Assembly (NCBI GenBank): GCA_009360345.1
Contig: SPDP01000002.1
Location: 682,001 to 746,000 of the forward strand
Source: Alcaligenaceae bacterium SAGV5
GTDB lineage: Bacteria > Pseudomonadota > Gammaproteobacteria > Burkholderiales > Burkholderiaceae_B
DNA: 64,000 nucleotides
Direction of reading: 5' to 3'
Shown here piece after piece: positions 1 to 64,000 of the stretch. Numbering within the stretch: the stretch's first letter is position 1; each line of letters opens with the position of its first letter. Under the pieces are notes generated by a model. That model was not told where the DNA came from, ran no database searches, and saw only the letters and a program-made list of their open reading frames with translations. Position numbers and translations under genes: made by a program.

Positions 1-1
1 T

Positions 2-2314
2 GCCGCCGCCATCGCGCCCGGCCCGTTGGGCCCGGCGCTGTCGGCCTACGCCGCGCGCGCCGGCGTGCTGTTGTCGTTCGATCCGGCCTTGACGCGGGAC
101 CTGCGCACGCAGGGATTGAGCGGCACCCATGCGTTCGAGGACGGCCTGCGCAAGCTGCTGGAAGGCAGCGGACTGGCGCCCTTGCGGCGCGCCGACGGCG
201 GCTATACGCTGCAACGCGCGCAACAGGGCGAAGTGACCGCGCTGCCCGCCATCAGCGTGACCGGCCAACGCGACGGCGATGCGCCCAGCGAAGGCACCGG
301 CTCGTATACCACCCCGGCCGCGGCCGCCGCGACCCGCATGGACCTGTCCCTGCGCGAAACGCCGCAATCCATCAGCGTCGTCACGCGCCAGCAGATGGAC
401 GACCAGAACCTGGTCACCCTTGACGACGTGCTGCGCCAGACACCCGGCGTCGTCGCCGAAAAGCTCGACGAACGCGTCACCTTCACGTCGCGCGGCTTCG
501 CCTTGAACACCCTGATCGACGGCGTGCCCACCTTTTCCTTCAAGACGCCCGCGGCCGAGATCGGCATGCTGAACACGGTGATCTACGACCGCGTCGAAGT
601 CGTGCGCGGCGCGGCCGGGCTGCTCAACGGCGTGGGCGAACCGGGCGGATCCGTCAACCTGGTGCGCAAGCGGCCCACGTCCGAATTCGCCGGCCGCGCC
701 ACCGTCGGCGCCGGCCGCTGGAGCAACTACAACCTGGAGCTGGACGTGGGCGGCCCCCTGAACGGCGCCGGCACCCTGCGCGGCAGGGCCATCGTCTCGC
801 GTACCTCGGGCGACAGCTTCATCGACTACAAGAAGCGGTCCGACGACATCGTGTACGGCATCCTGGAAGCCGACATCGCGGCGAACACCACGCTGAGCCT
901 GGGCTACGAACACCAGAAGACCGCCATCGACGGCGCCAATTTCGGACAGGCGCCCTTGTTCTACAGCAACGGCGCGCGCACCGACTTCCCGCGTTCGTTC
1001 AACCCCGGCACGCCCTGGAGCCAGTGGGACATGTACAGCGACAAAGTATTCGTCACGCTGGACCATCGCTTCGCCAACGGCTGGCGCGTCAAGATGGACG
1101 CCAGCCGCCTGAAGAACGAGCGCAAGGCCACCTGGGGCTACCTGTTCGAATACCTGCCCGTCGACCAGACCGGCGCCTCCACCATCGAGATCCGCGACAA
1201 CCCCGCCACGTCCGTCAACAAATCCTTCGACGTGTACGCCACCGGTCCCTTCCGGGCGTTCGGCCGGGAACACCGGGCCGCCGTGGGCCTGAGCATCAAC
1301 GACTACACCAGCAAGCTGAACCTCAATTCCGCCAACCCCAACGGTTGGGATCGCCGCCCGCTGAACTTCTACCAGTTGCAGGATTTCCCCAGACCCAGCC
1401 AGTTCTATACGTTCTACAACACCTTCCTGGACGCGAAGGAAACCGCCGTCTACGGTTCGACCCGCCTGCGCATCGCCGAACCGCTGTCGGTGATCCTCGG
1501 CGCCCGCGCCACCTGGTACCAGGAAAGATCATCGTCCTACAACGGCCCCGCCGACCTCTGGACCATCAACCCAACCACCAAGGCCAACGGCCAGTTCACC
1601 CCCTACGCGGGCGCGGTCCTGGACCTGAACGACACCTTCTCGGCCTACGCCAGCTATACCCGGATCTTCATCCCCAGGTCCGAGCGCGACGCCGGCAACG
1701 CCCTGCTTCCGCCTCAAACCGGCAGGAACTACGAACTGGGCCTGAAGGGCGAGCATCTGGACGGCAAGCTCAACAGCAGCTTCGCCATCTTCCGGACACA
1801 AGAAGCCAACGTGCCGGTGGAAGACCCCGGCGGCACCCCGCTGCCTGACGGCAGCGCGCCATACCGTTCCGTCCCGGGCGCCCGCAGCAAGGGTTTCGAG
1901 ATCACGGCCGCCGGCGAAGTGGTACGCGGCCTGCAAGTGATGGGCGGATACACCTACTTCGCCAAGCGCGACAACGAAGGCGCCCTGCTGCTGCCCAACT
2001 ACCCCCAGCACCTGTTCAGGCTGGCCGCCAGCTACCGGCTTCCGGGCGAATGGAACAAGCTGACCCTGGGTGGCAGCGTGAGTTATCAGAGTGCGATCCA
2101 CTATGACGAACTGGACGGACTCGGACGCGCGACGCAAGGCGGCGTGACCGTGCTGGGAGTCAGGGCGCGGTATGAATTCAACAAGCAGGTGGCCGCGTCG
2201 GTCAGCATCGACAACCTGACCGACAAGCGCTACTACAGCGGCTTGGGGGGATACAACGGCTACAACTATGGAACGCCCCGGAACTTCTGGGTGAGGGTCA
2301 GTTATAAGTTCTAG
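2..2314 (+). CDS. TonB-dependent siderophore receptor (5' partial)
   Basis: Outer-membrane beta-barrel receptor that imports a ferric siderophore using TonB energy. The reading frame is open from the first bases of the window, so the true start and signal peptide lie upstream. The first ~65 visible residues match a secretin/TonB short N-terminal (STN) domain, as in FpvA/FecA-type transducer receptors. A plug domain follows (ETPQSISVVTRQQMDDQNL, then VEVVRGAAGLLNGVGEPGGSVNLVRKRP split over the plug end), and then the barrel. The protein ends in VRVSYKF; a C-terminal Phe is the usual outer-membrane assembly signal. The STN domain suggests signalling to a FecR/sigma pair, which would have to lie left of the window. 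The ligand cannot be told from sequence. Confidence 0.93.
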   Translation, partial: AAAIAPGPLGPALSAYAARAGVLLSFDPALTRDLRTQGLSGTHAFEDGLRKLLEGSGLAPLRRADGGYTLQRAQQGEVTALPAISVTGQRDGDAPSEGTGSYTTPAAAAATRMDLSLRETPQSISVVTRQQMDDQNLVTLDDVLRQTPGVVAEKLDERVTFTSRGFALNTLIDGVPTFSFKTPAAEIGMLNTVIYDRVEVVRGAAGLLNGVGEPGGSVNLVRKRPTSEFAGRATVGAGRWSNYNLELDVGGPLNGAGTLRGRAIVSRTSGDSFIDYKKRSDDIVYGILEADIAANTTLSLGYEHQKTAIDGANFGQAPLFYSNGARTDFPRSFNPGTPWSQWDMYSDKVFVTLDHRFANGWRVKMDASRLKNERKATWGYLFEYLPVDQTGASTIEIRDNPATSVNKSFDVYATGPFRAFGREHRAAVGLSINDYTSKLNLNSANPNGWDRRPLNFYQLQDFPRPSQFYTFYNTFLDAKETAVYGSTRLRIAEPLSVILGARATWYQERSSSYNGPADLWTINPTTKANGQFTPYAGAVLDLNDTFSAYASYTRIFIPRSERDAGNALLPPQTGRNYELGLKGEHLDGKLNSSFAIFRTQEANVPVEDPGGTPLPDGSAPYRSVPGARSKGFEITAAGEVVRGLQVMGGYTYFAKRDNEGALLLPNYPQHLFRLAASYRLPGEWNKLTLGGSVSYQSAIHYDELDGLGRATQGGVTVLGVRARYEFNKQVAASVSIDNLTDKRYYSGLGGYNGYNYGTPRNFWVRVSYKF

Positions 2315-2450
2315 GGTTGAAATCCGCGGAGCCAGCGGGCATGCATGAATGCAAGTGATCCAATCCCTCCAAGAAAATCGTTTGTTCGCCCTCGGACCTT
2401 AAACCTACGATCCCTCCATGACGCGGTAAAGGCGTTCAACTGGAGGCGAT

Positions 2451-3275
2451 ATGAAGTTAGCGGATGGGCGCGCACCAGAGCGGGTCGGCATTGCCGGCCT
2501 GGGTGCGATTGGCAACTCGTTGGCAACGATTCTCGACAAGGGAATACTCGGACTTGAGCTCGCGGCGATTGCCGTCAGGAATCCGGCCAAGCATACGGCG
2601 TTCCTGTCTGGCCTGGTCCAAACACCCCAATGTGTCCCGATCGAGCGGCTCGCCGAACTGTGCGACATCGTGGTCGAATGTGCTCCCGCCGCGCTGCTGC
2701 CCGCTATTGCCACCCCGGTGCTCAGGGCGGGGAAAAAACTCGTCGTCCTCAGTTCGGGCGCGCTACTTGCCAACCCTGACCTGATCAAGCTGGCCGAAAA
2801 GCACGGGGGTCAGATCCTGGTCCCGACCGGTGCGCTACTTGGCCTGGACGCCGTCACGGCGGCTGCGGAAGGCACCATCCATTCGGTTCGAATGGTGACC
2901 CGCAAACCGGTGAAGGGCCTGCTCGGCGCACCGTACCTGGAAGCCCACGGCATTGCCATCGACGACATAAAAGAGCCGACGCGCATCTTCAATGGAACCG
3001 CTCGCGAGGCGGCTGTCGGCTTTCCGGCCAACTTGAACGTCGCTGTCGCCTTGTCATTGGCCGGAATCGGCCCGGACCGCACCCAGCTCGAAATCTGGGC
3101 GGATCCCGCACTCACGCGGAATACCCACACTATTCATGTCGATGCCGACTCGGCCTCGTTCACGATGAGCATCGAGAACATTCCGTCCGAGAACCCGAAA
3201 ACCGGACGCATCACCGCGCTGAGCGTCGCAGCGCTCCTGAAGAAGATGCAAAGCCCCCTGAGGATAGGCTCGTGA
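2451..3275 (+). CDS. L-aspartate dehydrogenase (NadX)-family protein
   Basis: A 274-residue NAD(P)-binding protein of the aspartate dehydrogenase family. It has an N-terminal Rossmann fold (VGIAGLGAIGNSLA, residues ~12-25) and the later family segment around PTGALLGLDAV. A strong GGAGG ribosome site at 2442-2446 supports the ATG at 2451. Characterised relatives deaminate aspartate to iminosuccinate for NAD synthesis. Here it is first in an aromatic-catabolic operon and overlaps the ferredoxin gene by 4 bases (GTGA), so a catabolic role is likelier, perhaps oxidising an amino or hydroxy acid from a nitrogen-containing ring. That role is inference; the family assignment is solid. Confidence 0.82.
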   Translation: MKLADGRAPERVGIAGLGAIGNSLATILDKGILGLELAAIAVRNPAKHTAFLSGLVQTPQCVPIERLAELCDIVVECAPAALLPAIATPVLRAGKKLVVLSSGALLANPDLIKLAEKHGGQILVPTGALLGLDAVTAAAEGTIHSVRMVTRKPVKGLLGAPYLEAHGIAIDDIKEPTRIFNGTAREAAVGFPANLNVAVALSLAGIGPDRTQLEIWADPALTRNTHTIHVDADSASFTMSIENIPSENPKTGRITALSVAALLKKMQSPLRIGS

Positions 3276-3589
3276 CCAAAAGAATCCTCCTGTGTGAAAT
3301 TTCGGACGTTCCCGAAGGTCGGCCGCACCAAGTCTGTGCCCCGGAGCGCGACGACGCGCTCGCGCTCTACAAGGTGGACGGCGAACTGTACCTGACCGAC
3401 GACTTGTGCACGCACGGCCTCGTCTCGCTGTCCGGCGGCGAGCTCGAAGGAAAGATCATTCATTGCCCCTTGCACGGCGGGGCGTTCGATGTGACCACGG
3501 GCCAGGCCACCGAATTCCCGTGCAAGCGCGCGCTGCGCACCTACGCTGTCGAAGTGGAAGACGGGAAAGTTTTCGGCCTAATCAACTGA
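3272..3589 (+). CDS. Rieske-type [2Fe-2S] ferredoxin of a ring-hydroxylating oxygenase
   Basis: A 105-residue soluble Rieske ferredoxin. The cluster ligands are visible as C46-x-H48 (CTHG) and C65-x2-H68 (CPLHGG). This is the size and motif of BphA3/CarAc/NdoA-type ferredoxins, which shuttle electrons from a flavoprotein reductase to a terminal oxygenase. The GTG start overlaps the stop of the upstream gene, implying translational coupling. The oxygenase gene follows after 15 bases and the reductase is next, so all three components of a multicomponent system are together. It may also feed the CarAa-like oxygenase encoded at 10146-11318, which has no ferredoxin of its own nearby. Confidence 0.93.
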   Translation: MTKRILLCEISDVPEGRPHQVCAPERDDALALYKVDGELYLTDDLCTHGLVSLSGGELEGKIIHCPLHGGAFDVTTGQATEFPCKRALRTYAVEVEDGKVFGLIN

Positions 3590-3604
3590 ATTCGAGAGAG
3601 CACC

Positions 3605-4879
3605 ATGTTCAGCCAAGAGAACAATGAAAAACTGACTCGCGTCGGCCCCGGGACACCGATGGGAAACGTCTTTCGCCGCTTCTGGATGCCCTTTCTCATG
3701 CCAGAAGAGGTTGCCGAGCGCGACGGCCCACCCGTGGCGGTGCGCCTGTTGGGAGAGGATCTGGTTGCCTTTCGGGACTCGGAGGGAAAGCTCGGCCTGC
3801 TCGACCGCTATTGCCCTCACCGACGTGTCGATCTGCTCCTGGGCCGCAACGAGCAATGCGGCCTGCGCTGCGTCTATCACGGGTGGAAATTCGACACGCG
3901 GGGCAATGTCGTGGACATGCCTGCCGAACCAGCCGACACCCCGCTCAAGGACGAGACCAGGATCCAGTCCTATCCCATCGTCGAATGGGGTGGCCTGGTC
4001 TGGGCATACATGGGCGAGCCGGAACATATGCCCACGGTGCCGCCGGAAATCGAATGGGGTCTCGTTCCCCCCGCGCACCGCTATATCAGCAAGCGGTTGC
4101 AGGAAACCAATTACGCGCAGGGTGTCGAAGGAGGGATCGATTCAAGCCACGTCGGCATCCTGCACAGCCTGCTCGACGAGGATACCTCCATCCCGTTCCG
4201 CCAGCGGCAGATCTCGCCGAACTCCAGGATTCCATATCTTGCTTCGGACACCGCTCCCCGATTCTTCGTGCGTCATACCGACTATGGGATGGCAATCGGC
4301 GCTCGCCGCAATGCCGCGGAGGACGACTATTACTGGCGCGTCACGCAGTTCCTCGCGCCCTTCTACACCATGATCGCTCCGAACCAGCAGGGCGGGCCGA
4401 TCATGGGACACGCCTGGGTTCCCATCGATGACCACAACTGCTGGTTGTTCACCATGACCTGGAATGCCGCGCGCCCCCTGGAAGCTCACGAGCTGGACCA
4501 TGGCGGCGTACATACCCGGGTCATGGACGACGGCTCTTACCGACCCCTGGTCAATCGCCACAACGACTACAAGCGCGACCGAACGGAACAACGGCTGCGC
4601 AGCTCAACGGGTATCGAAGGCATAGGCATGCAAGATACCGCGGTTCAAGAAAGCATGGGGCCGATAGTCGATCGATCCAGGGAAACCTTGGGATCCGGGG
4701 ACGCCGCCATCGTCGGCTTCCGCAAATGGCTGCTTCGATCCGCCGACGATCTCGAGCAAGGCAAGGCGCCTGCCGTGGCAGCGCATCCCGAGTGGTATCG
4801 GGTGAGATCGGCGGCCATCATCCTGGGCAAGGGCACGGATTTCCAGGTTGGGGCCGGCGCGGCTCTGCGTGTGGATTGA
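3605..4879 (+). CDS. Rieske non-haem iron aromatic ring-hydroxylating oxygenase, phthalate dioxygenase type
   Basis: Terminal oxygenase subunit of 424 residues. The Rieske site is C70-x-H72 (CPHRR) and C89-x2-H92 (CVYHGW). The mononuclear iron site is in GGIDSSHVGILHS, with D179 as the bridging aspartate and H182 and H187 as ligands. The N-terminus, beginning directly at a segment like LTRVGPGTPMGNVFRRFW, and the domain order resemble phthalate 4,5-dioxygenase, 4-phenoxybenzoate (PobA) and chlorobenzoate oxygenases, which are alpha-only enzymes. No small beta subunit is encoded nearby, as expected for that group. It should insert oxygen into an aromatic ring to start catabolism; the substrate is not determinable here. 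Confidence 0.93.
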   Translation: MFSQENNEKLTRVGPGTPMGNVFRRFWMPFLMPEEVAERDGPPVAVRLLGEDLVAFRDSEGKLGLLDRYCPHRRVDLLLGRNEQCGLRCVYHGWKFDTRGNVVDMPAEPADTPLKDETRIQSYPIVEWGGLVWAYMGEPEHMPTVPPEIEWGLVPPAHRYISKRLQETNYAQGVEGGIDSSHVGILHSLLDEDTSIPFRQRQISPNSRIPYLASDTAPRFFVRHTDYGMAIGARRNAAEDDYYWRVTQFLAPFYTMIAPNQQGGPIMGHAWVPIDDHNCWLFTMTWNAARPLEAHELDHGGVHTRVMDDGSYRPLVNRHNDYKRDRTEQRLRSSTGIEGIGMQDTAVQESMGPIVDRSRETLGSGDAAIVGFRKWLLRSADDLEQGKAPAVAAHPEWYRVRSAAIILGKGTDFQVGAGAALRVD

Positions 4880-4902
4880 CGGCATCCACGAAGGAGACAT
4901 CC

Positions 4903-6153
4903 GTGACTCAGGAAACCCATATGGATGCTGAACCAGGCATCGTCATCGTTGGCTCCGGACTCGCCGCGGTCAGTGTTCTCGACGGACTCAAGGATGCCAG
5001 TTACGCAGGCCGCGTGACCATGATCGGCGAGGAGCCGCACTATCCCTATGATCGGCCGCCGCTGTCCAAGGACGTACTGCTGAAAACCGGTGCGGAATCG
5101 ACGATTCTTCTGCGGGAACAGGAAACGTATGAGGGGCAGGACGTGACGTTGCTGCGAGGTCGTGCCGTCACCGCGCTCGACCCTTCGCTTCGGTGCGTGA
5201 TGCTTGATAACGGTGACACCATTGACTACGGGCGGCTCGTGCTGGCAACGGGCTCTCGCCCGAAGGTCCTCCCATTGCTGTCGCCTGCGACGCCGGGGGT
5301 GTTCTATCTGCGCACGCTCGACGATGCGTTGGCGCTGCGCGTGGCAATGAAGCGGGCCTCGAGCCTGATCGTCATCGGCGGCGGAGTCATCGGCCTGGAA
5401 GTTGCCGCGGTCGCCGTACAGCGCGGGATCGCCACGACGGTGATCGAAGCCGGTCCCCGGCTGATGGCACGAACCGCGCCCCCGCTATTGAGCCACGTGC
5501 TGCAGCAGGCTCATTCGGCACACGGCGTAGCCATCCGATGCAACACGTATCCCGTCGGATTCGAATACGGCAACGACAGCCACACGGTAACCCTTTCCGA
5601 CGACACGACCCTGGTCGCCGACCTGATTGTCGTCGGCATAGGCGTCACACCGGAGATCACACTGGCGCAGAGTGCCGGCATCGACTGCGGGGCCATGGGA
5701 ATTGCAGTGGATGGCCTGGGTAGGACCAGCGCCGATGGTGTGTTCGCGGCGGGAGAAGTCGCCTATGCCTTCAACGACATCTCGGGCCGGCACGAGAAGC
5801 ACGAGAGCTGGCACCATGCAGCCGCGCATGGCCGGCATGTCGGCCATGCGCTCGTTGACGCGCACGCCGGCTACGCGGAGATATGCGGCTACTGGTCTGA
5901 CCAGTACGACTTGAACATCAACGTCTTCGGTTCGACGCAAGGTGATGACTTGGCCGTCCGCGGTGACCCCGACACCCGGCGGTTCGCCATCTACCACCTC
6001 GCGGCGGGCGCCATTATCGGCATTACCTGCGTCAACGATCCGAAAGAGCTGCGCATAGGCAAGCGGCTCGTGAAGGCTCGAGCCGTCATTGCCAGGGAAA
6101 TGCTGGAAGACACGAACGCAAGCCTGCCGCCGGCAGGCTTGAAGGCGGCGTGA
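4903..6153 (+). CDS. FAD-dependent NAD(P)H:ferredoxin reductase (BphA4/CarAd-like)
   Basis: Flavoprotein reductase of about 416 residues that passes electrons from NAD(P)H to the Rieske ferredoxin. Two dinucleotide motifs are visible: IVIVGSGLAAVSVLDGL near the N-terminus for FAD and LIVIGGGVIGLEVAAVAV mid-protein for NAD(P)H. The family signature YPYDRPPLSKD is also present, with a C-terminal reductase domain containing the segment GDPDTRRFAIYHL. I chose the GTG at 4903 because AAGGAGA at 4891-4897 sits just upstream; the frame stays open further upstream but overlaps the oxygenase gene. It completes the oxygenase electron chain with the two preceding genes. Confidence 0.92.
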   Translation: MTQETHMDAEPGIVIVGSGLAAVSVLDGLKDASYAGRVTMIGEEPHYPYDRPPLSKDVLLKTGAESTILLREQETYEGQDVTLLRGRAVTALDPSLRCVMLDNGDTIDYGRLVLATGSRPKVLPLLSPATPGVFYLRTLDDALALRVAMKRASSLIVIGGGVIGLEVAAVAVQRGIATTVIEAGPRLMARTAPPLLSHVLQQAHSAHGVAIRCNTYPVGFEYGNDSHTVTLSDDTTLVADLIVVGIGVTPEITLAQSAGIDCGAMGIAVDGLGRTSADGVFAAGEVAYAFNDISGRHEKHESWHHAAAHGRHVGHALVDAHAGYAEICGYWSDQYDLNINVFGSTQGDDLAVRGDPDTRRFAIYHLAAGAIIGITCVNDPKELRIGKRLVKARAVIAREMLEDTNASLPPAGLKAA

Positions 6154-6214
6154 CAAGCGGCTTCGCCACATACAGCCAAAAGAACGAATCAACGCTCACA
6201 TACAAGGAAAAGAC

Positions 6215-7201
6215 ATGGCCAAGATCGTAATGGGCATTGGATCCTCACATAGCCCCGCGTTGTTGATGGAGCCCTCGGCGTGGCTTGCCCGCGCCGCGGT
6301 GGACGACAAAAATTTCTTTGCGCTTCATGATTTCGACGGCAAGAGCGTCTCGTACGACGAGCTCCTGGGCAGGGCAAGCCCGGCCGTCATCGACGAGATC
6401 ACCATGGAGAAGATGGCCGAACGCCACATGGCCAATCAAAGGGCGATGGCCGAACTCATCCGTCGCCTCGATGCGGTCAACCCCGATCTGGTCATCGTCA
6501 TCGGCGATGACCACAAGGAGGTTTTTGACGACGACAACATGCCGGCCATCCAGGTTTTCTGCGGCGATGCGCTGCCATACAAGCCCCAAGGCATCATGAA
6601 GTGGAAGTACGATCCCCGCCTGAACCAGGACCTCTGGTATCCCCAGCAGGAAAAGGAATACCCGGTCGACTCCGGGCGCGCCTTGAAGATCATCGATCAT
6701 CTGATGAACAACGGCTTCGACCCCGCCCATTCGCGCTACCTGCCGCCTGATCAGGGAATGAGCCACTCGTTCGGCTACGTCTACTACAAGATGATGGCCG
6801 CGAAGATCTATCCGATCATTCCGATCAGCATCAACACCTACTACCCGCCGACTCAGATCACGCCGGGGCGCGCCTACCAGCTCGGCCAATCCATCAGAGC
6901 GGCCGTCGAATCGTGGCCAGACGATATCCGCGTCGCGGTGATCGCCACTGGCGGCCTCAGCCACTTCGTGGTGGATGAGGAATTCGATCGAAACTTCCTC
7001 GAGATCATGGCGTCGGGCAAGCCCGATGGCCATCTCGGCATGCCCCTCGAGAAGCTGCAATCCGGCAATTCCGAGTTTCGATGCTGGTCCGCCTTGGCCG
7101 GCGCGGTAGAGGGCATGAAGATGGACCTGGTCGACTACATCCCGTGCTACCGCAGTCCGGCCGGAACGGGTTGCGCAATGGCTTTCGCCACCTGGGAATA
7201 G
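6215..7201 (+). CDS. Class III extradiol ring-cleavage dioxygenase (LigB/gallate dioxygenase-like)
   Basis: A 328-residue catalytic subunit of the LigB superfamily, which cleaves catecholic rings next to the hydroxyls with non-haem Fe(II). H12 in MAKIVMGIGSSH matches the first iron ligand of LigB. The DDHKEVF segment supplies the second His region, and GGLSHF the conserved base region. No LigA-like small subunit lies beside it, so it may act alone or be a variant such as gallate- or protocatechuate-type enzymes. It sits 61 bases after the reductase gene and before a hydrolase, giving a hydroxylation-cleavage-hydrolysis order. Confidence 0.9.
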   Translation: MAKIVMGIGSSHSPALLMEPSAWLARAAVDDKNFFALHDFDGKSVSYDELLGRASPAVIDEITMEKMAERHMANQRAMAELIRRLDAVNPDLVIVIGDDHKEVFDDDNMPAIQVFCGDALPYKPQGIMKWKYDPRLNQDLWYPQQEKEYPVDSGRALKIIDHLMNNGFDPAHSRYLPPDQGMSHSFGYVYYKMMAAKIYPIIPISINTYYPPTQITPGRAYQLGQSIRAAVESWPDDIRVAVIATGGLSHFVVDEEFDRNFLEIMASGKPDGHLGMPLEKLQSGNSEFRCWSALAGAVEGMKMDLVDYIPCYRSPAGTGCAMAFATWE

Positions 7202-7212
7202 GCGGATCGACC

Positions 7213-7989
7213 ATGCCCTATTTCTCTTCAGGCCAAAGCCAGCTGTACTACGAGGTCCATGGCAGCGGGCCAACGCTGGTGCTGCTTCACGGGATGGGTG
7301 GAAATCATGCCAGTTGGTTTCCCCAGATTGCCGGGCTGGCGGACCGTTTCCGGTTGATCACGGTAGACGCGCGCGGTTTCGGGAAATCGAGCGATGCGGA
7401 AGGGCTCGGTCGGGACGGCTTCGTCGACGACCTGGACCACCTCTGGCGCGCACTGGACCTGCGCCAGGCGGTACTGGTCGGACAGTCCATGGGCGGCGGG
7501 TGCTGTGTCCTCTTCACTTGCCAGTATCCTGAACGCGTCGCCGGCCTGGTCCTGGCCGATACGTTGATCGGCATTGAGTTGCCCACCTCCCTGCGGGCCG
7601 GCATGGATGCCGTCCAGCGAGCTACCGCCAATCTCGGCCAGGCCGAGCGTGTGCTGGGTTCCACCACCCGTGCCGGGAACCCGGACAAGGTCGCCCTGTA
7701 CGGCCAGATCGCGAGCTTCAACAGTGTCGGACTGCGAACACTGACTGGAACGCAGCGCGTTCGACCGCTGGACGACCTGGTTGCCACCCGGATACCCATA
7801 CTCTTTGTCGTCGGATCCGAAGACATCCTTTTCCCCCCACCGCTGGTCGAGGCTGTCCAGAAGCGCGTACCGTCCTCGCGGTTCCACATCATTCCGAACG
7901 CGGGCCATTCGGCTCACTTCGAATCGCCACAGGCGTTCAACGACATCCTGACAGCCTGGCACACGTCGCTCCCACCGGCATCCAGGTGA
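7213..7989 (+). CDS. Alpha/beta hydrolase
   Basis: An alpha/beta-hydrolase-fold protein of about 258 residues. The oxyanion region is LLHGMGG, the nucleophile elbow is GQSMGG (S92), the acid is in VVGSEDILFP, and the catalytic His is in NAGHSAHFESP. The fold and context suggest a meta-cleavage-product hydrolase or an enol-lactonase-like enzyme acting after the extradiol dioxygenase just upstream. I placed the start at ATG 7213, 11 bases after the dioxygenase stop. Substrate is inference only. Confidence 0.88.
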   Translation: MPYFSSGQSQLYYEVHGSGPTLVLLHGMGGNHASWFPQIAGLADRFRLITVDARGFGKSSDAEGLGRDGFVDDLDHLWRALDLRQAVLVGQSMGGGCCVLFTCQYPERVAGLVLADTLIGIELPTSLRAGMDAVQRATANLGQAERVLGSTTRAGNPDKVALYGQIASFNSVGLRTLTGTQRVRPLDDLVATRIPILFVVGSEDILFPPPLVEAVQKRVPSSRFHIIPNAGHSAHFESPQAFNDILTAWHTSLPPASR

Positions 7990-8061
7990 AAGCCCAGGCG
8001 TCCGTTCTCTTCTGATCGACGCGCCCACATCATGCAACCGCTAACGGCATCCGGGGACACC

Positions 8062-9081
8062 ATGGATCGCAACTCGTCATCGAATTTTTCCCACGAACGG
8101 CGCAAACTCTTGCGCGGTGGAGCGGCAACGCTCGCGGGAGCGGCAATACCGACAGCGCCCGGGGTCGCCACGACGCTGGACGGCGGCAGCGGACCGATTC
8201 GGCTCATCGTGCCGCACGCGCCAGGAACCACTCCCGACCTGGCCGCTCGGCTTGTCGGGCCCCGTCTGACCGCACGGGTGGATCGTCCGGTCATTATCGA
8301 CAACCGTCCGGGCGCCTCCGGACTGATCGGCTACGAAATGGTCACGAAAGCGCCGCCGGACGGGTCGACACTGATGATCACCGCGGCGTCGATAATGACC
8401 TTGCCATTGCTATACCCCAACGCTCCGATCAACGTGCTCGATGGATTCACCCCGATTTCCAATCTGTGTTCCACCAACTTCGCCCTGGTCATCCATCCAT
8501 CGTTGCCAGCCGGGAATTTTCCGCAGTTCCTGGCCTACGTCAGGGCCCGGCCGGGAACGGTCGACTATGCATCGCCTGGCAAAGGAACCTTCCACCATCT
8601 CTGGATGGAGCAGATGTGCCTGATGGCGGGGCTCCAGATGAGTCACGTCGCGTACAAGGGAGCATCGGGAGCGATCACCGACGTGCTTGCGGGCCATGTC
8701 AAGACGATGTTCCTGCCCGTACATCAGGCAGTACCGTTCCAGAAAGAAGGCAAGCTCCGGATCATGGGCGTCATCAGTGCGACGCGAGATCCGAACTTCC
8801 CCGCGCTCGACACCCTGAGCGCGAGCGGCCTCCCGGGTTTCAACGGTGAAGCGTGGTACGCCTTGTTCGGGCCAAAAGGAATGGGCGCGAAACTCGCTGC
8901 GGACATTCAAACCAGGATCCAAGCCGTCCTGGCAGAACCGGAAATCATGTTCACGCTTGCAAAGCAGGGGGTTGTCGTCAAGGGAAGCTCAACCTTGGAG
9001 CTATACACCACGATGAAAAACGAACAGGAGAAGTGGGCCCGGGTGGTCAGGGAAGGCCAGTTGAACATCCGTGCGGAATAG
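8062..9081 (+). CDS. Bug-family (TctC) periplasmic substrate-binding protein
   Basis: A member of the Bordetella uptake gene family, extracytoplasmic receptors that bind carboxylates. The mature part starts at IRLIVPHAPGTTPDLAARL and contains the family segments VIIDNRPGASG and LASGLPGFNGEAWYALF-like. The N-terminus carries a twin-arginine-like signal (ERRKLLRGGAATLAGAA), less common in this family than a plain Sec signal. GGGGA at 8053-8057 favours ATG 8062; an in-frame ATG at 8032 is possible. It closes the plus-strand catabolic operon, suggesting it captures the aromatic acid substrate, although no membrane subunits are encoded nearby. Confidence 0.88.
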   Translation: MDRNSSSNFSHERRKLLRGGAATLAGAAIPTAPGVATTLDGGSGPIRLIVPHAPGTTPDLAARLVGPRLTARVDRPVIIDNRPGASGLIGYEMVTKAPPDGSTLMITAASIMTLPLLYPNAPINVLDGFTPISNLCSTNFALVIHPSLPAGNFPQFLAYVRARPGTVDYASPGKGTFHHLWMEQMCLMAGLQMSHVAYKGASGAITDVLAGHVKTMFLPVHQAVPFQKEGKLRIMGVISATRDPNFPALDTLSASGLPGFNGEAWYALFGPKGMGAKLAADIQTRIQAVLAEPEIMFTLAKQGVVVKGSSTLELYTTMKNEQEKWARVVREGQLNIRAE

Positions 9082-9106
9082 CGCTTGATCGGGCGGGGCG
9101 CGCCTT

Positions 9107-10078
9107 TCAGGCTTGCGCCGGCGGCCCGCCGGCAACATGCTCCGCTTCGGCCAGGATCCATTCCGCCAGCAGGCGGATGCATGGATCGTCGCTCTGCGAC
9201 TCCCGGGTTAATAAATAATAGGCGCCGGCGCTTTCGATCTCCCCAGGCAGCGGACAGACGAGGTCGGGATCGTGGGGGAAAATCTCGAAGAAAATCCTGG
9301 GAACGATGGCAACCCCCTTGCAGTCTTTCGCACCGCGAATCGCCATGAAGAAGTGGCCGAAGTCCAGTTGATCGGATCTGGCCGGCACACGCAGGCCGTG
9401 GTTCGCCAACCAGTCACCCCAGGCATAGCGGCGACTGGCCGTATGAATCAGCCGATACGAAAGAAGATCGGCCGGCGCCTCGATCGGTCTTCCCTGCTCG
9501 AGTAATTTGCGCGATATGACCGGAATGAGTACGTCAGGGAAAAGATACTGGGCCGTGACGTCCTTCCAGCTACCCACCATTTCCAGCTCGATGCGCGGGC
9601 ATCGCTTGGGATACCTGCGTCCCGGAAACCGCCCCACTCGAATGGCCACGTCAACTTCATGCGTGCGAAAATCAACGGGACTGATCGAGGACACCAGCCG
9701 CAACTCGATGTTGGGGTGCGCTTCGGTAAAACTCGCCAGGCGCGGCATGACCCAAAGCGAGTTCAAGGTGGGGAGCACATCGAGCGTGATTCGCCGCCGT
9801 GAATCCCGCCTTGCCGAGATGGTTGCTCGTTCGATGTCCAGCAAGGCGTTCTGCACGGACAGGAAGTACTCCTGACCGATTTCAGTCAGTTCCACGCGCC
9901 GAATATAGCGTGTGAAAAGCTTCGCCTTCAGGTAGGTTTCCAGCAGCTTGACGTGGCGACTGATAGCCCCCTGAGTCAGGTGCAGCTCGCTTCCGGCGGC
10001 GGTAAATGAAAGATGCCGGGCCGCGGCTTCGAAGGCTTTCAACGAAAGCAGGGGTGGAAGACGCATTCCTTGGCTCAT
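9107..10078 (-). CDS. LysR-family transcriptional regulator (GcvA-like)
   Basis: A 323-residue LysR regulator. It has an N-terminal winged helix-turn-helix (LLSLKAFEAAARHLSFTAAG, then LTQGAISRHVKLLE) followed by an effector-binding domain. I chose ATG 10078 (MSQGMRLPP) because upstream in-frame sequence is non-conserved and runs into the neighbouring oxygenase gene. It is the last gene of the minus-strand operon, 67 bases after the CarAa-like oxygenase, so it probably responds to the pathway substrate or an intermediate. Its 3' end faces the Bug gene, with only 25 bases between them. Confidence 0.92.
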   Translation of the reverse strand: MSQGMRLPPLLSLKAFEAAARHLSFTAAGSELHLTQGAISRHVKLLETYLKAKLFTRYIRRVELTEIGQEYFLSVQNALLDIERATISARRDSRRRITLDVLPTLNSLWVMPRLASFTEAHPNIELRLVSSISPVDFRTHEVDVAIRVGRFPGRRYPKRCPRIELEMVGSWKDVTAQYLFPDVLIPVISRKLLEQGRPIEAPADLLSYRLIHTASRRYAWGDWLANHGLRVPARSDQLDFGHFFMAIRGAKDCKGVAIVPRIFFEIFPHDPDLVCPLPGEIESAGAYYLLTRESQSDDPCIRLLAEWILAEAEHVAGGPPAQA

Positions 10079-10145
10079 TGCGCTCAACTTGTCGAATTCG
10101 ACGCCGCGACGGCGACCGACCGATCCGCCGGTCGCCTCGCGGCCG

Positions 10146-11318
10146 TCAGCCCAGATGCTCCGGGCACTGCACCCCACGGTTATGACGGTGCGCCAGCTCC
10201 CGCCAGGCGATGATGGGATAGTCGCCTTCGATCAACATTTCTTCCAGCCACGCCCGGTCGCGTTTGTAGAAGCTCTGCAGGGCCAGCCTGGCCTCGACAT
10301 CCTGATTGTTGAATCCGTCGAGCGATACGGGCTTCCAGCGGCTCCAGAACTCCTGCTCGTGGGCCAGCGCCTCCTCGGGCGAGCTGACCCGTTTGCCGAT
10401 CATGATGAGGTAGTAGTGGGTGTTCTCGTCGATAGGAACGTACCACTCGAATTGATGACGTCCCGCATCGGGAAAATCGTCCACGCGCAAGACGCCGGGC
10501 ATCCACAGTGACGCGGCCGTCGTACGGCTCGGAGCACCGTCCGCACGCGAGTTGCGCACCCCTTTGACGACCACATCCCCTTCGACACGGCCTTCCCAGA
10601 GACTGTGGTGGTGGGCGAACGAGTCATATACGCCCTTGGGCTCTCCGGGGGCTTCTCTCAGCTCGATCTTTCCGGATTCGGCCGTGTGGCCAATCGGCAG
10701 GGACCGTTGTGTGTCGTTGACCAGCGGCGAGGTTCTATGGATATAGACATGCAGTCCATCGAAGCCATTTTCGCAGCCGACTCGCCAGTTGGATTCCACG
10801 ACGTAGGAATCGCCTTCCAGCGCCATGTCCTCGTCCAGAAACATGGGCGGCACGTCTTCGGCCAGCGGTGGCACGTCGAAGTCATCATCCCCCAGGAAGA
10901 CGAATACGACACCCTTTGCTTCTTCGACCGGATAGCTCTTGACGCCCCGCCGTCCAATGGCCTTGCTGTCCGGCGATGCAAGAATATCGCACAGTTCGCC
11001 GCTCTCCCACTTGTAGGTGAAGCCGTGATACCAGCAGGTGATCGTCGTTTTCGTGTAGCACTCCAGTTTCTGCGAGAACGGCACGCCGCGGTGAAGGCAC
11101 TGATCCCGCAAGGCGAACAGTTTTCCGTCCACCCGCTTGATCAGTATTTTCTCGCCGCAAAGCGTCATCTGTGCGATCTGCGCCTCGCCGATTTCCCGCG
11201 ATAGCTTCACGGGATACCAGTGATTGCGAAAACCGAGTTTGGCCGAGAGATAGTCGCGCCACGAAGGTACCTTGCGCAGCAGTTCGTCTTCGACAAACGT
11301 AATGGGTGATTCCATCAT
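10146..11318 (-). CDS. Carbazole 1,9a-dioxygenase (CarAa)-like terminal oxygenase
   Basis: Rieske non-haem iron oxygenase of 390 residues. The Rieske ligands are C74-x-H76 (CLHRG) and C95-x2-H98 (CWYHGF). The iron site lies in NWRVGCENGFDGLHVYIH, with D187, H190 and H194 as candidate ligands. From memory of Pseudomonas resinovorans CarAa, long segments agree: AKLGFRNHWYPV, TITCWYHGF, CDIL, FEWYVPIDENTHYY and the GFNN region near the C-terminus. Length also matches CarAa, an alpha-only homotrimer. AAGGAG just before ATG 11318 supports the start. The neighbours encode CarC-, CarBb- and CarBa-like proteins, so angular dioxygenation or a related ring attack is plausible, but the actual substrate is inferred. 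Confidence 0.9.
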   Translation of the reverse strand: MMESPITFVEDELLRKVPSWRDYLSAKLGFRNHWYPVKLSREIGEAQIAQMTLCGEKILIKRVDGKLFALRDQCLHRGVPFSQKLECYTKTTITCWYHGFTYKWESGELCDILASPDSKAIGRRGVKSYPVEEAKGVVFVFLGDDDFDVPPLAEDVPPMFLDEDMALEGDSYVVESNWRVGCENGFDGLHVYIHRTSPLVNDTQRSLPIGHTAESGKIELREAPGEPKGVYDSFAHHHSLWEGRVEGDVVVKGVRNSRADGAPSRTTAASLWMPGVLRVDDFPDAGRHQFEWYVPIDENTHYYLIMIGKRVSSPEEALAHEQEFWSRWKPVSLDGFNNQDVEARLALQSFYKRDRAWLEEMLIEGDYPIIAWRELAHRHNRGVQCPEHLG

Positions 11319-11349
11319 TGCTCCTTCAGTTCTGTTGCCTCTTCACGCT

Positions 11350-12210
11350 TCAGAACAGGTCATCAGAAAAAAATGCACTCGTGACAGCGACGAACTCGCG
11401 CGGCGACTCCATCATTGCCCAGTGCCCGACGTGCGGCAGCACGAAGCCCCACGAGTTCTCCATCAATTCCAGATAGCCATATGTACGGGCCAGTACGGCG
11501 ATCTTGTCTTCCTTGCCTCCGACCACCAGGGTTGGCGTCCGCACGGCAGCAATCCGAGCGCGTTCATAGACGAGATGGCTGCGACGAATGACGTCAATGG
11601 CCACTTGCGCGGCGGGTTCCTGCATGAGCGCGTGGCGATACATGAGCAGCCGCTCATCGATCTCGTATCGCGATCCACCCAGGCTCTGCATCAGGCGGCG
11701 CATGGCCTCCACGGTGTGGTCGTAGCCCGCGAAGGTCTGCATGTAGGTCGGGTCCGGATTCGAAATGCCCAGGCCGGCGCTGCCCATCAGTACAAGCTTG
11801 TTGACCCGGCGGGGCTGCGCCATGGCAACGCCGAGGCTCGTCGCCCCCCCCATCGAATTGCCGATCAGGTTCACCGAGTGCAGCCCGAGCGCATCCATGA
11901 ATGCCAGCATGTGCCGGTTGCGGCTGGACTGGCTGTAGTCATACTCCTGTGGCGCCGGCTTCGCCGTGCGGCCAAAGCCGGGCATGTCGGGGGCGATGAC
12001 ACGGAAACGTCGAGCGTAGGCCTCCAGGCAGGCGCTCCAGTTTCCCCAACTATCGGCACCGGCTCCCCCGCCGTGCACCAGGATCAGAACCGGGCCTTGC
12101 CCGATCTCCAGGTAATGCGTGTCGAGGCCATCGACCATGACACGGCGGCTGGATACACCCATTGCGGCCAGTTCCGCACTGATGTCCGGTGGTTGGTAGG
12201 AAGAGGTCAT
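11350..12210 (-). CDS. Meta-cleavage-product hydrolase-like alpha/beta hydrolase (CarC/BphD type)
   Basis: Alpha/beta hydrolase of 286 residues. Motifs typical of C-C bond hydrolases acting on ring-fission products are HGGGAGADSWGNW (oxyanion hole region), GNSMGG with nucleophile S119, the acid in VGGKEDKIA and the His in PHVGHWAMMESP. I start at ATG 12210, preceded by AAGGA; the longer open frame overlaps the dioxygenase gene upstream and is not conserved-looking. It lies 40 bases after the CarBb-like gene and 31 before the CarAa-like gene, matching the set of functions in car operons. Confidence 0.9.
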   Translation of the reverse strand: MTSSYQPPDISAELAAMGVSSRRVMVDGLDTHYLEIGQGPVLILVHGGGAGADSWGNWSACLEAYARRFRVIAPDMPGFGRTAKPAPQEYDYSQSSRNRHMLAFMDALGLHSVNLIGNSMGGATSLGVAMAQPRRVNKLVLMGSAGLGISNPDPTYMQTFAGYDHTVEAMRRLMQSLGGSRYEIDERLLMYRHALMQEPAAQVAIDVIRRSHLVYERARIAAVRTPTLVVGGKEDKIAVLARTYGYLELMENSWGFVLPHVGHWAMMESPREFVAVTSAFFSDDLF

Positions 12211-12250
12211 GTCGGATCCTTCTAAAAAGGTTGGTTGGGCTCGGAGTGCA

Positions 12251-13069
12251 TCAGGCAGCATCGATGTGCATGGCGACGCCACCCATTCCCGTCCACCAGT
12301 TGTGCATGGGCTCGTAGTAGATCGCCGACCCCGTGGCATCGCCCGCGGCGCCCAGCATGCAGGCCCACGCGGCGATTTCGAGACCGCCGTTTCCGCCGGC
12401 CTCGATGATCGAGGCCGGCGTCCAGGTGGCGAGCTCGCGGCCCTGCCCGCACGCGATGCGATCCAGGATCCCGCGGTCCCATTCTTCGTTGATGCGGCCG
12501 GAATCGGGCATGCAGATCCAATGCGACAAGCCGCCGGATCCGACGATCGCCACACGCTCCGCATTCGGTCGTTGCTCCCGGATGTATCTGGCCACGACTC
12601 TTCCCAGCTCGTAGCTGCGCTTGCAGGTTGGTATGGTCTCCATGACCGTGTTGATGTACAGCGGCACCAGTGGCACGTCCGCGTGCACATTGATCATCGC
12701 GTTGGGCACGGCAATGCCGTGGTCCGGGCGCACGCGCTCCAGGCCGACGAGATCGAAGCCATCGTTCGAAGCAAACTGCACGAGACCGGCGGCGAATCCA
12801 CGGTTCCCGGGATAGCGCCGGACAGGCACGCCGAGATCGCCGAGCGGTTCGTAGCCATCCGCCATGCCCACGGCGAAGGGTATCTGTACGTCGAGATCGA
12901 AATTGGTCAGATGATCGCTGGACACAATGATCAGGATGTCAGGCTTCGCAGCGCGCACGCGCCTCCCGATCTCGCGCATGCCCTCCGCCACGCGCTCCGT
13001 CGCCTCGATATGGTTATCGGGCAACCCGAAGGTGTGCGACGTGGCGACCGCGCTAACGAGCTTGCCCAT
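12251..13069 (-). CDS. Class III extradiol dioxygenase catalytic subunit (CarBb/LigB-like)
   Basis: A 272-residue LigB-fold catalytic subunit. H12 (MGKLVSAVATSH) and H53 (SSDH) correspond to the two iron-ligand histidines, and GGLSHW holds the conserved base. An acidic ligand is expected in SIIEAGGNGGLEI. ATG 13069 gives the typical N-terminus and overlaps the small-subunit gene by 17 bases, implying coupled translation of the two subunits. It should open the ring of the catechol made by the oxygenase. It is distinct from the larger extradiol enzyme at 6215-7201, so the island encodes two ring-cleaving enzymes. Confidence 0.91.
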   Translation of the reverse strand: MGKLVSAVATSHTFGLPDNHIEATERVAEGMREIGRRVRAAKPDILIIVSSDHLTNFDLDVQIPFAVGMADGYEPLGDLGVPVRRYPGNRGFAAGLVQFASNDGFDLVGLERVRPDHGIAVPNAMINVHADVPLVPLYINTVMETIPTCKRSYELGRVVARYIREQRPNAERVAIVGSGGLSHWICMPDSGRINEEWDRGILDRIACGQGRELATWTPASIIEAGGNGGLEIAAWACMLGAAGDATGSAIYYEPMHNWWTGMGGVAMHIDAA

Positions 13070-13334
13070 GAGGCGTCTCCAGATAGGGTTGTATCGAGGC
13101 GGGTTTGAGGCCGAGCAAGCCGAGCACGGCAAGAAATTTGAACTGCAGATTCGGGTGGACATTCAGCGTTGCCAGCGCTTTCCGCGGATCCGCGAGCAGC
13201 AACGCCTGCTGGTCAGCCGGGATGCCGAAGTGCGTGTAGACGGACCGTGCATCACAACGCAGTTGTTCGTTCAAGCTCGGATTGACGACGGTTTGACTGA
13301 TGAGCCGATGAAGTTCCACAGGCGGCCGTTGCAT
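13053..13334 (-). CDS. Small (LigA/CarBa-like) subunit of class III extradiol dioxygenase
   Basis: A 93-residue alpha-helical protein resembling the LigA family, the structural small subunit of protocatechuate 4,5-dioxygenase and of 2'-aminobiphenyl-2,3-diol dioxygenase (CarBa). Recognisable features are the segment VYTHFGIPADQQALL and the size. AAGGAGA upstream of ATG 13334 is a clear ribosome site. It is the first gene of the minus-strand operon. A TTGAAA/TACAGT promoter and a palindromic operator lie 52-80 bases upstream, shared with the divergent GntR gene. Confidence 0.85.
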   Translation of the reverse strand: MQRPPVELHRLISQTVVNPSLNEQLRCDARSVYTHFGIPADQQALLLADPRKALATLNVHPNLQFKFLAVLGLLGLKPASIQPYLETPHGQAR

Positions 13335-13384
13335 AGGGATTGTCTCCTTTTTCCTGTACGCAGACCGCGCACTGAATTGTGCGT

Positions 13385-13413
13385 ACTGTATACACAGAAC
13401 ATATTTTTTTCAA
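13385..13413 (-). promoter_or_regulatory. Putative sigma-70 promoter of the carBa-like operon
   Basis: On the minus strand, TTGAAA (13408-13413) and TACAGT (13385-13390) are separated by exactly 17 bases. The start codon of the small dioxygenase subunit is about 50 bases further on. The palindromic word at 13386-13397 overlaps the -10 hexamer, which would suit repression. Read by eye only. Confidence 0.42.
13386..13397. promoter_or_regulatory. Putative GntR operator (TGTATACA palindrome)
   Basis: The perfect 8-base palindrome TGTATACA (13387-13394) lies in the 180-base divergent region between the GntR gene and the carBa-like operon. The 11-base word TGTATACACAG (13387-13397) recurs at 16851-16861 upstream of the MFS gene. 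GTAT/ATAC-centred palindromes are typical of FCD-type GntR regulators, so this is a likely autoregulatory and operon-control site. Confidence 0.5.
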
Positions 13414-13514
13414 TGGTAAATTGCTCGTATCGACGCACGCCGGCAGAAAGTCGGCTCTAATAGGCATCTCACGTCAACGTGTCTGACTGAACCGCACCCA
13501 CACCACATCGACAC

Positions 13515-14213
13515 ATGCTCAAAGCAAGAAAAATGGCCCGCACATCTTCCAATCCCCTCATCGTTCAAAGCGCACCACTGAGAGAACAGGTCTACGAAGC
13601 CATCCGGCTAGGACTGCGCAGAGGGGAGATCGAACCGGGCCAGCGCTTGATGGAAGTCGATCTCGCGCAAAAGTACGGCGTTTCCAGGACCCCCGTTCGC
13701 GAGGCTCTTTTCCAGTTGGCGCGTGACGGCTTGATCGTAAGCAGCGAGCGTGGGTTCGTCCTTCCAAGCGATTCATTCGAAGACTTCGCGGATCGGCTCG
13801 AAGCACATATGCTGATCGATCCCAGGGTCGCCTATCACGCCGCCAAAGACGGTACCGCCGACGAGCTCAAGACCTTGGAGAAAGCGTTCGAGAAGGGGCT
13901 GCAAGCGCATCAATCCAATCGGCTGAGCACATTCATCGAAGCAAACTACGTCTACCGCATTACGTGGCGGACGATGTGCCGCAACGTGCCCCTGGCACGC
14001 TGCGCCACCATGCTCGAAGACCAGTTCCTTGCCGCACGCAACGAGTTCTACAAGGACCCCGCCAATCGCGAGATTGCGCTTCACTACGACCAGAAGCTGC
14101 TCACCGCGATGCAGGCACGCGATAGCCAGGGCTCGGAGGCCGTCACGCGCCAGTACATGGAAGCGCTGATCGAAAAATTCGTGAAAAACCGTCCCACCGA
14201 CTCCCAGGCTTGA
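13515..14213 (+). CDS. GntR-family transcriptional regulator (FCD type)
   Basis: A 232-residue GntR regulator. The winged helix-turn-helix spans roughly residues 20-85 (LREQVYEAIRLGLRRGEI, VSRTPVREALFQLARDGLI), followed by an all-helical FCD-like effector domain. It is divergent from the CarBa-like operon and shares its promoter region. FCD regulators usually repress aromatic or organic-acid catabolic genes until the substrate binds. The start could instead be ATG 13533, as neither codon has a good ribosome site. The C-terminal domain has fewer of the usual metal-binding histidines than I would expect, so the ligand mode is uncertain. Confidence 0.9.
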   Translation: MLKARKMARTSSNPLIVQSAPLREQVYEAIRLGLRRGEIEPGQRLMEVDLAQKYGVSRTPVREALFQLARDGLIVSSERGFVLPSDSFEDFADRLEAHMLIDPRVAYHAAKDGTADELKTLEKAFEKGLQAHQSNRLSTFIEANYVYRITWRTMCRNVPLARCATMLEDQFLAARNEFYKDPANREIALHYDQKLLTAMQARDSQGSEAVTRQYMEALIEKFVKNRPTDSQA

Positions 14214-14239
14214 TCCTCGCCATGGCGCGGCCTCCTGGC

Positions 14240-15334
14240 TCAGAACGCATGGCGGATGCCCGCCGCCACGCCGATCTGGTTCAGGCCTGGACCGGCACCG
14301 GACATGCCGTCGAGTGAATTGGCGGCGTTGCCCGAGTTGGTCAGATAGCCCCCCGTCACATACACCGCCGTACGTTTCGACAAGCTGTAGGTGGCACGGG
14401 CGACATACATCATGGTGTCATCGTCGCTATGGCGCTTGGTATAGCGGAATGCCTGGGCATCAAGAAACAATGCGGGCGTCAATGCGTAGCCAACCGCAGC
14501 GAAAACCATGTCTTGCCTGAAAGATTGTGCGCTTCGATTCGTTCGGCCGATCCAGCCGCCGCTGACTCGCAGGCCGCCGACCTGTACGTAGCCATTCACC
14601 GTGGTTCGAGCCTCGTAGTAGGCACTGTTGTTCAACGCGGCAGGCCCTCCAAAAACGACGCCGGGGCCACCGTGGAGCTTGTCGTACGCACCAGCGATGC
14701 CCCATGTCGGCGCGTCGTACTTCAAGAGTGCCGTCCATTGACGGCAGGCCTTGCGATCGGTGGCTGACTCGCCCGCGCAGTTGGTGGCCGCGGGACCGCC
14801 TGTTGCCGCGGCATCGCGTCCGAAACTGTAGGTCGCCCCGTATTGGAAGCCCCCCGTCCTGCCCAGGAAACCGATGGCATTGTCGGTCCTATCATTGGCG
14901 ATGTAAGGATCGAGACTGGCCGAACCGAACAGATTCGGGCCCAACTGGTCCGCGCCGAAAAGGGAATAGAACAACATCGAGTACTGACGGCCCAGGGTGA
15001 CCGTGCCATAGGGCGTCGACAGCGACACATGGGCTTGCCTGCCAAACAGGCGGCCACCCTGCATGGAAGCGCCCGTATCAAGCGAAAAACCGCTTTCCAA
15101 TACGAAGCCCGCCTTGTAACCGTTCCCCAGGTCCTCCGTGCCACGCAGCCCCCAACGAGATGGGATGGAGCTATTGGAGGGCATTTTGGTGACCGAGTCC
15201 TTGGCTGCGTTCACATTCGTGATGTGGGCAATGCTTTGGTCGACCAGACCGAACAGCGAAACGGACGACTGCGAGTGCGCGGCGGGGACGGCCGCGGTGA
15301 TCGTCAGAGCGAAAGCGATAGTGGAGAGCTTCAT
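14240..15334 (-). CDS. Gram-negative general porin (Burkholderiales type)
   Basis: Outer-membrane porin of 364 residues. The signal peptide is MKLSTIAFALTITAAVPAAHS, cleaved before QSSVSLFGLVDQSI, the standard start of Bordetella/Burkholderia trimeric porins. The segments SRWGLRGTEDLGNGYKAGF and FGRQAHVSLSTPYGTVTLGRQYS follow. It ends in GIRHAF with the terminal Phe expected for barrel assembly. ATG 15334 places the signal peptide correctly; an upstream in-frame start would add non-signal residues. Located beside the MFS carrier, it probably admits the aromatic acid across the outer membrane. Confidence 0.94.
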   Translation of the reverse strand: MKLSTIAFALTITAAVPAAHSQSSVSLFGLVDQSIAHITNVNAAKDSVTKMPSNSSIPSRWGLRGTEDLGNGYKAGFVLESGFSLDTGASMQGGRLFGRQAHVSLSTPYGTVTLGRQYSMLFYSLFGADQLGPNLFGSASLDPYIANDRTDNAIGFLGRTGGFQYGATYSFGRDAAATGGPAATNCAGESATDRKACRQWTALLKYDAPTWGIAGAYDKLHGGPGVVFGGPAALNNSAYYEARTTVNGYVQVGGLRVSGGWIGRTNRSAQSFRQDMVFAAVGYALTPALFLDAQAFRYTKRHSDDDTMMYVARATYSLSKRTAVYVTGGYLTNSGNAANSLDGMSGAGPGLNQIGVAAGIRHAF

Positions 15335-15469
15335 AGCGAACCTTTTTTTGAGCAACAGGAGGCCTGGGCCGCGAGCCGAAGGCAACGCGGGCCTGGAAGT
15401 GTGGCCAAGAGAAGAACTTGTCGAATCAGCGCCCCGCCGGCCAGGCCGCCGGAGCTGAGATGACAGCGG

Positions 15470-16774
15470 CTACGTCTGGACGGAGGGAACGTCCTTGAAG
15501 CGCGGCAACGTTGCGCACACCACGCAAACCATCACCAGCATCACGGTCGATGCGATCAGAATGGAGTCGTAGCTTCCGGTCCGCGCTTGTACAAGCCCGT
15601 AGATGGCGGGACCGGCGGCGGACCCGGCCATGAACGCTCCAAAGATGTAGCCGTACAGTTCGCCCATGGACTTCAAGCCGAAATAGCGACTCGTGAAGTA
15701 GCCCAGCACATCCGACTCCGCGCCCAGGCCAATCCCGAAGAAAAAGGCCATCGGGTAGAAGGCCCAGAGCCCCACGCCACTGGATACCAGCATGAGGCTG
15801 GCGAGCGGCAGCATGAATGCAACCATCGCGACACGCGGTGCGAAGAAGCGATCGAAGAGAACGCCCGTGGCGATTCGGCCGATGATGGAGCCCGCGCTCA
15901 GGAGGCCGATGAAGACTGCGGTGGCCTTTCCGGCCGAGATACCGCTGTCCATCAACAACGGAACGAAGTGGATCTGGACGCCGTGCAGCGACATCGACAT
16001 GCAGAATGCGATGAATATCAGGGACCAGAACACGGGCATGCGAAGCGCCTGGGCGCGCGACACGCTGAATGCGGGTGTGCCGCTGCGCAAGCCCGCCTCC
16101 TCCGCGCCGAACGGCTCCTGGCCTACATCACCCGGTTCGTTGCGCAGGAACAGGGCCACGATGGGAAACCCCGCCACCAACACCAGCAAGCCAAGGCCCA
16201 GATAGGCAACACGCCAGTCGTATTGCGTTACCAGACTCTGCGCCAGCGCAACGCTGATGGCCTGGCCAGCGGCCACGCCTGCCGAAGCAACGCCTATGAC
16301 GAGCCCACGGCATTTGATGAACCAGGCACTCAACACTCGAATATAGGACACGTTGTTCGCCGCGGTTCCGACAACTCCGATCAGCACGAACATGCCGTAG
16401 AAGTGGACCAGTGTCCCAGAGAAGAAGTACATCACGCAGAGCGACAGCCCGAATCCGAACATCGATGGCAGAAGCACCCGGCGTACGCCGATGCGGTCGA
16501 TCAGCCGGCCTACCAGAGGCGTGGAAAACAGGAGTACGAAGGCCCCCACCGATAACGCCATCGCGACTTGGCCGCGGTTCCATCCGAACTCCTGCCCAAG
16601 CGGTTTCATGAATACGCCCAGGGTCAAGAAGGCGATCGCGGTCTGGCCAAACGCCATTCCGACAAAAGCCACTGCCACCGTCACCCAGGCACGAAAGGAA
16701 ACCCTGCCGCCTGTCGTCCTGGTGCCCTGGGTTACCCCGTCGCGGATTGCCGCGACCTCCGTGGTTACGCTCAT
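15470..16774 (-). CDS. MFS transporter (OFA/monocarboxylate-like)
   Basis: A 434-residue major facilitator with about 12 hydrophobic segments. The loop 2-3 motif GRLIDRIGVRR is present, and the N-terminal segment WVTVAVAFVGMAFGQTAIAFLT is typical of carboxylate-uptake MFS carriers in Burkholderiales catabolic clusters. ATG 16774 follows GGGGGAG at a good distance; the frame is open further upstream through the promoter. A TGTGTATACACA palindrome lies 75 bases upstream, sharing an 11-base word with the GntR/carBa-like promoter. It probably imports the pathway substrate under GntR control. Confidence 0.9.
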   Translation of the reverse strand: MSVTTEVAAIRDGVTQGTRTTGGRVSFRAWVTVAVAFVGMAFGQTAIAFLTLGVFMKPLGQEFGWNRGQVAMALSVGAFVLLFSTPLVGRLIDRIGVRRVLLPSMFGFGLSLCVMYFFSGTLVHFYGMFVLIGVVGTAANNVSYIRVLSAWFIKCRGLVIGVASAGVAAGQAISVALAQSLVTQYDWRVAYLGLGLLVLVAGFPIVALFLRNEPGDVGQEPFGAEEAGLRSGTPAFSVSRAQALRMPVFWSLIFIAFCMSMSLHGVQIHFVPLLMDSGISAGKATAVFIGLLSAGSIIGRIATGVLFDRFFAPRVAMVAFMLPLASLMLVSSGVGLWAFYPMAFFFGIGLGAESDVLGYFTSRYFGLKSMGELYGYIFGAFMAGSAAGPAIYGLVQARTGSYDSILIASTVMLVMVCVVCATLPRFKDVPSVQT

Positions 16775-16848
16775 TGTCTCCCCCGTCAGCGGCGCCGGCC
16801 CCATGCCCACGCCGTCTTTGTCGTTTCTCTTAGTTTTGTGCACTGTAT

Positions 16849-16861
16849 TGTGTATACACAG
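16849..16861. promoter_or_regulatory. Putative GntR operator upstream of MFS gene
   Basis: A perfect 12-base palindrome TGTGTATACACA occupies 16849-16860. The word TGTATACACAG (16851-16861) is identical to that at 13387-13397. An ACTGTA word also precedes both sites. This links the transporter to the divergent GntR regulator. The rest of the 215-base gap up to the aldolase gene shows no other feature I can support. Confidence 0.5.
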
Positions 16862-16989
16862 TTTGAACCAACTTGAATGCCTTGAGCGATAGGGGCAAAC
16901 CCCTTGATCGCGCACTGCCTTGTACCGCCGAGAACCCATGCCCCAGGCGCCATTGGGCACCCAGGGCTTTCATGAACAGAGTCGGACGA

Positions 16990-17673
16990 TCAGACGTGTC
17001 CGTACTTCGCGAGTGCGTCCCCCAACGACAGACCGTCTTTCAACGCACGTCGTACCTGTTGCTCCGTGACGGTGAGCGCTTCGGATTTCTCCAGGACTTC
17101 GACGACGGCACCGGATGGAATCACGATGGCACCATCCTCATCGGCGAGGATGAAATCGCCTGGCGCCACGCTGATCATGCCGCCGCCCGCGCCTCGAAGC
17201 GAGACGGGGATCTGCCAGGCGTTTACTTTCCATCGCCCGATCGATTGCACGGGCGTCCGGTAGCGCGCATATACGGGGTAGTCCTGTTCGGCGATCCAGC
17301 GAATGTCACGCACACCACCGTCGACCAGCGCCCCCACGCTTCCCCGCTCTTTCATGCCAATAGCGATTAGTTCACCGAAGTAGCAGAACCCCCAACCGTC
17401 ACCACTCCACACACTTACCTCGCCGGGTGAGAGCCCTTGGCAGGCTTGCATCTTGTCGGCGTCGCCCGCCCCTTCGAAGGGAGTCATTTGACCGCGGATC
17501 GTATAGGCCCAGCCCGCCAGCTTGCCCGCCGTCGCCGGATAGGGAGCGAACTCCGCGGCCAGCCCTTGATTTGGCAGGCCCATCATGTCGAGAACGTCAG
17601 CGACGTTCGACGTATCCACGGCGAGGAATCTTTTGCGGATGATCTCGCGCTCACTGAGGTTTCCAGCATCCAT
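16990..17673 (-). CDS. RraA-like / 4-carboxy-4-hydroxy-2-oxoadipate aldolase-family protein
   Basis: A 227-residue RraA-fold protein, the size of LigK/GalC/HMG aldolases. The family motif DGGVRD sits after GERGSVGAL-like sequence, and MISVAPGDFILADEDGAIVIP is the typical C-terminal portion. LigK-type members split 4-carboxy-4-hydroxy-2-oxoadipate to pyruvate and oxaloacetate at the end of 4,5-cleavage pathways, which fits the two class III dioxygenases in this island. AGGAG before ATG 17673 supports the start. It follows the SDR gene by 9 bases, so the two are co-transcribed. Whether it is a true aldolase is inferred. Confidence 0.82.
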   Translation of the reverse strand: MDAGNLSEREIIRKRFLAVDTSNVADVLDMMGLPNQGLAAEFAPYPATAGKLAGWAYTIRGQMTPFEGAGDADKMQACQGLSPGEVSVWSGDGWGFCYFGELIAIGMKERGSVGALVDGGVRDIRWIAEQDYPVYARYRTPVQSIGRWKVNAWQIPVSLRGAGGGMISVAPGDFILADEDGAIVIPSGAVVEVLEKSEALTVTEQQVRRALKDGLSLGDALAKYGHV

Positions 17674-17682
17674 GTCTTTCTC

Positions 17683-18468
17683 CTAGATATTCGGAATCAA
17701 TCCACCATCGACACGCACCATGGACCCGGTGATGTACGACGCGCGTGCGCTTGCCAAGAACGTGACAGCGTCCGCGTATTCTTCGGGTTTCCCGTAGCGA
17801 CGAGCGGGAATGGAAGAGGTGCTGGCGCAAATGACGTCATCAAGCGACCGCTTCTCGCGGTCGGCTCTGGCTTGGTCCAGCTGGGCTATGCGAGCGGTTG
17901 AAATACGCCCCGGAAGCACGACGTTGACCGTCACCCCATCCGCGGCGACCTCCGCGGCGAGTGTTTTCGACCAACCGATCAGCGTCATGCGAAGCGCATT
18001 GGATACGGCAAGGTTCGATATCGGGGTGATCACACCCGAGGATGTGCTCGTAATAATGCGGCCCCAACCCCTGCGCCGCATTCCGGGCAATACGAGCGAA
18101 GTGAGCTGCATCAGCGACAGGACCATGGCATCGAACTGTCCATGCCACAGCTCGTCCCGCACATCGGTCGCCAGACTGGGCGGCGGCCCGCCGGAATTGT
18201 TTACCAGGATATCAACGTCCCCCGCCCAATCCTGGATCTGCGACAGCAGTGTCGGAAAAATCTCCCTCCGGGACAGGTCCCACTCGAGCGGCAAAGCGTG
18301 GCCGCCACAAGCGCCGACCGCCTCCGCGGTACGGCATGCCGCCTGCGCACTCACGTCCGCGATGACGACGCTGGCGCCTTCCGCAGCAAGTTGCAGAGCG
18401 ATTGCGCTGCCCAGGCCGCCGCCTCCCCCCGTAACGAGAGCGACTTTTCCCTTGATTCCAAAATCCAT
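17683..18468 (-). CDS. SDR-family oxidoreductase lacking the YxxxK motif
   Basis: A 261-residue short-chain dehydrogenase fold. The nucleotide motif is VTGGGGGLGSAIA, the structural motif NNSGG replaces NNAG, and the C-terminal end is YITGSMVRVDGG. At the catalytic position the usual YxxxK is replaced by a segment reading SNLAVSNALRMTLIGWSK, with no Tyr. This matches the known 3-oxoacyl-ACP-reductase-like SDR subgroup with an imperfect catalytic tetrad. GAGG lies before ATG 18468. It is divergent from the LysR gene at 18564 and leads a two-gene unit with the aldolase. The reaction is unknown. Confidence 0.88.
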   Translation of the reverse strand: MDFGIKGKVALVTGGGGGLGSAIALQLAAEGASVVIADVSAQAACRTAEAVGACGGHALPLEWDLSRREIFPTLLSQIQDWAGDVDILVNNSGGPPPSLATDVRDELWHGQFDAMVLSLMQLTSLVLPGMRRRGWGRIITSTSSGVITPISNLAVSNALRMTLIGWSKTLAAEVAADGVTVNVVLPGRISTARIAQLDQARADREKRSLDDVICASTSSIPARRYGKPEEYADAVTFLASARASYITGSMVRVDGGLIPNI

Positions 18469-18563
18469 GCAAAAACCTCATAATTAACCATGCACGCTGA
18501 TTGGACATGGGCATTACCGCTCACTCAAACGGAAAAATCTCATGACTTTGATGCGAGAAAATC

Positions 18564-19484
18564 ATGAATAAGGATCGCCCGATCAGCCTTGCGGGTTTAC
18601 GGGGCTTCGTCCTTGCCGCCCGGCAAGGAAGCTTCACGAAAGCGGCGGAGGAGCTATGCCTGACGCAATCCGCGCTGAGCCGGCAGATACAGGCGCTGGA
18701 AAGCGAACTGGGGGAACGACTGTTCGTGCGCACGACCCGCGTGCTCAAACTGACCGAAGCAGGCGCAAAGCTGGAGAAGGTCGCGGTAGCCATGCTGGAT
18801 CAACTCGACGGTTGCGTTTCTCAGATCCGCCGCGGTTCCGCTAAGAAGCGGGTCACGATATCGTCGTTCTCGTCATTCATTTCGATGTGGTTGATTCCCA
18901 GGCTTGGGGCCTTGCATGCGGCTCATCCCGACATCGATCTGCACTTTCAGGCGACTGATCGGTTCGTCGATCTGGACACCGAGGACGTCGATGTGGCAAT
19001 CAGATACTGCACGCCGGACACCTTGCCTTCCACGGGCCAGGTCTTGACCAGGGAAGAGATTTACCCGGTGGGCAGCAACACCGTCGCTGCCAACATCGAA
19101 CCGGGTTTGGACAAGGCATTCGACCCTGAAGGCCAGACCTTGCTTCTTCAGGAGTCCACCACCAGCCTCTACCCATGGTCTGCCTGGGCGACATGGCTGC
19201 CCGACACCGCCACGGCGGAAACCACGAAGAGCCTGCGATTCACCAATCACGACCAGATCATCCAAGCCACGATGCTCGGGCAAGGCGTTGCATTGGGGCG
19301 GCATGTTCTCATCGAATACTTTGTCGAATCGGGCCTACTGCGGAGATTGTCGCCAGTAGGCATCGTTCCGCCGCAAGCCTACTGCCTGCTCGTCTCCGAG
19401 CGAGCCAAGGCGGTACCGGAAGTAGAGTTGTTCATCGAATGGTTGAAGTCGGAGATACGTATCGGGAACGCATCGCCCCAGTAG
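18564..19484 (+). CDS. LysR-family transcriptional regulator
   Basis: A 306-residue GcvA-like LysR regulator. The HTH is LRGFVLAARQGSFTKAAEEL followed by LTQSALSRQIQALE, and the effector domain contains the strand AIRYCTPDTLPS. It is divergent from the SDR-aldolase unit across a 95-base region holding a TCTC...GAGA inverted repeat (18538-18558), a possible LysR site close to its own start. It probably controls that unit. The start codon has only a weak ribosome site. Confidence 0.92.
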   Translation: MNKDRPISLAGLRGFVLAARQGSFTKAAEELCLTQSALSRQIQALESELGERLFVRTTRVLKLTEAGAKLEKVAVAMLDQLDGCVSQIRRGSAKKRVTISSFSSFISMWLIPRLGALHAAHPDIDLHFQATDRFVDLDTEDVDVAIRYCTPDTLPSTGQVLTREEIYPVGSNTVAANIEPGLDKAFDPEGQTLLLQESTTSLYPWSAWATWLPDTATAETTKSLRFTNHDQIIQATMLGQGVALGRHVLIEYFVESGLLRRLSPVGIVPPQAYCLLVSERAKAVPEVELFIEWLKSEIRIGNASPQ

Positions 19485-19518
19485 AGAGACGGGGATTTTT
19501 TCAGCACCCGCGGCGCCC

Positions 19519-20475
19519 ATGGCTTCACCCTATCCATCCCACGCTTCCCCCTTTTCAATGACTGCCCCACCCTCCCTCGACACCTCCACCGGCGTCCTGC
19601 TCAACGTGGCCTCGTCAGCACTTTTCGCGCTGATGTCCGCGTACACCGTCTTGCTGCGCCCCCTGGACGGCACGGCCATCTACGGCTGGCGGATGCTGCT
19701 CACCGTCCCGGCGCTGACCCTGCTGGTCCTGGCCATGGGACGTTGGCACGAGATCCGCCAGCTCGCCGCGCGGATCCGCCGCGAACGGTTTTTCTGGGCA
19801 CAGCGCTTGCTGTCGGCCGCGCTGCTCGGCGGCCAGCTCTGGCTGTTCATGTGGGCGCCGGTGAACGGTCACGGACTCGATGTCTCGCTGGGCTATTTCC
19901 TGCTGCCGATCGTGATGGTGGCGCTGGGCCGACTGGCCTTCGACGAACGCATCAGCCCGATGCAACTGCTCGCCGGCGGCCTGGCATTCGCGGGGATCGT
20001 CTACCAGATCGCCATCATCCGTACCGTGTCCTGGCCCGCGTTGCTGGTGTGCCTGGGCTATCCCGGCTACTTCTGGCTGCGCCGCGCCACCCATACCAAC
20101 ACCCTGGGCTCGCTGTGGCTGGACATGACGCTGGGCCTGCCCGTCAGCGTGTTTTTCGTCGTGCAGGGCGGGTATGCGCTGCCGGCCGATGCGCCGCCCG
20201 CCCTGCCGTGGCTGATCCTCGGCCTGGGCATCATCAGCGCCTCGGCACTGGGATTGCAGGCGCTGTCGGCGCCGAAGTTGAACCTGACGCTGTTCGGCCT
20301 GCTGATCTACGTGGAACCGGTCTTGCTGGTCATCGTGGCCGCGGGAGTGCTCGGTGAATCCATTCCCGCCTCGCAGTGGCCCACCTATCTGGCGATCTGG
20401 ATGGCGGTGCTGGTTCTGGTCGCCGAAGGGGTGGCCACCATGACACGCCAACGGCCACCGCCCCCACTATCCTGA
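19519..20475 (+). CDS. EamA/RarD-like drug/metabolite transporter
   Basis: Inner-membrane protein of 318 residues with about ten hydrophobic segments, organised as two EamA repeats. The early segment LLNVASSALFALMSAYTVLLRPLDGTAIYGWRMLL splits as in RarD proteins, and FYLIYVEPVLL-type sequence (LLIYVEPVLLVIVAAGVLGE) is typical near the C-terminus. ATG 19558 is an alternative start that removes a poorly hydrophobic leader. It probably exports a small metabolite; the substrate is unknown. It lies 34 bases after the LysR gene on the same strand, and co-transcription is possible but not shown. Confidence 0.88.
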   Translation: MASPYPSHASPFSMTAPPSLDTSTGVLLNVASSALFALMSAYTVLLRPLDGTAIYGWRMLLTVPALTLLVLAMGRWHEIRQLAARIRRERFFWAQRLLSAALLGGQLWLFMWAPVNGHGLDVSLGYFLLPIVMVALGRLAFDERISPMQLLAGGLAFAGIVYQIAIIRTVSWPALLVCLGYPGYFWLRRATHTNTLGSLWLDMTLGLPVSVFFVVQGGYALPADAPPALPWLILGLGIISASALGLQALSAPKLNLTLFGLLIYVEPVLLVIVAAGVLGESIPASQWPTYLAIWMAVLVLVAEGVATMTRQRPPPPLS

Positions 20476-20616
20476 GCTATCGATCAATTCATGTAAATTT
20501 TCGAATTCCCAAATGAAATCTCCCGGCATAGAGTGCGGCGGACAAGAAGGTTCCAGCGAATCTCGCCATGCGCACAAGATCGACAACGAGCGCGGCGCCA
20601 CACCAGAGGAGAAATC

Positions 20617-22245
20617 ATGGGATACCCCTGTCCCGCGAGCGGCATATTGCCTCTCGCGCTTGTCCTGGCCGCAACGCTCGCCGCCTGTGGCGGCGACGAC
20701 GGCGGATCGCCGGCCCAGCCGCCCGGGCCGGGCGGGCCTGTCGGGCCGGTCGCCCGCGCCTGCCAGGTGGAAGATTTCGCCGACGTACGGATTCCCGCGG
20801 CGCGCATCACGGCGGTGTCGTCCATTCCCGCGGGCACCTATCGACCCGCAGACAGCCGCCAGGACCTGAACGGCGTCCCCGCGTTCTGCCGCATCGATGC
20901 CGTGGCCATGCCCAGCGCCAGCTCGCGGATCGACTTCCAGCTCTGGGTGCCGGAGGGAACGGTCTGGAACGGCAAGCTGGTCACCACCGGCAACGGCGGC
21001 TACAGCCCGGCGCTGAGCTATGGCGACATGGCCTATGCGATGCGGCAGGGCTACGCCGTGCTTGGCGGCGATACCGGCCACCAGACCGAGGACATGCTGT
21101 GGGGCGTCGGCAATCCGGAGAAAATCATCGACTGGGGATCCCGGTCGGTCAACGCGATTACCGTCGCGGGCAAACAATTGCTGGCCGAGTTGCGCGGCAC
21201 GGCGGCCAGCCGGGCCTACTACCTGGGATGTTCCACGGGCGGTCATCAGGGATTTGCGGAAGCACAGCGCTATCCCGAAGATTTCGACGGCATCATTGCC
21301 GGCGCGCCCGGCAATAACCGCACCGCCCTCAATATCGAATTCATGTGGCGGTTCCGCTCCAACCGCCCGGCCAACGACAACCTCACGCAATTCCTGACGC
21401 CGGCCAAGCTCCGGCTCATCACGGATAGCGCCGTCGCGGCCTGCGATGCGCTGGATGGCGTGACGGACGGCGTCATCGACGATCCCCGCGCCTGCAGCGC
21501 GGACAAATTCGACGTCGCGACCTTGCTGTGCACCGCCGGCGATGCCGCGGACTGCCTGACATCCAGCCAGCTTGCCGCCGCCCGCAACATCTATCGAGGG
21601 CCACGCAATCCCCGTACGAACGCCCAGCTCTATCCCGGCTGGCCTGTGGGCAGTGAATCGGGATGGTCGGGCTACATGGGGTCGACCGAACCGGTACGGG
21701 CGGACTTCTGGCGCTACTGGGTTTTCGACGATCCGCAGTGGAACTGGTGGACATTCGATTTCGACCGCGACGTTTCGTATGCGTATGCCAAGATTGCACC
21801 GCTGGTCGACCAGACCAGCGCCGACCTGTCGGCATTCAAGTCGGCGGGCGGCAAGCTGATGGTCTATCACGGCTGGAGCGATCCGGTGGTCAGCGCCTAC
21901 GACAGCATCGGCTACTACGATCGCGTGCTCGATGCGCAAGGCTCCCGGAACGCGCTCGATGCGTTCTACCGGCTCTTCCTGGTTCCCGGCATGGGCCATT
22001 GCAGCGGCGGCCCGGGTGCGACCACCCTGCGCGTCGACGGCGACGCCGCTCCCGATCCGAGCCGCGACGTCCTGGCTGCCATGGATCGATGGGTCGAGCA
22101 GGGAACGCCCCCGGACGACTTCGTCGCGTCGCGGACGGCGGCCGGATCCGTGCAGAGAGCCCGTCCGTTGTGCGCCTATCCCAAGCAGGCGGTCTATCGG
22201 GGGACGGGCGATCCGGACGATGCGGCGAATTACGCCTGCCGCTGA
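20617..22245 (+). CDS. Tannase/feruloyl esterase-family lipoprotein
   Basis: A secreted esterase of about 542 residues. The N-terminus is a lipoprotein signal ending in LAAC (LVLAATLAACGGDD), so the mature protein is probably lipid-anchored. The catalytic Ser is in the CSTGGHQGFAEAQRYP motif. The acid is in WSDPVVSAYDSIG and the His in PGMGHCSGG, giving the Cys-Ser...His-Cys arrangement characteristic of tannase-family enzymes. AGAGGAGA precedes ATG 20617. It would release phenolic acids from plant esters or polymers, which fits the aromatic catabolic setting. The exact ester is unknown. Confidence 0.92.
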   Translation: MGYPCPASGILPLALVLAATLAACGGDDGGSPAQPPGPGGPVGPVARACQVEDFADVRIPAARITAVSSIPAGTYRPADSRQDLNGVPAFCRIDAVAMPSASSRIDFQLWVPEGTVWNGKLVTTGNGGYSPALSYGDMAYAMRQGYAVLGGDTGHQTEDMLWGVGNPEKIIDWGSRSVNAITVAGKQLLAELRGTAASRAYYLGCSTGGHQGFAEAQRYPEDFDGIIAGAPGNNRTALNIEFMWRFRSNRPANDNLTQFLTPAKLRLITDSAVAACDALDGVTDGVIDDPRACSADKFDVATLLCTAGDAADCLTSSQLAAARNIYRGPRNPRTNAQLYPGWPVGSESGWSGYMGSTEPVRADFWRYWVFDDPQWNWWTFDFDRDVSYAYAKIAPLVDQTSADLSAFKSAGGKLMVYHGWSDPVVSAYDSIGYYDRVLDAQGSRNALDAFYRLFLVPGMGHCSGGPGATTLRVDGDAAPDPSRDVLAAMDRWVEQGTPPDDFVASRTAAGSVQRARPLCAYPKQAVYRGTGDPDDAANYACR

Positions 22246-22260
22246 AAGCGCGACGGACGC

Positions 22261-22286
22261 GGGCCACGGCCTCGATGGCCGTGCCC
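22261..22286. terminator. Candidate bidirectional hairpin between convergent genes
   Basis: CACGGCC and GGCCGTG form a 7-base stem with a five-base loop, extended by GGG/CCC past one bulged C. It sits in the 53-base gap between the convergent esterase and permease genes. No T-run follows on either strand, so termination is a guess from structure and position. Confidence 0.4.
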
Positions 22287-22298
22287 GCCGGAGACTGG

Positions 22299-23600
22299 CT
22301 ACGCGGGAACCGGCCCGGCCGGCTCGCCCCGCCGCATGAACAATACGGCCAGGCCAAAACTCAGCGCCAGGGTCGGCAGGGCCGACCCCAGCGCGGTACT
22401 GGCAAGCGGCAGCAGATGATAGAACGCAATGCCGGCGATCCAGATGAGCACGGCCGTGACCCGCACCGAAGGTGCTTCCCGCAGCAGCCGTTCGGCATCG
22501 GCCCCCAGGCCCAGGGTACCCAGCATCACCCCGAACAGCGGCACGAAGCAGGAACTGAGCAGCAGCAGGAACGGCTCCAGGCTGTGCATGGGCAGCACCA
22601 TCGCCAGCAGGCAGCAGGCCGTGGCGATCAGCAGTCCCCAGCGGCGGATGCTCCAGCGCGGCGCCATGCTGTGCGCCGACACCGAAGCCGAGTAGTTGTC
22701 GCCATAGGCGTTGTCGACTTCGTCGATCAGCACCAGTGACAGCGCGATCAGGCCACCCTGGGCCTGCAGCAGGGCCATGATCAGGTCCTGGCTCGGCAGC
22801 GTCAGCGCGACCAGCACGCCCAATCCATAGCACCAGATGTTGGCCACGGCATAGCCGGTCCAGGTGCCCGTCAGCGCCGAACGGCCCCGCTTGCCGTGGC
22901 GTGCGTAGTCGGCCACCAGCGGCAGCCAGCTGATGGGCATGGCGATCACCAGGTCCAGGGCCGACAGCGCGCTCATGCCACCCGTGCCGCTCCGGCTCCA
23001 CAAGGCGGCCAGCCCCTGGCCCTGCGCCATGGAAAGGAACTGCCAGCTCAGCCACAGCAATGAAAGCACGACCAGCGGCAGGGCCACGCGCGAGACGATG
23101 CGCCGCACCAGGCGCACCATGGAGCCACCGATGAGCAGCAGGATCACCGCCCCCCAGAGCAGCGTGGCCAGGTAGGGCCAGTAGTCGGCGGTCATGGCGC
23201 CGCCATGGCGGCCCACGGCGACGGTGGCATCGCGCATCACCACGAGTTCGAACGCGCCCCAGCCCAGCAACTGCACGATGTTGAGAACGATGGGCAGGCG
23301 CGCGAAACCGCGCCCGTAGACCGCCACCATCAGGCCGGCGCTGGACAGGCCGCTGCGGCAGCCTATCTGCGCGACCCAGCCCAGCAGCCCGGCCCCCAGC
23401 ACGGAGCCCAGCACGATGACCAGCAAGGCTTGCGGGGGACTCAAGGCCGGCAGCAGGTACGAGCCCATCTGCATGACCAGCAGGCCCACGCCCAGGCTGA
23501 ACCAGAGCGACGCGTGGTCGTGCCACAGGAAGACGCGTTGTTCGCCGGGAACGGCGGCGAGCGCCTCGTTGCCGGGGGACGAGGATGAGGAGTGTGTCAT
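22299..23600 (-). CDS. NCS1-family purine-cytosine permease (CodB/CytX-like)
   Basis: Inner-membrane transporter of about 433 residues with roughly twelve hydrophobic segments. The family segments LWFSLGVGLLVMQMGSYLLPALSPPQA and the SWLPLVADYARHGKRGRSA loop identify nucleobase:cation symporter-1 members. Its compact form is like CytX, a putative hydroxymethylpyrimidine carrier. I looked for a TPP riboswitch in the 150 bases upstream and saw none. The start could be ATG 23600 (MTHSSSSS) or 23621; neither has a strong ribosome site. The substrate remains open among nucleobases and related pyrimidines. Confidence 0.85.
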   Translation of the reverse strand: MTHSSSSSPGNEALAAVPGEQRVFLWHDHASLWFSLGVGLLVMQMGSYLLPALSPPQALLVIVLGSVLGAGLLGWVAQIGCRSGLSSAGLMVAVYGRGFARLPIVLNIVQLLGWGAFELVVMRDATVAVGRHGGAMTADYWPYLATLLWGAVILLLIGGSMVRLVRRIVSRVALPLVVLSLLWLSWQFLSMAQGQGLAALWSRSGTGGMSALSALDLVIAMPISWLPLVADYARHGKRGRSALTGTWTGYAVANIWCYGLGVLVALTLPSQDLIMALLQAQGGLIALSLVLIDEVDNAYGDNYSASVSAHSMAPRWSIRRWGLLIATACCLLAMVLPMHSLEPFLLLLSSCFVPLFGVMLGTLGLGADAERLLREAPSVRVTAVLIWIAGIAFYHLLPLASTALGSALPTLALSFGLAVLFMRRGEPAGPVPA

Positions 23601-23752
23601 GGGTGTTCGTTCGGGGGACATGGCCCGGTCTGGGCATGTCCCGCACAATACCAGACCACGGGCGCCGCCCCTGCGCGCAAAAGCCGGTCTTGGGGTGACG
23701 AACCTGCGTGCGGCGGCGCGACTCCGGCATGTCGCGCCTCGCGGTCATCCCC

Positions 23753-24688
23753 CTAGGAAATCACCTGGTAGTACAGATTCTGCGGATGATTCGCCTGCGC
23801 GAAAAAGAACCATCGCTCCGCCAGCAACCCCAGGTACTGCACCGCCAGCGCCCCGGCCAGCAGCGCGCCGCTGGCACGGAACTGCCCCCACGCCAGCAGC
23901 AGCGCCGAACCGGGGAACAGCAGCAACAGGAACGCCCAGCGCACGCCGCGGATCACGGCCGCGCTGCGGCCGTGGAAGAACTCGCGCGTGTTGAAGGTGC
24001 CACCCATCGCGCCCATGGATTTCTGCGCGATCTTCGGATTCCGGATGCCCAATGCGCTCTGCAGCGTCGAGCCCGGCCGCAGCCGGGCATTGCGGCGCAG
24101 CATGAGCAGCCGGACCACCAGGCCGGCACCCAGCGACACATAGGCGGCCAGCAGGTAGGCCGGCACCCAGCGCGGCGCCGTCCAGGCCGCCCAGGCCGAC
24201 GCCGCGGTGAAACCCGAGACGCAGCCCAGCAATGCGAAATTGGCCAGGGTGAACGGGCTGGCCCACTCGCGGATGAAGCGCAGGCAGGCGTAGATCATCG
24301 CCGTGCATACCCACAGCGCCAACGCGCAGGCCACGCACAGGAAACCCACCGCCGTGGCGTAGCCCTGCCCGGCATGGTGGGCCCAGGCATACCATGCCGC
24401 GGAAACGATGAAAGCCGGCACCGCGATGACCTCGCGCGAGAGCCACGAAGTACGCCACATGGCGGCGCTGCGCCAGAAACGCTCGGGACGGCCCAGGTGG
24501 AAGAACGACGCGAAGAGTCCCAGGATCGCCAGCGCCACGCACAGCAGCGCCCCGCCACCGAAGAAGCGCTGCGCCGCGGCCGGCTCGAGCGCCCCGCCGA
24601 ACACGTCCGCGCCGACCAGCGCCAGCATCAGGCCCTGCGCCATGCCGCACAGCGTGGTCAGGAAAATGACCGACCAGGCGGGCTTCAT
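23753..24688 (-). CDS. DmsC/PadD/SoeC-type membrane anchor subunit
   Basis: Hydrophobic protein of 311 residues with about eight transmembrane segments, beginning MKPAWSVIFLTTLCG. It contains the SFFHLGRPERFWRSA and WLSREV segments typical of DMSO-reductase-type anchors. It would bind the molybdoenzyme to the inner membrane and exchange electrons with quinone. ATG 24688 overlaps the stop of the iron-sulfur subunit by 4 bases (ATGA). It is the last gene of an eight-gene operon that starts at 33890. Confidence 0.9.
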   Translation of the reverse strand: MKPAWSVIFLTTLCGMAQGLMLALVGADVFGGALEPAAAQRFFGGGALLCVALAILGLFASFFHLGRPERFWRSAAMWRTSWLSREVIAVPAFIVSAAWYAWAHHAGQGYATAVGFLCVACALALWVCTAMIYACLRFIREWASPFTLANFALLGCVSGFTAASAWAAWTAPRWVPAYLLAAYVSLGAGLVVRLLMLRRNARLRPGSTLQSALGIRNPKIAQKSMGAMGGTFNTREFFHGRSAAVIRGVRWAFLLLLFPGSALLLAWGQFRASGALLAGALAVQYLGLLAERWFFFAQANHPQNLYYQVIS

Positions 24689-25305
24689 TCCGGGCTCCGG
24701 CGGGGCAGGTAGTGATTCGCCGGCCGCGTGCCCCACTCCGGCATGAGCGCGTAGCCGCCGCGCTCGCGTATCGCCTGCGACACTTCGGAACGCTCGTCAT
24801 GCACGTCGCCGAACAACCGCGCGTTGGTCGGACAGGCCATCACGCAGGCCGGCTTGCGCTCGTTCTCGGGCAGCGCCGGGTTGTGGACGCGGTCGACGCA
24901 AAGCGTGCACTTGGTCATCACTTTCCGGCCTTCGTCGAGTTCGCGCGCGCCATACGGACAGGCCCACGAACAGTACTTGCAGCCTATGCACTTGTCGTAG
25001 TCCACCAGCACGATGCCGTCCTCCTTGCGCTTGTACGACGCGCCGGTGGGACAGACCGGCACACAGGGCGGATCCTCGCAATGCAGGCAGCTCTTGGGAA
25101 AATGCAGGGTCTCGGTCAGCGGGAACTCACCCACCTCGAAGGTCTGCACGCGGTTGAAGAACGTACCGCTCGGGCTCTCGCCGTAGGGGTTCGCGTCCTC
25201 CAGCGGACCGGCCGAACCGGAGGTGTTCCACTGCTTGCAGGACGTCACGCAGGCGTGGCAGCCCACGCAGACGTCCAGATCGATGACAAGCGCGAGTTGG
25301 GTCAT
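24685..25305 (-). CDS. 4Fe-4S electron-transfer subunit (DmsB/SoeB/PadC-like)
   Basis: A 206-residue ferredoxin-like subunit with four cysteine clusters: CVGCHACVTSCK near residue 13, CLHCEDPPCVPVCP near 72, CIGCKYCSWACP near 107, and CTLC with CVMACP towards the C-terminus. This is the four-cubane arrangement of DMSO-reductase-type B subunits, wiring the molybdenum subunit to the membrane anchor. Gaps of 4 bases to the catalytic gene and a 4-base overlap with the anchor gene show a tightly coupled complex. Confidence 0.95.
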   Translation of the reverse strand: MTQLALVIDLDVCVGCHACVTSCKQWNTSGSAGPLEDANPYGESPSGTFFNRVQTFEVGEFPLTETLHFPKSCLHCEDPPCVPVCPTGASYKRKEDGIVLVDYDKCIGCKYCSWACPYGARELDEGRKVMTKCTLCVDRVHNPALPENERKPACVMACPTNARLFGDVHDERSEVSQAIRERGGYALMPEWGTRPANHYLPRRSPE

Positions 25306-25309
25306 GGGG

Positions 25310-28111
25310 TTATTTTCCGCCGGCGAAATAGGCTTGGACTTTCCGGATGATGCCGGTGCCCGGCATCGGCTTCATGGCGGGAAACCGCGGCCAGACCTCC
25401 TTGGGCTCGCCGGGATCCGCCGGGCCGATACGCACGCGGACGTCGTACCAGCCCGCCTGCCCGGTGACGGGATCGCTGTTGGAAACCGTCCCGCCCGGGC
25501 CCGGCAGGGGCAGTTCTTCCGAAATCAGGTGGTTGAGCAGGAACCCCTTGCTGGATTCGTCGGCCTGCGGCCCGAGGTTCCAGGCGCCGCGCGACTTGCC
25601 GATGGCATTCCAGGTCCACACGGTGCCGGGTTCGACCGCCTCGCTGTAGCGGCACATGCACCGCAACCGGCCCCACTGCGACTCGACCCAGATCCATCCG
25701 CCGTCCTCGACCTGCGCGGCGCGCGCGGTGACGGGATTCACCATGAGGTAGTTGTGGCTGTGGATCTGGCGCAGCCAGGCGTTCTGCGAGTCCCATGAGT
25801 GGTACATGGCCATCGGCCGCTGCGTGATGGCGTTGAGCGGGTATTTTTCGAGATCGATCGCCGCGTGCTCCAGCGGCGGCGACCAGAATGGCAGCGGATC
25901 GAAGTGGCGCTCGATGCGTGCGCGCAGGTGCGGCGGCGGCTGCTTGCCGTCGCGCCTGCCCTGGGCGGCCAGCCGGAATTCCTGCATCACCGGCGAGTAC
26001 AGCTGGATGCGGATGGGCTCGGGCGCGCCGTTGAAGCCGGCCTGCCGGGCAAAGGCCAGATAGTCGCGGTTCCAGTTGCGCATGTATTGCATGCCGGGCG
26101 GTAGCTCGTGGTGGAACACACAGTTGTTCTCGGCATATTTTTCCCACTGGCGCGGGTTGGGTTCGCCCACCAGCGACTTCTCGCCGTCGCTGCCGCGCCA
26201 GCCGCCCAGAAACCCGATGCCCGAACCGGGCGCGGTCTCGTAGCGGACGATGAAGTCTTCATAGCCCCGGTACTTGCGGCTGCCATCCGGCTCGGTGAAC
26301 ACCGGCAGCTTCAGGCGCCAGCCCAGTTCGATCAGTACCTCCTGGAAAGGCTTGCACAGCCCTTTCGGCGCAACGACGGGAATCCGCACGGAGTCCACCG
26401 GGCCGTCGAACTCCGAAATCGGCCGGTCGAGCAGCGACATCGCGTCATGCCGCTCCAGATAGGTGGTGTCGGGCAGGATCAGATCGGCGTACTGGGTCAT
26501 CTCCGAGGCGAAAGCGTCGCACACCACGATGAAGGGGATCCGGTACTCGCCGCTCTGGTCGCGGTCGTTCAGCATCGTCCGCACCTGGGTGGTGTTCATG
26601 GTCGAGTTCCAGGCCATGTTCGCCATGAAGATCAGCAGGGTGTCGATACGGTACGGATCGCCGCGCCAGGCGTTGGTGATGACGTTGTGCATCAGGCCGT
26701 GGGCCGAAAGCGGATGCTCCCACGAGAACCCCTTGTCGATCCGGATCGGTTCGCCGCCAGGCCCCACCGCCAGGTCGTCGGGGCTGGCCGGGAATCCCAG
26801 CGGGGCGGCCCCCAGCGGCGTCATGGGCCGCACCTGGTCCCAGGTATTCGGCGGGCGCACGGCCGGCGGGATGGATTTGGGGAACGGCGCCTTGTGGCGA
26901 AAACCGCCGGGCCGGTCTATGGTGCCCAGCAGGCTCATCAGGATGGCCAATGCGCGAATCGTCTGGAAGCCGTTGGAATGCGCGGCCAGGCCTCGCATCG
27001 CGTGGAACGCCACCGGACGGGCGACGACGCTGGCATGCTCCACGCCCTCGGTATCCGTCCAGGCAATGGGCAGTTCGAACGACGCGCGCATGGCCGTCTC
27101 GCCCATCTCGCGGGCCAGGGCCACGATGCGCGCCGCCGGGATGCCGGTGATGGCGCTGGCCCATTCCGGCGTACAGTCCGCCACCCGTTCGCGCAGGAGT
27201 TCAAACGCGGGCTTCGCGGGCTTGCCCCCGACCTCGCGTCCGCCCTCCTCCAGCGATTCGCCCTTGCCGACGATGAGACCGCTGTCGAGATCGACCAGGT
27301 CCAGGGCGTTGGTGTAGCGGGCGACGAAATCGCGGTCGAACTCACCGCTGGCGATCAGTTCCCGGATCAGCGCCATGAAGAGCGCGCCGTCGGTCCCCGG
27401 CCGTATCGGGATCCATTCATGGGCGATGGCGGAGTATCCGGTGCGGACGGGATTGATGGAGATGAAACGGCCCCCCGCCCGCTTGAACTTCGAGATCGCG
27501 GTTTTCAGCGGATTGGAATGGTGGTCCTCGGCGGTTCCTATCATCACGAACAGCCTCGCATGGTCCAGGTCGGGCCCGCCGAACTCCCAGAACGAGCCGC
27601 CGATGCTGTAGATCATGCCGGCGGCCATGTTGACCGAACAGAATCCGCCGTGCGCGGCGTAATTGGGGGTGCCGAACTGGCGCGCCCAGAGGCTGGTCAG
27701 GGCCTGCATCTGGTCTCGCCCGGTGAAAAGCGCGAATCGCTTGGGGTCCGTGGCACGGATCCGGCCCAGGCGATCGGTCAAGGTGGCGTAGACCTCGTCC
27801 CACGAGATCTCGACATAGTCTCCGTCACCGCGGGCGGAGCCCGGCCGGCGCTTGAGCGGCACCGTGAGCCGGGCGGGCGAATGCTGTTTCATGATGCCGG
27901 AAGACCCCTTGGCGCAGATCTTCCCCTCGTTCAGCGGGTGGTCCGGATTGCCGTCGATGTAGCGGACCTCGCCATCGCGCAGGTGGACACGGATGCCGCA
28001 ACGGCAGGCGCACATGTAGCAGGTCGTGTGCTTGACCTCGTCCGCGGCGCCCGGCACGGGCGGCCCGAGCGGATCATGGACAGGCGGCGTGGGACGCAGG
28101 AATTCGAACAT
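25310..28111 (-). CDS. Molybdopterin oxidoreductase catalytic subunit (SoeA/PadB-like)
   Basis: A 933-residue bis-MGD enzyme of the DMSO reductase superfamily. An N-terminal [4Fe-4S] site is formed by C31, C34, C38 and C66. A Cys at 158 (HGGFCSVN) sits where the molybdenum ligand is expected. No twin-arginine signal is present, so the complex should face the cytoplasm, as SoeABC sulfite dehydrogenase and PadBCD phenylacetyl-CoA oxidoreductase do. With the two downstream genes it forms a quinone-linked complex. The operon context (ETF, flavoprotein dehydrogenase, HglS-like enzyme) points to an organic-acid or acyl substrate rather than sulfite, but that is inference. Confidence 0.9.
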   Translation of the reverse strand: MFEFLRPTPPVHDPLGPPVPGAADEVKHTTCYMCACRCGIRVHLRDGEVRYIDGNPDHPLNEGKICAKGSSGIMKQHSPARLTVPLKRRPGSARGDGDYVEISWDEVYATLTDRLGRIRATDPKRFALFTGRDQMQALTSLWARQFGTPNYAAHGGFCSVNMAAGMIYSIGGSFWEFGGPDLDHARLFVMIGTAEDHHSNPLKTAISKFKRAGGRFISINPVRTGYSAIAHEWIPIRPGTDGALFMALIRELIASGEFDRDFVARYTNALDLVDLDSGLIVGKGESLEEGGREVGGKPAKPAFELLRERVADCTPEWASAITGIPAARIVALAREMGETAMRASFELPIAWTDTEGVEHASVVARPVAFHAMRGLAAHSNGFQTIRALAILMSLLGTIDRPGGFRHKAPFPKSIPPAVRPPNTWDQVRPMTPLGAAPLGFPASPDDLAVGPGGEPIRIDKGFSWEHPLSAHGLMHNVITNAWRGDPYRIDTLLIFMANMAWNSTMNTTQVRTMLNDRDQSGEYRIPFIVVCDAFASEMTQYADLILPDTTYLERHDAMSLLDRPISEFDGPVDSVRIPVVAPKGLCKPFQEVLIELGWRLKLPVFTEPDGSRKYRGYEDFIVRYETAPGSGIGFLGGWRGSDGEKSLVGEPNPRQWEKYAENNCVFHHELPPGMQYMRNWNRDYLAFARQAGFNGAPEPIRIQLYSPVMQEFRLAAQGRRDGKQPPPHLRARIERHFDPLPFWSPPLEHAAIDLEKYPLNAITQRPMAMYHSWDSQNAWLRQIHSHNYLMVNPVTARAAQVEDGGWIWVESQWGRLRCMCRYSEAVEPGTVWTWNAIGKSRGAWNLGPQADESSKGFLLNHLISEELPLPGPGGTVSNSDPVTGQAGWYDVRVRIGPADPGEPKEVWPRFPAMKPMPGTGIIRKVQAYFAGGK

Positions 28112-28132
28112 GGAGGTCCTTGCCCTCGGGCA

Positions 28133-29065
28133 TTAGAGTCGCGTCAGGAGTTCCGGGACCGCCTCGAACAGATCAGCCTCCAGTCCATAGTCGGCAACGC
28201 CGAAGATCGGCGCCTCGCCGTCCCGGTTGATCGCCACGATCACCTTGGAATCCTTCATGCCCGCCAGATGCTGGATGGCGCCCGAGATGCCCGTGGCGAT
28301 ATAGAGCTGCGGCGCCACGACCTTGCCGGTCTGGCCCACCTGCAAGTCGTGCGGAGCATAGCCCGCATCGACCGCGGCGCGGCTGGCGCCGATCGCCGCG
28401 CCCAGCTTGTCGGCCAGCGGGCCGATGACGTCCTTGAAGCGATCAGCGCCGCCCAGCCCTCGTCCGCCCGACACCACGATCTTCGCCGCGGTCAGGTCCG
28501 GACGATCGCTGCCGCTGACCTCGCGTCCGGCGAAGCGGCTCCTGCCATACCCGGACACCGCCGGGACGGACTCGATCCGCGCGTCGGCGCCCGTCGCGGC
28601 CACCGGATCGAAACCCGTCGCGCGCACGGTGATCACCTTGACCGGGTCGCCGCTCTGCACCGTGGCCAGCGCGTTGCCGGCGTAGATGGGCCGTTCGAAG
28701 GTATCGCTGCTTTCCACGCGGACGATGTCGCTGAGCTGGGATACGTCGAGTTTCGCGGCGACGCGGGGCGCGACACTCTTGCCGCCGGCGTTCGCGGGAA
28801 AAAGAATGTGGCCGTAGCCGCCGGCCACGGCCAGCACCTGGGCCGCGACGTTCTCGGCCAGGCCATCGGCCAGACAGGGCCCCTCGGCATGCAGCACCCG
28901 GGCCACCCCGCCGATCCGGGAGGCGGCCCGGGCGGCTTCGTCCGCCCCGCTGCCGGCCACCAGCAGGTGGACCTCGCCGTCGCAGGCGCGGGCCGCCGCG
29001 ATGGTGCTGAGCGTGGCGGGACTGATGGAAACGTTGTCGTGCTCGGCGACGACGAGTGCGGCCAT
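28133..29065 (-). CDS. etfA: Electron transfer flavoprotein alpha subunit
   Basis: A 310-residue ETF alpha (FixB-type) subunit. It starts [24 protein letters not shown], carries the FAD-binding signature with [14 protein letters not shown] and ends in the typical [21 protein letters not shown] region (IAINRD follows). GGGAG precedes ATG 29065. It would take electrons from a flavin dehydrogenase, most likely the TcuA-like protein in the same operon. Because the membrane molybdoenzyme follows directly, electrons may enter the quinone pool by an unusual route. A separate housekeeping ETF is normally encoded elsewhere, so this looks like a dedicated copy. Confidence 0.94.
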
Positions 29066-29076
29066 GCGACTCTCCC

Positions 29077-29826
29077 TCAAAGGACCTTGGCTTCGTTGCG
29101 CAACTTGTCGACCAGCGTCGCCACGTCCGGCACCCTGGCGGCCGACGCCCGTGGACGCGGCTCCGAGACCCGGATCGTGCGCAGGCGCGACCCGACCTGG
29201 ACCCCCAGGTCGCCGGGCGTGACGGTCTCGATGGTTTTCTTCCTGGCTTTCATGACGTTGGGCAGCGTCACGAAGCGCGGCGCGTTCAGCCGCAGGTCGA
29301 CCGTGACGACGGCTGGCAGGGACAACACGACCGTCTCCACGCCCCGGTCGACCTCCCGGGTGACCACTGCCTCACCGTCTTGCAGCTCGATCCTGCCCGC
29401 GAAGGTCGCCTGCGGCAGGTCCGCCAGCGCCGCCAGCATCTGGCCCGTCTGGTTCGCGTCGTCGTCGATGGCCTGCTTGCCCAGCAGCATGAGCCGCGGC
29501 TGCTCCCGGTCGGCCAGCGCCTTGAGCAGCTTGGCCACGGCCAGCGGCTGCAGATCTTCCCCGGTCTCGACCAGGATGCCCCGGTCGGCGCCCATCGCGA
29601 TGGCCGTGCGCAAGGTCTCCTGGCATGCGGCGACGCCGCACGACACCGCCACGACCTCGGTGGCGATGCCCTTTTCCTTCAGCCGGACGGCCTCCTCGAC
29701 GGCGATCTCGTCGAAGGGGTTCATGCTCATCTTCGCATTGGCGATATCCACGCCGGAGCCGTCCGCCTTGACGCGGACCTTCACGTTGTAGTCGACCACC
29801 CGCTTGACCGCGACCAGTACCTTCAT
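29077..29826 (-). CDS. etfB: Electron transfer flavoprotein beta subunit
   Basis: A 249-residue ETF beta (FixA-type) subunit. It begins [20 protein letters not shown] with [19 protein letters not shown] and [19 protein letters not shown], all diagnostic for this family, and [10 protein letters not shown] lies near the C-terminus. ATG 29826 overlaps the stop of the HglS-like gene by 4 bases. It pairs with the alpha subunit 11 bases downstream. Confidence 0.95.
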
Positions 29827-31193
29827 TGACTCACCTTTGCGTGAAGCGCTTCGAGCGAACGGGCCTGCGCCGCCTCGTACAGCGCGATCTCGTCCAGCAC
29901 CGGCGCGCCCAGGGCGTGCTCGAACGCCGCCTGCGCGGCGTTGCCGGCATAGCTGCGCGGTCCCGCCCCGCCCAGGTTGGACTGGAAGATGCCGGCGGCG
30001 CTCACGGGCAGGAAATCCTCGTAGACGATGGGATCGGCCCGGACCAGGCCGCGCTCGATCTGCGCCTCCAGGGATAGCCCCGCGGCGGCGGCGTCCCGGC
30101 TGCCCCGGCTGGTGCGCGCATAGCGGAAGAAGGCGAGCCCCTCCCGCCGCAGCGTCGTCAGGTCGTCGGGAAAGTCCTTGAACGCCCCGGCCAGCCGGCC
30201 GGCATAGTCCCGGTCCGGGGACCCCGGTGAGCCGTGCCTGACATTCGCCAGCAGCGTGTCGTAGCGCGCACGCCCCTTGCGGGTCAACGCCACGCCCCGC
30301 TGCTCGATCTCGCCGAAGCGGGCGGTATGCGTTCCTGGCGCCCGGGCGTCCTCGCCCACGAAGGCGATGCGTTCCTCCAGCGCCTTGAAACTCGTCTGCC
30401 TGAGCAAAAGCGCCACCTTGCGCGCGGGCGGCCCTTCGATCACCGTCTTGGCGGCGATGCCGCGCACCGGCATCGCCGCCTGGACGGCATCGATGTCCAG
30501 CGTGCGCGGCGTCAGGTGGTTGATGTGCGGCCCCTTGAAACACACGACATCGGCCACCAGGCGATGGGCATCGTGCAGCCGGGCGTAGGTCGCCTTGTCC
30601 ACGGTTGCCGCGCTGTGCCAGCGAAACGTCTGCAGGGCCTCGGCCACCAGCTCGTCGGCCTCGGCGCCGGCAAGGGCTCCCTGCCCTTCGGCGCGTTCGA
30701 CCAGGTCCAGCAGACGGGGGGTGAAGATCCGCCGCCGCTCCAGGATGTCGGTGGCGATCATGCGCAGCCCGGCATCCTCGATCAGGTCCAGGCGCAACAA
30801 CGACGTGAATACCCGGAACGGGTTGCGCGCCAGGGAGGCATCCTCCACCGGGCGGAATGCGGTGGCATGCACGGGCACGCCCGCCACCGAAAGATCGTAA
30901 TAGCCGACAGGCCGCATGCCCATGACGGCGAAGACACGCCGCATCGTGGCGAGCTCTCGGGCGGAGCCGAGACGGATCGCGCCATGGCGCTCGACGCCCA
31001 GGCGCTCCAGCTCTCCGGCGCGGGCCAGGCGCTCGCGCAACGCCGGTTCGCGCCGCAGCGCGGCGGCATTGACGTCCGCGACGAGATCGAGCAGCGCGCC
31101 GTATTGCGGCACCTCGCGCCGGTACATGTCCGACATGCGGCGGGAGAACCGGGCGCGGATCTCGTCGCCGTCCGCGAGGCCGGGAGTCTCCAT
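29823..31193 (-). CDS. 2-oxoadipate dioxygenase/decarboxylase family protein (HglS/YdcJ, DUF1338)
   Basis: A 456-residue VOC-superfamily non-haem iron protein. Landmark segments are [35 protein letters not shown] and [17 protein letters not shown]. The two histidine regions plus a C-terminal Glu would bind iron in HglS. Pseudomonas HglS converts 2-oxoadipate to D-2-hydroxyglutarate in lysine breakdown. Here it is embedded in an operon with a TcuA-like flavoprotein and ETF, with overlaps or gaps of only a few bases, suggesting it acts on 2-oxoadipate or a related 2-oxo acid from another source. Function beyond family is inferred. Confidence 0.86.
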
Positions 31194-31196
31194 GGC

Positions 31197-32684
31197 CTAG
31201 CGCGAACCCACGTATTCCGCGGCGGCATCGCCCGCGACCCGTCCGAAGACGGAGCCCGAGATGAGACCGCTGCCGCCAGGATAGTTCGAATAGAAGAGCC
31301 CGCCCACCATTTCACCGGCCGTGTACAGGCCCGGAATGACGCGCGCGTCGACATCTTCGACTTCGGCGCGGGCATTGATCTTGAGTCCGCCGAACGTGAA
31401 AGTGATGCCGGTGGTGACCGGATAGGCCTCGAACGGGCCTTCGTCGATGGTGTTGGCCCAGTTCGACTTGTTCAGGGCAAGCCCCTCCGTGCACCGGCCA
31501 TCCTTGCTGTTCGGGTCGAACGCCCGATCGGTGCGGACCGCCGCGTTGTACTCCCGTATCGTGGCCAGGAACTGCTGGGGATTGACCCCTTCCATGCTCT
31601 CGGCCAGGCCCTCCAGGGTATCGGCGCGCACCTTGGTCACGCTGCGCAGCCGGTACTCGTCGCGCAGGAGGTGCAGCACCTTGTTGTCGAAGACCTGATA
31701 GGCCAGTTGCTTGGGCTGCCGTGCCAGCGCCAGGCCGCATTCCACATAGGTGTACATGCGGAAGTCGTAGCCTTCGTCGAAGAAACGCTTGCCTTCGGCA
31801 TTGACCAGCACCCCGAACGGGTAGCTGTGTTTCTGGAACGCATCGCCGAACTTGAGATCGCCATAGTTCGGCGCGTTGAGGTCGCCCGCGACCACGTGGC
31901 AGCCCGACCAGTTGCCGGCCGGCAGCGCGCCGGCGTCGATCGCCATGCGCAGTCCGTCGCCGGTGTTGAAGCGCGATCCACGGACCTTGGCCAGGTCCCA
32001 GCCCGGTCCCAGGTAGCGGGCGCGCCATTCGGCGTTGGCCTCGAAACCGCCACAGGCGAGGATCACCGCGCCGCTCTCGATATCCTGGGTCTTGCCATCG
32101 ATGCGCGCCCTGACGCCATGGACGCCACTGTCGTCGGCAAGCAGGGAAAGCGCGCGGGCGTTGTAGTGCACGCTGATGCCCCGATCCGCGACCAGCTTGT
32201 AGAGCGAATCGACCAGGCCCGCGCCGCCGCCGACCACTTCCACCACCACTCCGCCGGAGAACTTGAAGCGCCCCCCCACCTTGTAGGCCTGCTTGCCGTA
32301 CTTGGGCACGTAGCGCAGCCCGAGCGAGCGCAGCCAGCACACGGTATCGAAGCTGCGCCTGACCAGGACCTCGGCCAGGTCGGGATCGCTGCGGAAATCG
32401 GTGACGCGGAACAGGTCGTCGAAGAATTCGTCCTCGGTGTAGGCACCGAAGTCGGTGTTCTGCTTTTCGTCCTCGGTCAGGTCGGGTACGACTTTCAACA
32501 GATCGTCCACGCCATTGAAGGCGAAGCGCATCGACCCCTCGGTAAAGCGGCTGTTGCCGCCGCGCTCATCTTCGGGTGCCCGTTCGAGCACCATCACCGA
32601 GACGCCGTGCGCGCGCGCCGCCAGCGCCGCGCACAAGGCGGCGTTGCCGCCGCCGACGACCAGTACATCAGTATGGATAGCCAT
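31197..32684 (-). CDS. FAD-dependent tricarballylate dehydrogenase (TcuA)-like flavoprotein
   Basis: A 495-residue flavoprotein of the succinate dehydrogenase/fumarate reductase family. The FAD-binding N-terminus is [21 protein letters not shown], the substrate domain begins after [17 protein letters not shown], and the C-terminus has [12 protein letters not shown] and [18 protein letters not shown]. The TcuA-like features are GGGNAAL and the tricarballylate-type GGNS segment. It would desaturate a carboxylate or CoA-free organic acid and probably donates to the adjacent ETF. The substrate is unknown. Confidence 0.87.
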
Positions 32685-32717
32685 CCTCGCTCCCTTGGCG
32701 ATAGGTGTACGCGCCGT

Positions 32718-33890
32718 TCAGTCCGGCAGCATGTTGAGGGCGGAACCGCTGCGGATGATCTCCTTGTCTTCCTCGGAGATGCCGGTATGGTCGTGCAGGA
32801 GCTGGACGTCCTTGTATTTCATGCGTCCGCCCGGATCGTCGTGCGGATAGTCGGTGGCGAACAGGAACTGCGACGCGCCCAGGAACGCGATGGAATCCGG
32901 CAGCTCGGGTTCTTCCGTCTCGATGGTGAAGAACAGGTTCTTCCTGAAGTAGTGGCTCGCGGGCTCCTTGTTGCGGCTTTCGTATTCCTCGACGGTGGTG
33001 ATGCGCTTGCCCGCCGACAGACGTTCGCCCCCGGGCTTGACCCGGCGGTGGAAACGCGCCTGCGCGTCCTCGTCCTCGTAGTTGAGCGGCGGCTTCACGT
33101 AGGCGGCGTCGAAGCGCTCGACCAGCGGCTTGATGAACGCCGAGCCGGCTTCCGTGAATACCACTTTCAGGTCGGGACAATCGTCGAACAATCCGCTGGT
33201 GCACAGCGACATCAGGCTGAGCTGGCCTTCTGCCGGCGACGCCACGTCGAGCCCGTCGCGCTGGAAAATATTGAGATTGCTGATGCGGTGCCCGTGCTGG
33301 ATGTTGTGCAGGATGATAGGCATGCCCAGCGCCTCGGCCCGCTTGAAGAAGGGCCAGAGCTCGCGGCGGCTGCCGAGCGTTTCCGAGAACTGGTGCTCGC
33401 GGACGGGGAACACTTTGTCGACCGCCACCGACTGGAAGCCGTTCCTGCGGGCCCATTCCATCTCGGCGATGGCGCCATCCACGTCCTGCAGCGCCACGAG
33501 CGCGGAGCCGACCAGGCGCCCGGGATATTTCTGCAGCAGGTTGAGGATGGACAGATTGTAGGAGTGCGCCATCTGCGCGGCCAGCTCGGGGTCCAGCGTG
33601 TAGTTGAAGTAGATGGCCGAGAACTGCGGCAGCAGCAGTTGCTTCTCGATGCCCAGTTTGTCGTACTCCTCCAGGCGATGCTCCATGTCGGTCAGGCCGA
33701 TGTGCCGGCCTCCCGCCCCGGGCGGCGGCAACGGGGTCGATCCCTTGACGATGTAATTGCCCGGAAAGCTCCAGTTCACGAGGATGCCTGCGCTGTCGAA
33801 CTCGAATCTCGGCCGCAGGTCGGCGGTCCTGCCGCTGACATGGTCGTAGATGTCGCGCGGAAGGATGTGGGTGTCCATGTCGATGATCAT
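32718..33890 (-). CDS. Amidohydrolase_2 (ACMSD-like) family metal-dependent enzyme A
   Basis: A 390-residue TIM-barrel amidohydrolase. Metal-binding features are the N-terminal D-x-H (MIIDMDTH), HNIQHGHR mid-protein and FATDYPHDDP near the C-terminus. Relatives include ACMSD-type decarboxylases and hydratases/hydrolases of ring-cleavage products. It is first in the eight-gene operon. It is clearly paralogous to the divergent gene at 34115-35293 (shared DVDGAIAEMEW, LHNIQHGHRI, FATDYPHDDPGGRMK). ATG 33890 is chosen because both paralogues begin MIID. The reaction (decarboxylation, hydration or hydrolysis) is undetermined. Confidence 0.88.
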   Translation of the reverse strand: MIIDMDTHILPRDIYDHVSGRTADLRPRFEFDSAGILVNWSFPGNYIVKGSTPLPPPGAGGRHIGLTDMEHRLEEYDKLGIEKQLLLPQFSAIYFNYTLDPELAAQMAHSYNLSILNLLQKYPGRLVGSALVALQDVDGAIAEMEWARRNGFQSVAVDKVFPVREHQFSETLGSRRELWPFFKRAEALGMPIILHNIQHGHRISNLNIFQRDGLDVASPAEGQLSLMSLCTSGLFDDCPDLKVVFTEAGSAFIKPLVERFDAAYVKPPLNYEDEDAQARFHRRVKPGGERLSAGKRITTVEEYESRNKEPASHYFRKNLFFTIETEEPELPDSIAFLGASQFLFATDYPHDDPGGRMKYKDVQLLHDHTGISEEDKEIIRSGSALNMLPD

Positions 33891-33955
33891 GTGCGGGCCC
33901 GCTAGGTGTGAGTGGGGGAAAGTACGCGCGTGGCGGCACGGCGTATTGGCTGGGT

Positions 33956-33984
33956 AATTTACGGACAAGCCATGGCGCTGTCAA
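33956..33984 (-). promoter_or_regulatory. Putative promoter of the eight-gene operon
   Basis: On the minus strand a perfect TTGACA (plus coordinates 33979-33984) is followed after exactly 17 bases by TAAATT (33956-33961). The first start codon is 66 bases further on. The IclR-type site at 33989-34017 lies just upstream of the -35 box, an activator-like position. Confidence 0.55.
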
Positions 33985-33988
33985 TAAA

Positions 33989-34017
33989 TTTGGAAAGGCG
34001 TTCTAATATTTGGAAAA
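33989..34017. promoter_or_regulatory. Putative IclR-type operator, copy 1
   Basis: Two TTTGGAAA boxes (33989-33996 and 34009-34016) lie 20 bases apart start to start, with GCGTTCTAATA between them. The site lies between divergent operons (amidohydrolase A and amidohydrolase B). It matches the site at 48452-48480 in 25 of 29 positions. GGAA-rich direct or inverted boxes suit IclR-family regulators, one of which is encoded at 36796-37557. Confidence 0.6.
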
Positions 34018-34114
34018 CATGTATTGCAGCCCGATCGAGCCGGGAGTAGTCTGTTTCCAGCGCGTTTCGACCATGCGAGACGTCGTTCGAAAACCGATGG
34101 AACGAGACCCTGCC

Positions 34115-35293
34115 ATGATCATCGATGCCGATACCCACTTCCTGCCCCCCGATGTCTACGACTACCTCGGCCCGGAATTCGAAGCGCTCCGGCCCCGCCT
34201 TACCTGGGATGCCGCCGGATTGCTGACCGACGTCCAGTTCCCGGGGGAGCCCCCGCGCGTCCCGGGTGCGACGCCTCTCCCCCCTCCCGGCACCGGCTCG
34301 CGCTACCGCGGCACCTACTACATCGAGGAACGACTGGCCGACTACGACAAACTGGGCATCCAGCAGCAATTCCTGTTCCCCCAGCTCACATCGACCATGT
34401 TCTCCTACCTGGTCGAGCGCCGCCTCGCCACGGCCATGGCCCACTCCTGGAACCTGTCCATCCTCAAGCTGCTGCGGAAGTACCCCGACCGCCTGATCGG
34501 CGGTGCCCTGGTCGCGCTGCAGGACGTGGACGGCGCCATCGCCGAGATGGAATGGTCTGCCGCCAACGGCTTTCGCGCCGTCATCCTCGACAAGGTCTTC
34601 CCCGTCCCCGAACACTGTTATTCCGATCCGCTGGGCAACCACCGCGAGCTCTGGCCCTTCTTCAAGCGGGCCGAGGAGCTGGGCATGCCTTTGTTCCTGC
34701 ACAACATCCAGCACGGCCACCGCATCACCAACCTGCTGAACTACCAGTTCAACGGACTGGACGTGCTGGCGCCGCAGGAAGGCCAGATGAGCCTCGTCTC
34801 GCTCGTCACGAGCGGACTGCTGGACGACTTCCCGGACCTGAAGTTCGTCTTTACCGAGGCCGGCGTCGGCTTCATCAAGCCGCTCGTCTCGCACCTGGAC
34901 TCCGTCTTCAACAAGGAGATCGTCGACTACGAGTCGGAAGATGCCGCGCCGCGCTTCAACTATCGCAAGCTGGAAGGGGGCAAGCGGATCGTCTCGGTCG
35001 ACGACTACCAACCGAAGAACAAGCACGCGCCCAGCCACTACTTCAAGAAAAATCTGTTCTTCACCATCGAGACCGAGGAGGCCGAACTGCCCGAGGCCGT
35101 CAACCTGTTCGGCGCCTCGCAATTCCTGTTCGCCACCGACTATCCGCACGACGATCCGGGTGGACGCATGAAACACAAGGACGTCCAGTTGCTGGCGGCC
35201 AATCCCCACATCTCGGACGCCGACAAGGCCTTGATCCGTTCCGGCAACGCCGAACGGCTGCTGGCGCCCGCCCGGCCCGCGCAGGCCGCCTGA
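34115..35293 (+). CDS. Amidohydrolase_2 (ACMSD-like) family metal-dependent enzyme B
   Basis: A 392-residue paralogue of the divergent amidohydrolase, with D-x-H at the N-terminus (MIIDADTH), HNIQHGHRI and FATDYPHDDPGGRMK. The two differ mainly near residues 30-60 and at the C-terminal tail (RPAQAA here). ATG 34115 aligns with the paralogue's start; ATG 34097 is an in-frame alternative. It is followed after 11 bases by a MmgE/PrpD gene. Having two copies, one on each side of a shared operator, suggests two steps or two substrates in the same pathway. Confidence 0.87.
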   Translation: MIIDADTHFLPPDVYDYLGPEFEALRPRLTWDAAGLLTDVQFPGEPPRVPGATPLPPPGTGSRYRGTYYIEERLADYDKLGIQQQFLFPQLTSTMFSYLVERRLATAMAHSWNLSILKLLRKYPDRLIGGALVALQDVDGAIAEMEWSAANGFRAVILDKVFPVPEHCYSDPLGNHRELWPFFKRAEELGMPLFLHNIQHGHRITNLLNYQFNGLDVLAPQEGQMSLVSLVTSGLLDDFPDLKFVFTEAGVGFIKPLVSHLDSVFNKEIVDYESEDAAPRFNYRKLEGGKRIVSVDDYQPKNKHAPSHYFKKNLFFTIETEEAELPEAVNLFGASQFLFATDYPHDDPGGRMKHKDVQLLAANPHISDADKALIRSGNAERLLAPARPAQAA

Positions 35294-35304
35294 GCACCGC
35301 CGCC

Positions 35305-36696
35305 ATGTCTCTCGACACGCTCTCGGCCCGGCTCGCCGCCCACGTCATCGACACCCCCTGGGACGCGCTGCCGCCGGCCGCCGTCCTGGCCGCCAAGCAC
35401 ATGGCGCTCGACACCCTGGCCGTGGCCTGGGCCGGCACCTCCGCGCCCGGCATTCCGTCCGTGCGCGAAACCATCGTCGACGAAGGCGGCAAGCCGCACA
35501 GCACCGTCTGGGCGACCCACGCGAAGATTCCCGCCCGGTCCGCCGCGTTCCTGAACAGTGCCGCGGCGGCGGCGCTCGATTTCGACGGCATGCGCGCCTC
35601 CGAACGCGGTAGCGTCCATTCGGACAGCGTCGTCCTGCCCGCGGCGCTGGCGGTGGCCGAGCAGCATGGCGCCACCGGACGCGAACTGGTGGCCGCGCTG
35701 GTCCTGGGCAACGACATCGTCACCCGCCTTGGCGCCGCATCGGCGCTGCCGCACCGGGGGTGGTACCAGACGGCGATCTACGGGATCCTGGGCGCCGCCG
35801 CGGCGGCGGCCCGCTTGATGAAACTCGATGCCGAACAGGCCATGCATGCCCTCGGCATCGCGGTGAACCAGGCCTGTTCGACGCAGTTGCCCAATATCGA
35901 GCGCAGTCTCGTCAAGCGCTATTCCTCGGCGTTCGCCGCGCAAGGCGGAGTCTTGTCCGCGCTGCTTGCCTCGCGGGGAGTCACCGCCGCGCGCCAGGCC
36001 ATCGAAGGCCGGTCCGGGTTCTACGACCTGTACCAGCCCGGGGAACCCGATCGCTTGCTCGACGGCCTGGGGGTTTCCTATCCGCACGTGGAAACCGGCA
36101 TCAAGCGCTTCCCCAGTTGCGCCTGCAACCACACCGCGATCGAGGCGGCGCTGCAACTGGCGCGCGAACACCCGGTCCACGCGTCCGAGATCACGGAACT
36201 CGACGTGACCATCTCGCCTTATGTGCATCGCCTGGTGGGCGCGCCGTTCGATCCCTCCACCGACCCGCAGGTGGCGGCGCAATTCAGCGTCCAGTACTCG
36301 GTCGCCGCGGCCCTGCTGCGCCGGCGCTTCGGCGTGGGCGACATCGAACCCGAGGCCGTGCTGGATCCGGCAACGCTGGCGCTGGCGCGGCGGGTCGCCG
36401 TCCACGTCGACGAAACCTGGGGCAACAGCCGCGCCGCCACCGTCACGGTCCGCACGCACGCGGGAGGCCGGCGCGAACGCCACGTCGCCCACATTCCCGG
36501 ATCACGGGAAGCGCCGCTGTCCGAGGCCGACCGCGGCGACAAGGCACTCGATTGCCTGCGCGCCGGCGCCTGCCCGCTCGATGCCGGACAGGCGCAACGC
36601 CTGGTGGAACGGGTATTGGGACTGGACGAGCTGGCGAACGCCGGTGAACTGCTGAAGGGACTGGGGCCTGTCCACGCCGGATCCCCGTCCGCGTGA
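35305..36696 (+). CDS. MmgE/PrpD-family protein (2-methylcitrate dehydratase-like), copy 1
   Basis: A 463-residue MmgE/PrpD protein. These enzymes dehydrate, hydrate or isomerise tricarboxylates and related acids without a metal cluster. Conserved segments are LDTLAVAWAG, LLDGLGVSYPHVETGIKRFPSCACNHTAIEA and VHRLVGAPFDP. It resembles the protein at 45333-46721 more than the other two in the window (shared HRLVGAPFDPS, QVxAQFSVxYxxAxALxRRR). ATG 35305 lies 11 bases after the amidohydrolase stop. Substrate unknown. Confidence 0.88.
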   Translation: MSLDTLSARLAAHVIDTPWDALPPAAVLAAKHMALDTLAVAWAGTSAPGIPSVRETIVDEGGKPHSTVWATHAKIPARSAAFLNSAAAAALDFDGMRASERGSVHSDSVVLPAALAVAEQHGATGRELVAALVLGNDIVTRLGAASALPHRGWYQTAIYGILGAAAAAARLMKLDAEQAMHALGIAVNQACSTQLPNIERSLVKRYSSAFAAQGGVLSALLASRGVTAARQAIEGRSGFYDLYQPGEPDRLLDGLGVSYPHVETGIKRFPSCACNHTAIEAALQLAREHPVHASEITELDVTISPYVHRLVGAPFDPSTDPQVAAQFSVQYSVAAALLRRRFGVGDIEPEAVLDPATLALARRVAVHVDETWGNSRAATVTVRTHAGGRRERHVAHIPGSREAPLSEADRGDKALDCLRAGACPLDAGQAQRLVERVLGLDELANAGELLKGLGPVHAGSPSA

Positions 36697-36796
36697 CCGG
36701 GCCAGGGCATGGGCCGCGTTGCGGGCCCGTTGCGTACACCCGGTACGCCGCCCACCCGCGCCTTGCCCTGCGCGGCCTATGCCTTTGAACAGGCCC
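36664..36796. repeat. Nested inverted repeats between convergent genes
   Basis: Outer arms GGGCCTGT (36664-36671) and ACAGGCCC (36789-36796) enclose GGCATGGGCCGCG (36706-36718) paired with CGCGGCCTATGCC (36771-36783, 12 of 13 pairs). A central hairpin GCGTAC-5-GTACGC (36732-36748) lies inside. The structure spans the 99-base gap between the convergent PrpD and IclR genes and enters both 3' ends. It may be a bidirectional terminator or a dispersed repeat; I cannot tell which. Confidence 0.45.
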
Positions 36797-37557
36797 TAGC
36801 CTAGGACCTGCAAGGCCGGGTGGTAGCCAAGTTCGCGCGAGATCCGGACCGACACCTGCCTGAGCTCTTCGCCGAAGCGGACGAGCTTGGTGCGTGTCGT
36901 GCGCTCCTTCAGCGCGGAGATGCCGATGGCCGCCACGCCCTCGCGAAAGGCCGTATGGACCGGCGCGGCCGCGCCGCACACGCCCTCATGCCACTCGCCG
37001 TCGTTGGTGGCATACCCCTTCTTGCGCACCTCATCCAGCACCTTGCGCAGGTCGCCATCCTTGGTCACCGTCCGCGGGGTGTATTTTTCGAGCGGCGCCG
37101 CCAGGTATTCGTCGGCAAGCGCCTGGTTGTACGCCAGGAGCACCTTGCCCGACGCGCTGCAGTGCAAGGGTGCCGCGCTGCCGATGGACGCGTAGGTGCG
37201 GATGGGGTGCTTGCTGGCGATGACATCGAGATAGACGACGGCGCCGCTGCTCATCGATGCCAGATAGACCTGTTCACCCGTGGCTTCGCTCAGGCGCTTC
37301 AGATGGGGCTTGGCGATCTGGACGAAGTCCAGCCGGCTGAGCAGCATGCTGCCCAGCTCCCAGATCTTGAGCGTCGGGAAGTACTCGCCGCTTTCCAACT
37401 GCTGGACGTAGCCGGTCTCGACCAGCGTGCTGAGGATGCGGTGCGCGTTGCTCTTGGTGATGTCGAGCTTCGCGGCGAGCGCGCTGACCCCGATGGACTT
37501 TTCGATGCGACACATGTGTTCGAATGCGCGCAGGGTCTTGGCTGCGGTCTTGTCCAA
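36796..37557 (-). CDS. IclR-family transcriptional regulator
   Basis: A 253-residue IclR regulator. The winged HTH spans about residues 8-65 (VSALAAKLDITKSNAHRILSTLVETGYV), and the C-terminal effector domain contains SSGAVVYLD and the family segment LHCSASGKVLLAY. It is the last gene on the minus strand after the hydratase operon, separated by 118 bases that contain a possible autoregulatory site (37612-37640). It is the obvious candidate to bind the near-identical sites at 33989-34017 and 48452-48480 and so coordinate three transcription units. Confidence 0.93.
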   Translation of the reverse strand: MDKTAAKTLRAFEHMCRIEKSIGVSALAAKLDITKSNAHRILSTLVETGYVQQLESGEYFPTLKIWELGSMLLSRLDFVQIAKPHLKRLSEATGEQVYLASMSSGAVVYLDVIASKHPIRTYASIGSAAPLHCSASGKVLLAYNQALADEYLAAPLEKYTPRTVTKDGDLRKVLDEVRKKGYATNDGEWHEGVCGAAAPVHTAFREGVAAIGISALKERTTRTKLVRFGEELRQVSVRISRELGYHPALQVLG

Positions 37558-37611
37558 AGCGATACGACATCGAAGGTTGAACGTGGGTCGACTATAGCAC
37601 GGAGGTCTTTT

Positions 37612-37640
37612 TGAAGAACGTCATTTCATATATTGGAATA
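37612..37640. promoter_or_regulatory. Weak third copy of the IclR-type site
   Basis: AGAA (37615-37618) and GGAA (37635-37638) are spaced 20 bases apart, as in the two strong copies, with a partly matching AT-rich centre. It lies 55-80 bases upstream of the IclR start codon. The match outside the boxes is poor, so autoregulation is only suggested. Confidence 0.32.
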
Positions 37641-37675
37641 GGCTCCAGAGCCTGGATCCCGCCCCTGCCGGCCGC

Positions 37676-39070
37676 TCATCGCCTACCTCCGATTGACGAG
37701 TCTTCGCGTTGCGACAACAGCTCCGCCGCCGAACCGCAGCGTTCCAGCGCGTTCAACCGGTCGAAGAGCGCGCGGGCATCCAGCGGCAGGCCGGACCACA
37801 GCGCGCAGTCCTCGAATTTCGTCCACAGCGCATCGGCCGAGAGCGGCGCCTGGGGGTCGCCGCGCGCGTGGCGCACGTGCGCGCTCTCGATCACCTCGCC
37901 CGCGGCGGTCTCGACGCGCACCAGGTCGTACGGCGCGTAGCCCGACGTGCCGGGCATCTCCTCAGATTCGATCTCGATGGACACGCGCGGCACCAGGCGC
38001 TGGATCGGCTCGCTCAGCACGAACTCGTCGACGAGATCGCGCAGCCCCACCCTGCCCGCCACCAGCGCGCAGGCCAGGGCGAACTCGATGCTGAACTTCG
38101 CGTCGATGGCCGTGCGTGGCCGATGATTCTTCAGGATCACCGAATGGGACGGACTGAACCGCACGGTGATCGCCCTGACGGCATCGGCCCGCAGACCGCG
38201 GTCACGTACGAGCCCGAGCATGGCGTCGATCGCGCGGTGCGCGCGGTAGCAGACCGGATACTGCTTGATCGCCAGGCCCTGCTCGACCAGGCGCCAGCGC
38301 ACGGGCGGCAGCGACGGCGCGCGTTCGCGGTCGATGTCGCCGGCGGGGGACAACGCCCCCAGATATCCCTGCTCATGCTCGATCGCATTCGGCGCGGCCG
38401 TCAGCCCGGCGGCGGCGAAACGCGCGGCGAGCAGGCCACAGGCCGCCGCCTTGCCCGCGTGCATGGGCTTGGTCATGAAGCCCAGGTTCGCCATCACGCC
38501 GCTGGCCTGCGAGGCCGCGATACCCAGGGCGTGCGCCGCTTCCTGCGCCGTCGCGCCGCGCAGCGCCGCGCAGGCCGCCGCCGCGCCCACGGCGCCGAAG
38601 ACGCCGGTCGGATGCCAGCCCTTGCGCTGATAGTTGCCACGGTCGCGCGAGATCAGCTCGCCCCAGGTTTCGAACCCGGCCGCATAGGCCCGCAGCATAT
38701 CGCGCCCGCTCGCGCCGACCGCCTCGGCTTCGGCCAGGATGGCGGGCACCAGCACGGCGCTCGGATGGCTGCCCTTGAGCGCCACGTCGTCGTAGTCCAG
38801 CACGTGGGCGGCGGTGCCGTTCACCCAGGCCGCGACGTGGGCGGGCGCCCGCTCCGGACCGAAGCAGATCGACGAGCCGCCGCCGGCGGTGTCGGGCGCG
38901 AACCCGCGCCTGACCGCCGCGACGGCCGGCTCGGCCGATCCGGCCAGCATCACGCCCACGCAGTCGGCGATGCCCTGCTTGGCGATGGCCACGGCCGTCG
39001 CGGGGATGTCCTCATACCGGAGGTTCGCGACGAAATCGCCCAGCGCGGCGGTCAGCGGCACATGCGTCAC
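37676..39070 (-). CDS. MmgE/PrpD-family protein, copy 2
   Basis: A 464-residue MmgE/PrpD protein. Landmarks are GIADCVGVMLAGS near the N-terminus, HVLDYDDVALKGSHPSAVLVPAILA and LVEQGLAIKQYPVCYRAHRAIDAML. This arrangement (YDD then H-P-S) is typical of the broader MmgE/PrpD group and differs from copy 1. Its ATG overlaps the LeuD-like stop by 4 bases, tying it to the aconitase-type enzyme. It probably acts on the same or the next intermediate. Confidence 0.88.
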   Translation of the reverse strand: MTHVPLTAALGDFVANLRYEDIPATAVAIAKQGIADCVGVMLAGSAEPAVAAVRRGFAPDTAGGGSSICFGPERAPAHVAAWVNGTAAHVLDYDDVALKGSHPSAVLVPAILAEAEAVGASGRDMLRAYAAGFETWGELISRDRGNYQRKGWHPTGVFGAVGAAAACAALRGATAQEAAHALGIAASQASGVMANLGFMTKPMHAGKAAACGLLAARFAAAGLTAAPNAIEHEQGYLGALSPAGDIDRERAPSLPPVRWRLVEQGLAIKQYPVCYRAHRAIDAMLGLVRDRGLRADAVRAITVRFSPSHSVILKNHRPRTAIDAKFSIEFALACALVAGRVGLRDLVDEFVLSEPIQRLVPRVSIEIESEEMPGTSGYAPYDLVRVETAAGEVIESAHVRHARGDPQAPLSADALWTKFEDCALWSGLPLDARALFDRLNALERCGSAAELLSQREDSSIGGRR

Positions 39071-39702
39071 GACGTCAGCTCCGCCAGTTCCTTGCCGGTC
39101 AGCCAGGGTGTCTCGGCTTCGAGCTTGCGCTCGAGGGCATCGCGCATCTGGGCGAACTCGCCCGTGGCCGCGATGTCGTCGATGCCGCCCAGCATGCGTT
39201 CCTTGCGGGCCGGCTCGATCTCGAAGCGGTAGTGCCTGCCCGCCGGATCGGTCACCGTCTGGGTGGCCAGATCAATGGTGATCTCGGCGCCGGGCGCGGC
39301 GGCCAGCTGTTCGAGCAGGCCACGCACCGCGTCCTCGGGCAGCACGACGGGCAGCAGCCCGTTCTGGTAGGCGTTGCTCGCATAGAACGGCCCGAAGCTC
39401 GACGCGATCACGGCGCGAATGCCGAAGTCGACCACGGCATACACCGCCCCTTCGCGCGTCGATCCGCAGCCGAAGTTCGGTCCCGAGACGATGATGCGTG
39501 CCTGGGTATAGGGCTCGCGATCGAGCAGGAAATCGCCCTTGAGTTTGCCGGCCGCGTCGTAGCGGTCGTTATAGAACAGGAAGCTGCGGTAGCCCACTGT
39601 CAAGGGCTTGCGCAGGAAGCGCTGCGGAATCAGCATGTCGGTATCGACGTCGGCGCGGTCCAGCGGCGCCGCGATGGCGGTCAGGCGGGTAAACGGCTCC
39701 AT
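39067..39702 (-). CDS. LeuD-like aconitase-family small subunit
   Basis: A 211-residue swivelling-domain subunit of the 3-isopropylmalate dehydratase type. The signatures are DRADVDTDMLIPQRFL and NFGCGSTREGAVYAV, where leucine-biosynthetic LeuD has GxSSREHA. That change, and the catabolic context, suggest a substrate other than isopropylmalate. It lies 10 bases after the large-subunit gene and overlaps the next PrpD gene. Relatives include dimethylmaleate hydratase and homoaconitase, so the symbol leuD is not assigned. Confidence 0.88.
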   Translation of the reverse strand: MEPFTRLTAIAAPLDRADVDTDMLIPQRFLRKPLTVGYRSFLFYNDRYDAAGKLKGDFLLDREPYTQARIIVSGPNFGCGSTREGAVYAVVDFGIRAVIASSFGPFYASNAYQNGLLPVVLPEDAVRGLLEQLAAAPGAEITIDLATQTVTDPAGRHYRFEIEPARKERMLGGIDDIAATGEFAQMRDALERKLEAETPWLTGKELAELTS

Positions 39703-39712
39703 GCGGAATCTC

Positions 39713-41140
39713 CTAGCCCAGGTTGCGAACGTCGGTCAGCCGGCCGGTGACGGCGGCGGCCGCCGCCATCGCCGGACTCATCAGGTGCGTGCGCACGCCG
39801 CGGCCCTGCCGGTTCTCGTAGTTGCGCGGCGACGTCGACGCGCAACGCTCGCCCGGCAGCGCGAAATCGCCGTTCGATCCGACGCACATCGAACAGGCCG
39901 AATCGCGCCATTCGAAGCCGGCGTCCTTGAAGATGCGATCCAGCCCCGCCGCCTCGGCGCGGCGCTTCACGTCGGTGGAACCCGGCGACACCATGGCCGG
40001 CACGACCGCATGCCGGCCCCTCAGGATCTCGGCCGCCGCGGCCAGGTCCTCGAAGCGGGCGTTGGTGCACGAACCGATGAAGACGCGGTCGACCGTCACA
40101 TCGGTCAGCCTCATGCCCGGCTCCAGCTGCATGTAGGCCAACGCGCGCTCGTAGTGGCCGCGCTGCTTCTCATTGGCCGCCTCGTCGGGATGCGGCACCC
40201 TCGCGCTGATGGGCAGCGCATGCTCGGGCAGGTTGCCCCAGGTGACCATGGGCTCGATCCGCGAGGCATCCAGGGAAAGCTCCTGGTCGAATTGCGCGCC
40301 GGGTTCGGTCGGCAACCCGCGCCAGAACGCCAGCGCCTGGTCCCAGTATTCCGCCGAGGGCGCGTACTGGCGTCCCTTCAGGTAGGCGTAGGTGGTCTCG
40401 TCGGGCGCCACCATGCCGGCCCGCGCGCCCATTTCGATGGACATGTTGCAGATCGTCATGCGCTCGTCCATCGTCATCCCGCGGATGGCCGGACCGGCGT
40501 ACTCGATGACATGCCCCGTCCCGCCGGACAGCCCCACCCTGCCGACCACCGCCAGGATCACGTCCTTGGCCGCCACGCCCCGGGGCAGGCTGCCCTCCAC
40601 CGTGACCCGCATCGTCTTCGGCTTGCGGAACCAGAGCGACTGCGTCGCCAGGATGTGCTTGATCTCGGATGCCCCGACGCCGAAGGCCAGCGCGCCGAAC
40701 GCGCCTATGCTGGTCGTGTGCGAATCCGCCGCCGTCGTGACCATGCCCGGCTGCACCAGCGCCAGCTCGGCGGCGACGACGTGCATGATGCCCTGGCGCG
40801 CATCGGTCATGCCGATCAGCGGCACGCCGAAATCGCGGGCGTTCTGTTCGAGCTGCTCGATCATCCTGCGGATGTCCGGATCCTGGATGGCCACCACGCC
40901 CGCCTCGCGGTGCTGCGTGGGCGCGTAGTGGTCGGCGATCGCGAACTGCTTGAGGGGGCGGTGGATCCTGCGGTTCTCCAGCCGCAGGCCGTCGAAGGCA
41001 TAGAACGGCCCTTCATGCACGAAATTGCGGTCTATATAGATCAGCGACTCGCCGCCCTCGCGCTCGGCGATGACGTGGCGGGCCCAGATCTTCTCGAACA
41101 TGCTGCGCGGGCGCTGCGCCGCACGCGTGGTGTCAACCAT
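39713..41140 (-). CDS. LeuC-like aconitase-family large subunit
   Basis: A 475-residue [4Fe-4S] hydro-lyase large subunit. Iron-sulfur ligands are visible in FIGSCTNARFEDL and the later CSMCVGSN pair. DSHTTSIGAFGALAFGVGASE is the family signature. AAGGAG before ATG 41140 supports the start. Together with the LeuD-like subunit it should isomerise or hydrate a branched or extended dicarboxylate, for example a dimethylmalate-, citramalate- or homocitrate-like acid. Its position among PrpD and Bug genes argues against leucine biosynthesis. Confidence 0.9.
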   Translation of the reverse strand: MVDTTRAAQRPRSMFEKIWARHVIAEREGGESLIYIDRNFVHEGPFYAFDGLRLENRRIHRPLKQFAIADHYAPTQHREAGVVAIQDPDIRRMIEQLEQNARDFGVPLIGMTDARQGIMHVVAAELALVQPGMVTTAADSHTTSIGAFGALAFGVGASEIKHILATQSLWFRKPKTMRVTVEGSLPRGVAAKDVILAVVGRVGLSGGTGHVIEYAGPAIRGMTMDERMTICNMSIEMGARAGMVAPDETTYAYLKGRQYAPSAEYWDQALAFWRGLPTEPGAQFDQELSLDASRIEPMVTWGNLPEHALPISARVPHPDEAANEKQRGHYERALAYMQLEPGMRLTDVTVDRVFIGSCTNARFEDLAAAAEILRGRHAVVPAMVSPGSTDVKRRAEAAGLDRIFKDAGFEWRDSACSMCVGSNGDFALPGERCASTSPRNYENRQGRGVRTHLMSPAMAAAAAVTGRLTDVRNLG

Positions 41141-41163
41141 GGAATGCTCCTTGCTGCGGACGC

Positions 41164-42144
41164 TCAATCGCCCCGGATACCGGTTTCCCGGATGATCGTT
41201 CCCCACTTGCCGGTCTCGCTCGCGACGAAGCGGCGGAACTCGTCGGCCGGCATCACCGACGGCTCCGCGCCCGCGCTCTTCAACTGCTCGACGAACTTGT
41301 CCGACTTGCCGACCGCGAGCAGGGCCTGTTCCAGCTTGTCGCGGATGTCCTTGGGCGTCTTGGCGGCCACCATGAAGCCGTACCAGGAACCCGCGTCGTA
41401 GCCCGGCACGCCGGCCTCGGCGATGGTCGGCAGGTCGGGCAGCATCGGCGTGCGCTGGGCGCCACTGGTGGCCAGCGCGCGCAGTTTGCTGTTCGCGCCG
41501 CCGTTGATGAACGGCAGCAGCGCCGGGATGGGACCGATGGTCATGTCGACCTGTCCCGAACTGAGATCCGCGATGGATGGCGCATTGCCCTTGTAGGGAA
41601 TGTGCAGGATGTCGGTGCCGGTCATGCTCTTGAACAACTCGGTCGACAGATGGGTGGAGCCTCCCGGACCGCCCGAGGCATAGCTCAGCCCCCCTGGCCT
41701 GGACTTGGCCAGGGCGACGAGTTCCTTCACGTTCTTCACCGGCAGGTTGGCGTTGACCACCAGTACGTTCTGCGTCGTCGCCAGCAGCGCGACGGGCGCG
41801 AAGTCCTTGACCGTGTCGAACTTCAGCTTCGAATACATCGTGGGCAGATAGGCGAACGACGAATTGACCAACAACAGCGTATAGCCGTCGGGCGACGACG
41901 CGGCGACCATCTCGTTGGCGATCAGCCCGCCCGCGCCCGGGCGGTTCTCCACCACCACCTGCTGGCCCAGTTTGGCGCCCAGCCCTTCAGCGGCCACCCG
42001 CGCCACGAGATCCGCGGCCCCGCCCGGCTGGTAGCCGACGATGACGCGAAGCGGGCGGGTGGGGAAACCGTCCGCCGCCGCCGAGCCGGCGGTGATGCAC
42101 AGACACCCGGCCGCGAGCCGGGCAATGCCTCGAATGCTCCTCAT
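41164..42144 (-). CDS. Bug-family periplasmic substrate-binding protein
   Basis: A 326-residue Bug receptor. A Sec signal (MRSIRGIARLAAGCLCITAGSAAA) is followed by the family start FPTRPLRVIVGYQPGGAADLVARV and by VVENRPGAGGLIANEMVA. GGAGAGG before ATG 42144 supports the start. It sits inside the hydratase operon between the SDR and LeuC-like genes, so it probably binds a carboxylate that feeds the pathway or senses it. No TctAB membrane partners are present. Confidence 0.93.
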   Translation of the reverse strand: MRSIRGIARLAAGCLCITAGSAAADGFPTRPLRVIVGYQPGGAADLVARVAAEGLGAKLGQQVVVENRPGAGGLIANEMVAASSPDGYTLLLVNSSFAYLPTMYSKLKFDTVKDFAPVALLATTQNVLVVNANLPVKNVKELVALAKSRPGGLSYASGGPGGSTHLSTELFKSMTGTDILHIPYKGNAPSIADLSSGQVDMTIGPIPALLPFINGGANSKLRALATSGAQRTPMLPDLPTIAEAGVPGYDAGSWYGFMVAAKTPKDIRDKLEQALLAVGKSDKFVEQLKSAGAEPSVMPADEFRRFVASETGKWGTIIRETGIRGD

Positions 42145-42183
42145 CTCCTCTCCTTTTCGCGCCTGTTCCACGCGCTTTTCTCG

Positions 42184-42969
42184 CTATACGGTGGCGGTTC
42201 CGCCGCCATCCACGGGTAGGGTGATGCCGGTGATGAACGCGGCCGCCGGACTGGCAAGAAACAGCACCGCGTCGGCGACGTCCCGGGGTTCGCCCAGGCG
42301 CCCCACGGGCGGCAGCTTCTTCGAGGCGGGCGAGCCGACCCGGGCATTGCCCTGGACGATCTCCTGGTGACGCGGGGTATCTATCGGGCCGGGCGCGATG
42401 GCGTTGACCCGCACGCCGCGCGGACCGTAGATATCGGCCACGCCCTTCGTCAGGACGTTGACCGCCGCGTTCGCGCAGCAACCGGGCAGGTGGGCCGGTG
42501 TCGGCTGGCGCCCTCCGCGTCCGCTGATATTGACGATCGCGCCGGCTCCGCGCCCGGCCATCCCAGGCAGGACGGCCCGCATGGTCCGCATGTAGCCCAG
42601 CAGCTTGGCCTGCAGCACCGTGTCCCAGTCCTCGTCGTCGAGTTCGAGGAAATCGCCGAAGACCGGCGCGGCGCTGCAATTGACCAGTAGGTCGATGCGC
42701 CCGAACCGCTCCTCGATCTCGTTCGCGGCCCAGTCGATCTTCGCGGCGGACACCAGATCGAGCGGAACCGCTCCCCGCGTCCAGATGCCGTCCGGCCCCT
42801 GGACCGGCCAGCGGCCTTCCACGCTGCGGGAGGACACGATCACCCGGGCCCCCGCCTCGGCCAGCGCCCCGGCTATCGTCTGCCCCAGGGAACCCGCGCC
42901 GCCGACCACCCAGGCCACGGCATCCTGCATGGGCCGGGACGGCGCCGCGAAGGAATCCGGCGCGCTCAT
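42184..42969 (-). CDS. SDR-family oxidoreductase with altered catalytic site
   Basis: A 261-residue SDR. The nucleotide motif is WVVGGAGSLGQTIAGAL and the structural motif is NCSA. Where YxxxK is expected, the sequence reads HLPGCCANAAVNVLTK, so both Tyr and Lys are missing at the aligned positions. The C-terminus FITGITLPVDGGG is normal. ATG 42969 overlaps the preceding Bug stop by 4 bases (ATGA). It may use a different base or act as a hydro-lyase or structural partner; catalytic competence is uncertain. Confidence 0.85.
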   Translation of the reverse strand: MSAPDSFAAPSRPMQDAVAWVVGGAGSLGQTIAGALAEAGARVIVSSRSVEGRWPVQGPDGIWTRGAVPLDLVSAAKIDWAANEIEERFGRIDLLVNCSAAPVFGDFLELDDEDWDTVLQAKLLGYMRTMRAVLPGMAGRGAGAIVNISGRGGRQPTPAHLPGCCANAAVNVLTKGVADIYGPRGVRVNAIAPGPIDTPRHQEIVQGNARVGSPASKKLPPVGRLGEPRDVADAVLFLASPAAAFITGITLPVDGGGTATV

Positions 42970-43937
42970 TCCGCCACCACGCCGGCGGTCTTGATCACCT
43001 TGCCCCACTTCACGGCATCGGTCTTGATCAGCGCCGCGAACTGCTCGGGCGTGTCCGGCGCCGCATCGAGCCCCAGCTCCGTCAGGCGCTTGCGGATCGC
43101 GGGGTCCTGCAGCGTCTGCACCAGCGCGCCGTGAAGCTTGTCGATCACGGCGCGCGGCGTGGCGGCCGGGGCGAGCATGCCGTACCAGGTGTTGATCTCG
43201 AAGCCGGGCAGGCCCGACTCGCTGGCGGTGGGCAGGTCGGGAAAGAGGGGGTGGCGCTCTTCCGAGCAGACCGCCAGCGCCCTGAGCTTGCCGGCCTGGA
43301 TGAAAGGCACCGCGGCCGGAATGGTCTGGAACACCAGTTGCGTTTCACCGGCCAGGACGGAGTTGAGCGCCTGCCCGCCGCTCTTGTACGGCACGTGCGT
43401 CATCTTCACGCCCGCCATCGTCTCGAACAAGACCGCCGAGATGTGGTTGAAGCTGCCGATGCCCGCGCTGGCATAGTTCACCTGCCCCGGCCGGGCCTTC
43501 AGGTAATCGATCAGCTCCTTGACCGAGTTCGCCTTGATCGATGAATGCACCACCAGCAGGTTGGCGCTGGTGACGAGCCGCGTGATCGGCGCGAAATCGG
43601 CGACCGGATCGAACGACAGCTTGGCGTAGATGGCCCCGTTCATCGACTGGGTGCCCATGGAGCCGAGAAACAGCGTATAGCCGTCCGGGTCGGCGCGCGC
43701 CACGTTCGCCGCCGCGATGTTGCCGCCGGCGCCGGGCCGGTTGTCGATGATGACCGGCTGCCCGAGCCGGGTGCCGAGCTGTTCGCCCAGCACGCGCCCC
43801 AGGATGTCGACGGTCCCTCCCGGCGCGAACGGGATCACGATGCGGATCGGCCTGGACGGATAACCGTCCGCCGGCCAGGCCGGTCCCACGGCCGCCACCA
43901 ACGCGACGGCCAGCATGCCCTGCAATCTTCGTTTCAT
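42966..43937 (-). CDS. Bug-family periplasmic substrate-binding protein
   Basis: A 323-residue Bug receptor. Signal MKRRLQGMLAVALVAAVGPAWPA precedes YPSRPIRIVIPFAPGGTVDIL; VIIDNRPGAGGNIAAANVA and ESGLPGFEINTWYGM are family segments. GAGGAGAG precedes ATG 43937. It overlaps the PrpD gene upstream and the SDR gene downstream by 4 bases each. It is one of two Bug genes inside this single operon, which is unusual redundancy. Confidence 0.93.
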   Translation of the reverse strand: MKRRLQGMLAVALVAAVGPAWPADGYPSRPIRIVIPFAPGGTVDILGRVLGEQLGTRLGQPVIIDNRPGAGGNIAAANVARADPDGYTLFLGSMGTQSMNGAIYAKLSFDPVADFAPITRLVTSANLLVVHSSIKANSVKELIDYLKARPGQVNYASAGIGSFNHISAVLFETMAGVKMTHVPYKSGGQALNSVLAGETQLVFQTIPAAVPFIQAGKLRALAVCSEERHPLFPDLPTASESGLPGFEINTWYGMLAPAATPRAVIDKLHGALVQTLQDPAIRKRLTELGLDAAPDTPEQFAALIKTDAVKWGKVIKTAGVVAE

Positions 43938-45301
43938 GGTCTCTCCTCCACCCCTATGGTCAGCACCGACCAAAGCTCCTCAAGCGTCTCGCTGGCGTCC
44001 AGGCGCCACAGAATGTCGAGCGCGCGGCGCGCGCCTGCCTCGTCCAGATGGCGTCCGGCCAGACGCAGGAACTTCTCTTCGACCTCGGCATCGTCCATGG
44101 GATTGGCGGCATGGCCGCGGGGATAGTCGACCGTCGCGACGTGGCGCTCGCCACCGTGCGTCACGATCTCCAGGCGACAGGGCACGAAGGCGGGAAAGCG
44201 CGCGCTCAACTCCGGGTCTTCCTCGACCGCCAGCCGGGATGCCAGCGCGTGAATGCGCTCGTCCGCCAGCCGCGCCGGCTCGAAGACGGCATCGCTGAAA
44301 TCGCCGTCGATCAAGGTCGCCGAGATCATGTACGGCAGGCTGTGATCGGCGGTCTCGCGGGTGGTGGGCCGCCATTTCTCGGGCTCGTGACCGACTTCGC
44401 TCCAGGCGAAATGGTAGGTGTGCAGAATGATCCGCGCGATGTCGGCATGGGACACCTTGCGGGCCAGTTCGAGCGCCGCCGTGATCGGCGATTGCGCGTG
44501 GAATTCGGCCAGGAAGCGCTTGAGGTGCGCCTGGCCGATGCGAAAGCCCGCTCCGCGCGCGGTCAGTTCGGGCAGGTCGAAGCGTCCGACCAGTTCGCGC
44601 AAGCCGTGCGCGCCGTCGATGGCCTGTTCCGGCCCGGTCAGGCCTTCCCGCGCGAGCAGGGCCGCGAACAGGCCGTTGCGCGCCGCGTTGCCGGCCGCGC
44701 AGCCCTTCCATTCAGACAGCGCCCCCCGGCGGGTGGCCTCCAGCGCGAGGTTGGGGGTCACGGCCAGCGCGATCGCCTGCGCGGTCCGCGCCGCGTCCAG
44801 GCCCATGACATTGCAGGCGCCGGCCGCGCCCGCCACCGCCGTGTAGAACACATGGTCGAGACCGCGCTCGCGCATGTTGACCGCGCGAAACAGCGCCGCG
44901 TAGACCTCGTAGGCCGCCACGATGGCCGTGATCGTCGCGCGGCCGTCAGCCTTGGCTTCCTGGGCGGCGGCCAGCACCGCCGCCATGACATCGCTCGGGT
45001 GGCCGCCACCACCGGGAAAGGTGTCGTTGCCGTCCAGGTAGCGGATCATGACGCCGTTGGCGAAAGCCGCCAGCTCGGGCAGCGTGCGCCGGGCCGTTCC
45101 CAGCACCGGGGCGCCGTCCGGCAGCTCCACGCGGGCGGCCAGCTTGCGCGCGATGCGGGACGGCGGCGCGTCGAACGCGGCGACGCCGCAGCCCAGCGCA
45201 TCGATGAGACGGCGCTTGCAATCGTGCGCCACGCTTGCGTCCAGATGTTCGAAGCGCAGGCCGGCGGCGAAATCCGCCAGGCGGGAAATACTGGTGTCCA
45301 T
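43934..45301 (-). CDS. MmgE/PrpD-family protein, copy 3
   Basis: A 455-residue MmgE/PrpD protein closest in style to genuine PrpD. RYLDGNDTFPGGGGHPSDVMAAVLA and ATRRGALSEWKGCAAGNAARNGLFAA match the PrpD-type active-site segments. The long EPEKWRPTTRETADHSLPYMISATLIDGDF region (split here) is also typical of the 2-methylcitrate dehydratase branch. ATG 45301 follows AGGA. It may dehydrate a methylcitrate-like tricarboxylate, but prpB/prpC partners are absent here. Confidence 0.89.
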   Translation of the reverse strand: MDTSISRLADFAAGLRFEHLDASVAHDCKRRLIDALGCGVAAFDAPPSRIARKLAARVELPDGAPVLGTARRTLPELAAFANGVMIRYLDGNDTFPGGGGHPSDVMAAVLAAAQEAKADGRATITAIVAAYEVYAALFRAVNMRERGLDHVFYTAVAGAAGACNVMGLDAARTAQAIALAVTPNLALEATRRGALSEWKGCAAGNAARNGLFAALLAREGLTGPEQAIDGAHGLRELVGRFDLPELTARGAGFRIGQAHLKRFLAEFHAQSPITAALELARKVSHADIARIILHTYHFAWSEVGHEPEKWRPTTRETADHSLPYMISATLIDGDFSDAVFEPARLADERIHALASRLAVEEDPELSARFPAFVPCRLEIVTHGGERHVATVDYPRGHAANPMDDAEVEEKFLRLAGRHLDEAGARRALDILWRLDASETLEELWSVLTIGVEERP

Positions 45302-45332
45302 CGATGCTTGTCCTGGCAACGGTCCTGGGGTG

Positions 45333-46721
45333 TTAGAGCACGCCGGCGAAGAACGTCGACATGTCGTCGATGTCCTCGATGCGCCGGACGCGTTCGATCA
45401 GCGTCTTCCTCGCGGCCGGGGCCAGGGCGTCGCCGCCGTAGCCGAAGCAGGCATCGATCTTCGCGGCCAGTTCCTCGCCGCTGGGCGGCGCCTCCGCGCT
45501 CCAGGGGAACTCGCGCACCGTCCGCGACAGCCTGCCGTGCCGGGTCTGCATGGAGACCGTGGCGGGAGCGCGGGCGCTCTTGTTGTCCTCGTCGACCACG
45601 ACGGCGATGCGGTCGGTGATGGCGCGGATGGCCGGATCGAGCACCGCGGCCTCCTGGATATCGTCGATGGCGACACGGCGGCGCATCAGCGCACTCGCCA
45701 GCGCATAGCGAACACTGAACTGCGCCGTCACCTGGGGGTTGCCCGAGGGATCGAAAGGCGCCCCCACCAGCCGATGCATCAACGGCGAGTGCACGACCTC
45801 GATCGCGCTCACGTCCTCTGGCTTCAGGTCGTATTCCCGGATCAGGGAGAACGCGGCGTCGAGCGCGGCATGACTACAGGCGCAGGTCGGGTATTTCTTG
45901 AGATTGGTCTGCTCCAGCGCGAAGGACAGGCCCAGGCCATCGAGCACCTTGAGTGGATTGCCTTCCTGGTAGAGCTGGAACAGCCCGAACTTGCCTTCGA
46001 AGGCCTCGCGCGGCGCGGTCACGCCGCGCGAGGCCAGCAGCGCCGAGAAGACCCCGGCCCGCGCCGCGAAGGCCGATTGCAGCCGCTTGGTCAGGGCCTG
46101 TTCGATATTGGCCTGCTGGGTACCCGAGGCCTGGCTCAGCGCGATGCCGAAAGCATGGGCGATGGTCGCCTCGTCCAGCCGCAGCAGGCGGGCGGCCGCG
46201 GCCGTCGCGCCGAACACGCCGTAGATCGAGGTGGTGAACCAGCCCCTGTGCTGCCCGGTGATCGAACCGCCCAGCCGCGAGGCCAGATCGGCGCCCAACG
46301 CGTAGGCCGCCAGGAATTCCTTGCCGCTCGCGCGCTGCCGCTCCGCGACCGCCAGGGCCGCCGGCAGCACGCAGACATCCGCGTGGACGGTGTTCACGGC
46401 GTCATAGTCGAGCGCCGCGCCGAACAGGCTGTTCAGGAAGGCCGCGGAGGCGGCGGGCAGCTTTCCGCCATAGCCCCATACCGTGGCTTCGGGCGTGCCG
46501 CCATCGGCCGCGACGAGACCATGCGCCTCGGGCGCGCCCGGCGCATCACGGCCGGCCCAGGCACAGGCCAGCGTATCCAGCATCAATCTCTTGGACGCCT
46601 CGACGGCGCCGGGCGGCAGCGCATCGTGACGCAGCCCGGCGACATGGGCGGCAATTCGCTGCGACACCGAGCGCGCGTCGGCGCCCCCCTCGTTCTTCAC
46701 GATTGCGGAGTTCTGGCTCAT
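45333..46721 (-). CDS. MmgE/PrpD-family protein, copy 4
   Basis: A 462-residue MmgE/PrpD protein clearly paralogous to copy 1 at 35305-36696. Shared features are LDTLAxAWAG, a CACxHxAxxA segment, MHRLVGAPFDPSGNP and QFSVRYALASALMRRR. It follows the rhodanese gene by 18 bases. The paired copies sit in two operons whose promoters carry the same 29-bp site, supporting co-regulation and perhaps parallel substrates. Confidence 0.89.
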   Translation of the reverse strand: MSQNSAIVKNEGGADARSVSQRIAAHVAGLRHDALPPGAVEASKRLMLDTLACAWAGRDAPGAPEAHGLVAADGGTPEATVWGYGGKLPAASAAFLNSLFGAALDYDAVNTVHADVCVLPAALAVAERQRASGKEFLAAYALGADLASRLGGSITGQHRGWFTTSIYGVFGATAAAARLLRLDEATIAHAFGIALSQASGTQQANIEQALTKRLQSAFAARAGVFSALLASRGVTAPREAFEGKFGLFQLYQEGNPLKVLDGLGLSFALEQTNLKKYPTCACSHAALDAAFSLIREYDLKPEDVSAIEVVHSPLMHRLVGAPFDPSGNPQVTAQFSVRYALASALMRRRVAIDDIQEAAVLDPAIRAITDRIAVVVDEDNKSARAPATVSMQTRHGRLSRTVREFPWSAEAPPSGEELAAKIDACFGYGGDALAPAARKTLIERVRRIEDIDDMSTFFAGVL

Positions 46722-46739
46722 GCGGATTCCTTTGTTGTC

Positions 46740-48341
46740 CTATTCAGCGATGGGATAGCGGCGAAAACCGGCGTCGTCGTCGCGCCCGATCTGCGTCATG
46801 AGATCGACTTCCCAGCTCAGGTAGTCCTTCATGGCCTGGTCACGGTTTTCAGTACGATCGTGCACCTTCACCCAGACGTCGTCCGTGTCGTCGGTCAGCC
46901 GCGTCTCGCCCTCTTCCATGGGATGGCCCGCCGCGCGCCAGGCCTGGGTGCCGCCCTCCAGCACGCGGACGTCGCCGCCCGTGATCGCCGCGATCTCGGG
47001 CGCGGCAAGCATCGCCACGACGCCGTCGGCCGAGGTCACGACGATGCCCCCCCCGGCGGGCAGCCGGGCAAGATTGCGTGCCAGGTTGGCGCGAATGCCA
47101 TGCCAGGCGCCGGGGATGTGGCCGTCGCGATAGCGCGGCTTGGAATCGAGGTCGAGGATGCTCGCTCCCTCGATGGACAGCGCCGCGAGCGCCTGGGGAG
47201 AAATCCTTTCGCACCGGACGTCGGCCAGGCCCAGGACCTCGGGCGCCGGCGACTCGCTCACCCACTCGCCATATGCCTGCGCCTCGCGCAGCACGTACAC
47301 CTCGTCCCAGCCCATCTGCATCAGCCACGAGGCGGTCATCGTCGCCCGCACGCCATGATCGTCGATCAGCACCAGACGGGCATTGCGTACCGCCACGTAG
47401 GTATCGGTAGTCTGTACGAGCTGGCCGCCGGGTGCCGACACGCTGCCCCGCAAGTGGCGGCTCGCGTATTCCTCCGGACTGCGCACGTCGAGCAGGTAGA
47501 CCGTGCGCGCGTCCGCCTCGCGCAGGAACGCATCGAGGCCGGCGGCATCGAGAAACCGGACGCCGAACCGCCCCGCGACCCGCGCCGCCGATTCGCGCGC
47601 CTTGCGCAGGCCGGCCTCGGTCGGAGGCGGCGCCATCCTGTCCTTGCCGTTGTCCACCGGAAAACCGGCCAGGTGCCATCCCATCGTGCCGTTCTTCAAC
47701 GCGACGACACGGTTGGGAATACCCGCATTGCGCAGCGACTGCGCGCCGATGATGCTGCGCGTGCGTCCGCCGCAGTTCACGACGACAAGCGTGGCATCGG
47801 ATTTCACCAGGTCGTGAACGCGATAGGCCAGTTCCGCGCCCGGACAGTCGATGGCGCCAGGAATGCTGACCTTGCGGTATTCGGCCAGGGGCCGGCTGTC
47901 GAGGATCACCATGTCGTCGCCGCGGTCGGCGCGCGCCTTGACGTCGGCGGCTTCCATGCGGGGGGTCTCGTCGTGCCGCTCGACGTATTCGCCGAAGGCC
48001 TTGCTGGGCACGTTCACCCCTGTGTACACCTCGTGCCCGGCGTCGATCCAGGCCTGCAGGCCGCCTTCGAGCACCGAGACGTCGCCATAGCCGTACCTGG
48101 CCAGCGTCGCCGCCGCGCGGCCGGCCAACCCCTCGCCGCCGTCCGTCACCACGATGCGCGTCGAACGGCGCGGCACGAGCACGGGTACGCGGATTTCGAG
48201 CTGGGACAGCGGAACCGGGGCGGCCAGGAACATGTGGCCCTTGGCGAACACGCCTTCTTCCCGCACATCGAGCAACGCGATCTCGCCGCCGTCGTGGAGC
48301 ATGCGCTTCAGGGTTGCCGCATCGACGACGCCTTGACTCAT
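46740..48341 (-). CDS. Four-domain rhodanese-like sulfurtransferase with one catalytic Cys
   Basis: A 533-residue protein with four tandem rhodanese folds. The active-loop positions read VTDGGEG (D67), NCGGRTRS (C190), IDDHGVR (D327-D328) and VTSADG (S437). Only the second repeat retains the catalytic Cys. Domain starts are marked by LLDVRE, ILDSRP, LLDVRSPE and ILDLDS. It is the first gene of the hydratase operon, 18 bases before a PrpD gene. A sulfur-transfer role in this organic-acid pathway is not obvious; it may maintain an iron-sulfur enzyme such as the LeuCD-like protein. Confidence 0.9.
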   Translation of the reverse strand: MSQGVVDAATLKRMLHDGGEIALLDVREEGVFAKGHMFLAAPVPLSQLEIRVPVLVPRRSTRIVVTDGGEGLAGRAAATLARYGYGDVSVLEGGLQAWIDAGHEVYTGVNVPSKAFGEYVERHDETPRMEAADVKARADRGDDMVILDSRPLAEYRKVSIPGAIDCPGAELAYRVHDLVKSDATLVVVNCGGRTRSIIGAQSLRNAGIPNRVVALKNGTMGWHLAGFPVDNGKDRMAPPPTEAGLRKARESAARVAGRFGVRFLDAAGLDAFLREADARTVYLLDVRSPEEYASRHLRGSVSAPGGQLVQTTDTYVAVRNARLVLIDDHGVRATMTASWLMQMGWDEVYVLREAQAYGEWVSESPAPEVLGLADVRCERISPQALAALSIEGASILDLDSKPRYRDGHIPGAWHGIRANLARNLARLPAGGGIVVTSADGVVAMLAAPEIAAITGGDVRVLEGGTQAWRAAGHPMEEGETRLTDDTDDVWVKVHDRTENRDQAMKDYLSWEVDLMTQIGRDDDAGFRRYPIAE

Positions 48342-48418
48342 GGACTGCTCCTCCTGATGGCGGGGAATACCCTCGGGCGCGATGCGCGTGGAGCGATCAG
48401 GCCACCCTCTGGCTGCGT

Positions 48419-48448
48419 AATGTACGGTTCAATTCCCGCGCATGTCAA
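48419..48448 (-). promoter_or_regulatory. Putative promoter of the rhodanese-PrpD-LeuCD operon
   Basis: On the minus strand a perfect TTGACA (48443-48448) is followed after 18 bases by TACATT (48419-48424), 78 bases before the rhodanese start. As at 33956-33984, the IclR-type site lies directly upstream of the -35 box. Confidence 0.5.
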
Positions 48449-48451
48449 TTT

Positions 48452-48480
48452 TTTAGAAAAGCGTTCTAATATTTAGAAAT
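48452..48480. promoter_or_regulatory. Putative IclR-type operator, copy 2
   Basis: Two TTTAGAAA boxes (48452-48459 and 48472-48479) are 20 bases apart with GCGTTCTAATA between; AGAA-5-TTCT also forms an inverted repeat. It lies in the 230-base region between the rhodanese operon and the divergent Bug gene. Spacing and core are the same as at 33989-34017, 14.5 kb away. Confidence 0.6.
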
Positions 48481-48571
48481 ACCAGTTGCGCTGCCGATTT
48501 TCCGAAAGTAGCCTAGGCGACGCGATGCCTTGACACTCGATGCGACGATTCAACTATTCAAGGGGACAACC

Positions 48572-49537
48572 ATGAAAGCGATTGCCGTCGTAGTTGCCGT
48601 ACTGGGACTTGCCGCCGCCGTCCCCGCGTGTGCCGCGGGCTATCCGGACAAACCGATAAAGATGCTCGTCGGATTCCTGCCGGGGGGCGGCACCGACGTC
48701 ACCGCCCGCCTGCTCGCGACCAGGCTTTCCGAGAAGCTCGGGCAATCCGTCATCGTGGAAAACCGGCCCGGAGCGGGCGGAATGATCGCGACGGCAGCCG
48801 TCGCGCGCTCGGCGCCGGACGGCTACACCATGCTGATGGCCTCGGCCGCCGACGCCGCCCAGCACCTGATGCACAAGGATCTTTCGTACGACCTGTTGAA
48901 GGATTTCGCGCCCGTGTCGCTGGTCGTGACCGTGCCGTTCGCGCTCGTCGCCAAGCCGGCCCTGCCCGTCGAGAACGTGGCCGGGCTGATCGAGCTGGCA
49001 CGCGCCCATCCCGGCGAACTGCGCTATGCGTCGTCCGGCATGGGCAGCGCGGCGCACCTGTCGAACGAACTGTTCAACACCATGGCCAAGACCCGGATCG
49101 TGCACATCCCGTACAAGGGTGTCGCGGAAGGGGTCACGGCGGTCGCGTCCAACCAGATCGACATGGTGTTCGCCAGCTTCCCGTCCGTCATGCCCCTGGC
49201 CGCCGCCAAGAAGGTCAAGCTGCTGGCCGTCAGCACGCCTTACCGCACCGCCGTGATGCCCGACCTGCCCACCGTCGCGGAATCCGGCCTGCCGGGATAC
49301 GCGCGCTACGGCTGGTACGGGGTCGTGATGCCGAAGAACGTGCCGTCCGACATCATCGACCGCATGAACGCCGCCATCGTTGCGGTGGTAAGCGCGCCGG
49401 ACGTCAAGCAGGCGTTCATCAAGCAGGGGCTGGAGCCCAAGAGCACGACGCGCGAGGAGTTCGCCGGTTTCCTCAAGGACGAGGTCGACCAGTCGACGGC
49501 GCTGGCCCAAGCCTCGGGGCTGGAGGCCGCACGCTGA
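48572..49537 (+). CDS. Bug-family periplasmic substrate-binding protein
   Basis: A 321-residue Bug receptor. Signal MKAIAVVVAVLGLAAAVPACA precedes AGYPDKPIKMLVGFLPGGGTDVTARLL; VIVENRPGAGGMIATAAVA follows. AAGGGGA lies just before ATG 48572. It is transcribed alone, divergent from the rhodanese operon, and shares the IclR-type site. This makes it the likely primary uptake or sensing receptor of the regulon. Confidence 0.93.
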   Translation: MKAIAVVVAVLGLAAAVPACAAGYPDKPIKMLVGFLPGGGTDVTARLLATRLSEKLGQSVIVENRPGAGGMIATAAVARSAPDGYTMLMASAADAAQHLMHKDLSYDLLKDFAPVSLVVTVPFALVAKPALPVENVAGLIELARAHPGELRYASSGMGSAAHLSNELFNTMAKTRIVHIPYKGVAEGVTAVASNQIDMVFASFPSVMPLAAAKKVKLLAVSTPYRTAVMPDLPTVAESGLPGYARYGWYGVVMPKNVPSDIIDRMNAAIVAVVSAPDVKQAFIKQGLEPKSTTREEFAGFLKDEVDQSTALAQASGLEAAR

Positions 49538-49558
49538 AAAAAAGGACGCGACGCGTCC
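49537..49558 (-). terminator. Rho-independent terminator after the fumarase gene
   Basis: Reading the minus strand, the palindrome GGACGCG-A-CGCGTCC (49544-49558) is followed at once by seven T residues (49543-49537). It sits 28 bases past the fumarase stop. A second hairpin CCACCG-5-CGGTGG (49557-49573) overlaps its base and could serve the plus-strand Bug gene. Confidence 0.68.
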
Positions 49559-49585
49559 ACCGGGGGACGGTGGCGCGCCGGTCCA

Positions 49586-51091
49586 TCAATACTCGCTGCG
49601 TATCGGGATGTAGCGATGCAGGGAGGCGCCCGTGGCATCCACGCCGACCGTGACGGGGAAATCCCGGACCTCGAACTCGTAGATGGCCTCCATGCCCAGG
49701 TCCTCGAATGCCACCACGCGGGAGGCCACGATGCAGCGCGAAGCCAGGTAGGCGGCGCCCCCCACGGCGACCAGGTAGGCCCCCCGATGGCGACGGATCG
49801 CATCGACCGCCGGCTGCGTCCTTTCCGCCTTGCCCACGGTGGCGAGCAAGCCCAGGCCCATCATCTCGTCCAGGTAGCCGTCCATGCGCGCCGAGGTGGT
49901 CGGGCCGGCAGGGCCGATGACTTCGTCCCTGACGGCATCGACCGGACCGACGTAGAACAGCACGCGGTCGCGCAGATCGACGGGCAGCGGGTCGCCCCGC
50001 TCCAGCATTTGATGCAGACGTTTGTGGGCGGCATCGCGGGCGGTCAGCAGCGCGCCGTTCAGCAACAGGGTCTGGCCCCGCCGCCATCCGGCGACGTCGC
50101 CCTTGGCCAGCGATCGCAGGTCGACCCGTATCCCGTCGGGCACCGACAGTTGATCGGGGATATCGTCCCAGGCCGCGCCGTCCTCGGCCTCGAAGCGGGC
50201 GGGCCCCGTGCCGTCCAGGCTGAAGCGCACGAAGCGTGTCGCCGCGCAATTGGGGATCAGCGCGACCGGCAGCATGGCGGCATGACAGGGCGCCGATGCG
50301 ACCTTGACGTCGAGGACCGTGGTATCGCCGCCCAGGCCCTGGGCGCCGATCTTCAGGTCGTTGATGCGCTGGTAGAGCTCCACGCGCAGCGACTCCTCGG
50401 GCGTCTCGGCGCCCTTGGCCAGCAGGCTCTCGATGTCGATGGGGGTATAGAGCGCCTCCTTGGCCAGCCGCATGGTTTCATCCGGCCCGGCTCCGCCTAC
50501 GCCTATCCCGATCACGCCGGGCGGGCACCAGCCGGCGCCCAGCGTGGGAATCTCGTTCAGGATCCAGTCGACGATGGAATCGCTGGGGGTGAGCACCTTG
50601 TAGCGGGCCTTGACGTCGCCGCCGCCTCCCTTGGCCGCGACGACGACCTCGATCGCATCGCCCGCCACCAGCTCCACATGGACCAGGCCGGGGGCATTGT
50701 TGCGGGTGTTGCGGCGCCGGCCCAGCGGATCGGCCACCACGGTGGCGCGCAGCGGATTGGCGGGATCCGTGTAGGCCCGCCCCACCGCGTCGTCGATGAC
50801 ATCCTGCAAGCCCGGGACGGCGCCGCCGCTCTTCGTGGCCAGCCGGACCTCGACCCCCAGCTTCAGGTAGACGTTCGCGATCCCCGTGTCCTGGCAGACC
50901 GGCCGCCGCGCCTCGCGGCTCATCCTGCTGTTGACCAGCAGTTGTTCCAGCGCGCCCCGCGCCGCCGGCTGCGTTTCGCGATCGCGCGCGCGCCTGAGCG
51001 CGGCAACGAAATCGGCGGGATGGGTATGGCTGACCTGTTGCAGCGCGGCGGCCACGCTGGCCGCGAGGTCTTCGACGTACAGTGTCTTCAT
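49586..51091 (-). CDS. Class I fumarate hydratase-family protein
   Basis: A 501-residue iron-sulfur hydro-lyase containing both alpha and beta class I fumarase domains. Cluster cysteines are in VCQDTGI, GWCPPG and SAPCHAA; the C-terminal domain includes GPTTSARMDGYLDEMM. The N-terminal domain has KGGGGDVKARYKVL. Such enzymes hydrate fumarate, mesaconate or tartrate-like acids. It is co-transcribed after a Bug gene and lies beside the LeuCD/PrpD operon, so a catabolic mesaconase-like role is possible. It is not the typical housekeeping setting. Confidence 0.9.
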   Translation of the reverse strand: MKTLYVEDLAASVAAALQQVSHTHPADFVAALRRARDRETQPAARGALEQLLVNSRMSREARRPVCQDTGIANVYLKLGVEVRLATKSGGAVPGLQDVIDDAVGRAYTDPANPLRATVVADPLGRRRNTRNNAPGLVHVELVAGDAIEVVVAAKGGGGDVKARYKVLTPSDSIVDWILNEIPTLGAGWCPPGVIGIGVGGAGPDETMRLAKEALYTPIDIESLLAKGAETPEESLRVELYQRINDLKIGAQGLGGDTTVLDVKVASAPCHAAMLPVALIPNCAATRFVRFSLDGTGPARFEAEDGAAWDDIPDQLSVPDGIRVDLRSLAKGDVAGWRRGQTLLLNGALLTARDAAHKRLHQMLERGDPLPVDLRDRVLFYVGPVDAVRDEVIGPAGPTTSARMDGYLDEMMGLGLLATVGKAERTQPAVDAIRRHRGAYLVAVGGAAYLASRCIVASRVVAFEDLGMEAIYEFEVRDFPVTVGVDATGASLHRYIPIRSEY

Positions 51092-51154
51092 GATCCGGTT
51101 CGTGATGAATGGGAAGTCGGATGCGGCCGGCGCGCGGCCAGCCGCGCGGGCGCC

Positions 51155-52129
51155 CTATTGGGGAGGAATACCCGCGGCCTTCACCACTTTCGCCCAGCGG
51201 CCGACCTCGGCGCCGGTCAGGGCCTGGAAGGCCTGCGCGCCATATTCGTCGCGCTTCAGCAGATGCAGGCCCCGCTCCGAAAGCTGGGCTTGCAGCGCGG
51301 GGTCGGACATCATCCTCAGGTAGGCCTGGTTGATCGTCCGGACCACCGCGTCCGGTGTGCCCGCGGGGGCGTACAGACCGTACCAGGTCGTGGCCTCGAA
51401 TCCGGGAATGATGCTGGCGATGGGCGGCACGCCGGGAAACTGGGCCATGGGGCCTTGCGTGCCGACGCCAAGCGCCCTGACGCGGCCGCCGGCCACGGCG
51501 GCGCCGGCCGTGTTGCTCTGGTCGAACACGGCATCCAGGCGTCCGGCCATCAGGTCGGCCAGCGCCGGTGCATTGCCGCGATACGGCACGGACTGGATCT
51601 TCACGCCCAGTTCGGAAGCGAACAATTCGGCCACCAGGTGCGAGACCGATCCGACGCCGGCGGTGCCGAACGTGATGCCCGTTGCGCTGTCGCGCGCGGC
51701 CTGCACGAGCTCCGCAAGCGTCCGGTACTTGGAGTCCCTGCCGACCAGCAATACCGCCGGGGTGTCCGGAAAGCGGACGACGGCGGTGAAATCCTTGACC
51801 GGGTCGTAGCGCAGCGATTTGTACAGGGCCGGCCCCGCCCCCATGAAACCCATGTGGCCCACGACGAAGTGGTAGCCGTCCGCCGGATTGGACGCGGCCT
51901 TCGTGGCCCCTATCGTGCCGCCGGCGCCGGCCACGTTCTCGATCACGATCGTCCCCTTCAACTGTCCGGCGAGCTTGTCCGCGACGGTACGCGCCAGCGT
52001 ATCCGCGGGCCCGCCCGCGGCCAGTGGCACAATCCAGTTCAACGGCCGGGCGGGATAGTTATCCGCCCAGGCCGGTCCGGCCGCGGCTGCCGCCAACAGG
52101 ACGGACAGGCCACCTAGTGCGCTGCGCAT
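51155..52129 (-). CDS. Bug-family periplasmic substrate-binding protein
   Basis: A 324-residue Bug receptor. Signal MRSALGGLSVLLAAAAAGPAWA precedes DNYPARPLNWIVPLAAGGPADTLARTVA; IVIENVAGAGGTIGATKAA is the usual binding segment. It is followed after 63 bases by the fumarase gene and is divergent from a LysR gene 103 bases away, which probably controls it. Confidence 0.93.
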   Translation of the reverse strand: MRSALGGLSVLLAAAAAGPAWADNYPARPLNWIVPLAAGGPADTLARTVADKLAGQLKGTIVIENVAGAGGTIGATKAASNPADGYHFVVGHMGFMGAGPALYKSLRYDPVKDFTAVVRFPDTPAVLLVGRDSKYRTLAELVQAARDSATGITFGTAGVGSVSHLVAELFASELGVKIQSVPYRGNAPALADLMAGRLDAVFDQSNTAGAAVAGGRVRALGVGTQGPMAQFPGVPPIASIIPGFEATTWYGLYAPAGTPDAVVRTINQAYLRMMSDPALQAQLSERGLHLLKRDEYGAQAFQALTGAEVGRWAKVVKAAGIPPQ

Positions 52130-52232
52130 GCGCTCCCCCTTGTTCTCTTGTATGCGATGAAGGCGGGGATCCTAGCAGCGGCGCCAAATGGCGGTCCAAT
52201 ACATCCTTTTCGACAACCAATAAAATATTTAT

Positions 52233-53141
52233 ATGATCAGCGAGAAGATCCTGAGGCAATTCATTGCCGTTGCCGAATCGCTGAATTTCGGCCGTGCCGC
52301 CGAGCGGCTGCACATCGCGCAGCCCGCCTTGAGCTACGCCGTCGGCAAGCTCGAACGGCACCTGGGCGTGCGCCTGCTGCACCGCGGGCGAGGCGGCGTC
52401 AGCCTGACTCCGGCGGGGCACACTTTCCTGGCGGAAGGCGAACGCCTGTTGCAGCAGATCGGCCATGCCGTCGAACAAACGCGCGCCGCGGCGCATGGCA
52501 AGGCGGGCAAGCTGACGATCGGCTTTCTGGGCACCTGTGGATACGGGCTCATGCCCCGGCTCGTGGAACACTTCCGCGGGGCCTGTCCGGACGTCGAGCT
52601 GCAATTGTTCGAAATGAGCACGCTGGAACAGCTCGCCGCCTTCGCCGACCAGCGCATAGACCTGGGCCTCCTGCGCACGCCGTTCTTCGGTCCCCAGGAC
52701 GATCTGGAGACGCATCTGCTGACGACCGACGAACTGGTGGCCGCGCTGCCGGCCGGCCATCCACTGTCGGGCCGGAAACGGATCACCATCTCCGACCTGC
52801 GCGATGCCAGATTCGTCGTGTTCGGCCGAGATCACGTTCCCGCCGCCTATGCCTCGCTGATGGCCCTGTGCCTGGGATCCGGCTTCCATCCCACCATCAT
52901 CCAGGAGTGCGCGCAGGTCTCGAGCATGCTTTCGGTCGTTGCCGCGGGGACAGGCGTGGGCATCGTCCCGGGCGACCTGCTCGCGCTCAGGCACCAGCGC
53001 GTCAGGTTCGTGCCCCTGTCGGCCACGCACCCCGCCGCCCGGGTCGAGGTGTCGCTGGCCTGGCGCAAGGACAGCGACCATGCGGGCGCGCGCAACTTCG
53101 TCGCCAGCGCCCGGGCCTGCCTGGAAGCGAATGCCGGCTAG
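52233..53141 (+). CDS. LysR-family transcriptional regulator
   Basis: A 302-residue LysR regulator of the CatR/BenM-like branch. The HTH is LRQFIAVAESLNFGRAAERLHIAQPALSYAVGKLE (split across helices), with an effector domain including FGRDHVPAAYASL. It is divergent from the Bug-fumarase pair. Its 3' end overlaps the convergent FAD oxidase gene by 4 bases. It probably regulates the Bug-fumarase unit. Confidence 0.92.
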   Translation: MISEKILRQFIAVAESLNFGRAAERLHIAQPALSYAVGKLERHLGVRLLHRGRGGVSLTPAGHTFLAEGERLLQQIGHAVEQTRAAAHGKAGKLTIGFLGTCGYGLMPRLVEHFRGACPDVELQLFEMSTLEQLAAFADQRIDLGLLRTPFFGPQDDLETHLLTTDELVAALPAGHPLSGRKRITISDLRDARFVVFGRDHVPAAYASLMALCLGSGFHPTIIQECAQVSSMLSVVAAGTGVGIVPGDLLALRHQRVRFVPLSATHPAARVEVSLAWRKDSDHAGARNFVASARACLEANAG

Positions 53142-54541
53142 CCGGCCGCAGCCACCACTTTCCCCGGATTCATGATTCCCAGCGGATCCACCGCGGCCTT
53201 GATCGTACGCATCAGCGCGATCTCGGACGCCGAGCGGGAATAGTGCAGGAACGCCCGCTTGTGCAGCCCGACGCCATGTTCGGCGGCAATGGAACCTCCC
53301 AGCGCCTGCACGCAGCCGTAGACCACTTCTTCGATCTCGTGCACGGGCAATGGCCGGTCGTCCACCTGTACGATGAAATGGATATTGCCATCGCCGGCGT
53401 GGCCGAAGGCAATGGTGCGCAGGGACGGCCACCCCGCGCCCAAGCGCTCGCGACAAGTGTCGACGAAATCGCCGATCCGGCCCGTGGGGACGCTGATATC
53501 GAACCCCACGCGCGGGCCGAGCGCGGGCAGGAAGTCGCTGCCGGACTCGCGCAGTTCCCAGAAGGCCTGGGTGTCGCGCAGCGACTGCGCGAGCGCGGCG
53601 TCCTCGACCAAGCCTTCCTCGATCGCCGCCTCGATCAGCGCGGTGAACGGGTCGGCATCCCTTTCCGGTTCGAAGCCCGAGGACTCGATCAGCAGGTAGA
53701 GTCCGTGATCCGCCGCCAGTGGCGCGGTCCCGCGGCCCTGGCGCGCGGCATGCGCCAGCGCCAGCCCGTAGAAATCCGGCCACATCAATTCGAACGCCGA
53801 CAGCGCCGGACCCAGCCGGGTGCGGGCCAGGCGCAGGAGGCGGCTCGCGGCGGCGTAGCCGGTCAGCGCGCACAGCGCGGTGTTCTGGCTGGCGGGCCGG
53901 GGCACCAGGCGCAGCACCAGGCGGGTGATGACGCCCAGCGTGCCCTCGCTGCCGATGAAAAGCTGCTTCAGGTCGAAGCCGGCATTGTTCTTCTGCATCC
54001 GGTTGAGCGAGGATACGATGGTGCCGTCGGGCAGCACCGCCTCCAGCCCCAGGACCAGGTCGCGCATCATGCCGTAGCGCAGCACGCGGTTGCCGCCCGC
54101 GTTGGTGGCGGCATTGCCGCCTATGCTGCACGAACCGCGGGCGCCGATGTCGAGCGGGAACATCCAGCCGGCGGCTTCGGCCGCCTCCTGCACGCGCTGC
54201 AGGGGCGTACCGGCCAGCACGGTCAGGGTGCCCGACCCGGCATCCGTTTCCTCGATGCCCTGCATGCGCTGCAGCGACAGCAGCACGCAGCCATCCACGG
54301 GCGTCGCGCCCCCGGACAACCCTGTCAGGCCGCCCTGCGGCACGACGGGCACCCGCAACCGGGAACAGCAGGCCAGCAGGCGCGAGACCTCGTCGGCCGT
54401 GCGCGGCAGGGCCAGGGCCAGCGGCTCATCGCCGGGCCCGGCGGCGACCACCCAATCGCGCAGATGGCGCTCGGGAATGTCGGCGGCGGACCGGACGACA
54501 TCCCCGCCCACCGCCGCCCGCAATTCGTCCAGCGCCCGCAT
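53138..54541 (-). CDS. GlcD-like FAD-linked 2-hydroxyacid dehydrogenase
   Basis: A 467-residue FAD_binding_4 protein. The FAD domain shows VPVVPQGGLTGLSGGA and GSCSIGGNAATNAGGNRVLRYG; the C-terminal domain has AFGHAGDGNIHF and AAEHGVGLHKRAFL, hallmarks of D-lactate, glycolate and D-2-hydroxyglutarate dehydrogenases. It is the last gene of the ABC transporter operon, 19 bases after the permease, so it probably oxidises the imported 2-hydroxy acid. D-2-hydroxyglutarate, the product of HglS enzymes, is one candidate substrate. Confidence 0.9.
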   Translation of the reverse strand: MRALDELRAAVGGDVVRSAADIPERHLRDWVVAAGPGDEPLALALPRTADEVSRLLACCSRLRVPVVPQGGLTGLSGGATPVDGCVLLSLQRMQGIEETDAGSGTLTVLAGTPLQRVQEAAEAAGWMFPLDIGARGSCSIGGNAATNAGGNRVLRYGMMRDLVLGLEAVLPDGTIVSSLNRMQKNNAGFDLKQLFIGSEGTLGVITRLVLRLVPRPASQNTALCALTGYAAASRLLRLARTRLGPALSAFELMWPDFYGLALAHAARQGRGTAPLAADHGLYLLIESSGFEPERDADPFTALIEAAIEEGLVEDAALAQSLRDTQAFWELRESGSDFLPALGPRVGFDISVPTGRIGDFVDTCRERLGAGWPSLRTIAFGHAGDGNIHFIVQVDDRPLPVHEIEEVVYGCVQALGGSIAAEHGVGLHKRAFLHYSRSASEIALMRTIKAAVDPLGIMNPGKVVAAAG

Positions 54542-54560
54542 CAGTGGCGATGCCCGGTCA

Positions 54561-55325
54561 TCAGATCGAGACCCGGTTGGCGGACTCGTGCCAGGGAATC
54601 ATCACCTTGCGCAGCGAACCCACGGCGAAATACAGCGAGAAGCCGATGGCCGCCAGCAACAGCACGACGGCGAACAAGGTGTCGACCTCGAGCTCCTGCA
54701 GCTTGATGGTGGCCAGGTAGCCCAGGCCGCGCGTGCCGGCCACGAATTCGCCCACCACCGCGCCGATGATGGCCAGCACGATGGCCATTTCCATCCCGGT
54801 CAGGATGTAGGGCAGCGAACTGGGAACGACCAGCAGGCGAAAACGCCGGGACTGCGTGGCCCGCCCCACCGTGAACACCTCGGACAGGCCGCGGTCCACC
54901 GATTTCGCGCCCAGGTAGCTGTTGGCGAACACGGGGAAAAAGGCCAGCACCGCCGAGACGATGATCTTGGATTCCAGCCCGAAGCCGAACCACAGGATGA
55001 ACAACGGGATCAGCGCGACCTTGGGCGTGACCTGCAAGGCGATCACGAAGGGCTTGAACACGGTGTCGAGAATGGCGACGCGGCCCAGGAGCTGACCGAC
55101 GATGGTGCCGAACACGATGGCGAACAGGAAGCCCCCGAGGCATTCGGTCAGCGTAATGCCCAGGTGGTAATAGGTGTCCGTGGAACCGAGCAGACGGAAC
55201 AGGGCCACCACGACCAGTTCGGGCGCCGGCAGCACCAGCGGCGACACCTCGAAGAAATGCACGTATCCCTTCCAGATCAGGAAGAACGCCGCCACGGCGG
55301 ATACTTGTAGAGCGAGTCGTTTCAT
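54561..55325 (-). CDS. ABC transporter permease (SsuC/TauC type)
   Basis: A 254-residue inner-membrane permease with six hydrophobic segments. The EAA loop is recognisable in RRFRLLVVPSSLPYILTGMEMAIVLA. N-terminal positioning and length match nitrate/sulfonate/taurine-type permeases. It follows the ATPase gene by 6 bases. Confidence 0.92.
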   Translation of the reverse strand: MKRLALQVSAVAAFFLIWKGYVHFFEVSPLVLPAPELVVVALFRLLGSTDTYYHLGITLTECLGGFLFAIVFGTIVGQLLGRVAILDTVFKPFVIALQVTPKVALIPLFILWFGFGLESKIIVSAVLAFFPVFANSYLGAKSVDRGLSEVFTVGRATQSRRFRLLVVPSSLPYILTGMEMAIVLAIIGAVVGEFVAGTRGLGYLATIKLQELEVDTLFAVVLLLAAIGFSLYFAVGSLRKVMIPWHESANRVSI

Positions 55326-55331
55326 GTCGGG

Positions 55332-56138
55332 TCAGAGCTCCAGTTTTTTCCGGATATCGCTGCACAACTTGCCGAACTCGGGCGAACCGAGGGCTTCCGT
55401 GCGGGGACGCGGCAGGTCGATCTTGAATTCGGCCACCACGCGGCCGGGACGGGCCGACATCACGATCACGCGGTCGGCCAGGTGCACGGCCTCGCTGATC
55501 GAGTGGGTGATCAGCAGCGCGGCGAACCCCTGCTCGGTCCAGATGCGTTCGGTATCGGCGGTGATCTGCTCACGCGTGAGCGCATCCAGCGCGCCGAACG
55601 GCTCGTCCAGGAGCAGCAGCTCGGGATCGGTGAACAGCGCGCGCGCCACCGAGGCGCGCTGCTTCATGCCGCCCGACAGTTCGGCCGGACGACGCTTCTC
55701 GAACCCGGTCAGGCCGACCAGCTTGCACAACGCGCGCGCGCGGTCGACGTCGGCGGCCGAGGCCCGGCCCTGCATGAGCCGGGGCAGCATGATGTTCTGC
55801 TCGACGCTGAGCCAGGGCAGCAGGCGATGCTCCTGGAAAGCCACGCCCATGCGCGGCGCCTGGCCTTCCCGGCCCCAGTCGATCTTGCCCTGGGTGGGCT
55901 CTTCGAGGCCGCACAGGATGCGCAGCAGGGTCGACTTGCCGCAGCCCGACGGCCCGACGATGGCGACGAACTCGCCCGCGCCGATGGACTGGCGGATGCC
56001 TTCGAGGGCCTGGACCGTGCCCGACTTGGTTTCGAAGCGCTTGGACACGCCGTCCACGCGGACCACTGGTCCGCGGCCGGCGTCCAGGGCATGCACGTTA
56101 CCGGCCGGCGGTACCGCGCGCACGGCGTTGTCAGCCAT
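55332..56138 (-). CDS. ABC transporter ATP-binding protein (SsuB/TauB type)
   Basis: A 268-residue ATPase. Walker A is GPSGCGKST, the signature is LSGGMKQRAS, Walker B is LLLLDEPFGALD and the switch His is in LLITHSISEAV. The order matches the NitT/TauT family. It overlaps the binding-protein gene by 8 bases and powers uptake of a small anion. Confidence 0.95.
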   Translation of the reverse strand: MADNAVRAVPPAGNVHALDAGRGPVVRVDGVSKRFETKSGTVQALEGIRQSIGAGEFVAIVGPSGCGKSTLLRILCGLEEPTQGKIDWGREGQAPRMGVAFQEHRLLPWLSVEQNIMLPRLMQGRASAADVDRARALCKLVGLTGFEKRRPAELSGGMKQRASVARALFTDPELLLLDEPFGALDALTREQITADTERIWTEQGFAALLITHSISEAVHLADRVIVMSARPGRVVAEFKIDLPRPRTEALGSPEFGKLCSDIRKKLEL

Positions 56139-57147
56139 TGGCGGCCTCCCAGATGTCGTTGGTGTACAGCGGCTTGGTGGTCGGCTGCTTGAGCAGGCCG
56201 GCCTGGCGCAGCAGCGACTCGCCCTCGGTCCACTGCGCCTCGTTGCAGCGCAGGACCTGCCTGGGGTTCGCGGCCGCCCACAGCTCGCGGTTGGCGCGCA
56301 TGTCGGCCAGCGCGATCGGCGTGTTGTCCGATCCGGGGATGTCGTACTTGCCGCGCATCAGCGCCACGGCCTTCTGCAACGCCGCGTCGTCCATCGCGAT
56401 CAGTTCCTGGGCCGAGCGATAGGCCGCGCGCAGGAAAGCCACGTAGGCGTCCTTGTTGGCGGCCAGTTCGGCTTCCTCGGCCACGTACACCTGCCCCGGC
56501 ACGCCGTCATCCATCTGCATGGTCGAGACGGGGAAGTTCTGGGCGGTCAGGCGGATGGCCGAGCTGGCATTGCCCAGGAAGCCCTGCACACGCTTGGACT
56601 GGATCATGCCGAAGGAGGCGGCGGAGTCGGCCACCCGCTCGCGGCGCACCGACTTGGGATCGACCTTGGCACGCATCAGCATCAGGTCCAGCGTGGCTTC
56701 CATCGAGCCGCCCGCCGACTGCACTCCGATGGCCTTGCCCGCCAGGTCCTGCGGCGTGCGGATCGGGGCGTCCTTGGATGAGATCACCGCGAACGGCGAC
56801 CGCTGGGCGATGGTGGCGATGGCGATGACCGGCGCATTGCTGTTGACGCGCGCCATCATGTAGTTGGCGCCGCCGGTACGGCCGGTCTGCACCTGCTTGG
56901 CCGCGGTCAGCTGGACGACCTGGGCGGCGCCGCGTCCGGCCTCGACCTTCAGGTCCAGGCCTTCCTTGGCGAAGTAGCCGGCCACCGACGCATACAGCAC
57001 CGGCGAGAAGGCCAGCGAGAACGACGACGGCGTCAGGAAGGTCAGCTTGCCCTTGCCCTGGGCGTGCACCACGGACACCAGTCCCGGCAGCGGCAACAGC
57101 GTGGCGGCGGCGGCAGCGGCGCTGCCGAGGAATTCGCGACGTTTCAT
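56131..57147 (-). CDS. ABC transporter substrate-binding protein (NitT/TauT type)
   Basis: A 338-residue periplasmic binding protein with a twin-arginine-like leader (MKRREFLGSAAAAAATLLPLPG). The ligand domain contains the NMT1/SsuA-like segments FAKEGLDLKVEAGRGAAQ and LAGKAIGVQSAGGSMEA. Related family members bind sulfonates, nitrate, phthalate or pyrimidine precursors. It leads the four-gene operon. A 33-base inverted repeat lies about 106 bases upstream (57253-57285). The downstream FAD oxidase suggests a hydroxy-acid ligand. Confidence 0.91.
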   Translation of the reverse strand: MKRREFLGSAAAAAATLLPLPGLVSVVHAQGKGKLTFLTPSSFSLAFSPVLYASVAGYFAKEGLDLKVEAGRGAAQVVQLTAAKQVQTGRTGGANYMMARVNSNAPVIAIATIAQRSPFAVISSKDAPIRTPQDLAGKAIGVQSAGGSMEATLDLMLMRAKVDPKSVRRERVADSAASFGMIQSKRVQGFLGNASSAIRLTAQNFPVSTMQMDDGVPGQVYVAEEAELAANKDAYVAFLRAAYRSAQELIAMDDAALQKAVALMRGKYDIPGSDNTPIALADMRANRELWAAANPRQVLRCNEAQWTEGESLLRQAGLLKQPTTKPLYTNDIWEAANG

Positions 57148-57252
57148 GAAAGGACTCCAGTTGTGGCCACCGGCGATCGCGGCGGGCCCGGCATGGCGCG
57201 GGAAGCATCCCGCCGGCAAAGGATAGGAAGAAAACCGAATGATTCCGGTTTG

Positions 57253-57285
57253 TGCCACATATAAAACGATGATTTATATATGGCA
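57253..57285. promoter_or_regulatory. Inverted repeat, likely operator of the ABC-oxidase operon
   Basis: TGCCACATATAAA (57253-57265) and TTTATATATGGCA (57273-57285) pair at 12 of 13 positions around a 7-base centre. It is an AT-rich island in GC-rich DNA, upstream of the ABC operon and 152 bases before thiS. A smaller inverted repeat, AACCG...CGGTT, adjoins it at 57234-57251. The remaining gap to thiS shows no gene. Confidence 0.5.
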
Positions 57286-57436
57286 TAAATACATAGTAGG
57301 TCACACCTGGAAACGGGTCCATAGGGTTAACCCCAGTAAAACAGTCGGATGAATGACCCCCACATTCCGCACTCCGTTACCGACCTGACTCGGAGCTTGC
57401 CGCACCACTCGCCCCAGACCGACTAAAATCGCGCTC

Positions 57437-57637
57437 ATGAATATCGTATTGAACGGGGAACCGCGCACCATCGAGGCAGCCTCCTCGGTGGCCGATCTGA
57501 TCCAGGCGCTGGGCTACGCGGGCAAGCGCGTGGCCATCGAGCGCAATGGCGAAATCGTCCCGCGCAGCGCGCACCAGCACACCCTCATCGCCAACGGCGA
57601 CCGGCTCGAAATCGTCGTCGCCGTCGGCGGAGGCTAG
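57437..57637 (+). CDS. thiS: Sulfur carrier protein ThiS
   Basis: A 66-residue ubiquitin-like protein ending in VGGG. The C-terminal Gly-Gly tail is adenylated and thiocarboxylated to donate sulfur to the thiamine thiazole ring. The [12 protein letters not shown] start and [12 protein letters not shown] segment match ThiS. It normally precedes thiG, but here a catalase gene follows after only 7 bases, so it is separated from the rest of the thiazole genes. Confidence 0.88.
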
Positions 57638-57644
57638 GATCACG

Positions 57645-59096
57645 ATGACCATGACCACGTCCCACAGCACCACCAGCGCCGGCGCCCCCGCCCCCAGCGA
57701 CCGTAATTCGCTGACGGCGGGCAGCGACGGACCGCTGGTCCTGCACGATGTGCATTTCCTCGAACAGATGGCGCACTTCAACCGGGAAAAAGTCCCCGAG
57801 CGCCAGCCCCACGCGAAGGGCTCCGGCGCCTTCGGCGTCTTCGAGGCCACCGAGGACATCTCCCGCTACACCAAGGCCGCCCTGTTCCAGAAAGGCTGTA
57901 AGACCGAGATGCTGGCCCGGTTCTCCACGGTGGCCGGCGAATCCGGCAGCCCGGACACCTGGCGCGACGTGCGCGGCTTCTCGCTGAAGTTCTACACCAC
58001 CGAAGGCAACTACGATCTGGTCGGCAACAACACGCCCGTCTTCTTCGTACGCGATCCGATCAAGTTCCCCCATTTCATCCGCAGCCAGAAGCGCCTGCCC
58101 GACTCGGGCCTGCGCGACGCCCACATGCAGTGGGACTTCTGGACACACAATCCGGAGTCGGCGCACCAGGTCACCTACCTGATGGGCGATCGCGGCATCC
58201 CGCAGTCCTGGCGCCACATGAACGGCTTCGGGTCGCACACCTACATGTGGGTCAACGCGGCGGGCGAGAAATTCTGGGTCAAGTATCACTTCCACAACCA
58301 GCAGGGCGAAAAGAACCTGACCAACGAGGAAGCCGCCCGCATCGCCGGCCAGGACGCCGACTACCACCGGCGCGACCTGTTCGAGGCGATCGCGCGCGGG
58401 GAACATCCCAAGTGGGTGCTGTCGGTGCAGGTCATGCCGTATGCCGAGGCCAAGACTTACCGCTTCAACCCCTTCGACCTGACCAAGGTGTGGCCGCACA
58501 AGGACTATCCGCTGATCAAGGTCGGCGTGATGACCCTGAACCGCAACCCGGTCAACTTCTTCGCCGAGATCGAACAGGCCGCCTTCTCGCCCGGCAATAC
58601 CGTGCCGGGCATCGGCCTGTCGCCCGACAAGATGCTGCTGGGCCGCGCCTTCGCCTACAACGACGCCCATCGCGCCCGCATCGGCACCAACTTCCACCAG
58701 TTGCCCGTGAACCGTCCGAAAGTGCCGGTCAACACCTACATGTTCGACGGCCACATGGCCTATGAGCACGCCGGCAATGCCGCCACCTACGCGCCCAACA
58801 GCACGGGACGCGCCTGGGCCGACGGCGGCGCGGCGCAGGAAGAAAGCTGGGAGGTCGACACCAGCCTGGTCCGGGAAGCCTACAAGCTGCGCAAGGACGA
58901 CGACGACTTCGGCCAGGCCGGCGCGCTGGTGCGCGACGTCTTCGACGACGCGCAGCGCCAGCGGCTGGTCGATACCGTGGTGGGCGGGCTGAAATCCGGC
59001 GTGCGCTCGCCGGTGCTCGAGCGGGCGTTCGACTACTGGAAGCAGGTCGACGCCGACATCGGCCGCCGCATCGAGGCCCAGTACAAGGCGGGCTAG
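57645..59096 (+). CDS. Monofunctional haem catalase
   Basis: A 483-residue small-subunit catalase that dismutates hydrogen peroxide. The distal His is in [10 protein letters not shown], the distal Asn region is [17 protein letters not shown], and the proximal haem Tyr is in [20 protein letters not shown]. The N-terminal [16 protein letters not shown] matches bacterial KatA-like proteins. ATG 57645 is used; ATG 57651 is an in-frame alternative. It may protect the oxygenase- and flavoenzyme-rich metabolism around it. A GC hairpin at 59108-59134 follows. Confidence 0.95.
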
Positions 59097-59107
59097 CCCC
59101 CCGCCAT

Positions 59108-59134
59108 CCGGCGGCGCATCCCCCGCGCCGCCGG
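59108..59134 (+). terminator. Hairpin downstream of catalase
   Basis: CCGGCGGCGC (59108-59117) pairs perfectly with GCGCCGCCGG (59125-59134) around a 7-base loop, 11 bases after the catalase stop. There is no T-run, so it is a probable but not canonical terminator. Confidence 0.5.
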
Positions 59135-59251
59135 CTCCCCCCCATCTGGCCCGGAACTTGCAAGCAGAAGGATCGATGACCGGTCGGCGCCCACATCCGG
59201 GGCAAACATTTCGCATCATTAGGTGATTCCCCCAATGAGCGCTCGGCCAAA

Positions 59252-59290
59252 TACTCAGTACAGTGAATATATTGATCAGTCTACTGAGTA
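59252..59290. promoter_or_regulatory. 39-base inverted repeat upstream of the Bug-Pht5-CoxMSL operon
   Basis: TACTCAGTA (59252-59260) and TACTGAGTA (59282-59290) are perfect inverted 9-base arms separated by 21 AT-rich bases. It lies 72 bases before the Bug start codon in a gap with no gene. The size suits a dimeric or tetrameric repressor or activator, but no regulator gene is seen beside it in this window. Confidence 0.5.
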
Positions 59291-59361
59291 ATTTTGGTGC
59301 ATCACGGCACACATCCAGTGCGCCACTCCGATCCGATCAACCCGACCCCTGCGAGCTCCCC

Positions 59362-60348
59362 ATGCTGACCAAGATGCCCGTCCAACTGCTGTGCTCCCTG
59401 GCCTTCGCCGCGGCCCTCCTGCCCGCGGCGAAGGCCGAAGTCAAGGCAGCCCCAACCTTCCCCGTCAAGACGGTCGAGATCACCGTGCCCTACGCCGTGG
59501 GCGGCGGGGTCGACATGCTGGCCCGGCTCATCGGCGACCAGCTCGGCAGGCTCGGGCAGTCCGTCATCGTCGAGAACAAGGCGGGCGCCGGCAGTACCGT
59601 AGGCACCCGCATCGTCGCGGGCAAGCCCAAGGACGGCCATTCCCTGCTGATGATGAACGATGCCTATTCCCTGGCGCCCGCCATCTACAAGAACCTTGGC
59701 TACGACCCCAAGAAGGATCTGGCGGCCGTGATCAATGTCGCCTACGCTCCCATGCTGGTGGTGGTGCCGGCGTCCTCGCGCTTCAAGACCCTGGCCGACG
59801 TGGTGGAGGTGGGCCGCCAGCCGGGCTCCAAGCTGTCGTACGGCTCCTGCGGCGCCGGGACCGACCCGCACCTGGCGGGCGAAATGATGAACATCGAGTT
59901 CAAGATGCACAACGTGCACGTTCCGTACAAAGGCTGTGGCCCCGCCCTGGTCGACGTCCTGGGCGGGCAGGTGGACCTGGCGATAGTCACCATCTCCGGC
60001 GCGCTGACCTACATTTCCTCGGGCAAGCTGCGCGCGCTGGCCATCACCTCCAGCGACCGCTCGAAGGCCGTGCCCGACGTGCCCACCGTGGCCGAGAGCG
60101 GCGCACCCGGCTTCAACCTCAGCCAATGGCAGGGGCTGGCGGTTCCCGGCGGCACGCCGGACAACGTCAAGACGGACATCTACAAGACGGTGTCGGCCAT
60201 CATGAAGACCGACGCCATGCGCAAGCGGCTCGAGGACCTGGGCTACACCACCGCGGACGAAGGCCCGGCCGCGTTCCAGAAAATCGTCAACGACGACATC
60301 GACCGTTTTGCCGCGCTGGCCAAGAAGATCGGCCTGAGCGCGGACTGA
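59362..60348 (+). CDS. Bug-family periplasmic substrate-binding protein
   Basis: A 328-residue Bug receptor. Signal MLTKMPVQLLCSLAFAAALLPAAKA precedes FPVKTVEITVPYAVGGGVDMLARLI; VIVENKAGAGSTVGTRIVA follows. ATG 59362 gives a proper signal peptide; the longer open frame upstream reads through the operator. It is first in the operon with the Pht5-like and molybdenum hydroxylase genes and probably binds the aromatic acid they process. Confidence 0.92.
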   Translation: MLTKMPVQLLCSLAFAAALLPAAKAEVKAAPTFPVKTVEITVPYAVGGGVDMLARLIGDQLGRLGQSVIVENKAGAGSTVGTRIVAGKPKDGHSLLMMNDAYSLAPAIYKNLGYDPKKDLAAVINVAYAPMLVVVPASSRFKTLADVVEVGRQPGSKLSYGSCGAGTDPHLAGEMMNIEFKMHNVHVPYKGCGPALVDVLGGQVDLAIVTISGALTYISSGKLRALAITSSDRSKAVPDVPTVAESGAPGFNLSQWQGLAVPGGTPDNVKTDIYKTVSAIMKTDAMRKRLEDLGYTTADEGPAAFQKIVNDDIDRFAALAKKIGLSAD

Positions 60349-60378
60349 GAATCCGAGCATCCACCAAAAGGAAAATCG

Positions 60379-61371
60379 ATGAACAAACTGAACATCAGTC
60401 TCTCCGTAGGCAACTACGACCGCACCCAGGCCCTGTTCGACGGCCGCGTGGCCATCGAGGGCTGCAACGTGCGCGCCGTGCCGCTGGAGCCTGAGGAGGC
60501 CTTCCACCGCGCCTTCCGCTACGAAGAGTTCGACGTGACGGAAATCTCGATGAGCAGCCACATGATGACCACGGCGCGCGGCGACAACAAGTACGTCGCG
60601 GTGCCCGCCTTCCTGTCGCGGGTCTTCCGCCAGTCGGGCATCTACGTGCGCACCGACCGCGGCATCCAGCGCCCGCAGGATCTCAAGGGCAAGACCATAG
60701 GCGTCCCCGAGTACCAGATCACCGCGAACGTCTGGATCCGCGGCATCCTCGAGGACGAATACGGCGTCAAGCCAGCCGACATCAAGTGGCGGCGCGGCGG
60801 CGTCGAGGAACCGGGGCGGGGCGAACGCGCGCCGATCGAGCTGGATCCGTCCATCGACCTGCGGCAGATCCCCGACGACAAGACCCTGTCGGGCATGCTG
60901 GAGTCCGGCGAGATCGACGGCTACATCGGCGCCCGCGCGCCGTCCTGCTTCCTGCGCGGCGCCCCCAATGTGGGCCGCCTGTTCGGCGATTACATCGACG
61001 CCGAAAAGGACTATTTCCGCCGCACCCGCATCTTCCCCATCATGCACATGGTGGGCATACGCAAGTCGCTGGTGGAAGAAAACCCATGGCTGCCGGTCAG
61101 CGTCTACAAGGCCTTCCTGAAGGCCAAGGCCCTGGCCGTCAAGGAGCTGGACGAGATCTGCCATCTGGCGGTCACCCTGCCCTGGATGGTCCACCACCAC
61201 AACGAGGCCAAGGCGCTGATGGGCGAGGACTACTGGCCCTACGGCCTGCCCGCCAACCATCACGTGATCGAGACCTTCGCGCGCTACCACCACGACCAGG
61301 GCCTGTCGCGCCGGCGGGTCGCGCCCGAGGAACTGTTCGCCGCCTCGGCCCTCGACCTGTCGAAGATCTGA
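60379..61371 (+). CDS. 4,5-dihydroxyphthalate decarboxylase (Pht5)-family protein
   Basis: A 330-residue protein of the Pht5 family, which has a periplasmic-binding-protein-like fold but acts in the cytoplasm. It has no signal peptide. Landmarks are LNISLSVGNYDRTQALFDGRV, LEPEEAFHRAFRYEEFDVTEIS and VTLPWMVHHHNEAKALMGEDYWPYG. The known member decarboxylates 4,5-dihydroxyphthalate to protocatechuate. AAAGGAAAA before ATG 60379 is an adequate ribosome site. Next to a molybdenum hydroxylase, it could decarboxylate a hydroxylated aromatic or pyridine carboxylate. Confidence 0.88.
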   Translation: MNKLNISLSVGNYDRTQALFDGRVAIEGCNVRAVPLEPEEAFHRAFRYEEFDVTEISMSSHMMTTARGDNKYVAVPAFLSRVFRQSGIYVRTDRGIQRPQDLKGKTIGVPEYQITANVWIRGILEDEYGVKPADIKWRRGGVEEPGRGERAPIELDPSIDLRQIPDDKTLSGMLESGEIDGYIGARAPSCFLRGAPNVGRLFGDYIDAEKDYFRRTRIFPIMHMVGIRKSLVEENPWLPVSVYKAFLKAKALAVKELDEICHLAVTLPWMVHHHNEAKALMGEDYWPYGLPANHHVIETFARYHHDQGLSRRRVAPEELFAASALDLSKI

Positions 61372-61378
61372 ACACGCC

Positions 61379-62242
61379 ATGAAAGCTCCCGCTGTCGACT
61401 ACGTGGCGCCGCGCAGCCTGGACGAGGCGCTGCAATGCCTGGCCGGCGCGGACAACGCGCGGGTGCTGGCGGGCGGCCAGTCGCTGATGGCCATGCTGAA
61501 CATGCGGTTCGCGTTCCCGGACTGCCTGGTGGACATCAATCGCATCCCGGAACTGGCCTACCTGCGCGACGAAGGCGACTCGGTCCGGATCGGCGCCATG
61601 ACCCGGCAGCGGGACGTCGAGTTCTCGGACATGGTGCGGGACCGGCTGCCCATCCTGCGCGAGGCGATCCTGAACGTCGGCCACCGGCAGACGCGCAACC
61701 GCGGCACCGTGGGCGGCAGCCTGTGCCAGCTCGACCCCTCGGCCGAGATCCCCACCATCGCCATGGCCCTGGACGCGCAGGTCCACGTGGCCAGCGCCAG
61801 CGGCACGCGCAGCCTGGCGATGGCGGATTTTCCCGCCGGCTACATGACGCCGGCGCTGGAGGCCGACGAAATGCTGGTGGGCGTGTCGATGCGCCCCTGG
61901 GACCCGGGACATGGCTGGAGCTTCCTGGAATTCTCGCGGCGGCACGGCGACTTCGCCATCGCCTCGGCCGCCGTGCTGCTGAGCTTCGGCGCCGACGCGC
62001 GGGTGGACCGCTGTTCCATCACCCTGGGCGGCGTATCGACGGCGCCCGTCCGCATGGCGCAGGCCGAGCAGGCCCTGCTGGGCACGAAAGCCGAGGCGGC
62101 GGACATCGAACGAACCGCCGCGCTGTGCGGCGCGGTGGAGGCCAGCTCCGACGCCTACGTGCCCGGCTGGTACCGCCAGCGGCTGGCGCGGGTGCTGGCC
62201 GGCCGCGCGATCACCCGCGCGCTCGAACGCGCAACAAGATGA
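61379..62242 (+). CDS. Molybdenum hydroxylase FAD subunit (CoxM/CutM type)
   Basis: A 287-residue FAD-binding medium subunit of the xanthine dehydrogenase/CO dehydrogenase family. The FAD motifs are VLAGGQSLMAMLNMRFA and NRGTVGGSLCQLDPSAEIPT, in the usual positions. It begins 7 bases after the Pht5-like gene and overlaps the iron-sulfur subunit gene by 4 bases. It passes electrons from the iron-sulfur clusters to an acceptor. Confidence 0.94.
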   Translation: MKAPAVDYVAPRSLDEALQCLAGADNARVLAGGQSLMAMLNMRFAFPDCLVDINRIPELAYLRDEGDSVRIGAMTRQRDVEFSDMVRDRLPILREAILNVGHRQTRNRGTVGGSLCQLDPSAEIPTIAMALDAQVHVASASGTRSLAMADFPAGYMTPALEADEMLVGVSMRPWDPGHGWSFLEFSRRHGDFAIASAAVLLSFGADARVDRCSITLGGVSTAPVRMAQAEQALLGTKAEAADIERTAALCGAVEASSDAYVPGWYRQRLARVLAGRAITRALERATR

Positions 62243-62757
62243 CATCCACCATGGCAACCACGCAAAACTCCCGCCCCGTGCATCTGTCCGTCAACGGCAA
62301 GCCTTGCCAGGGCATGGCGGAGCCCCGCCTGCACCTGGCCGACTTCCTGCGCGGCGAACTGAAGCTGACCGGCACCCACGTGGGTTGCGAGCACGGGGTC
62401 TGCGGCGCCTGTACGGTGCTGGTGGACGGCGTCTCTGCCCGCAGCTGCCTGATGCTGGCGGTCCAGGGCGAGGGCTGCGCCATCACCACCATCGAAGGCC
62501 TGGCCGCCAGCGAGCACGACACGCATCCGCTGCAGCAGGCCTTCCATGAATTGCACGCGCTGCAATGCGGCTTCTGCACCCCGGGCATCCTGATGTCGCT
62601 GTCCGAGCTGCTGGCCGCCAACCCCGACCCCGACGAGGACGCCGTGCGCGACGTGCTGTCCGGCCACCTGTGCCGTTGCACGGGCTACCAGAACATCGTG
62701 GCGGCGGCGCTGCGCGCCGCGCAGATCCTGCGTGAACGAGGCGGCCATGCACGCTGA
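62239..62757 (+). CDS. Molybdenum hydroxylase [2Fe-2S] subunit (CoxS/CutS type)
   Basis: A 172-residue subunit with two [2Fe-2S] clusters. The plant-type cluster is in GCEHGVCGACTVLVDG with a later Cys in SCLML; the second is in CGFCTPG and CRCTGYQ. ATG 62239 overlaps the FAD-subunit stop (ATGA), and its own stop overlaps the large-subunit start by 11 bases. It links the molybdenum centre to FAD. Confidence 0.95.
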   Translation: MTSTMATTQNSRPVHLSVNGKPCQGMAEPRLHLADFLRGELKLTGTHVGCEHGVCGACTVLVDGVSARSCLMLAVQGEGCAITTIEGLAASEHDTHPLQQAFHELHALQCGFCTPGILMSLSELLAANPDPDEDAVRDVLSGHLCRCTGYQNIVAAALRAAQILRERGGHAR

Positions 62758-64000
62758 GCGCCAACTGACCGCCATCCCCGGCATGGGCGCGAGTCCCGGC
62801 CGCATCGAGGACGATACGCTGCTGCGGGGCAAGGCCTGCTTCCTGGACGACGTCCCCGTCCCCGATGCGCTGCACGCCTGCTTCGTGCGCAGCCCGCATG
62901 CCCACGCGCGGCTGCACGGGGTGGACGCGGGCCAGGCCCGCGCCATGCCCGGCGTCGTCGCGGTCTATACCCGCCAGGACCTGTTCGGGCACGTCACCTC
63001 GTGGCGCATGCCGTTGGGCTTTCCGCTCGCGGCCCTGCCCGAGAACACCACGCCGTTCGCGCTGGCCGGCGACGAGGTCGCCTTCGTGGGCGAGGCCTAC
63101 GCGGTAGTGGTGGCCCGGACGCGGCACGAGGCCGAGGACGCCGCGGCCGCCGTGCTGGCGGAGTTCGAGGTCCTGCCCGCCATCGCGGACTGCCGGCGGG
63201 CCGTGCACGACGATGCCCCCCGGGTGCGCACCGAACTGGCCAGCAACGTGCTGCAGGACTACACCCTCGCCTATGGCGACTGCGACGCCGCCTTCGCCCG
63301 TGCCGACATCGTGCTGGACGACGACTTCCGGGTCCATCGCGGCTGCGGCCATCCCATGGAAGGGCGCGGCGTGGTAGCCATGCCCGACCCCGCCACCGGC
63401 ATGCTGACCGTCTGGTCCTCGACCCAGATGGCGCACGAACTGCACTACACCATCGCCCACATGCTGGACCAGCCCGAGGACCGGTTGCGGGTGATCACGC
63501 CGGACGTGGGCGGCGGCTTCGGCGCCAAATTCATGATCTACCCCGAGGAAATCGTGGTGCCGGCCGTCGCCCGAGCGCTGGACCGCCCGGTCAAGTGGGT
63601 GGAGGACCGCCGCGAAAACTTCCTGACCACCATCCAGGAGCGCGACCAGTTCTGGCGCATCTCGGTGGCCGCCGACCGCGACGGCCGCGTGCTCGGCGTG
63701 CGGGGCGGCTTCGTCCACGACCACGGCGCCTACACGCCCCAGGGCACCAACGTCCCGTACAACGCCGCCTCGTCCATGACCGGGCCCTACGTCGTGCCGG
63801 CTTTCTCGCTGCGCGTGCAGGTGGCCTATACCAACAAGGTGCCGGTCGCGACCATACGCGGGGCCGGCTATCCGCAAGCGGCCTTCGTCATGGAACGCAT
63901 GATGGACCGGCTGGCGTCCACCGCGGGCATCGACCGGCTCGAATGCCGCCGGCGCAATCTCATACCCCCGGAGAAGATTCCCTACACCAAGCCGCTCAAG
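62747..64000 (+). CDS. Molybdenum hydroxylase large subunit (CoxL/XdhB-type), 3' partial
   Basis: The first 418 residues of the molybdopterin-binding subunit; the gene continues past the window. GRIEDDTLLRGKACFLDDV is the usual start, and the molybdopterin motif VGGGFGAKF is visible near residue 260. ATIRGAGYPQAAFVMER follows where CO dehydrogenase has its AYRCSFR active loop, which is not seen in this part. It is therefore a carbon hydroxylase of the wider family (aromatic or N-heterocyclic acid) rather than CO dehydrogenase, as the Pht5-like and Bug genes also suggest. Confidence 0.93.
   Translation, partial: MHAERQLTAIPGMGASPGRIEDDTLLRGKACFLDDVPVPDALHACFVRSPHAHARLHGVDAGQARAMPGVVAVYTRQDLFGHVTSWRMPLGFPLAALPENTTPFALAGDEVAFVGEAYAVVVARTRHEAEDAAAAVLAEFEVLPAIADCRRAVHDDAPRVRTELASNVLQDYTLAYGDCDAAFARADIVLDDDFRVHRGCGHPMEGRGVVAMPDPATGMLTVWSSTQMAHELHYTIAHMLDQPEDRLRVITPDVGGGFGAKFMIYPEEIVVPAVARALDRPVKWVEDRRENFLTTIQERDQFWRISVAADRDGRVLGVRGGFVHDHGAYTPQGTNVPYNAASSMTGPYVVPAFSLRVQVAYTNKVPVATIRGAGYPQAAFVMERMMDRLASTAGIDRLECRRRNLIPPEKIPYTKPLK

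Follow-up and report, generated by a model that had tools for sequence, protein, structure and literature searches.

A gene cluster that begins at position 59,362 of the window (the whole 64,000-nucleotide stretch of DNA analysed, from Alcaligenaceae bacterium SAGV5) and continues past its end is, as judged from sequence, probably a quinolinate catabolic operon, in which a CoxMSL-type molybdenum hydroxylase would hydroxylate the substrate at C6, a Pht5-like enzyme would decarboxylate the product, and the picolinate (pic) route would complete the degradation. Quinolinate arises in the kynurenine pathway of tryptophan breakdown, is neurotoxic and serves as a precursor of NAD. The window genome lies near Pigmentiphaga.

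Five genes are collinear on the + strand. tctC (59,362–60,348; 328 aa; Pfam TctC, E 1.1e-65) encodes a Bug/TctC-type periplasmic receptor, proposed to bind quinolinate, with an N-terminus that by eye resembles a signal peptide. The pht5-like gene (60,379–61,371; 330 aa, 37.5 kDa; PDB 9jp7, E 2.5e-106) encodes the proposed 6-hydroxyquinolinate decarboxylase, at whose N-terminus no signal peptide was apparent by eye. It is followed by coxM (61,379–62,242; FAD_binding_5, E 2e-46; CO_deh_flav_C, E 2e-17), coxS (62,239–62,757; Fer2_2, E 1e-31, and Fer2; two cysteine motifs) and coxL (62,747–64,000, continuing to 65,122; MoCoBD_1, E 5e-81), encoding the FAD, 2×[2Fe-2S] and molybdopterin subunits of a molybdenum hydroxylase, the last being the proposed quinolinate 6-hydroxylase. 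The tight packing reported in the preliminary description (a 7-base gap between pht5-like and coxM, then an ATGA overlap of coxM and coxS) was confirmed, and coxS and coxL overlap likewise. coxL crosses the window end, with its stop at position 11,122 of locus L008 (window coordinate 65,122; window = L008 + 54,000), and the remainder of the operon was followed beyond the window in L008 and L121.

Downstream of coxL lie genes for CoxG, a four-component Rieske oxygenase (PicB: Rieske ferredoxin, reductase, and oxygenase alpha and beta subunits), PicC, PicG, PicE, PicD and PicF, with a MarR regulator gene last; the genes for the four PicB components and PicC to PicG are all collinear in L008 and L121. 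PicC is nearest to gamma-resorcylate decarboxylases, and the best PDB matches of PicG, PicE and PicF are maleate isomerase (E 2e-112), a deformylase (E 2e-89) and an isochorismatase-type enzyme (E 2e-95), respectively. PicD gave no match in Pfam or NCBIfam; its assignment comes from a sequence search of the PDB (best match 2,5-dihydroxypyridine 5,6-dioxygenase, E 2e-120). On these predicted assignments, the operon is the known picolinate pathway with another front end. According to the available text of PMC10142695, the pic clusters of Alcaligenes faecalis JQ135 and Bordetella bronchiseptica RB50 share with it a four-gene PicB and PicC, and the PicG-PicE-PicD-PicF order reported for RB50 is the order seen here; a title in the reference list of that paper gives picR as a MarR repressor, and here a MarR gene closes the operon. 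However, the picA position is held by a different molybdenum hydroxylase together with the Pht5-like decarboxylase and the Bug receptor, and the hydroxylase gene order is M-S-L-G rather than L-M-S-G. These later genes suggest a pyridine substrate, as they include one for a 2,5-dihydroxypyridine dioxygenase along with those for the enzymes that work with it, and this gene content supports the earlier suggestion of hydroxylation using water followed by decarboxylation of an aromatic or pyridine carboxylate.

The Pht5-like protein matches the Pht5 4,5-dihydroxyphthalate decarboxylase of Comamonas testosteroni KF-1 (PDB 9jp7) in fold, length and 40 invariant residues, at ~50% identity. Its predicted structure (pLDDT 93) aligns to 9jp7 over 326 residues with Z 42.7 and an rmsd of 1.8, compared with Z ≤19.2 for other structures among the matches listed. 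The 40 positions are invariant across 98 rows including the phthalate enzyme, a count that omits the four most distant rows, which keep 35–39 of the 40. In a tree of 102 rows (after removal of L008, the same as the window row, the fragment L086, exact duplicates and the near-copies L091–L109, L127, L129, L134, L135, L139 and L141) the protein groups with 4,5-dihydroxyphthalate decarboxylase. Rows labelled QUI (at least 79% identity to the window protein) form a clade with 100/100 support; since the label was set by identity, this monophyly is partly by construction, which does not apply to the split between QUI and the phthalate-linked rows. The window type forms a clade separate from the Pht5 4,5-dihydroxyphthalate decarboxylases, with 28 positions fixed differently, and the rows with the phthalate-linked label do not make up a single clade (4 changes).

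Known partners of Pht5 are phthalate dioxygenase and dihydrodiol dehydrogenase, whereas those of the window type are Cox and pic genes, and no pht3 or pht4 homolog was found beside any of 20 loci at ≥79% identity. The starting premise that Pht5 proteins usually accompany phthalate dioxygenases needs care. Patterns built from the window Pht5-like protein retrieved 139 relatives, and among the 80 loci retained from these, phthalate genes do flank one, but Cox genes lie ≤3 kb downstream in 37, making them the commoner partner near proteins of this type. Of the more distant loci, 19 of 60 have Cox neighbors.

Gene content, order, family membership and co-occurrence can be read directly from the genomes compared. 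At the 20 close named loci (Pht5-like protein ≥79% identical; L011–L029 and L082), tctC lies ≤700 bases upstream in 19 and Cox genes ≤3 kb downstream in 18, so that the arrangement in the window recurs. The exceptions are L028, with neither tctC nor Cox genes and in a genome (G517) where PicC was not found, and L021, which has tctC and the pht5-like gene and no Cox gene in the following 990 bases; the L021 genome (G513) has no PicC, no close PicB-alpha and no close CoxL. PicB-alpha, PicC or PicD was seen in 12/20 close loci within the stretches examined. Ten genomes reached via close named loci, outside Pigmentiphaga, Alcaligenes and B. ansorpii, carry PicB-alpha (≥76%) in nine cases and PicC (≥59%) in seven; G512 (L020) has PicB-alpha but no close PicC. 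Among 200 genomes of the family, the 18 with a Pht5-like protein at ≥80% are exactly the 18 with CoxL at ≥66%, TctC and CoxM matches accompany all 18 of these loci (L091–L108), and PicB-alpha plus PicC are present in 18/18 compared with 27/182 other genomes (Fisher p 9e-14, uncorrected for kinship). Across the order, the Pht5-like protein (E 1e-165 or better) was found in 2/320 genomes, the window's own and G250, the latter with no PicC or CoxL match at the thresholds used. By identical coordinates, G250 is the same genome as G513.

The best PDB sequence match of the window receptor is Bug27 of Bordetella pertussis (2qpq; E 1.4e-107, 54% identity), and in a Bordetella-like genome (G092) the TctC adjoining the same module is identical to Bug27 over 298 residues. 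Bug27 was reported in 2024 to bind quinolinate with a KD of 136 nM, and in the available text its authors favor a role in NAD salvage, orthologs lying beside nadC and phnN (PMC11452294); nicotinate, nicotinamide, citrate, benzoate and quinaldate are given elsewhere as further ligands below 1 µM (PMC5812351, text seen in part). Of eight Bug27-type receptors beside the module, six keep all 11 pocket positions compared, and those of L022 and L141 differ only at N227. Several of these positions are changed in window-type receptors: the one in the window keeps 5/11 (G21, N72, C136, C165, T183) and changes 6/11 (F16Y, T22V, S73D, S74A, Q142P, N227S), the positions being those named by docking, with published numbers that map inexactly for three residues. 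Given these six changes, the window receptor may bind something related.

We infer the substrate, regiochemistry and order of steps as follows. Quinolinate would be captured by the Bug receptor, and CoxMSL, helped by CoxG, would place a water-derived hydroxyl on C6 to give 6-hydroxyquinolinate. The Pht5-like enzyme, predicted to be cytoplasmic and probably cofactor-free, would then remove the C3 carboxylate, which would lie para to the new hydroxyl in the same geometry as in 4,5-dihydroxyphthalate, yielding 6-hydroxypicolinate. PicB would convert this to 3,6-dihydroxypicolinate and PicC to 2,5-dihydroxypyridine, from which PicD, PicE, PicF and PicG would lead to fumarate. A precedent exists in Alcaligenes sp. 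UK21, from which an enzyme converting 6-hydroxyquinolinate to 6-hydroxypicolinate is reported to have been purified; the part of the review available (PMC6644310) mentions some similarity to phthalate decarboxylases and reports no cofactor, and the title of Uchida 2003 names quinolinate dehydrogenase together with 6-hydroxyquinolinate decarboxylase from this strain. These reactions are the same as those proposed here, the likeness being one of described activities. Neither genes for the UK21 activities nor a published quinolinate gene cluster was found in the open-access literature searched, as far as its text was available. The module is present at three named Alcaligenes loci (L023, L025 and L082) and, in the family sample, in five of at least nine genomes of genus g2.

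The same logic might instead serve another pyridine dicarboxylate, such as pyridine-2,5-dicarboxylate, giving 6-hydroxypicolinate or 3,6-dihydroxypicolinate. On chemical grounds, an equivalent pair of steps could lead further dicarboxylates into the pic route, and the altered receptor pocket would fit this reading, but we consider it unlikely, given that a quinolinate binder adjoins the same module in G092, that the UK21 biochemistry, in the sources available, concerns quinolinate, and that Pht5 is known to act on a 1,2-dicarboxylate whose hydroxyl lies para to the group that is removed. Still less probable, for the window genome, is a picolinate operon with CoxMSL in place of PicA and an accessory pht5-like gene. 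Every later pic gene is present, a PicA-type picolinate dehydrogenase is missing from the window cluster, and a close PicA was not found in the window genome (G000) or five close relatives (best ≤49%); in the window genome the best of five scored among 27 candidates reaches 41%, and CoxMSL might therefore also serve picolinate. However, Cox genes accompany the pht5-like gene at 18 of the 20 named loci, and several genomes with a PicA-type large subunit keep the pht5-like gene apart from their pic cluster. A separate PicA-type large subunit (≥64% to the L126 copy) is also present in 12/18 module-bearing genomes of the family, so that simple substitution for PicA does not account for the module. 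The possibility that CoxMSL is PicA itself was rejected, CoxL being 31–35% identical to the large subunit at the picA position of canonical clusters, where PicA is named by position rather than assay.

Two further readings concern the identity of the proteins. Pfam gives only weak matches for the Pht5-like protein, all to substrate-binding families, and many database records name such proteins ABC substrate-binding proteins; a non-enzymatic component of an ABC-type system is nevertheless very improbable, and was discarded on the fold, clade and N-terminus described above, together with the identity and invariant positions common to the phthalate-pathway decarboxylase. Least credible is that CoxMSL acts as a carbon monoxide dehydrogenase and has no connection with the pht5-like gene. 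The top NCBIfam match of CoxL bears that name, but every NCBIfam score falls under its curated cut-off, the operon context argues against it, and AYxCSFR, which we take to be the active-site loop motif of form I CO dehydrogenase, was sought in CoxL and not found, leading to rejection of this function. CoxMSL belongs to the xanthine oxidase family, with FAD, 2×[2Fe-2S] and molybdopterin subunits all found and a GxKGxGE motif (GVKGIGE in CoxL). Neither a CO dehydrogenase loop nor grouping with binding proteins, the two observations that the preliminary description had set against its own proposal, was thus encountered.

Returning to quinolinate catabolism, we lean slightly towards a movable front-end module, in which a cofactor-free Pht5-type decarboxylase acting on a pyridine ring is combined with a molybdenum hydroxylase of its own and a receptor for quinolinate, and through which quinolinate enters the picolinate pathway. 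Such a module would offer candidate genes for two UK21 activities reported about twenty years ago (2003), and would place Bug27, which has been linked to NAD salvage, in the context of a catabolic operon. With a phthalate-named decarboxylase family adjoining molybdenum hydroxylases, many genes now recorded as ABC substrate-binding proteins could be re-annotated in a testable way. If the proposal is correct, the other Pht5-Cox neighborhoods among the distant loci may reflect a general strategy of hydroxylation with water followed by decarboxylation for various aromatic dicarboxylates.

The operon is interrupted by the end of the window (G000:C9:682001-746000, in the genome of SAGV5). The window holds tctC (59362-60348), the pht5-like gene (60379-61371), coxM (61379-62242), coxS (62239-62757) and coxL (62747-65122, cut at window end 64000). 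In the next stretch (loci L008 and L121) the operon carries on along the same strand with coxG, genes for a Rieske ferredoxin, a reductase and Rieske oxygenase alpha and beta subunits, then genes for an amidohydrolase-type decarboxylase, maleate isomerase, deformylase, 2,5-dihydroxypyridine dioxygenase, an isochorismatase-type amidohydrolase and a MarR regulator. Immediately 5′ of the operon lies a catalase-like reading frame (57546-59096, + strand), preceded by an ABC-transporter-like set (54561-57258, - strand), both named by eye from translation.

Among named matches, the Pht5-like protein is closest to those from Pigmentiphaga (99%). Its AlphaFold model (pLDDT 93) aligns with the phthalate enzyme 9jp7 (4,5-dihydroxyphthalate decarboxylase of Comamonas testosteroni KF-1) at Z 42.7 (rmsd 1.8, 326 residues), while the remaining structure matches listed, same-fold binding proteins and enzymes, reach at most Z 19.2. 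Across 98 aligned rows, 9jp7 included, 40 residues are invariant, among them Y13, D14, R15, E40, R44, E55, R81, R84, E111, Q113, W119, R121, H223 and W286. The 21 module rows form a single clade (100/100), separate from 9jp7 and the ten phthalate-partnered rows; this clade and the phthalate set (11 rows) carry different fixed residues at 28 positions.

Of the 80 loci kept from 139 Pht5-like relatives, 37 have Cox genes no more than 3 kb downstream of their Pht5-like gene (18/20 close and 19/60 more distant relatives), and one has it flanked by phthalate genes. Evidence against the module comes from L028 (a Burkholderia locus; Pht5-like 79%), which has neither TctC nor CoxMSL and in whose genome PicC was not found; its picB-type genes stand amid several frames that are transposase-like by eye. 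L021 has TctC, its next 990 bases contain no Cox gene, and neither PicC nor a close PicB-alpha was found in its genome; genome G512 likewise showed no close PicC. G000 itself has additional Pht5-like genes. Two of these belong to a further pht5-coxMSL cluster that is present as near-identical copies (L009 and L010; G000:C9, ~845-850 kb and ~952-957 kb; Pht5-like 63%) with a LysR regulator and aspartate dehydrogenase. These copies, in opposite orientation and joined by a single 13958-base match at 99.99%, could be a true duplication or an assembly artefact. L122 (G000:C8:1025000-1044999) carries a pht5-like gene (65%) with TctC, Rieske alpha and beta and PicC/PicD/PicF relatives, near a CoA-transferase, TPP enzyme and aldehyde dehydrogenase; no Cox-type match was found within that stretch, which is perhaps another pyridine acid route.

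The operon's PicD, PicE and PicG match, respectively, 2,5-dihydroxypyridine 5,6-dioxygenase (E 2e-120), a deformylase (E 2e-89) and maleate cis-trans isomerase (E 2e-112). PicA, PicB and PicC were named by family, position and the paper on Bordetella bronchiseptica RB50, whose pic cluster has the window operon's order (PicC, PicG, PicE, PicD, PicF) and, likewise, a four-gene PicB (PMC10142695). From these matches, the gene order and the four-gene PicB, the operon is predicted to finish with the part of the established picolinate pathway that leads from 6-hydroxypicolinate to fumarate.

In the 200-genome family sample, the Pht5-like gene (at least 80%) and window-type CoxL (at least 66%) occur in an identical set of 18 genomes, all inside the 45 that share PicC (at least 62%, E <1e-100) and PicB-alpha (at least 74%); the p value of 9e-14 is descriptive only, since kinship among genomes is uncorrected. 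Among ten genomes reached via named loci, nine have PicB-alpha and seven PicC. Of the 18 family-sample genomes, 12 have a PicA-type large subunit (at least 64% to the copy at locus L126). Six fetched genomes (G097, G136, G068, G118, G092 and G005) have canonical pic clusters in which an L-M-S-G molybdenum hydroxylase, taken as PicA from its position, adjoins the oxygenase genes; its L subunit has 31-34% identity to window CoxL (35% for a cut copy in G047). The tctC-pht5-coxM-S-L-G module is free-standing in G097, G136, G068, G092 and G047.

Two kinds of receptor adjoin the module. Eight rows (L018, L022, L023, L025, L027, L082, L139 and L141) are 65-100% to Bug27 of Bordetella pertussis, six keeping all 11 compared pocket positions, and 15 window-type rows are 46-55% to it, retaining the glycine, N72, both cysteines and T183 with other pocket positions altered; the window's own receptor is changed at 6/11. 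Bug27 binds quinolinate with a KD of 136 nM, ~3x tighter than earlier nicotinate, nicotinamide and citrate values; in the part of that report available, its authors favour NAD salvage, orthologs elsewhere adjoining nadC and phnN, and catabolic neighbours go unmentioned (PMC11452294). Because the pockets differ, the link from Bug27 to quinolinate reaches the window receptor solely via common gene neighbours. The receptor adjoining the module in G092 is Bug27, identical across the 298 residues compared. There (L139; G092:C1:3285000-3304999, in a 4.04 Mb Bordetella-like genome) coxM is split by a gene that looks by eye like a transposase, so the module route has probably been lost, though the Bug27-identical protein persists.

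To become 6-hydroxypicolinate, quinolinate must gain one hydroxyl from water at C6 and lose its C3 carboxylate; the C6 hydroxyl is para to the departing carboxylate, the same geometry as in the Pht5 substrate. A copy of nadC (quinolinate phosphoribosyltransferase) lies within phthalate clusters on plasmids of Polaromonas naphthalenivorans CJ2 and Massilia sp. WG5 (L144, L147), which fits phthalate as a quinolinate look-alike. Both the hydroxylation and the decarboxylation are reported from Alcaligenes sp. UK21; the available review text describes its decarboxylase as somewhat similar to phthalate decarboxylases, with no cofactor reported (PMC6644310). On this chemistry, the UK21 reports and, independently, the Bug27 adjoining the module in G092, quinolinate is the proposed substrate: CoxMSL would hydroxylate it at C6 and the Pht5-like protein decarboxylate it, feeding the pic route.
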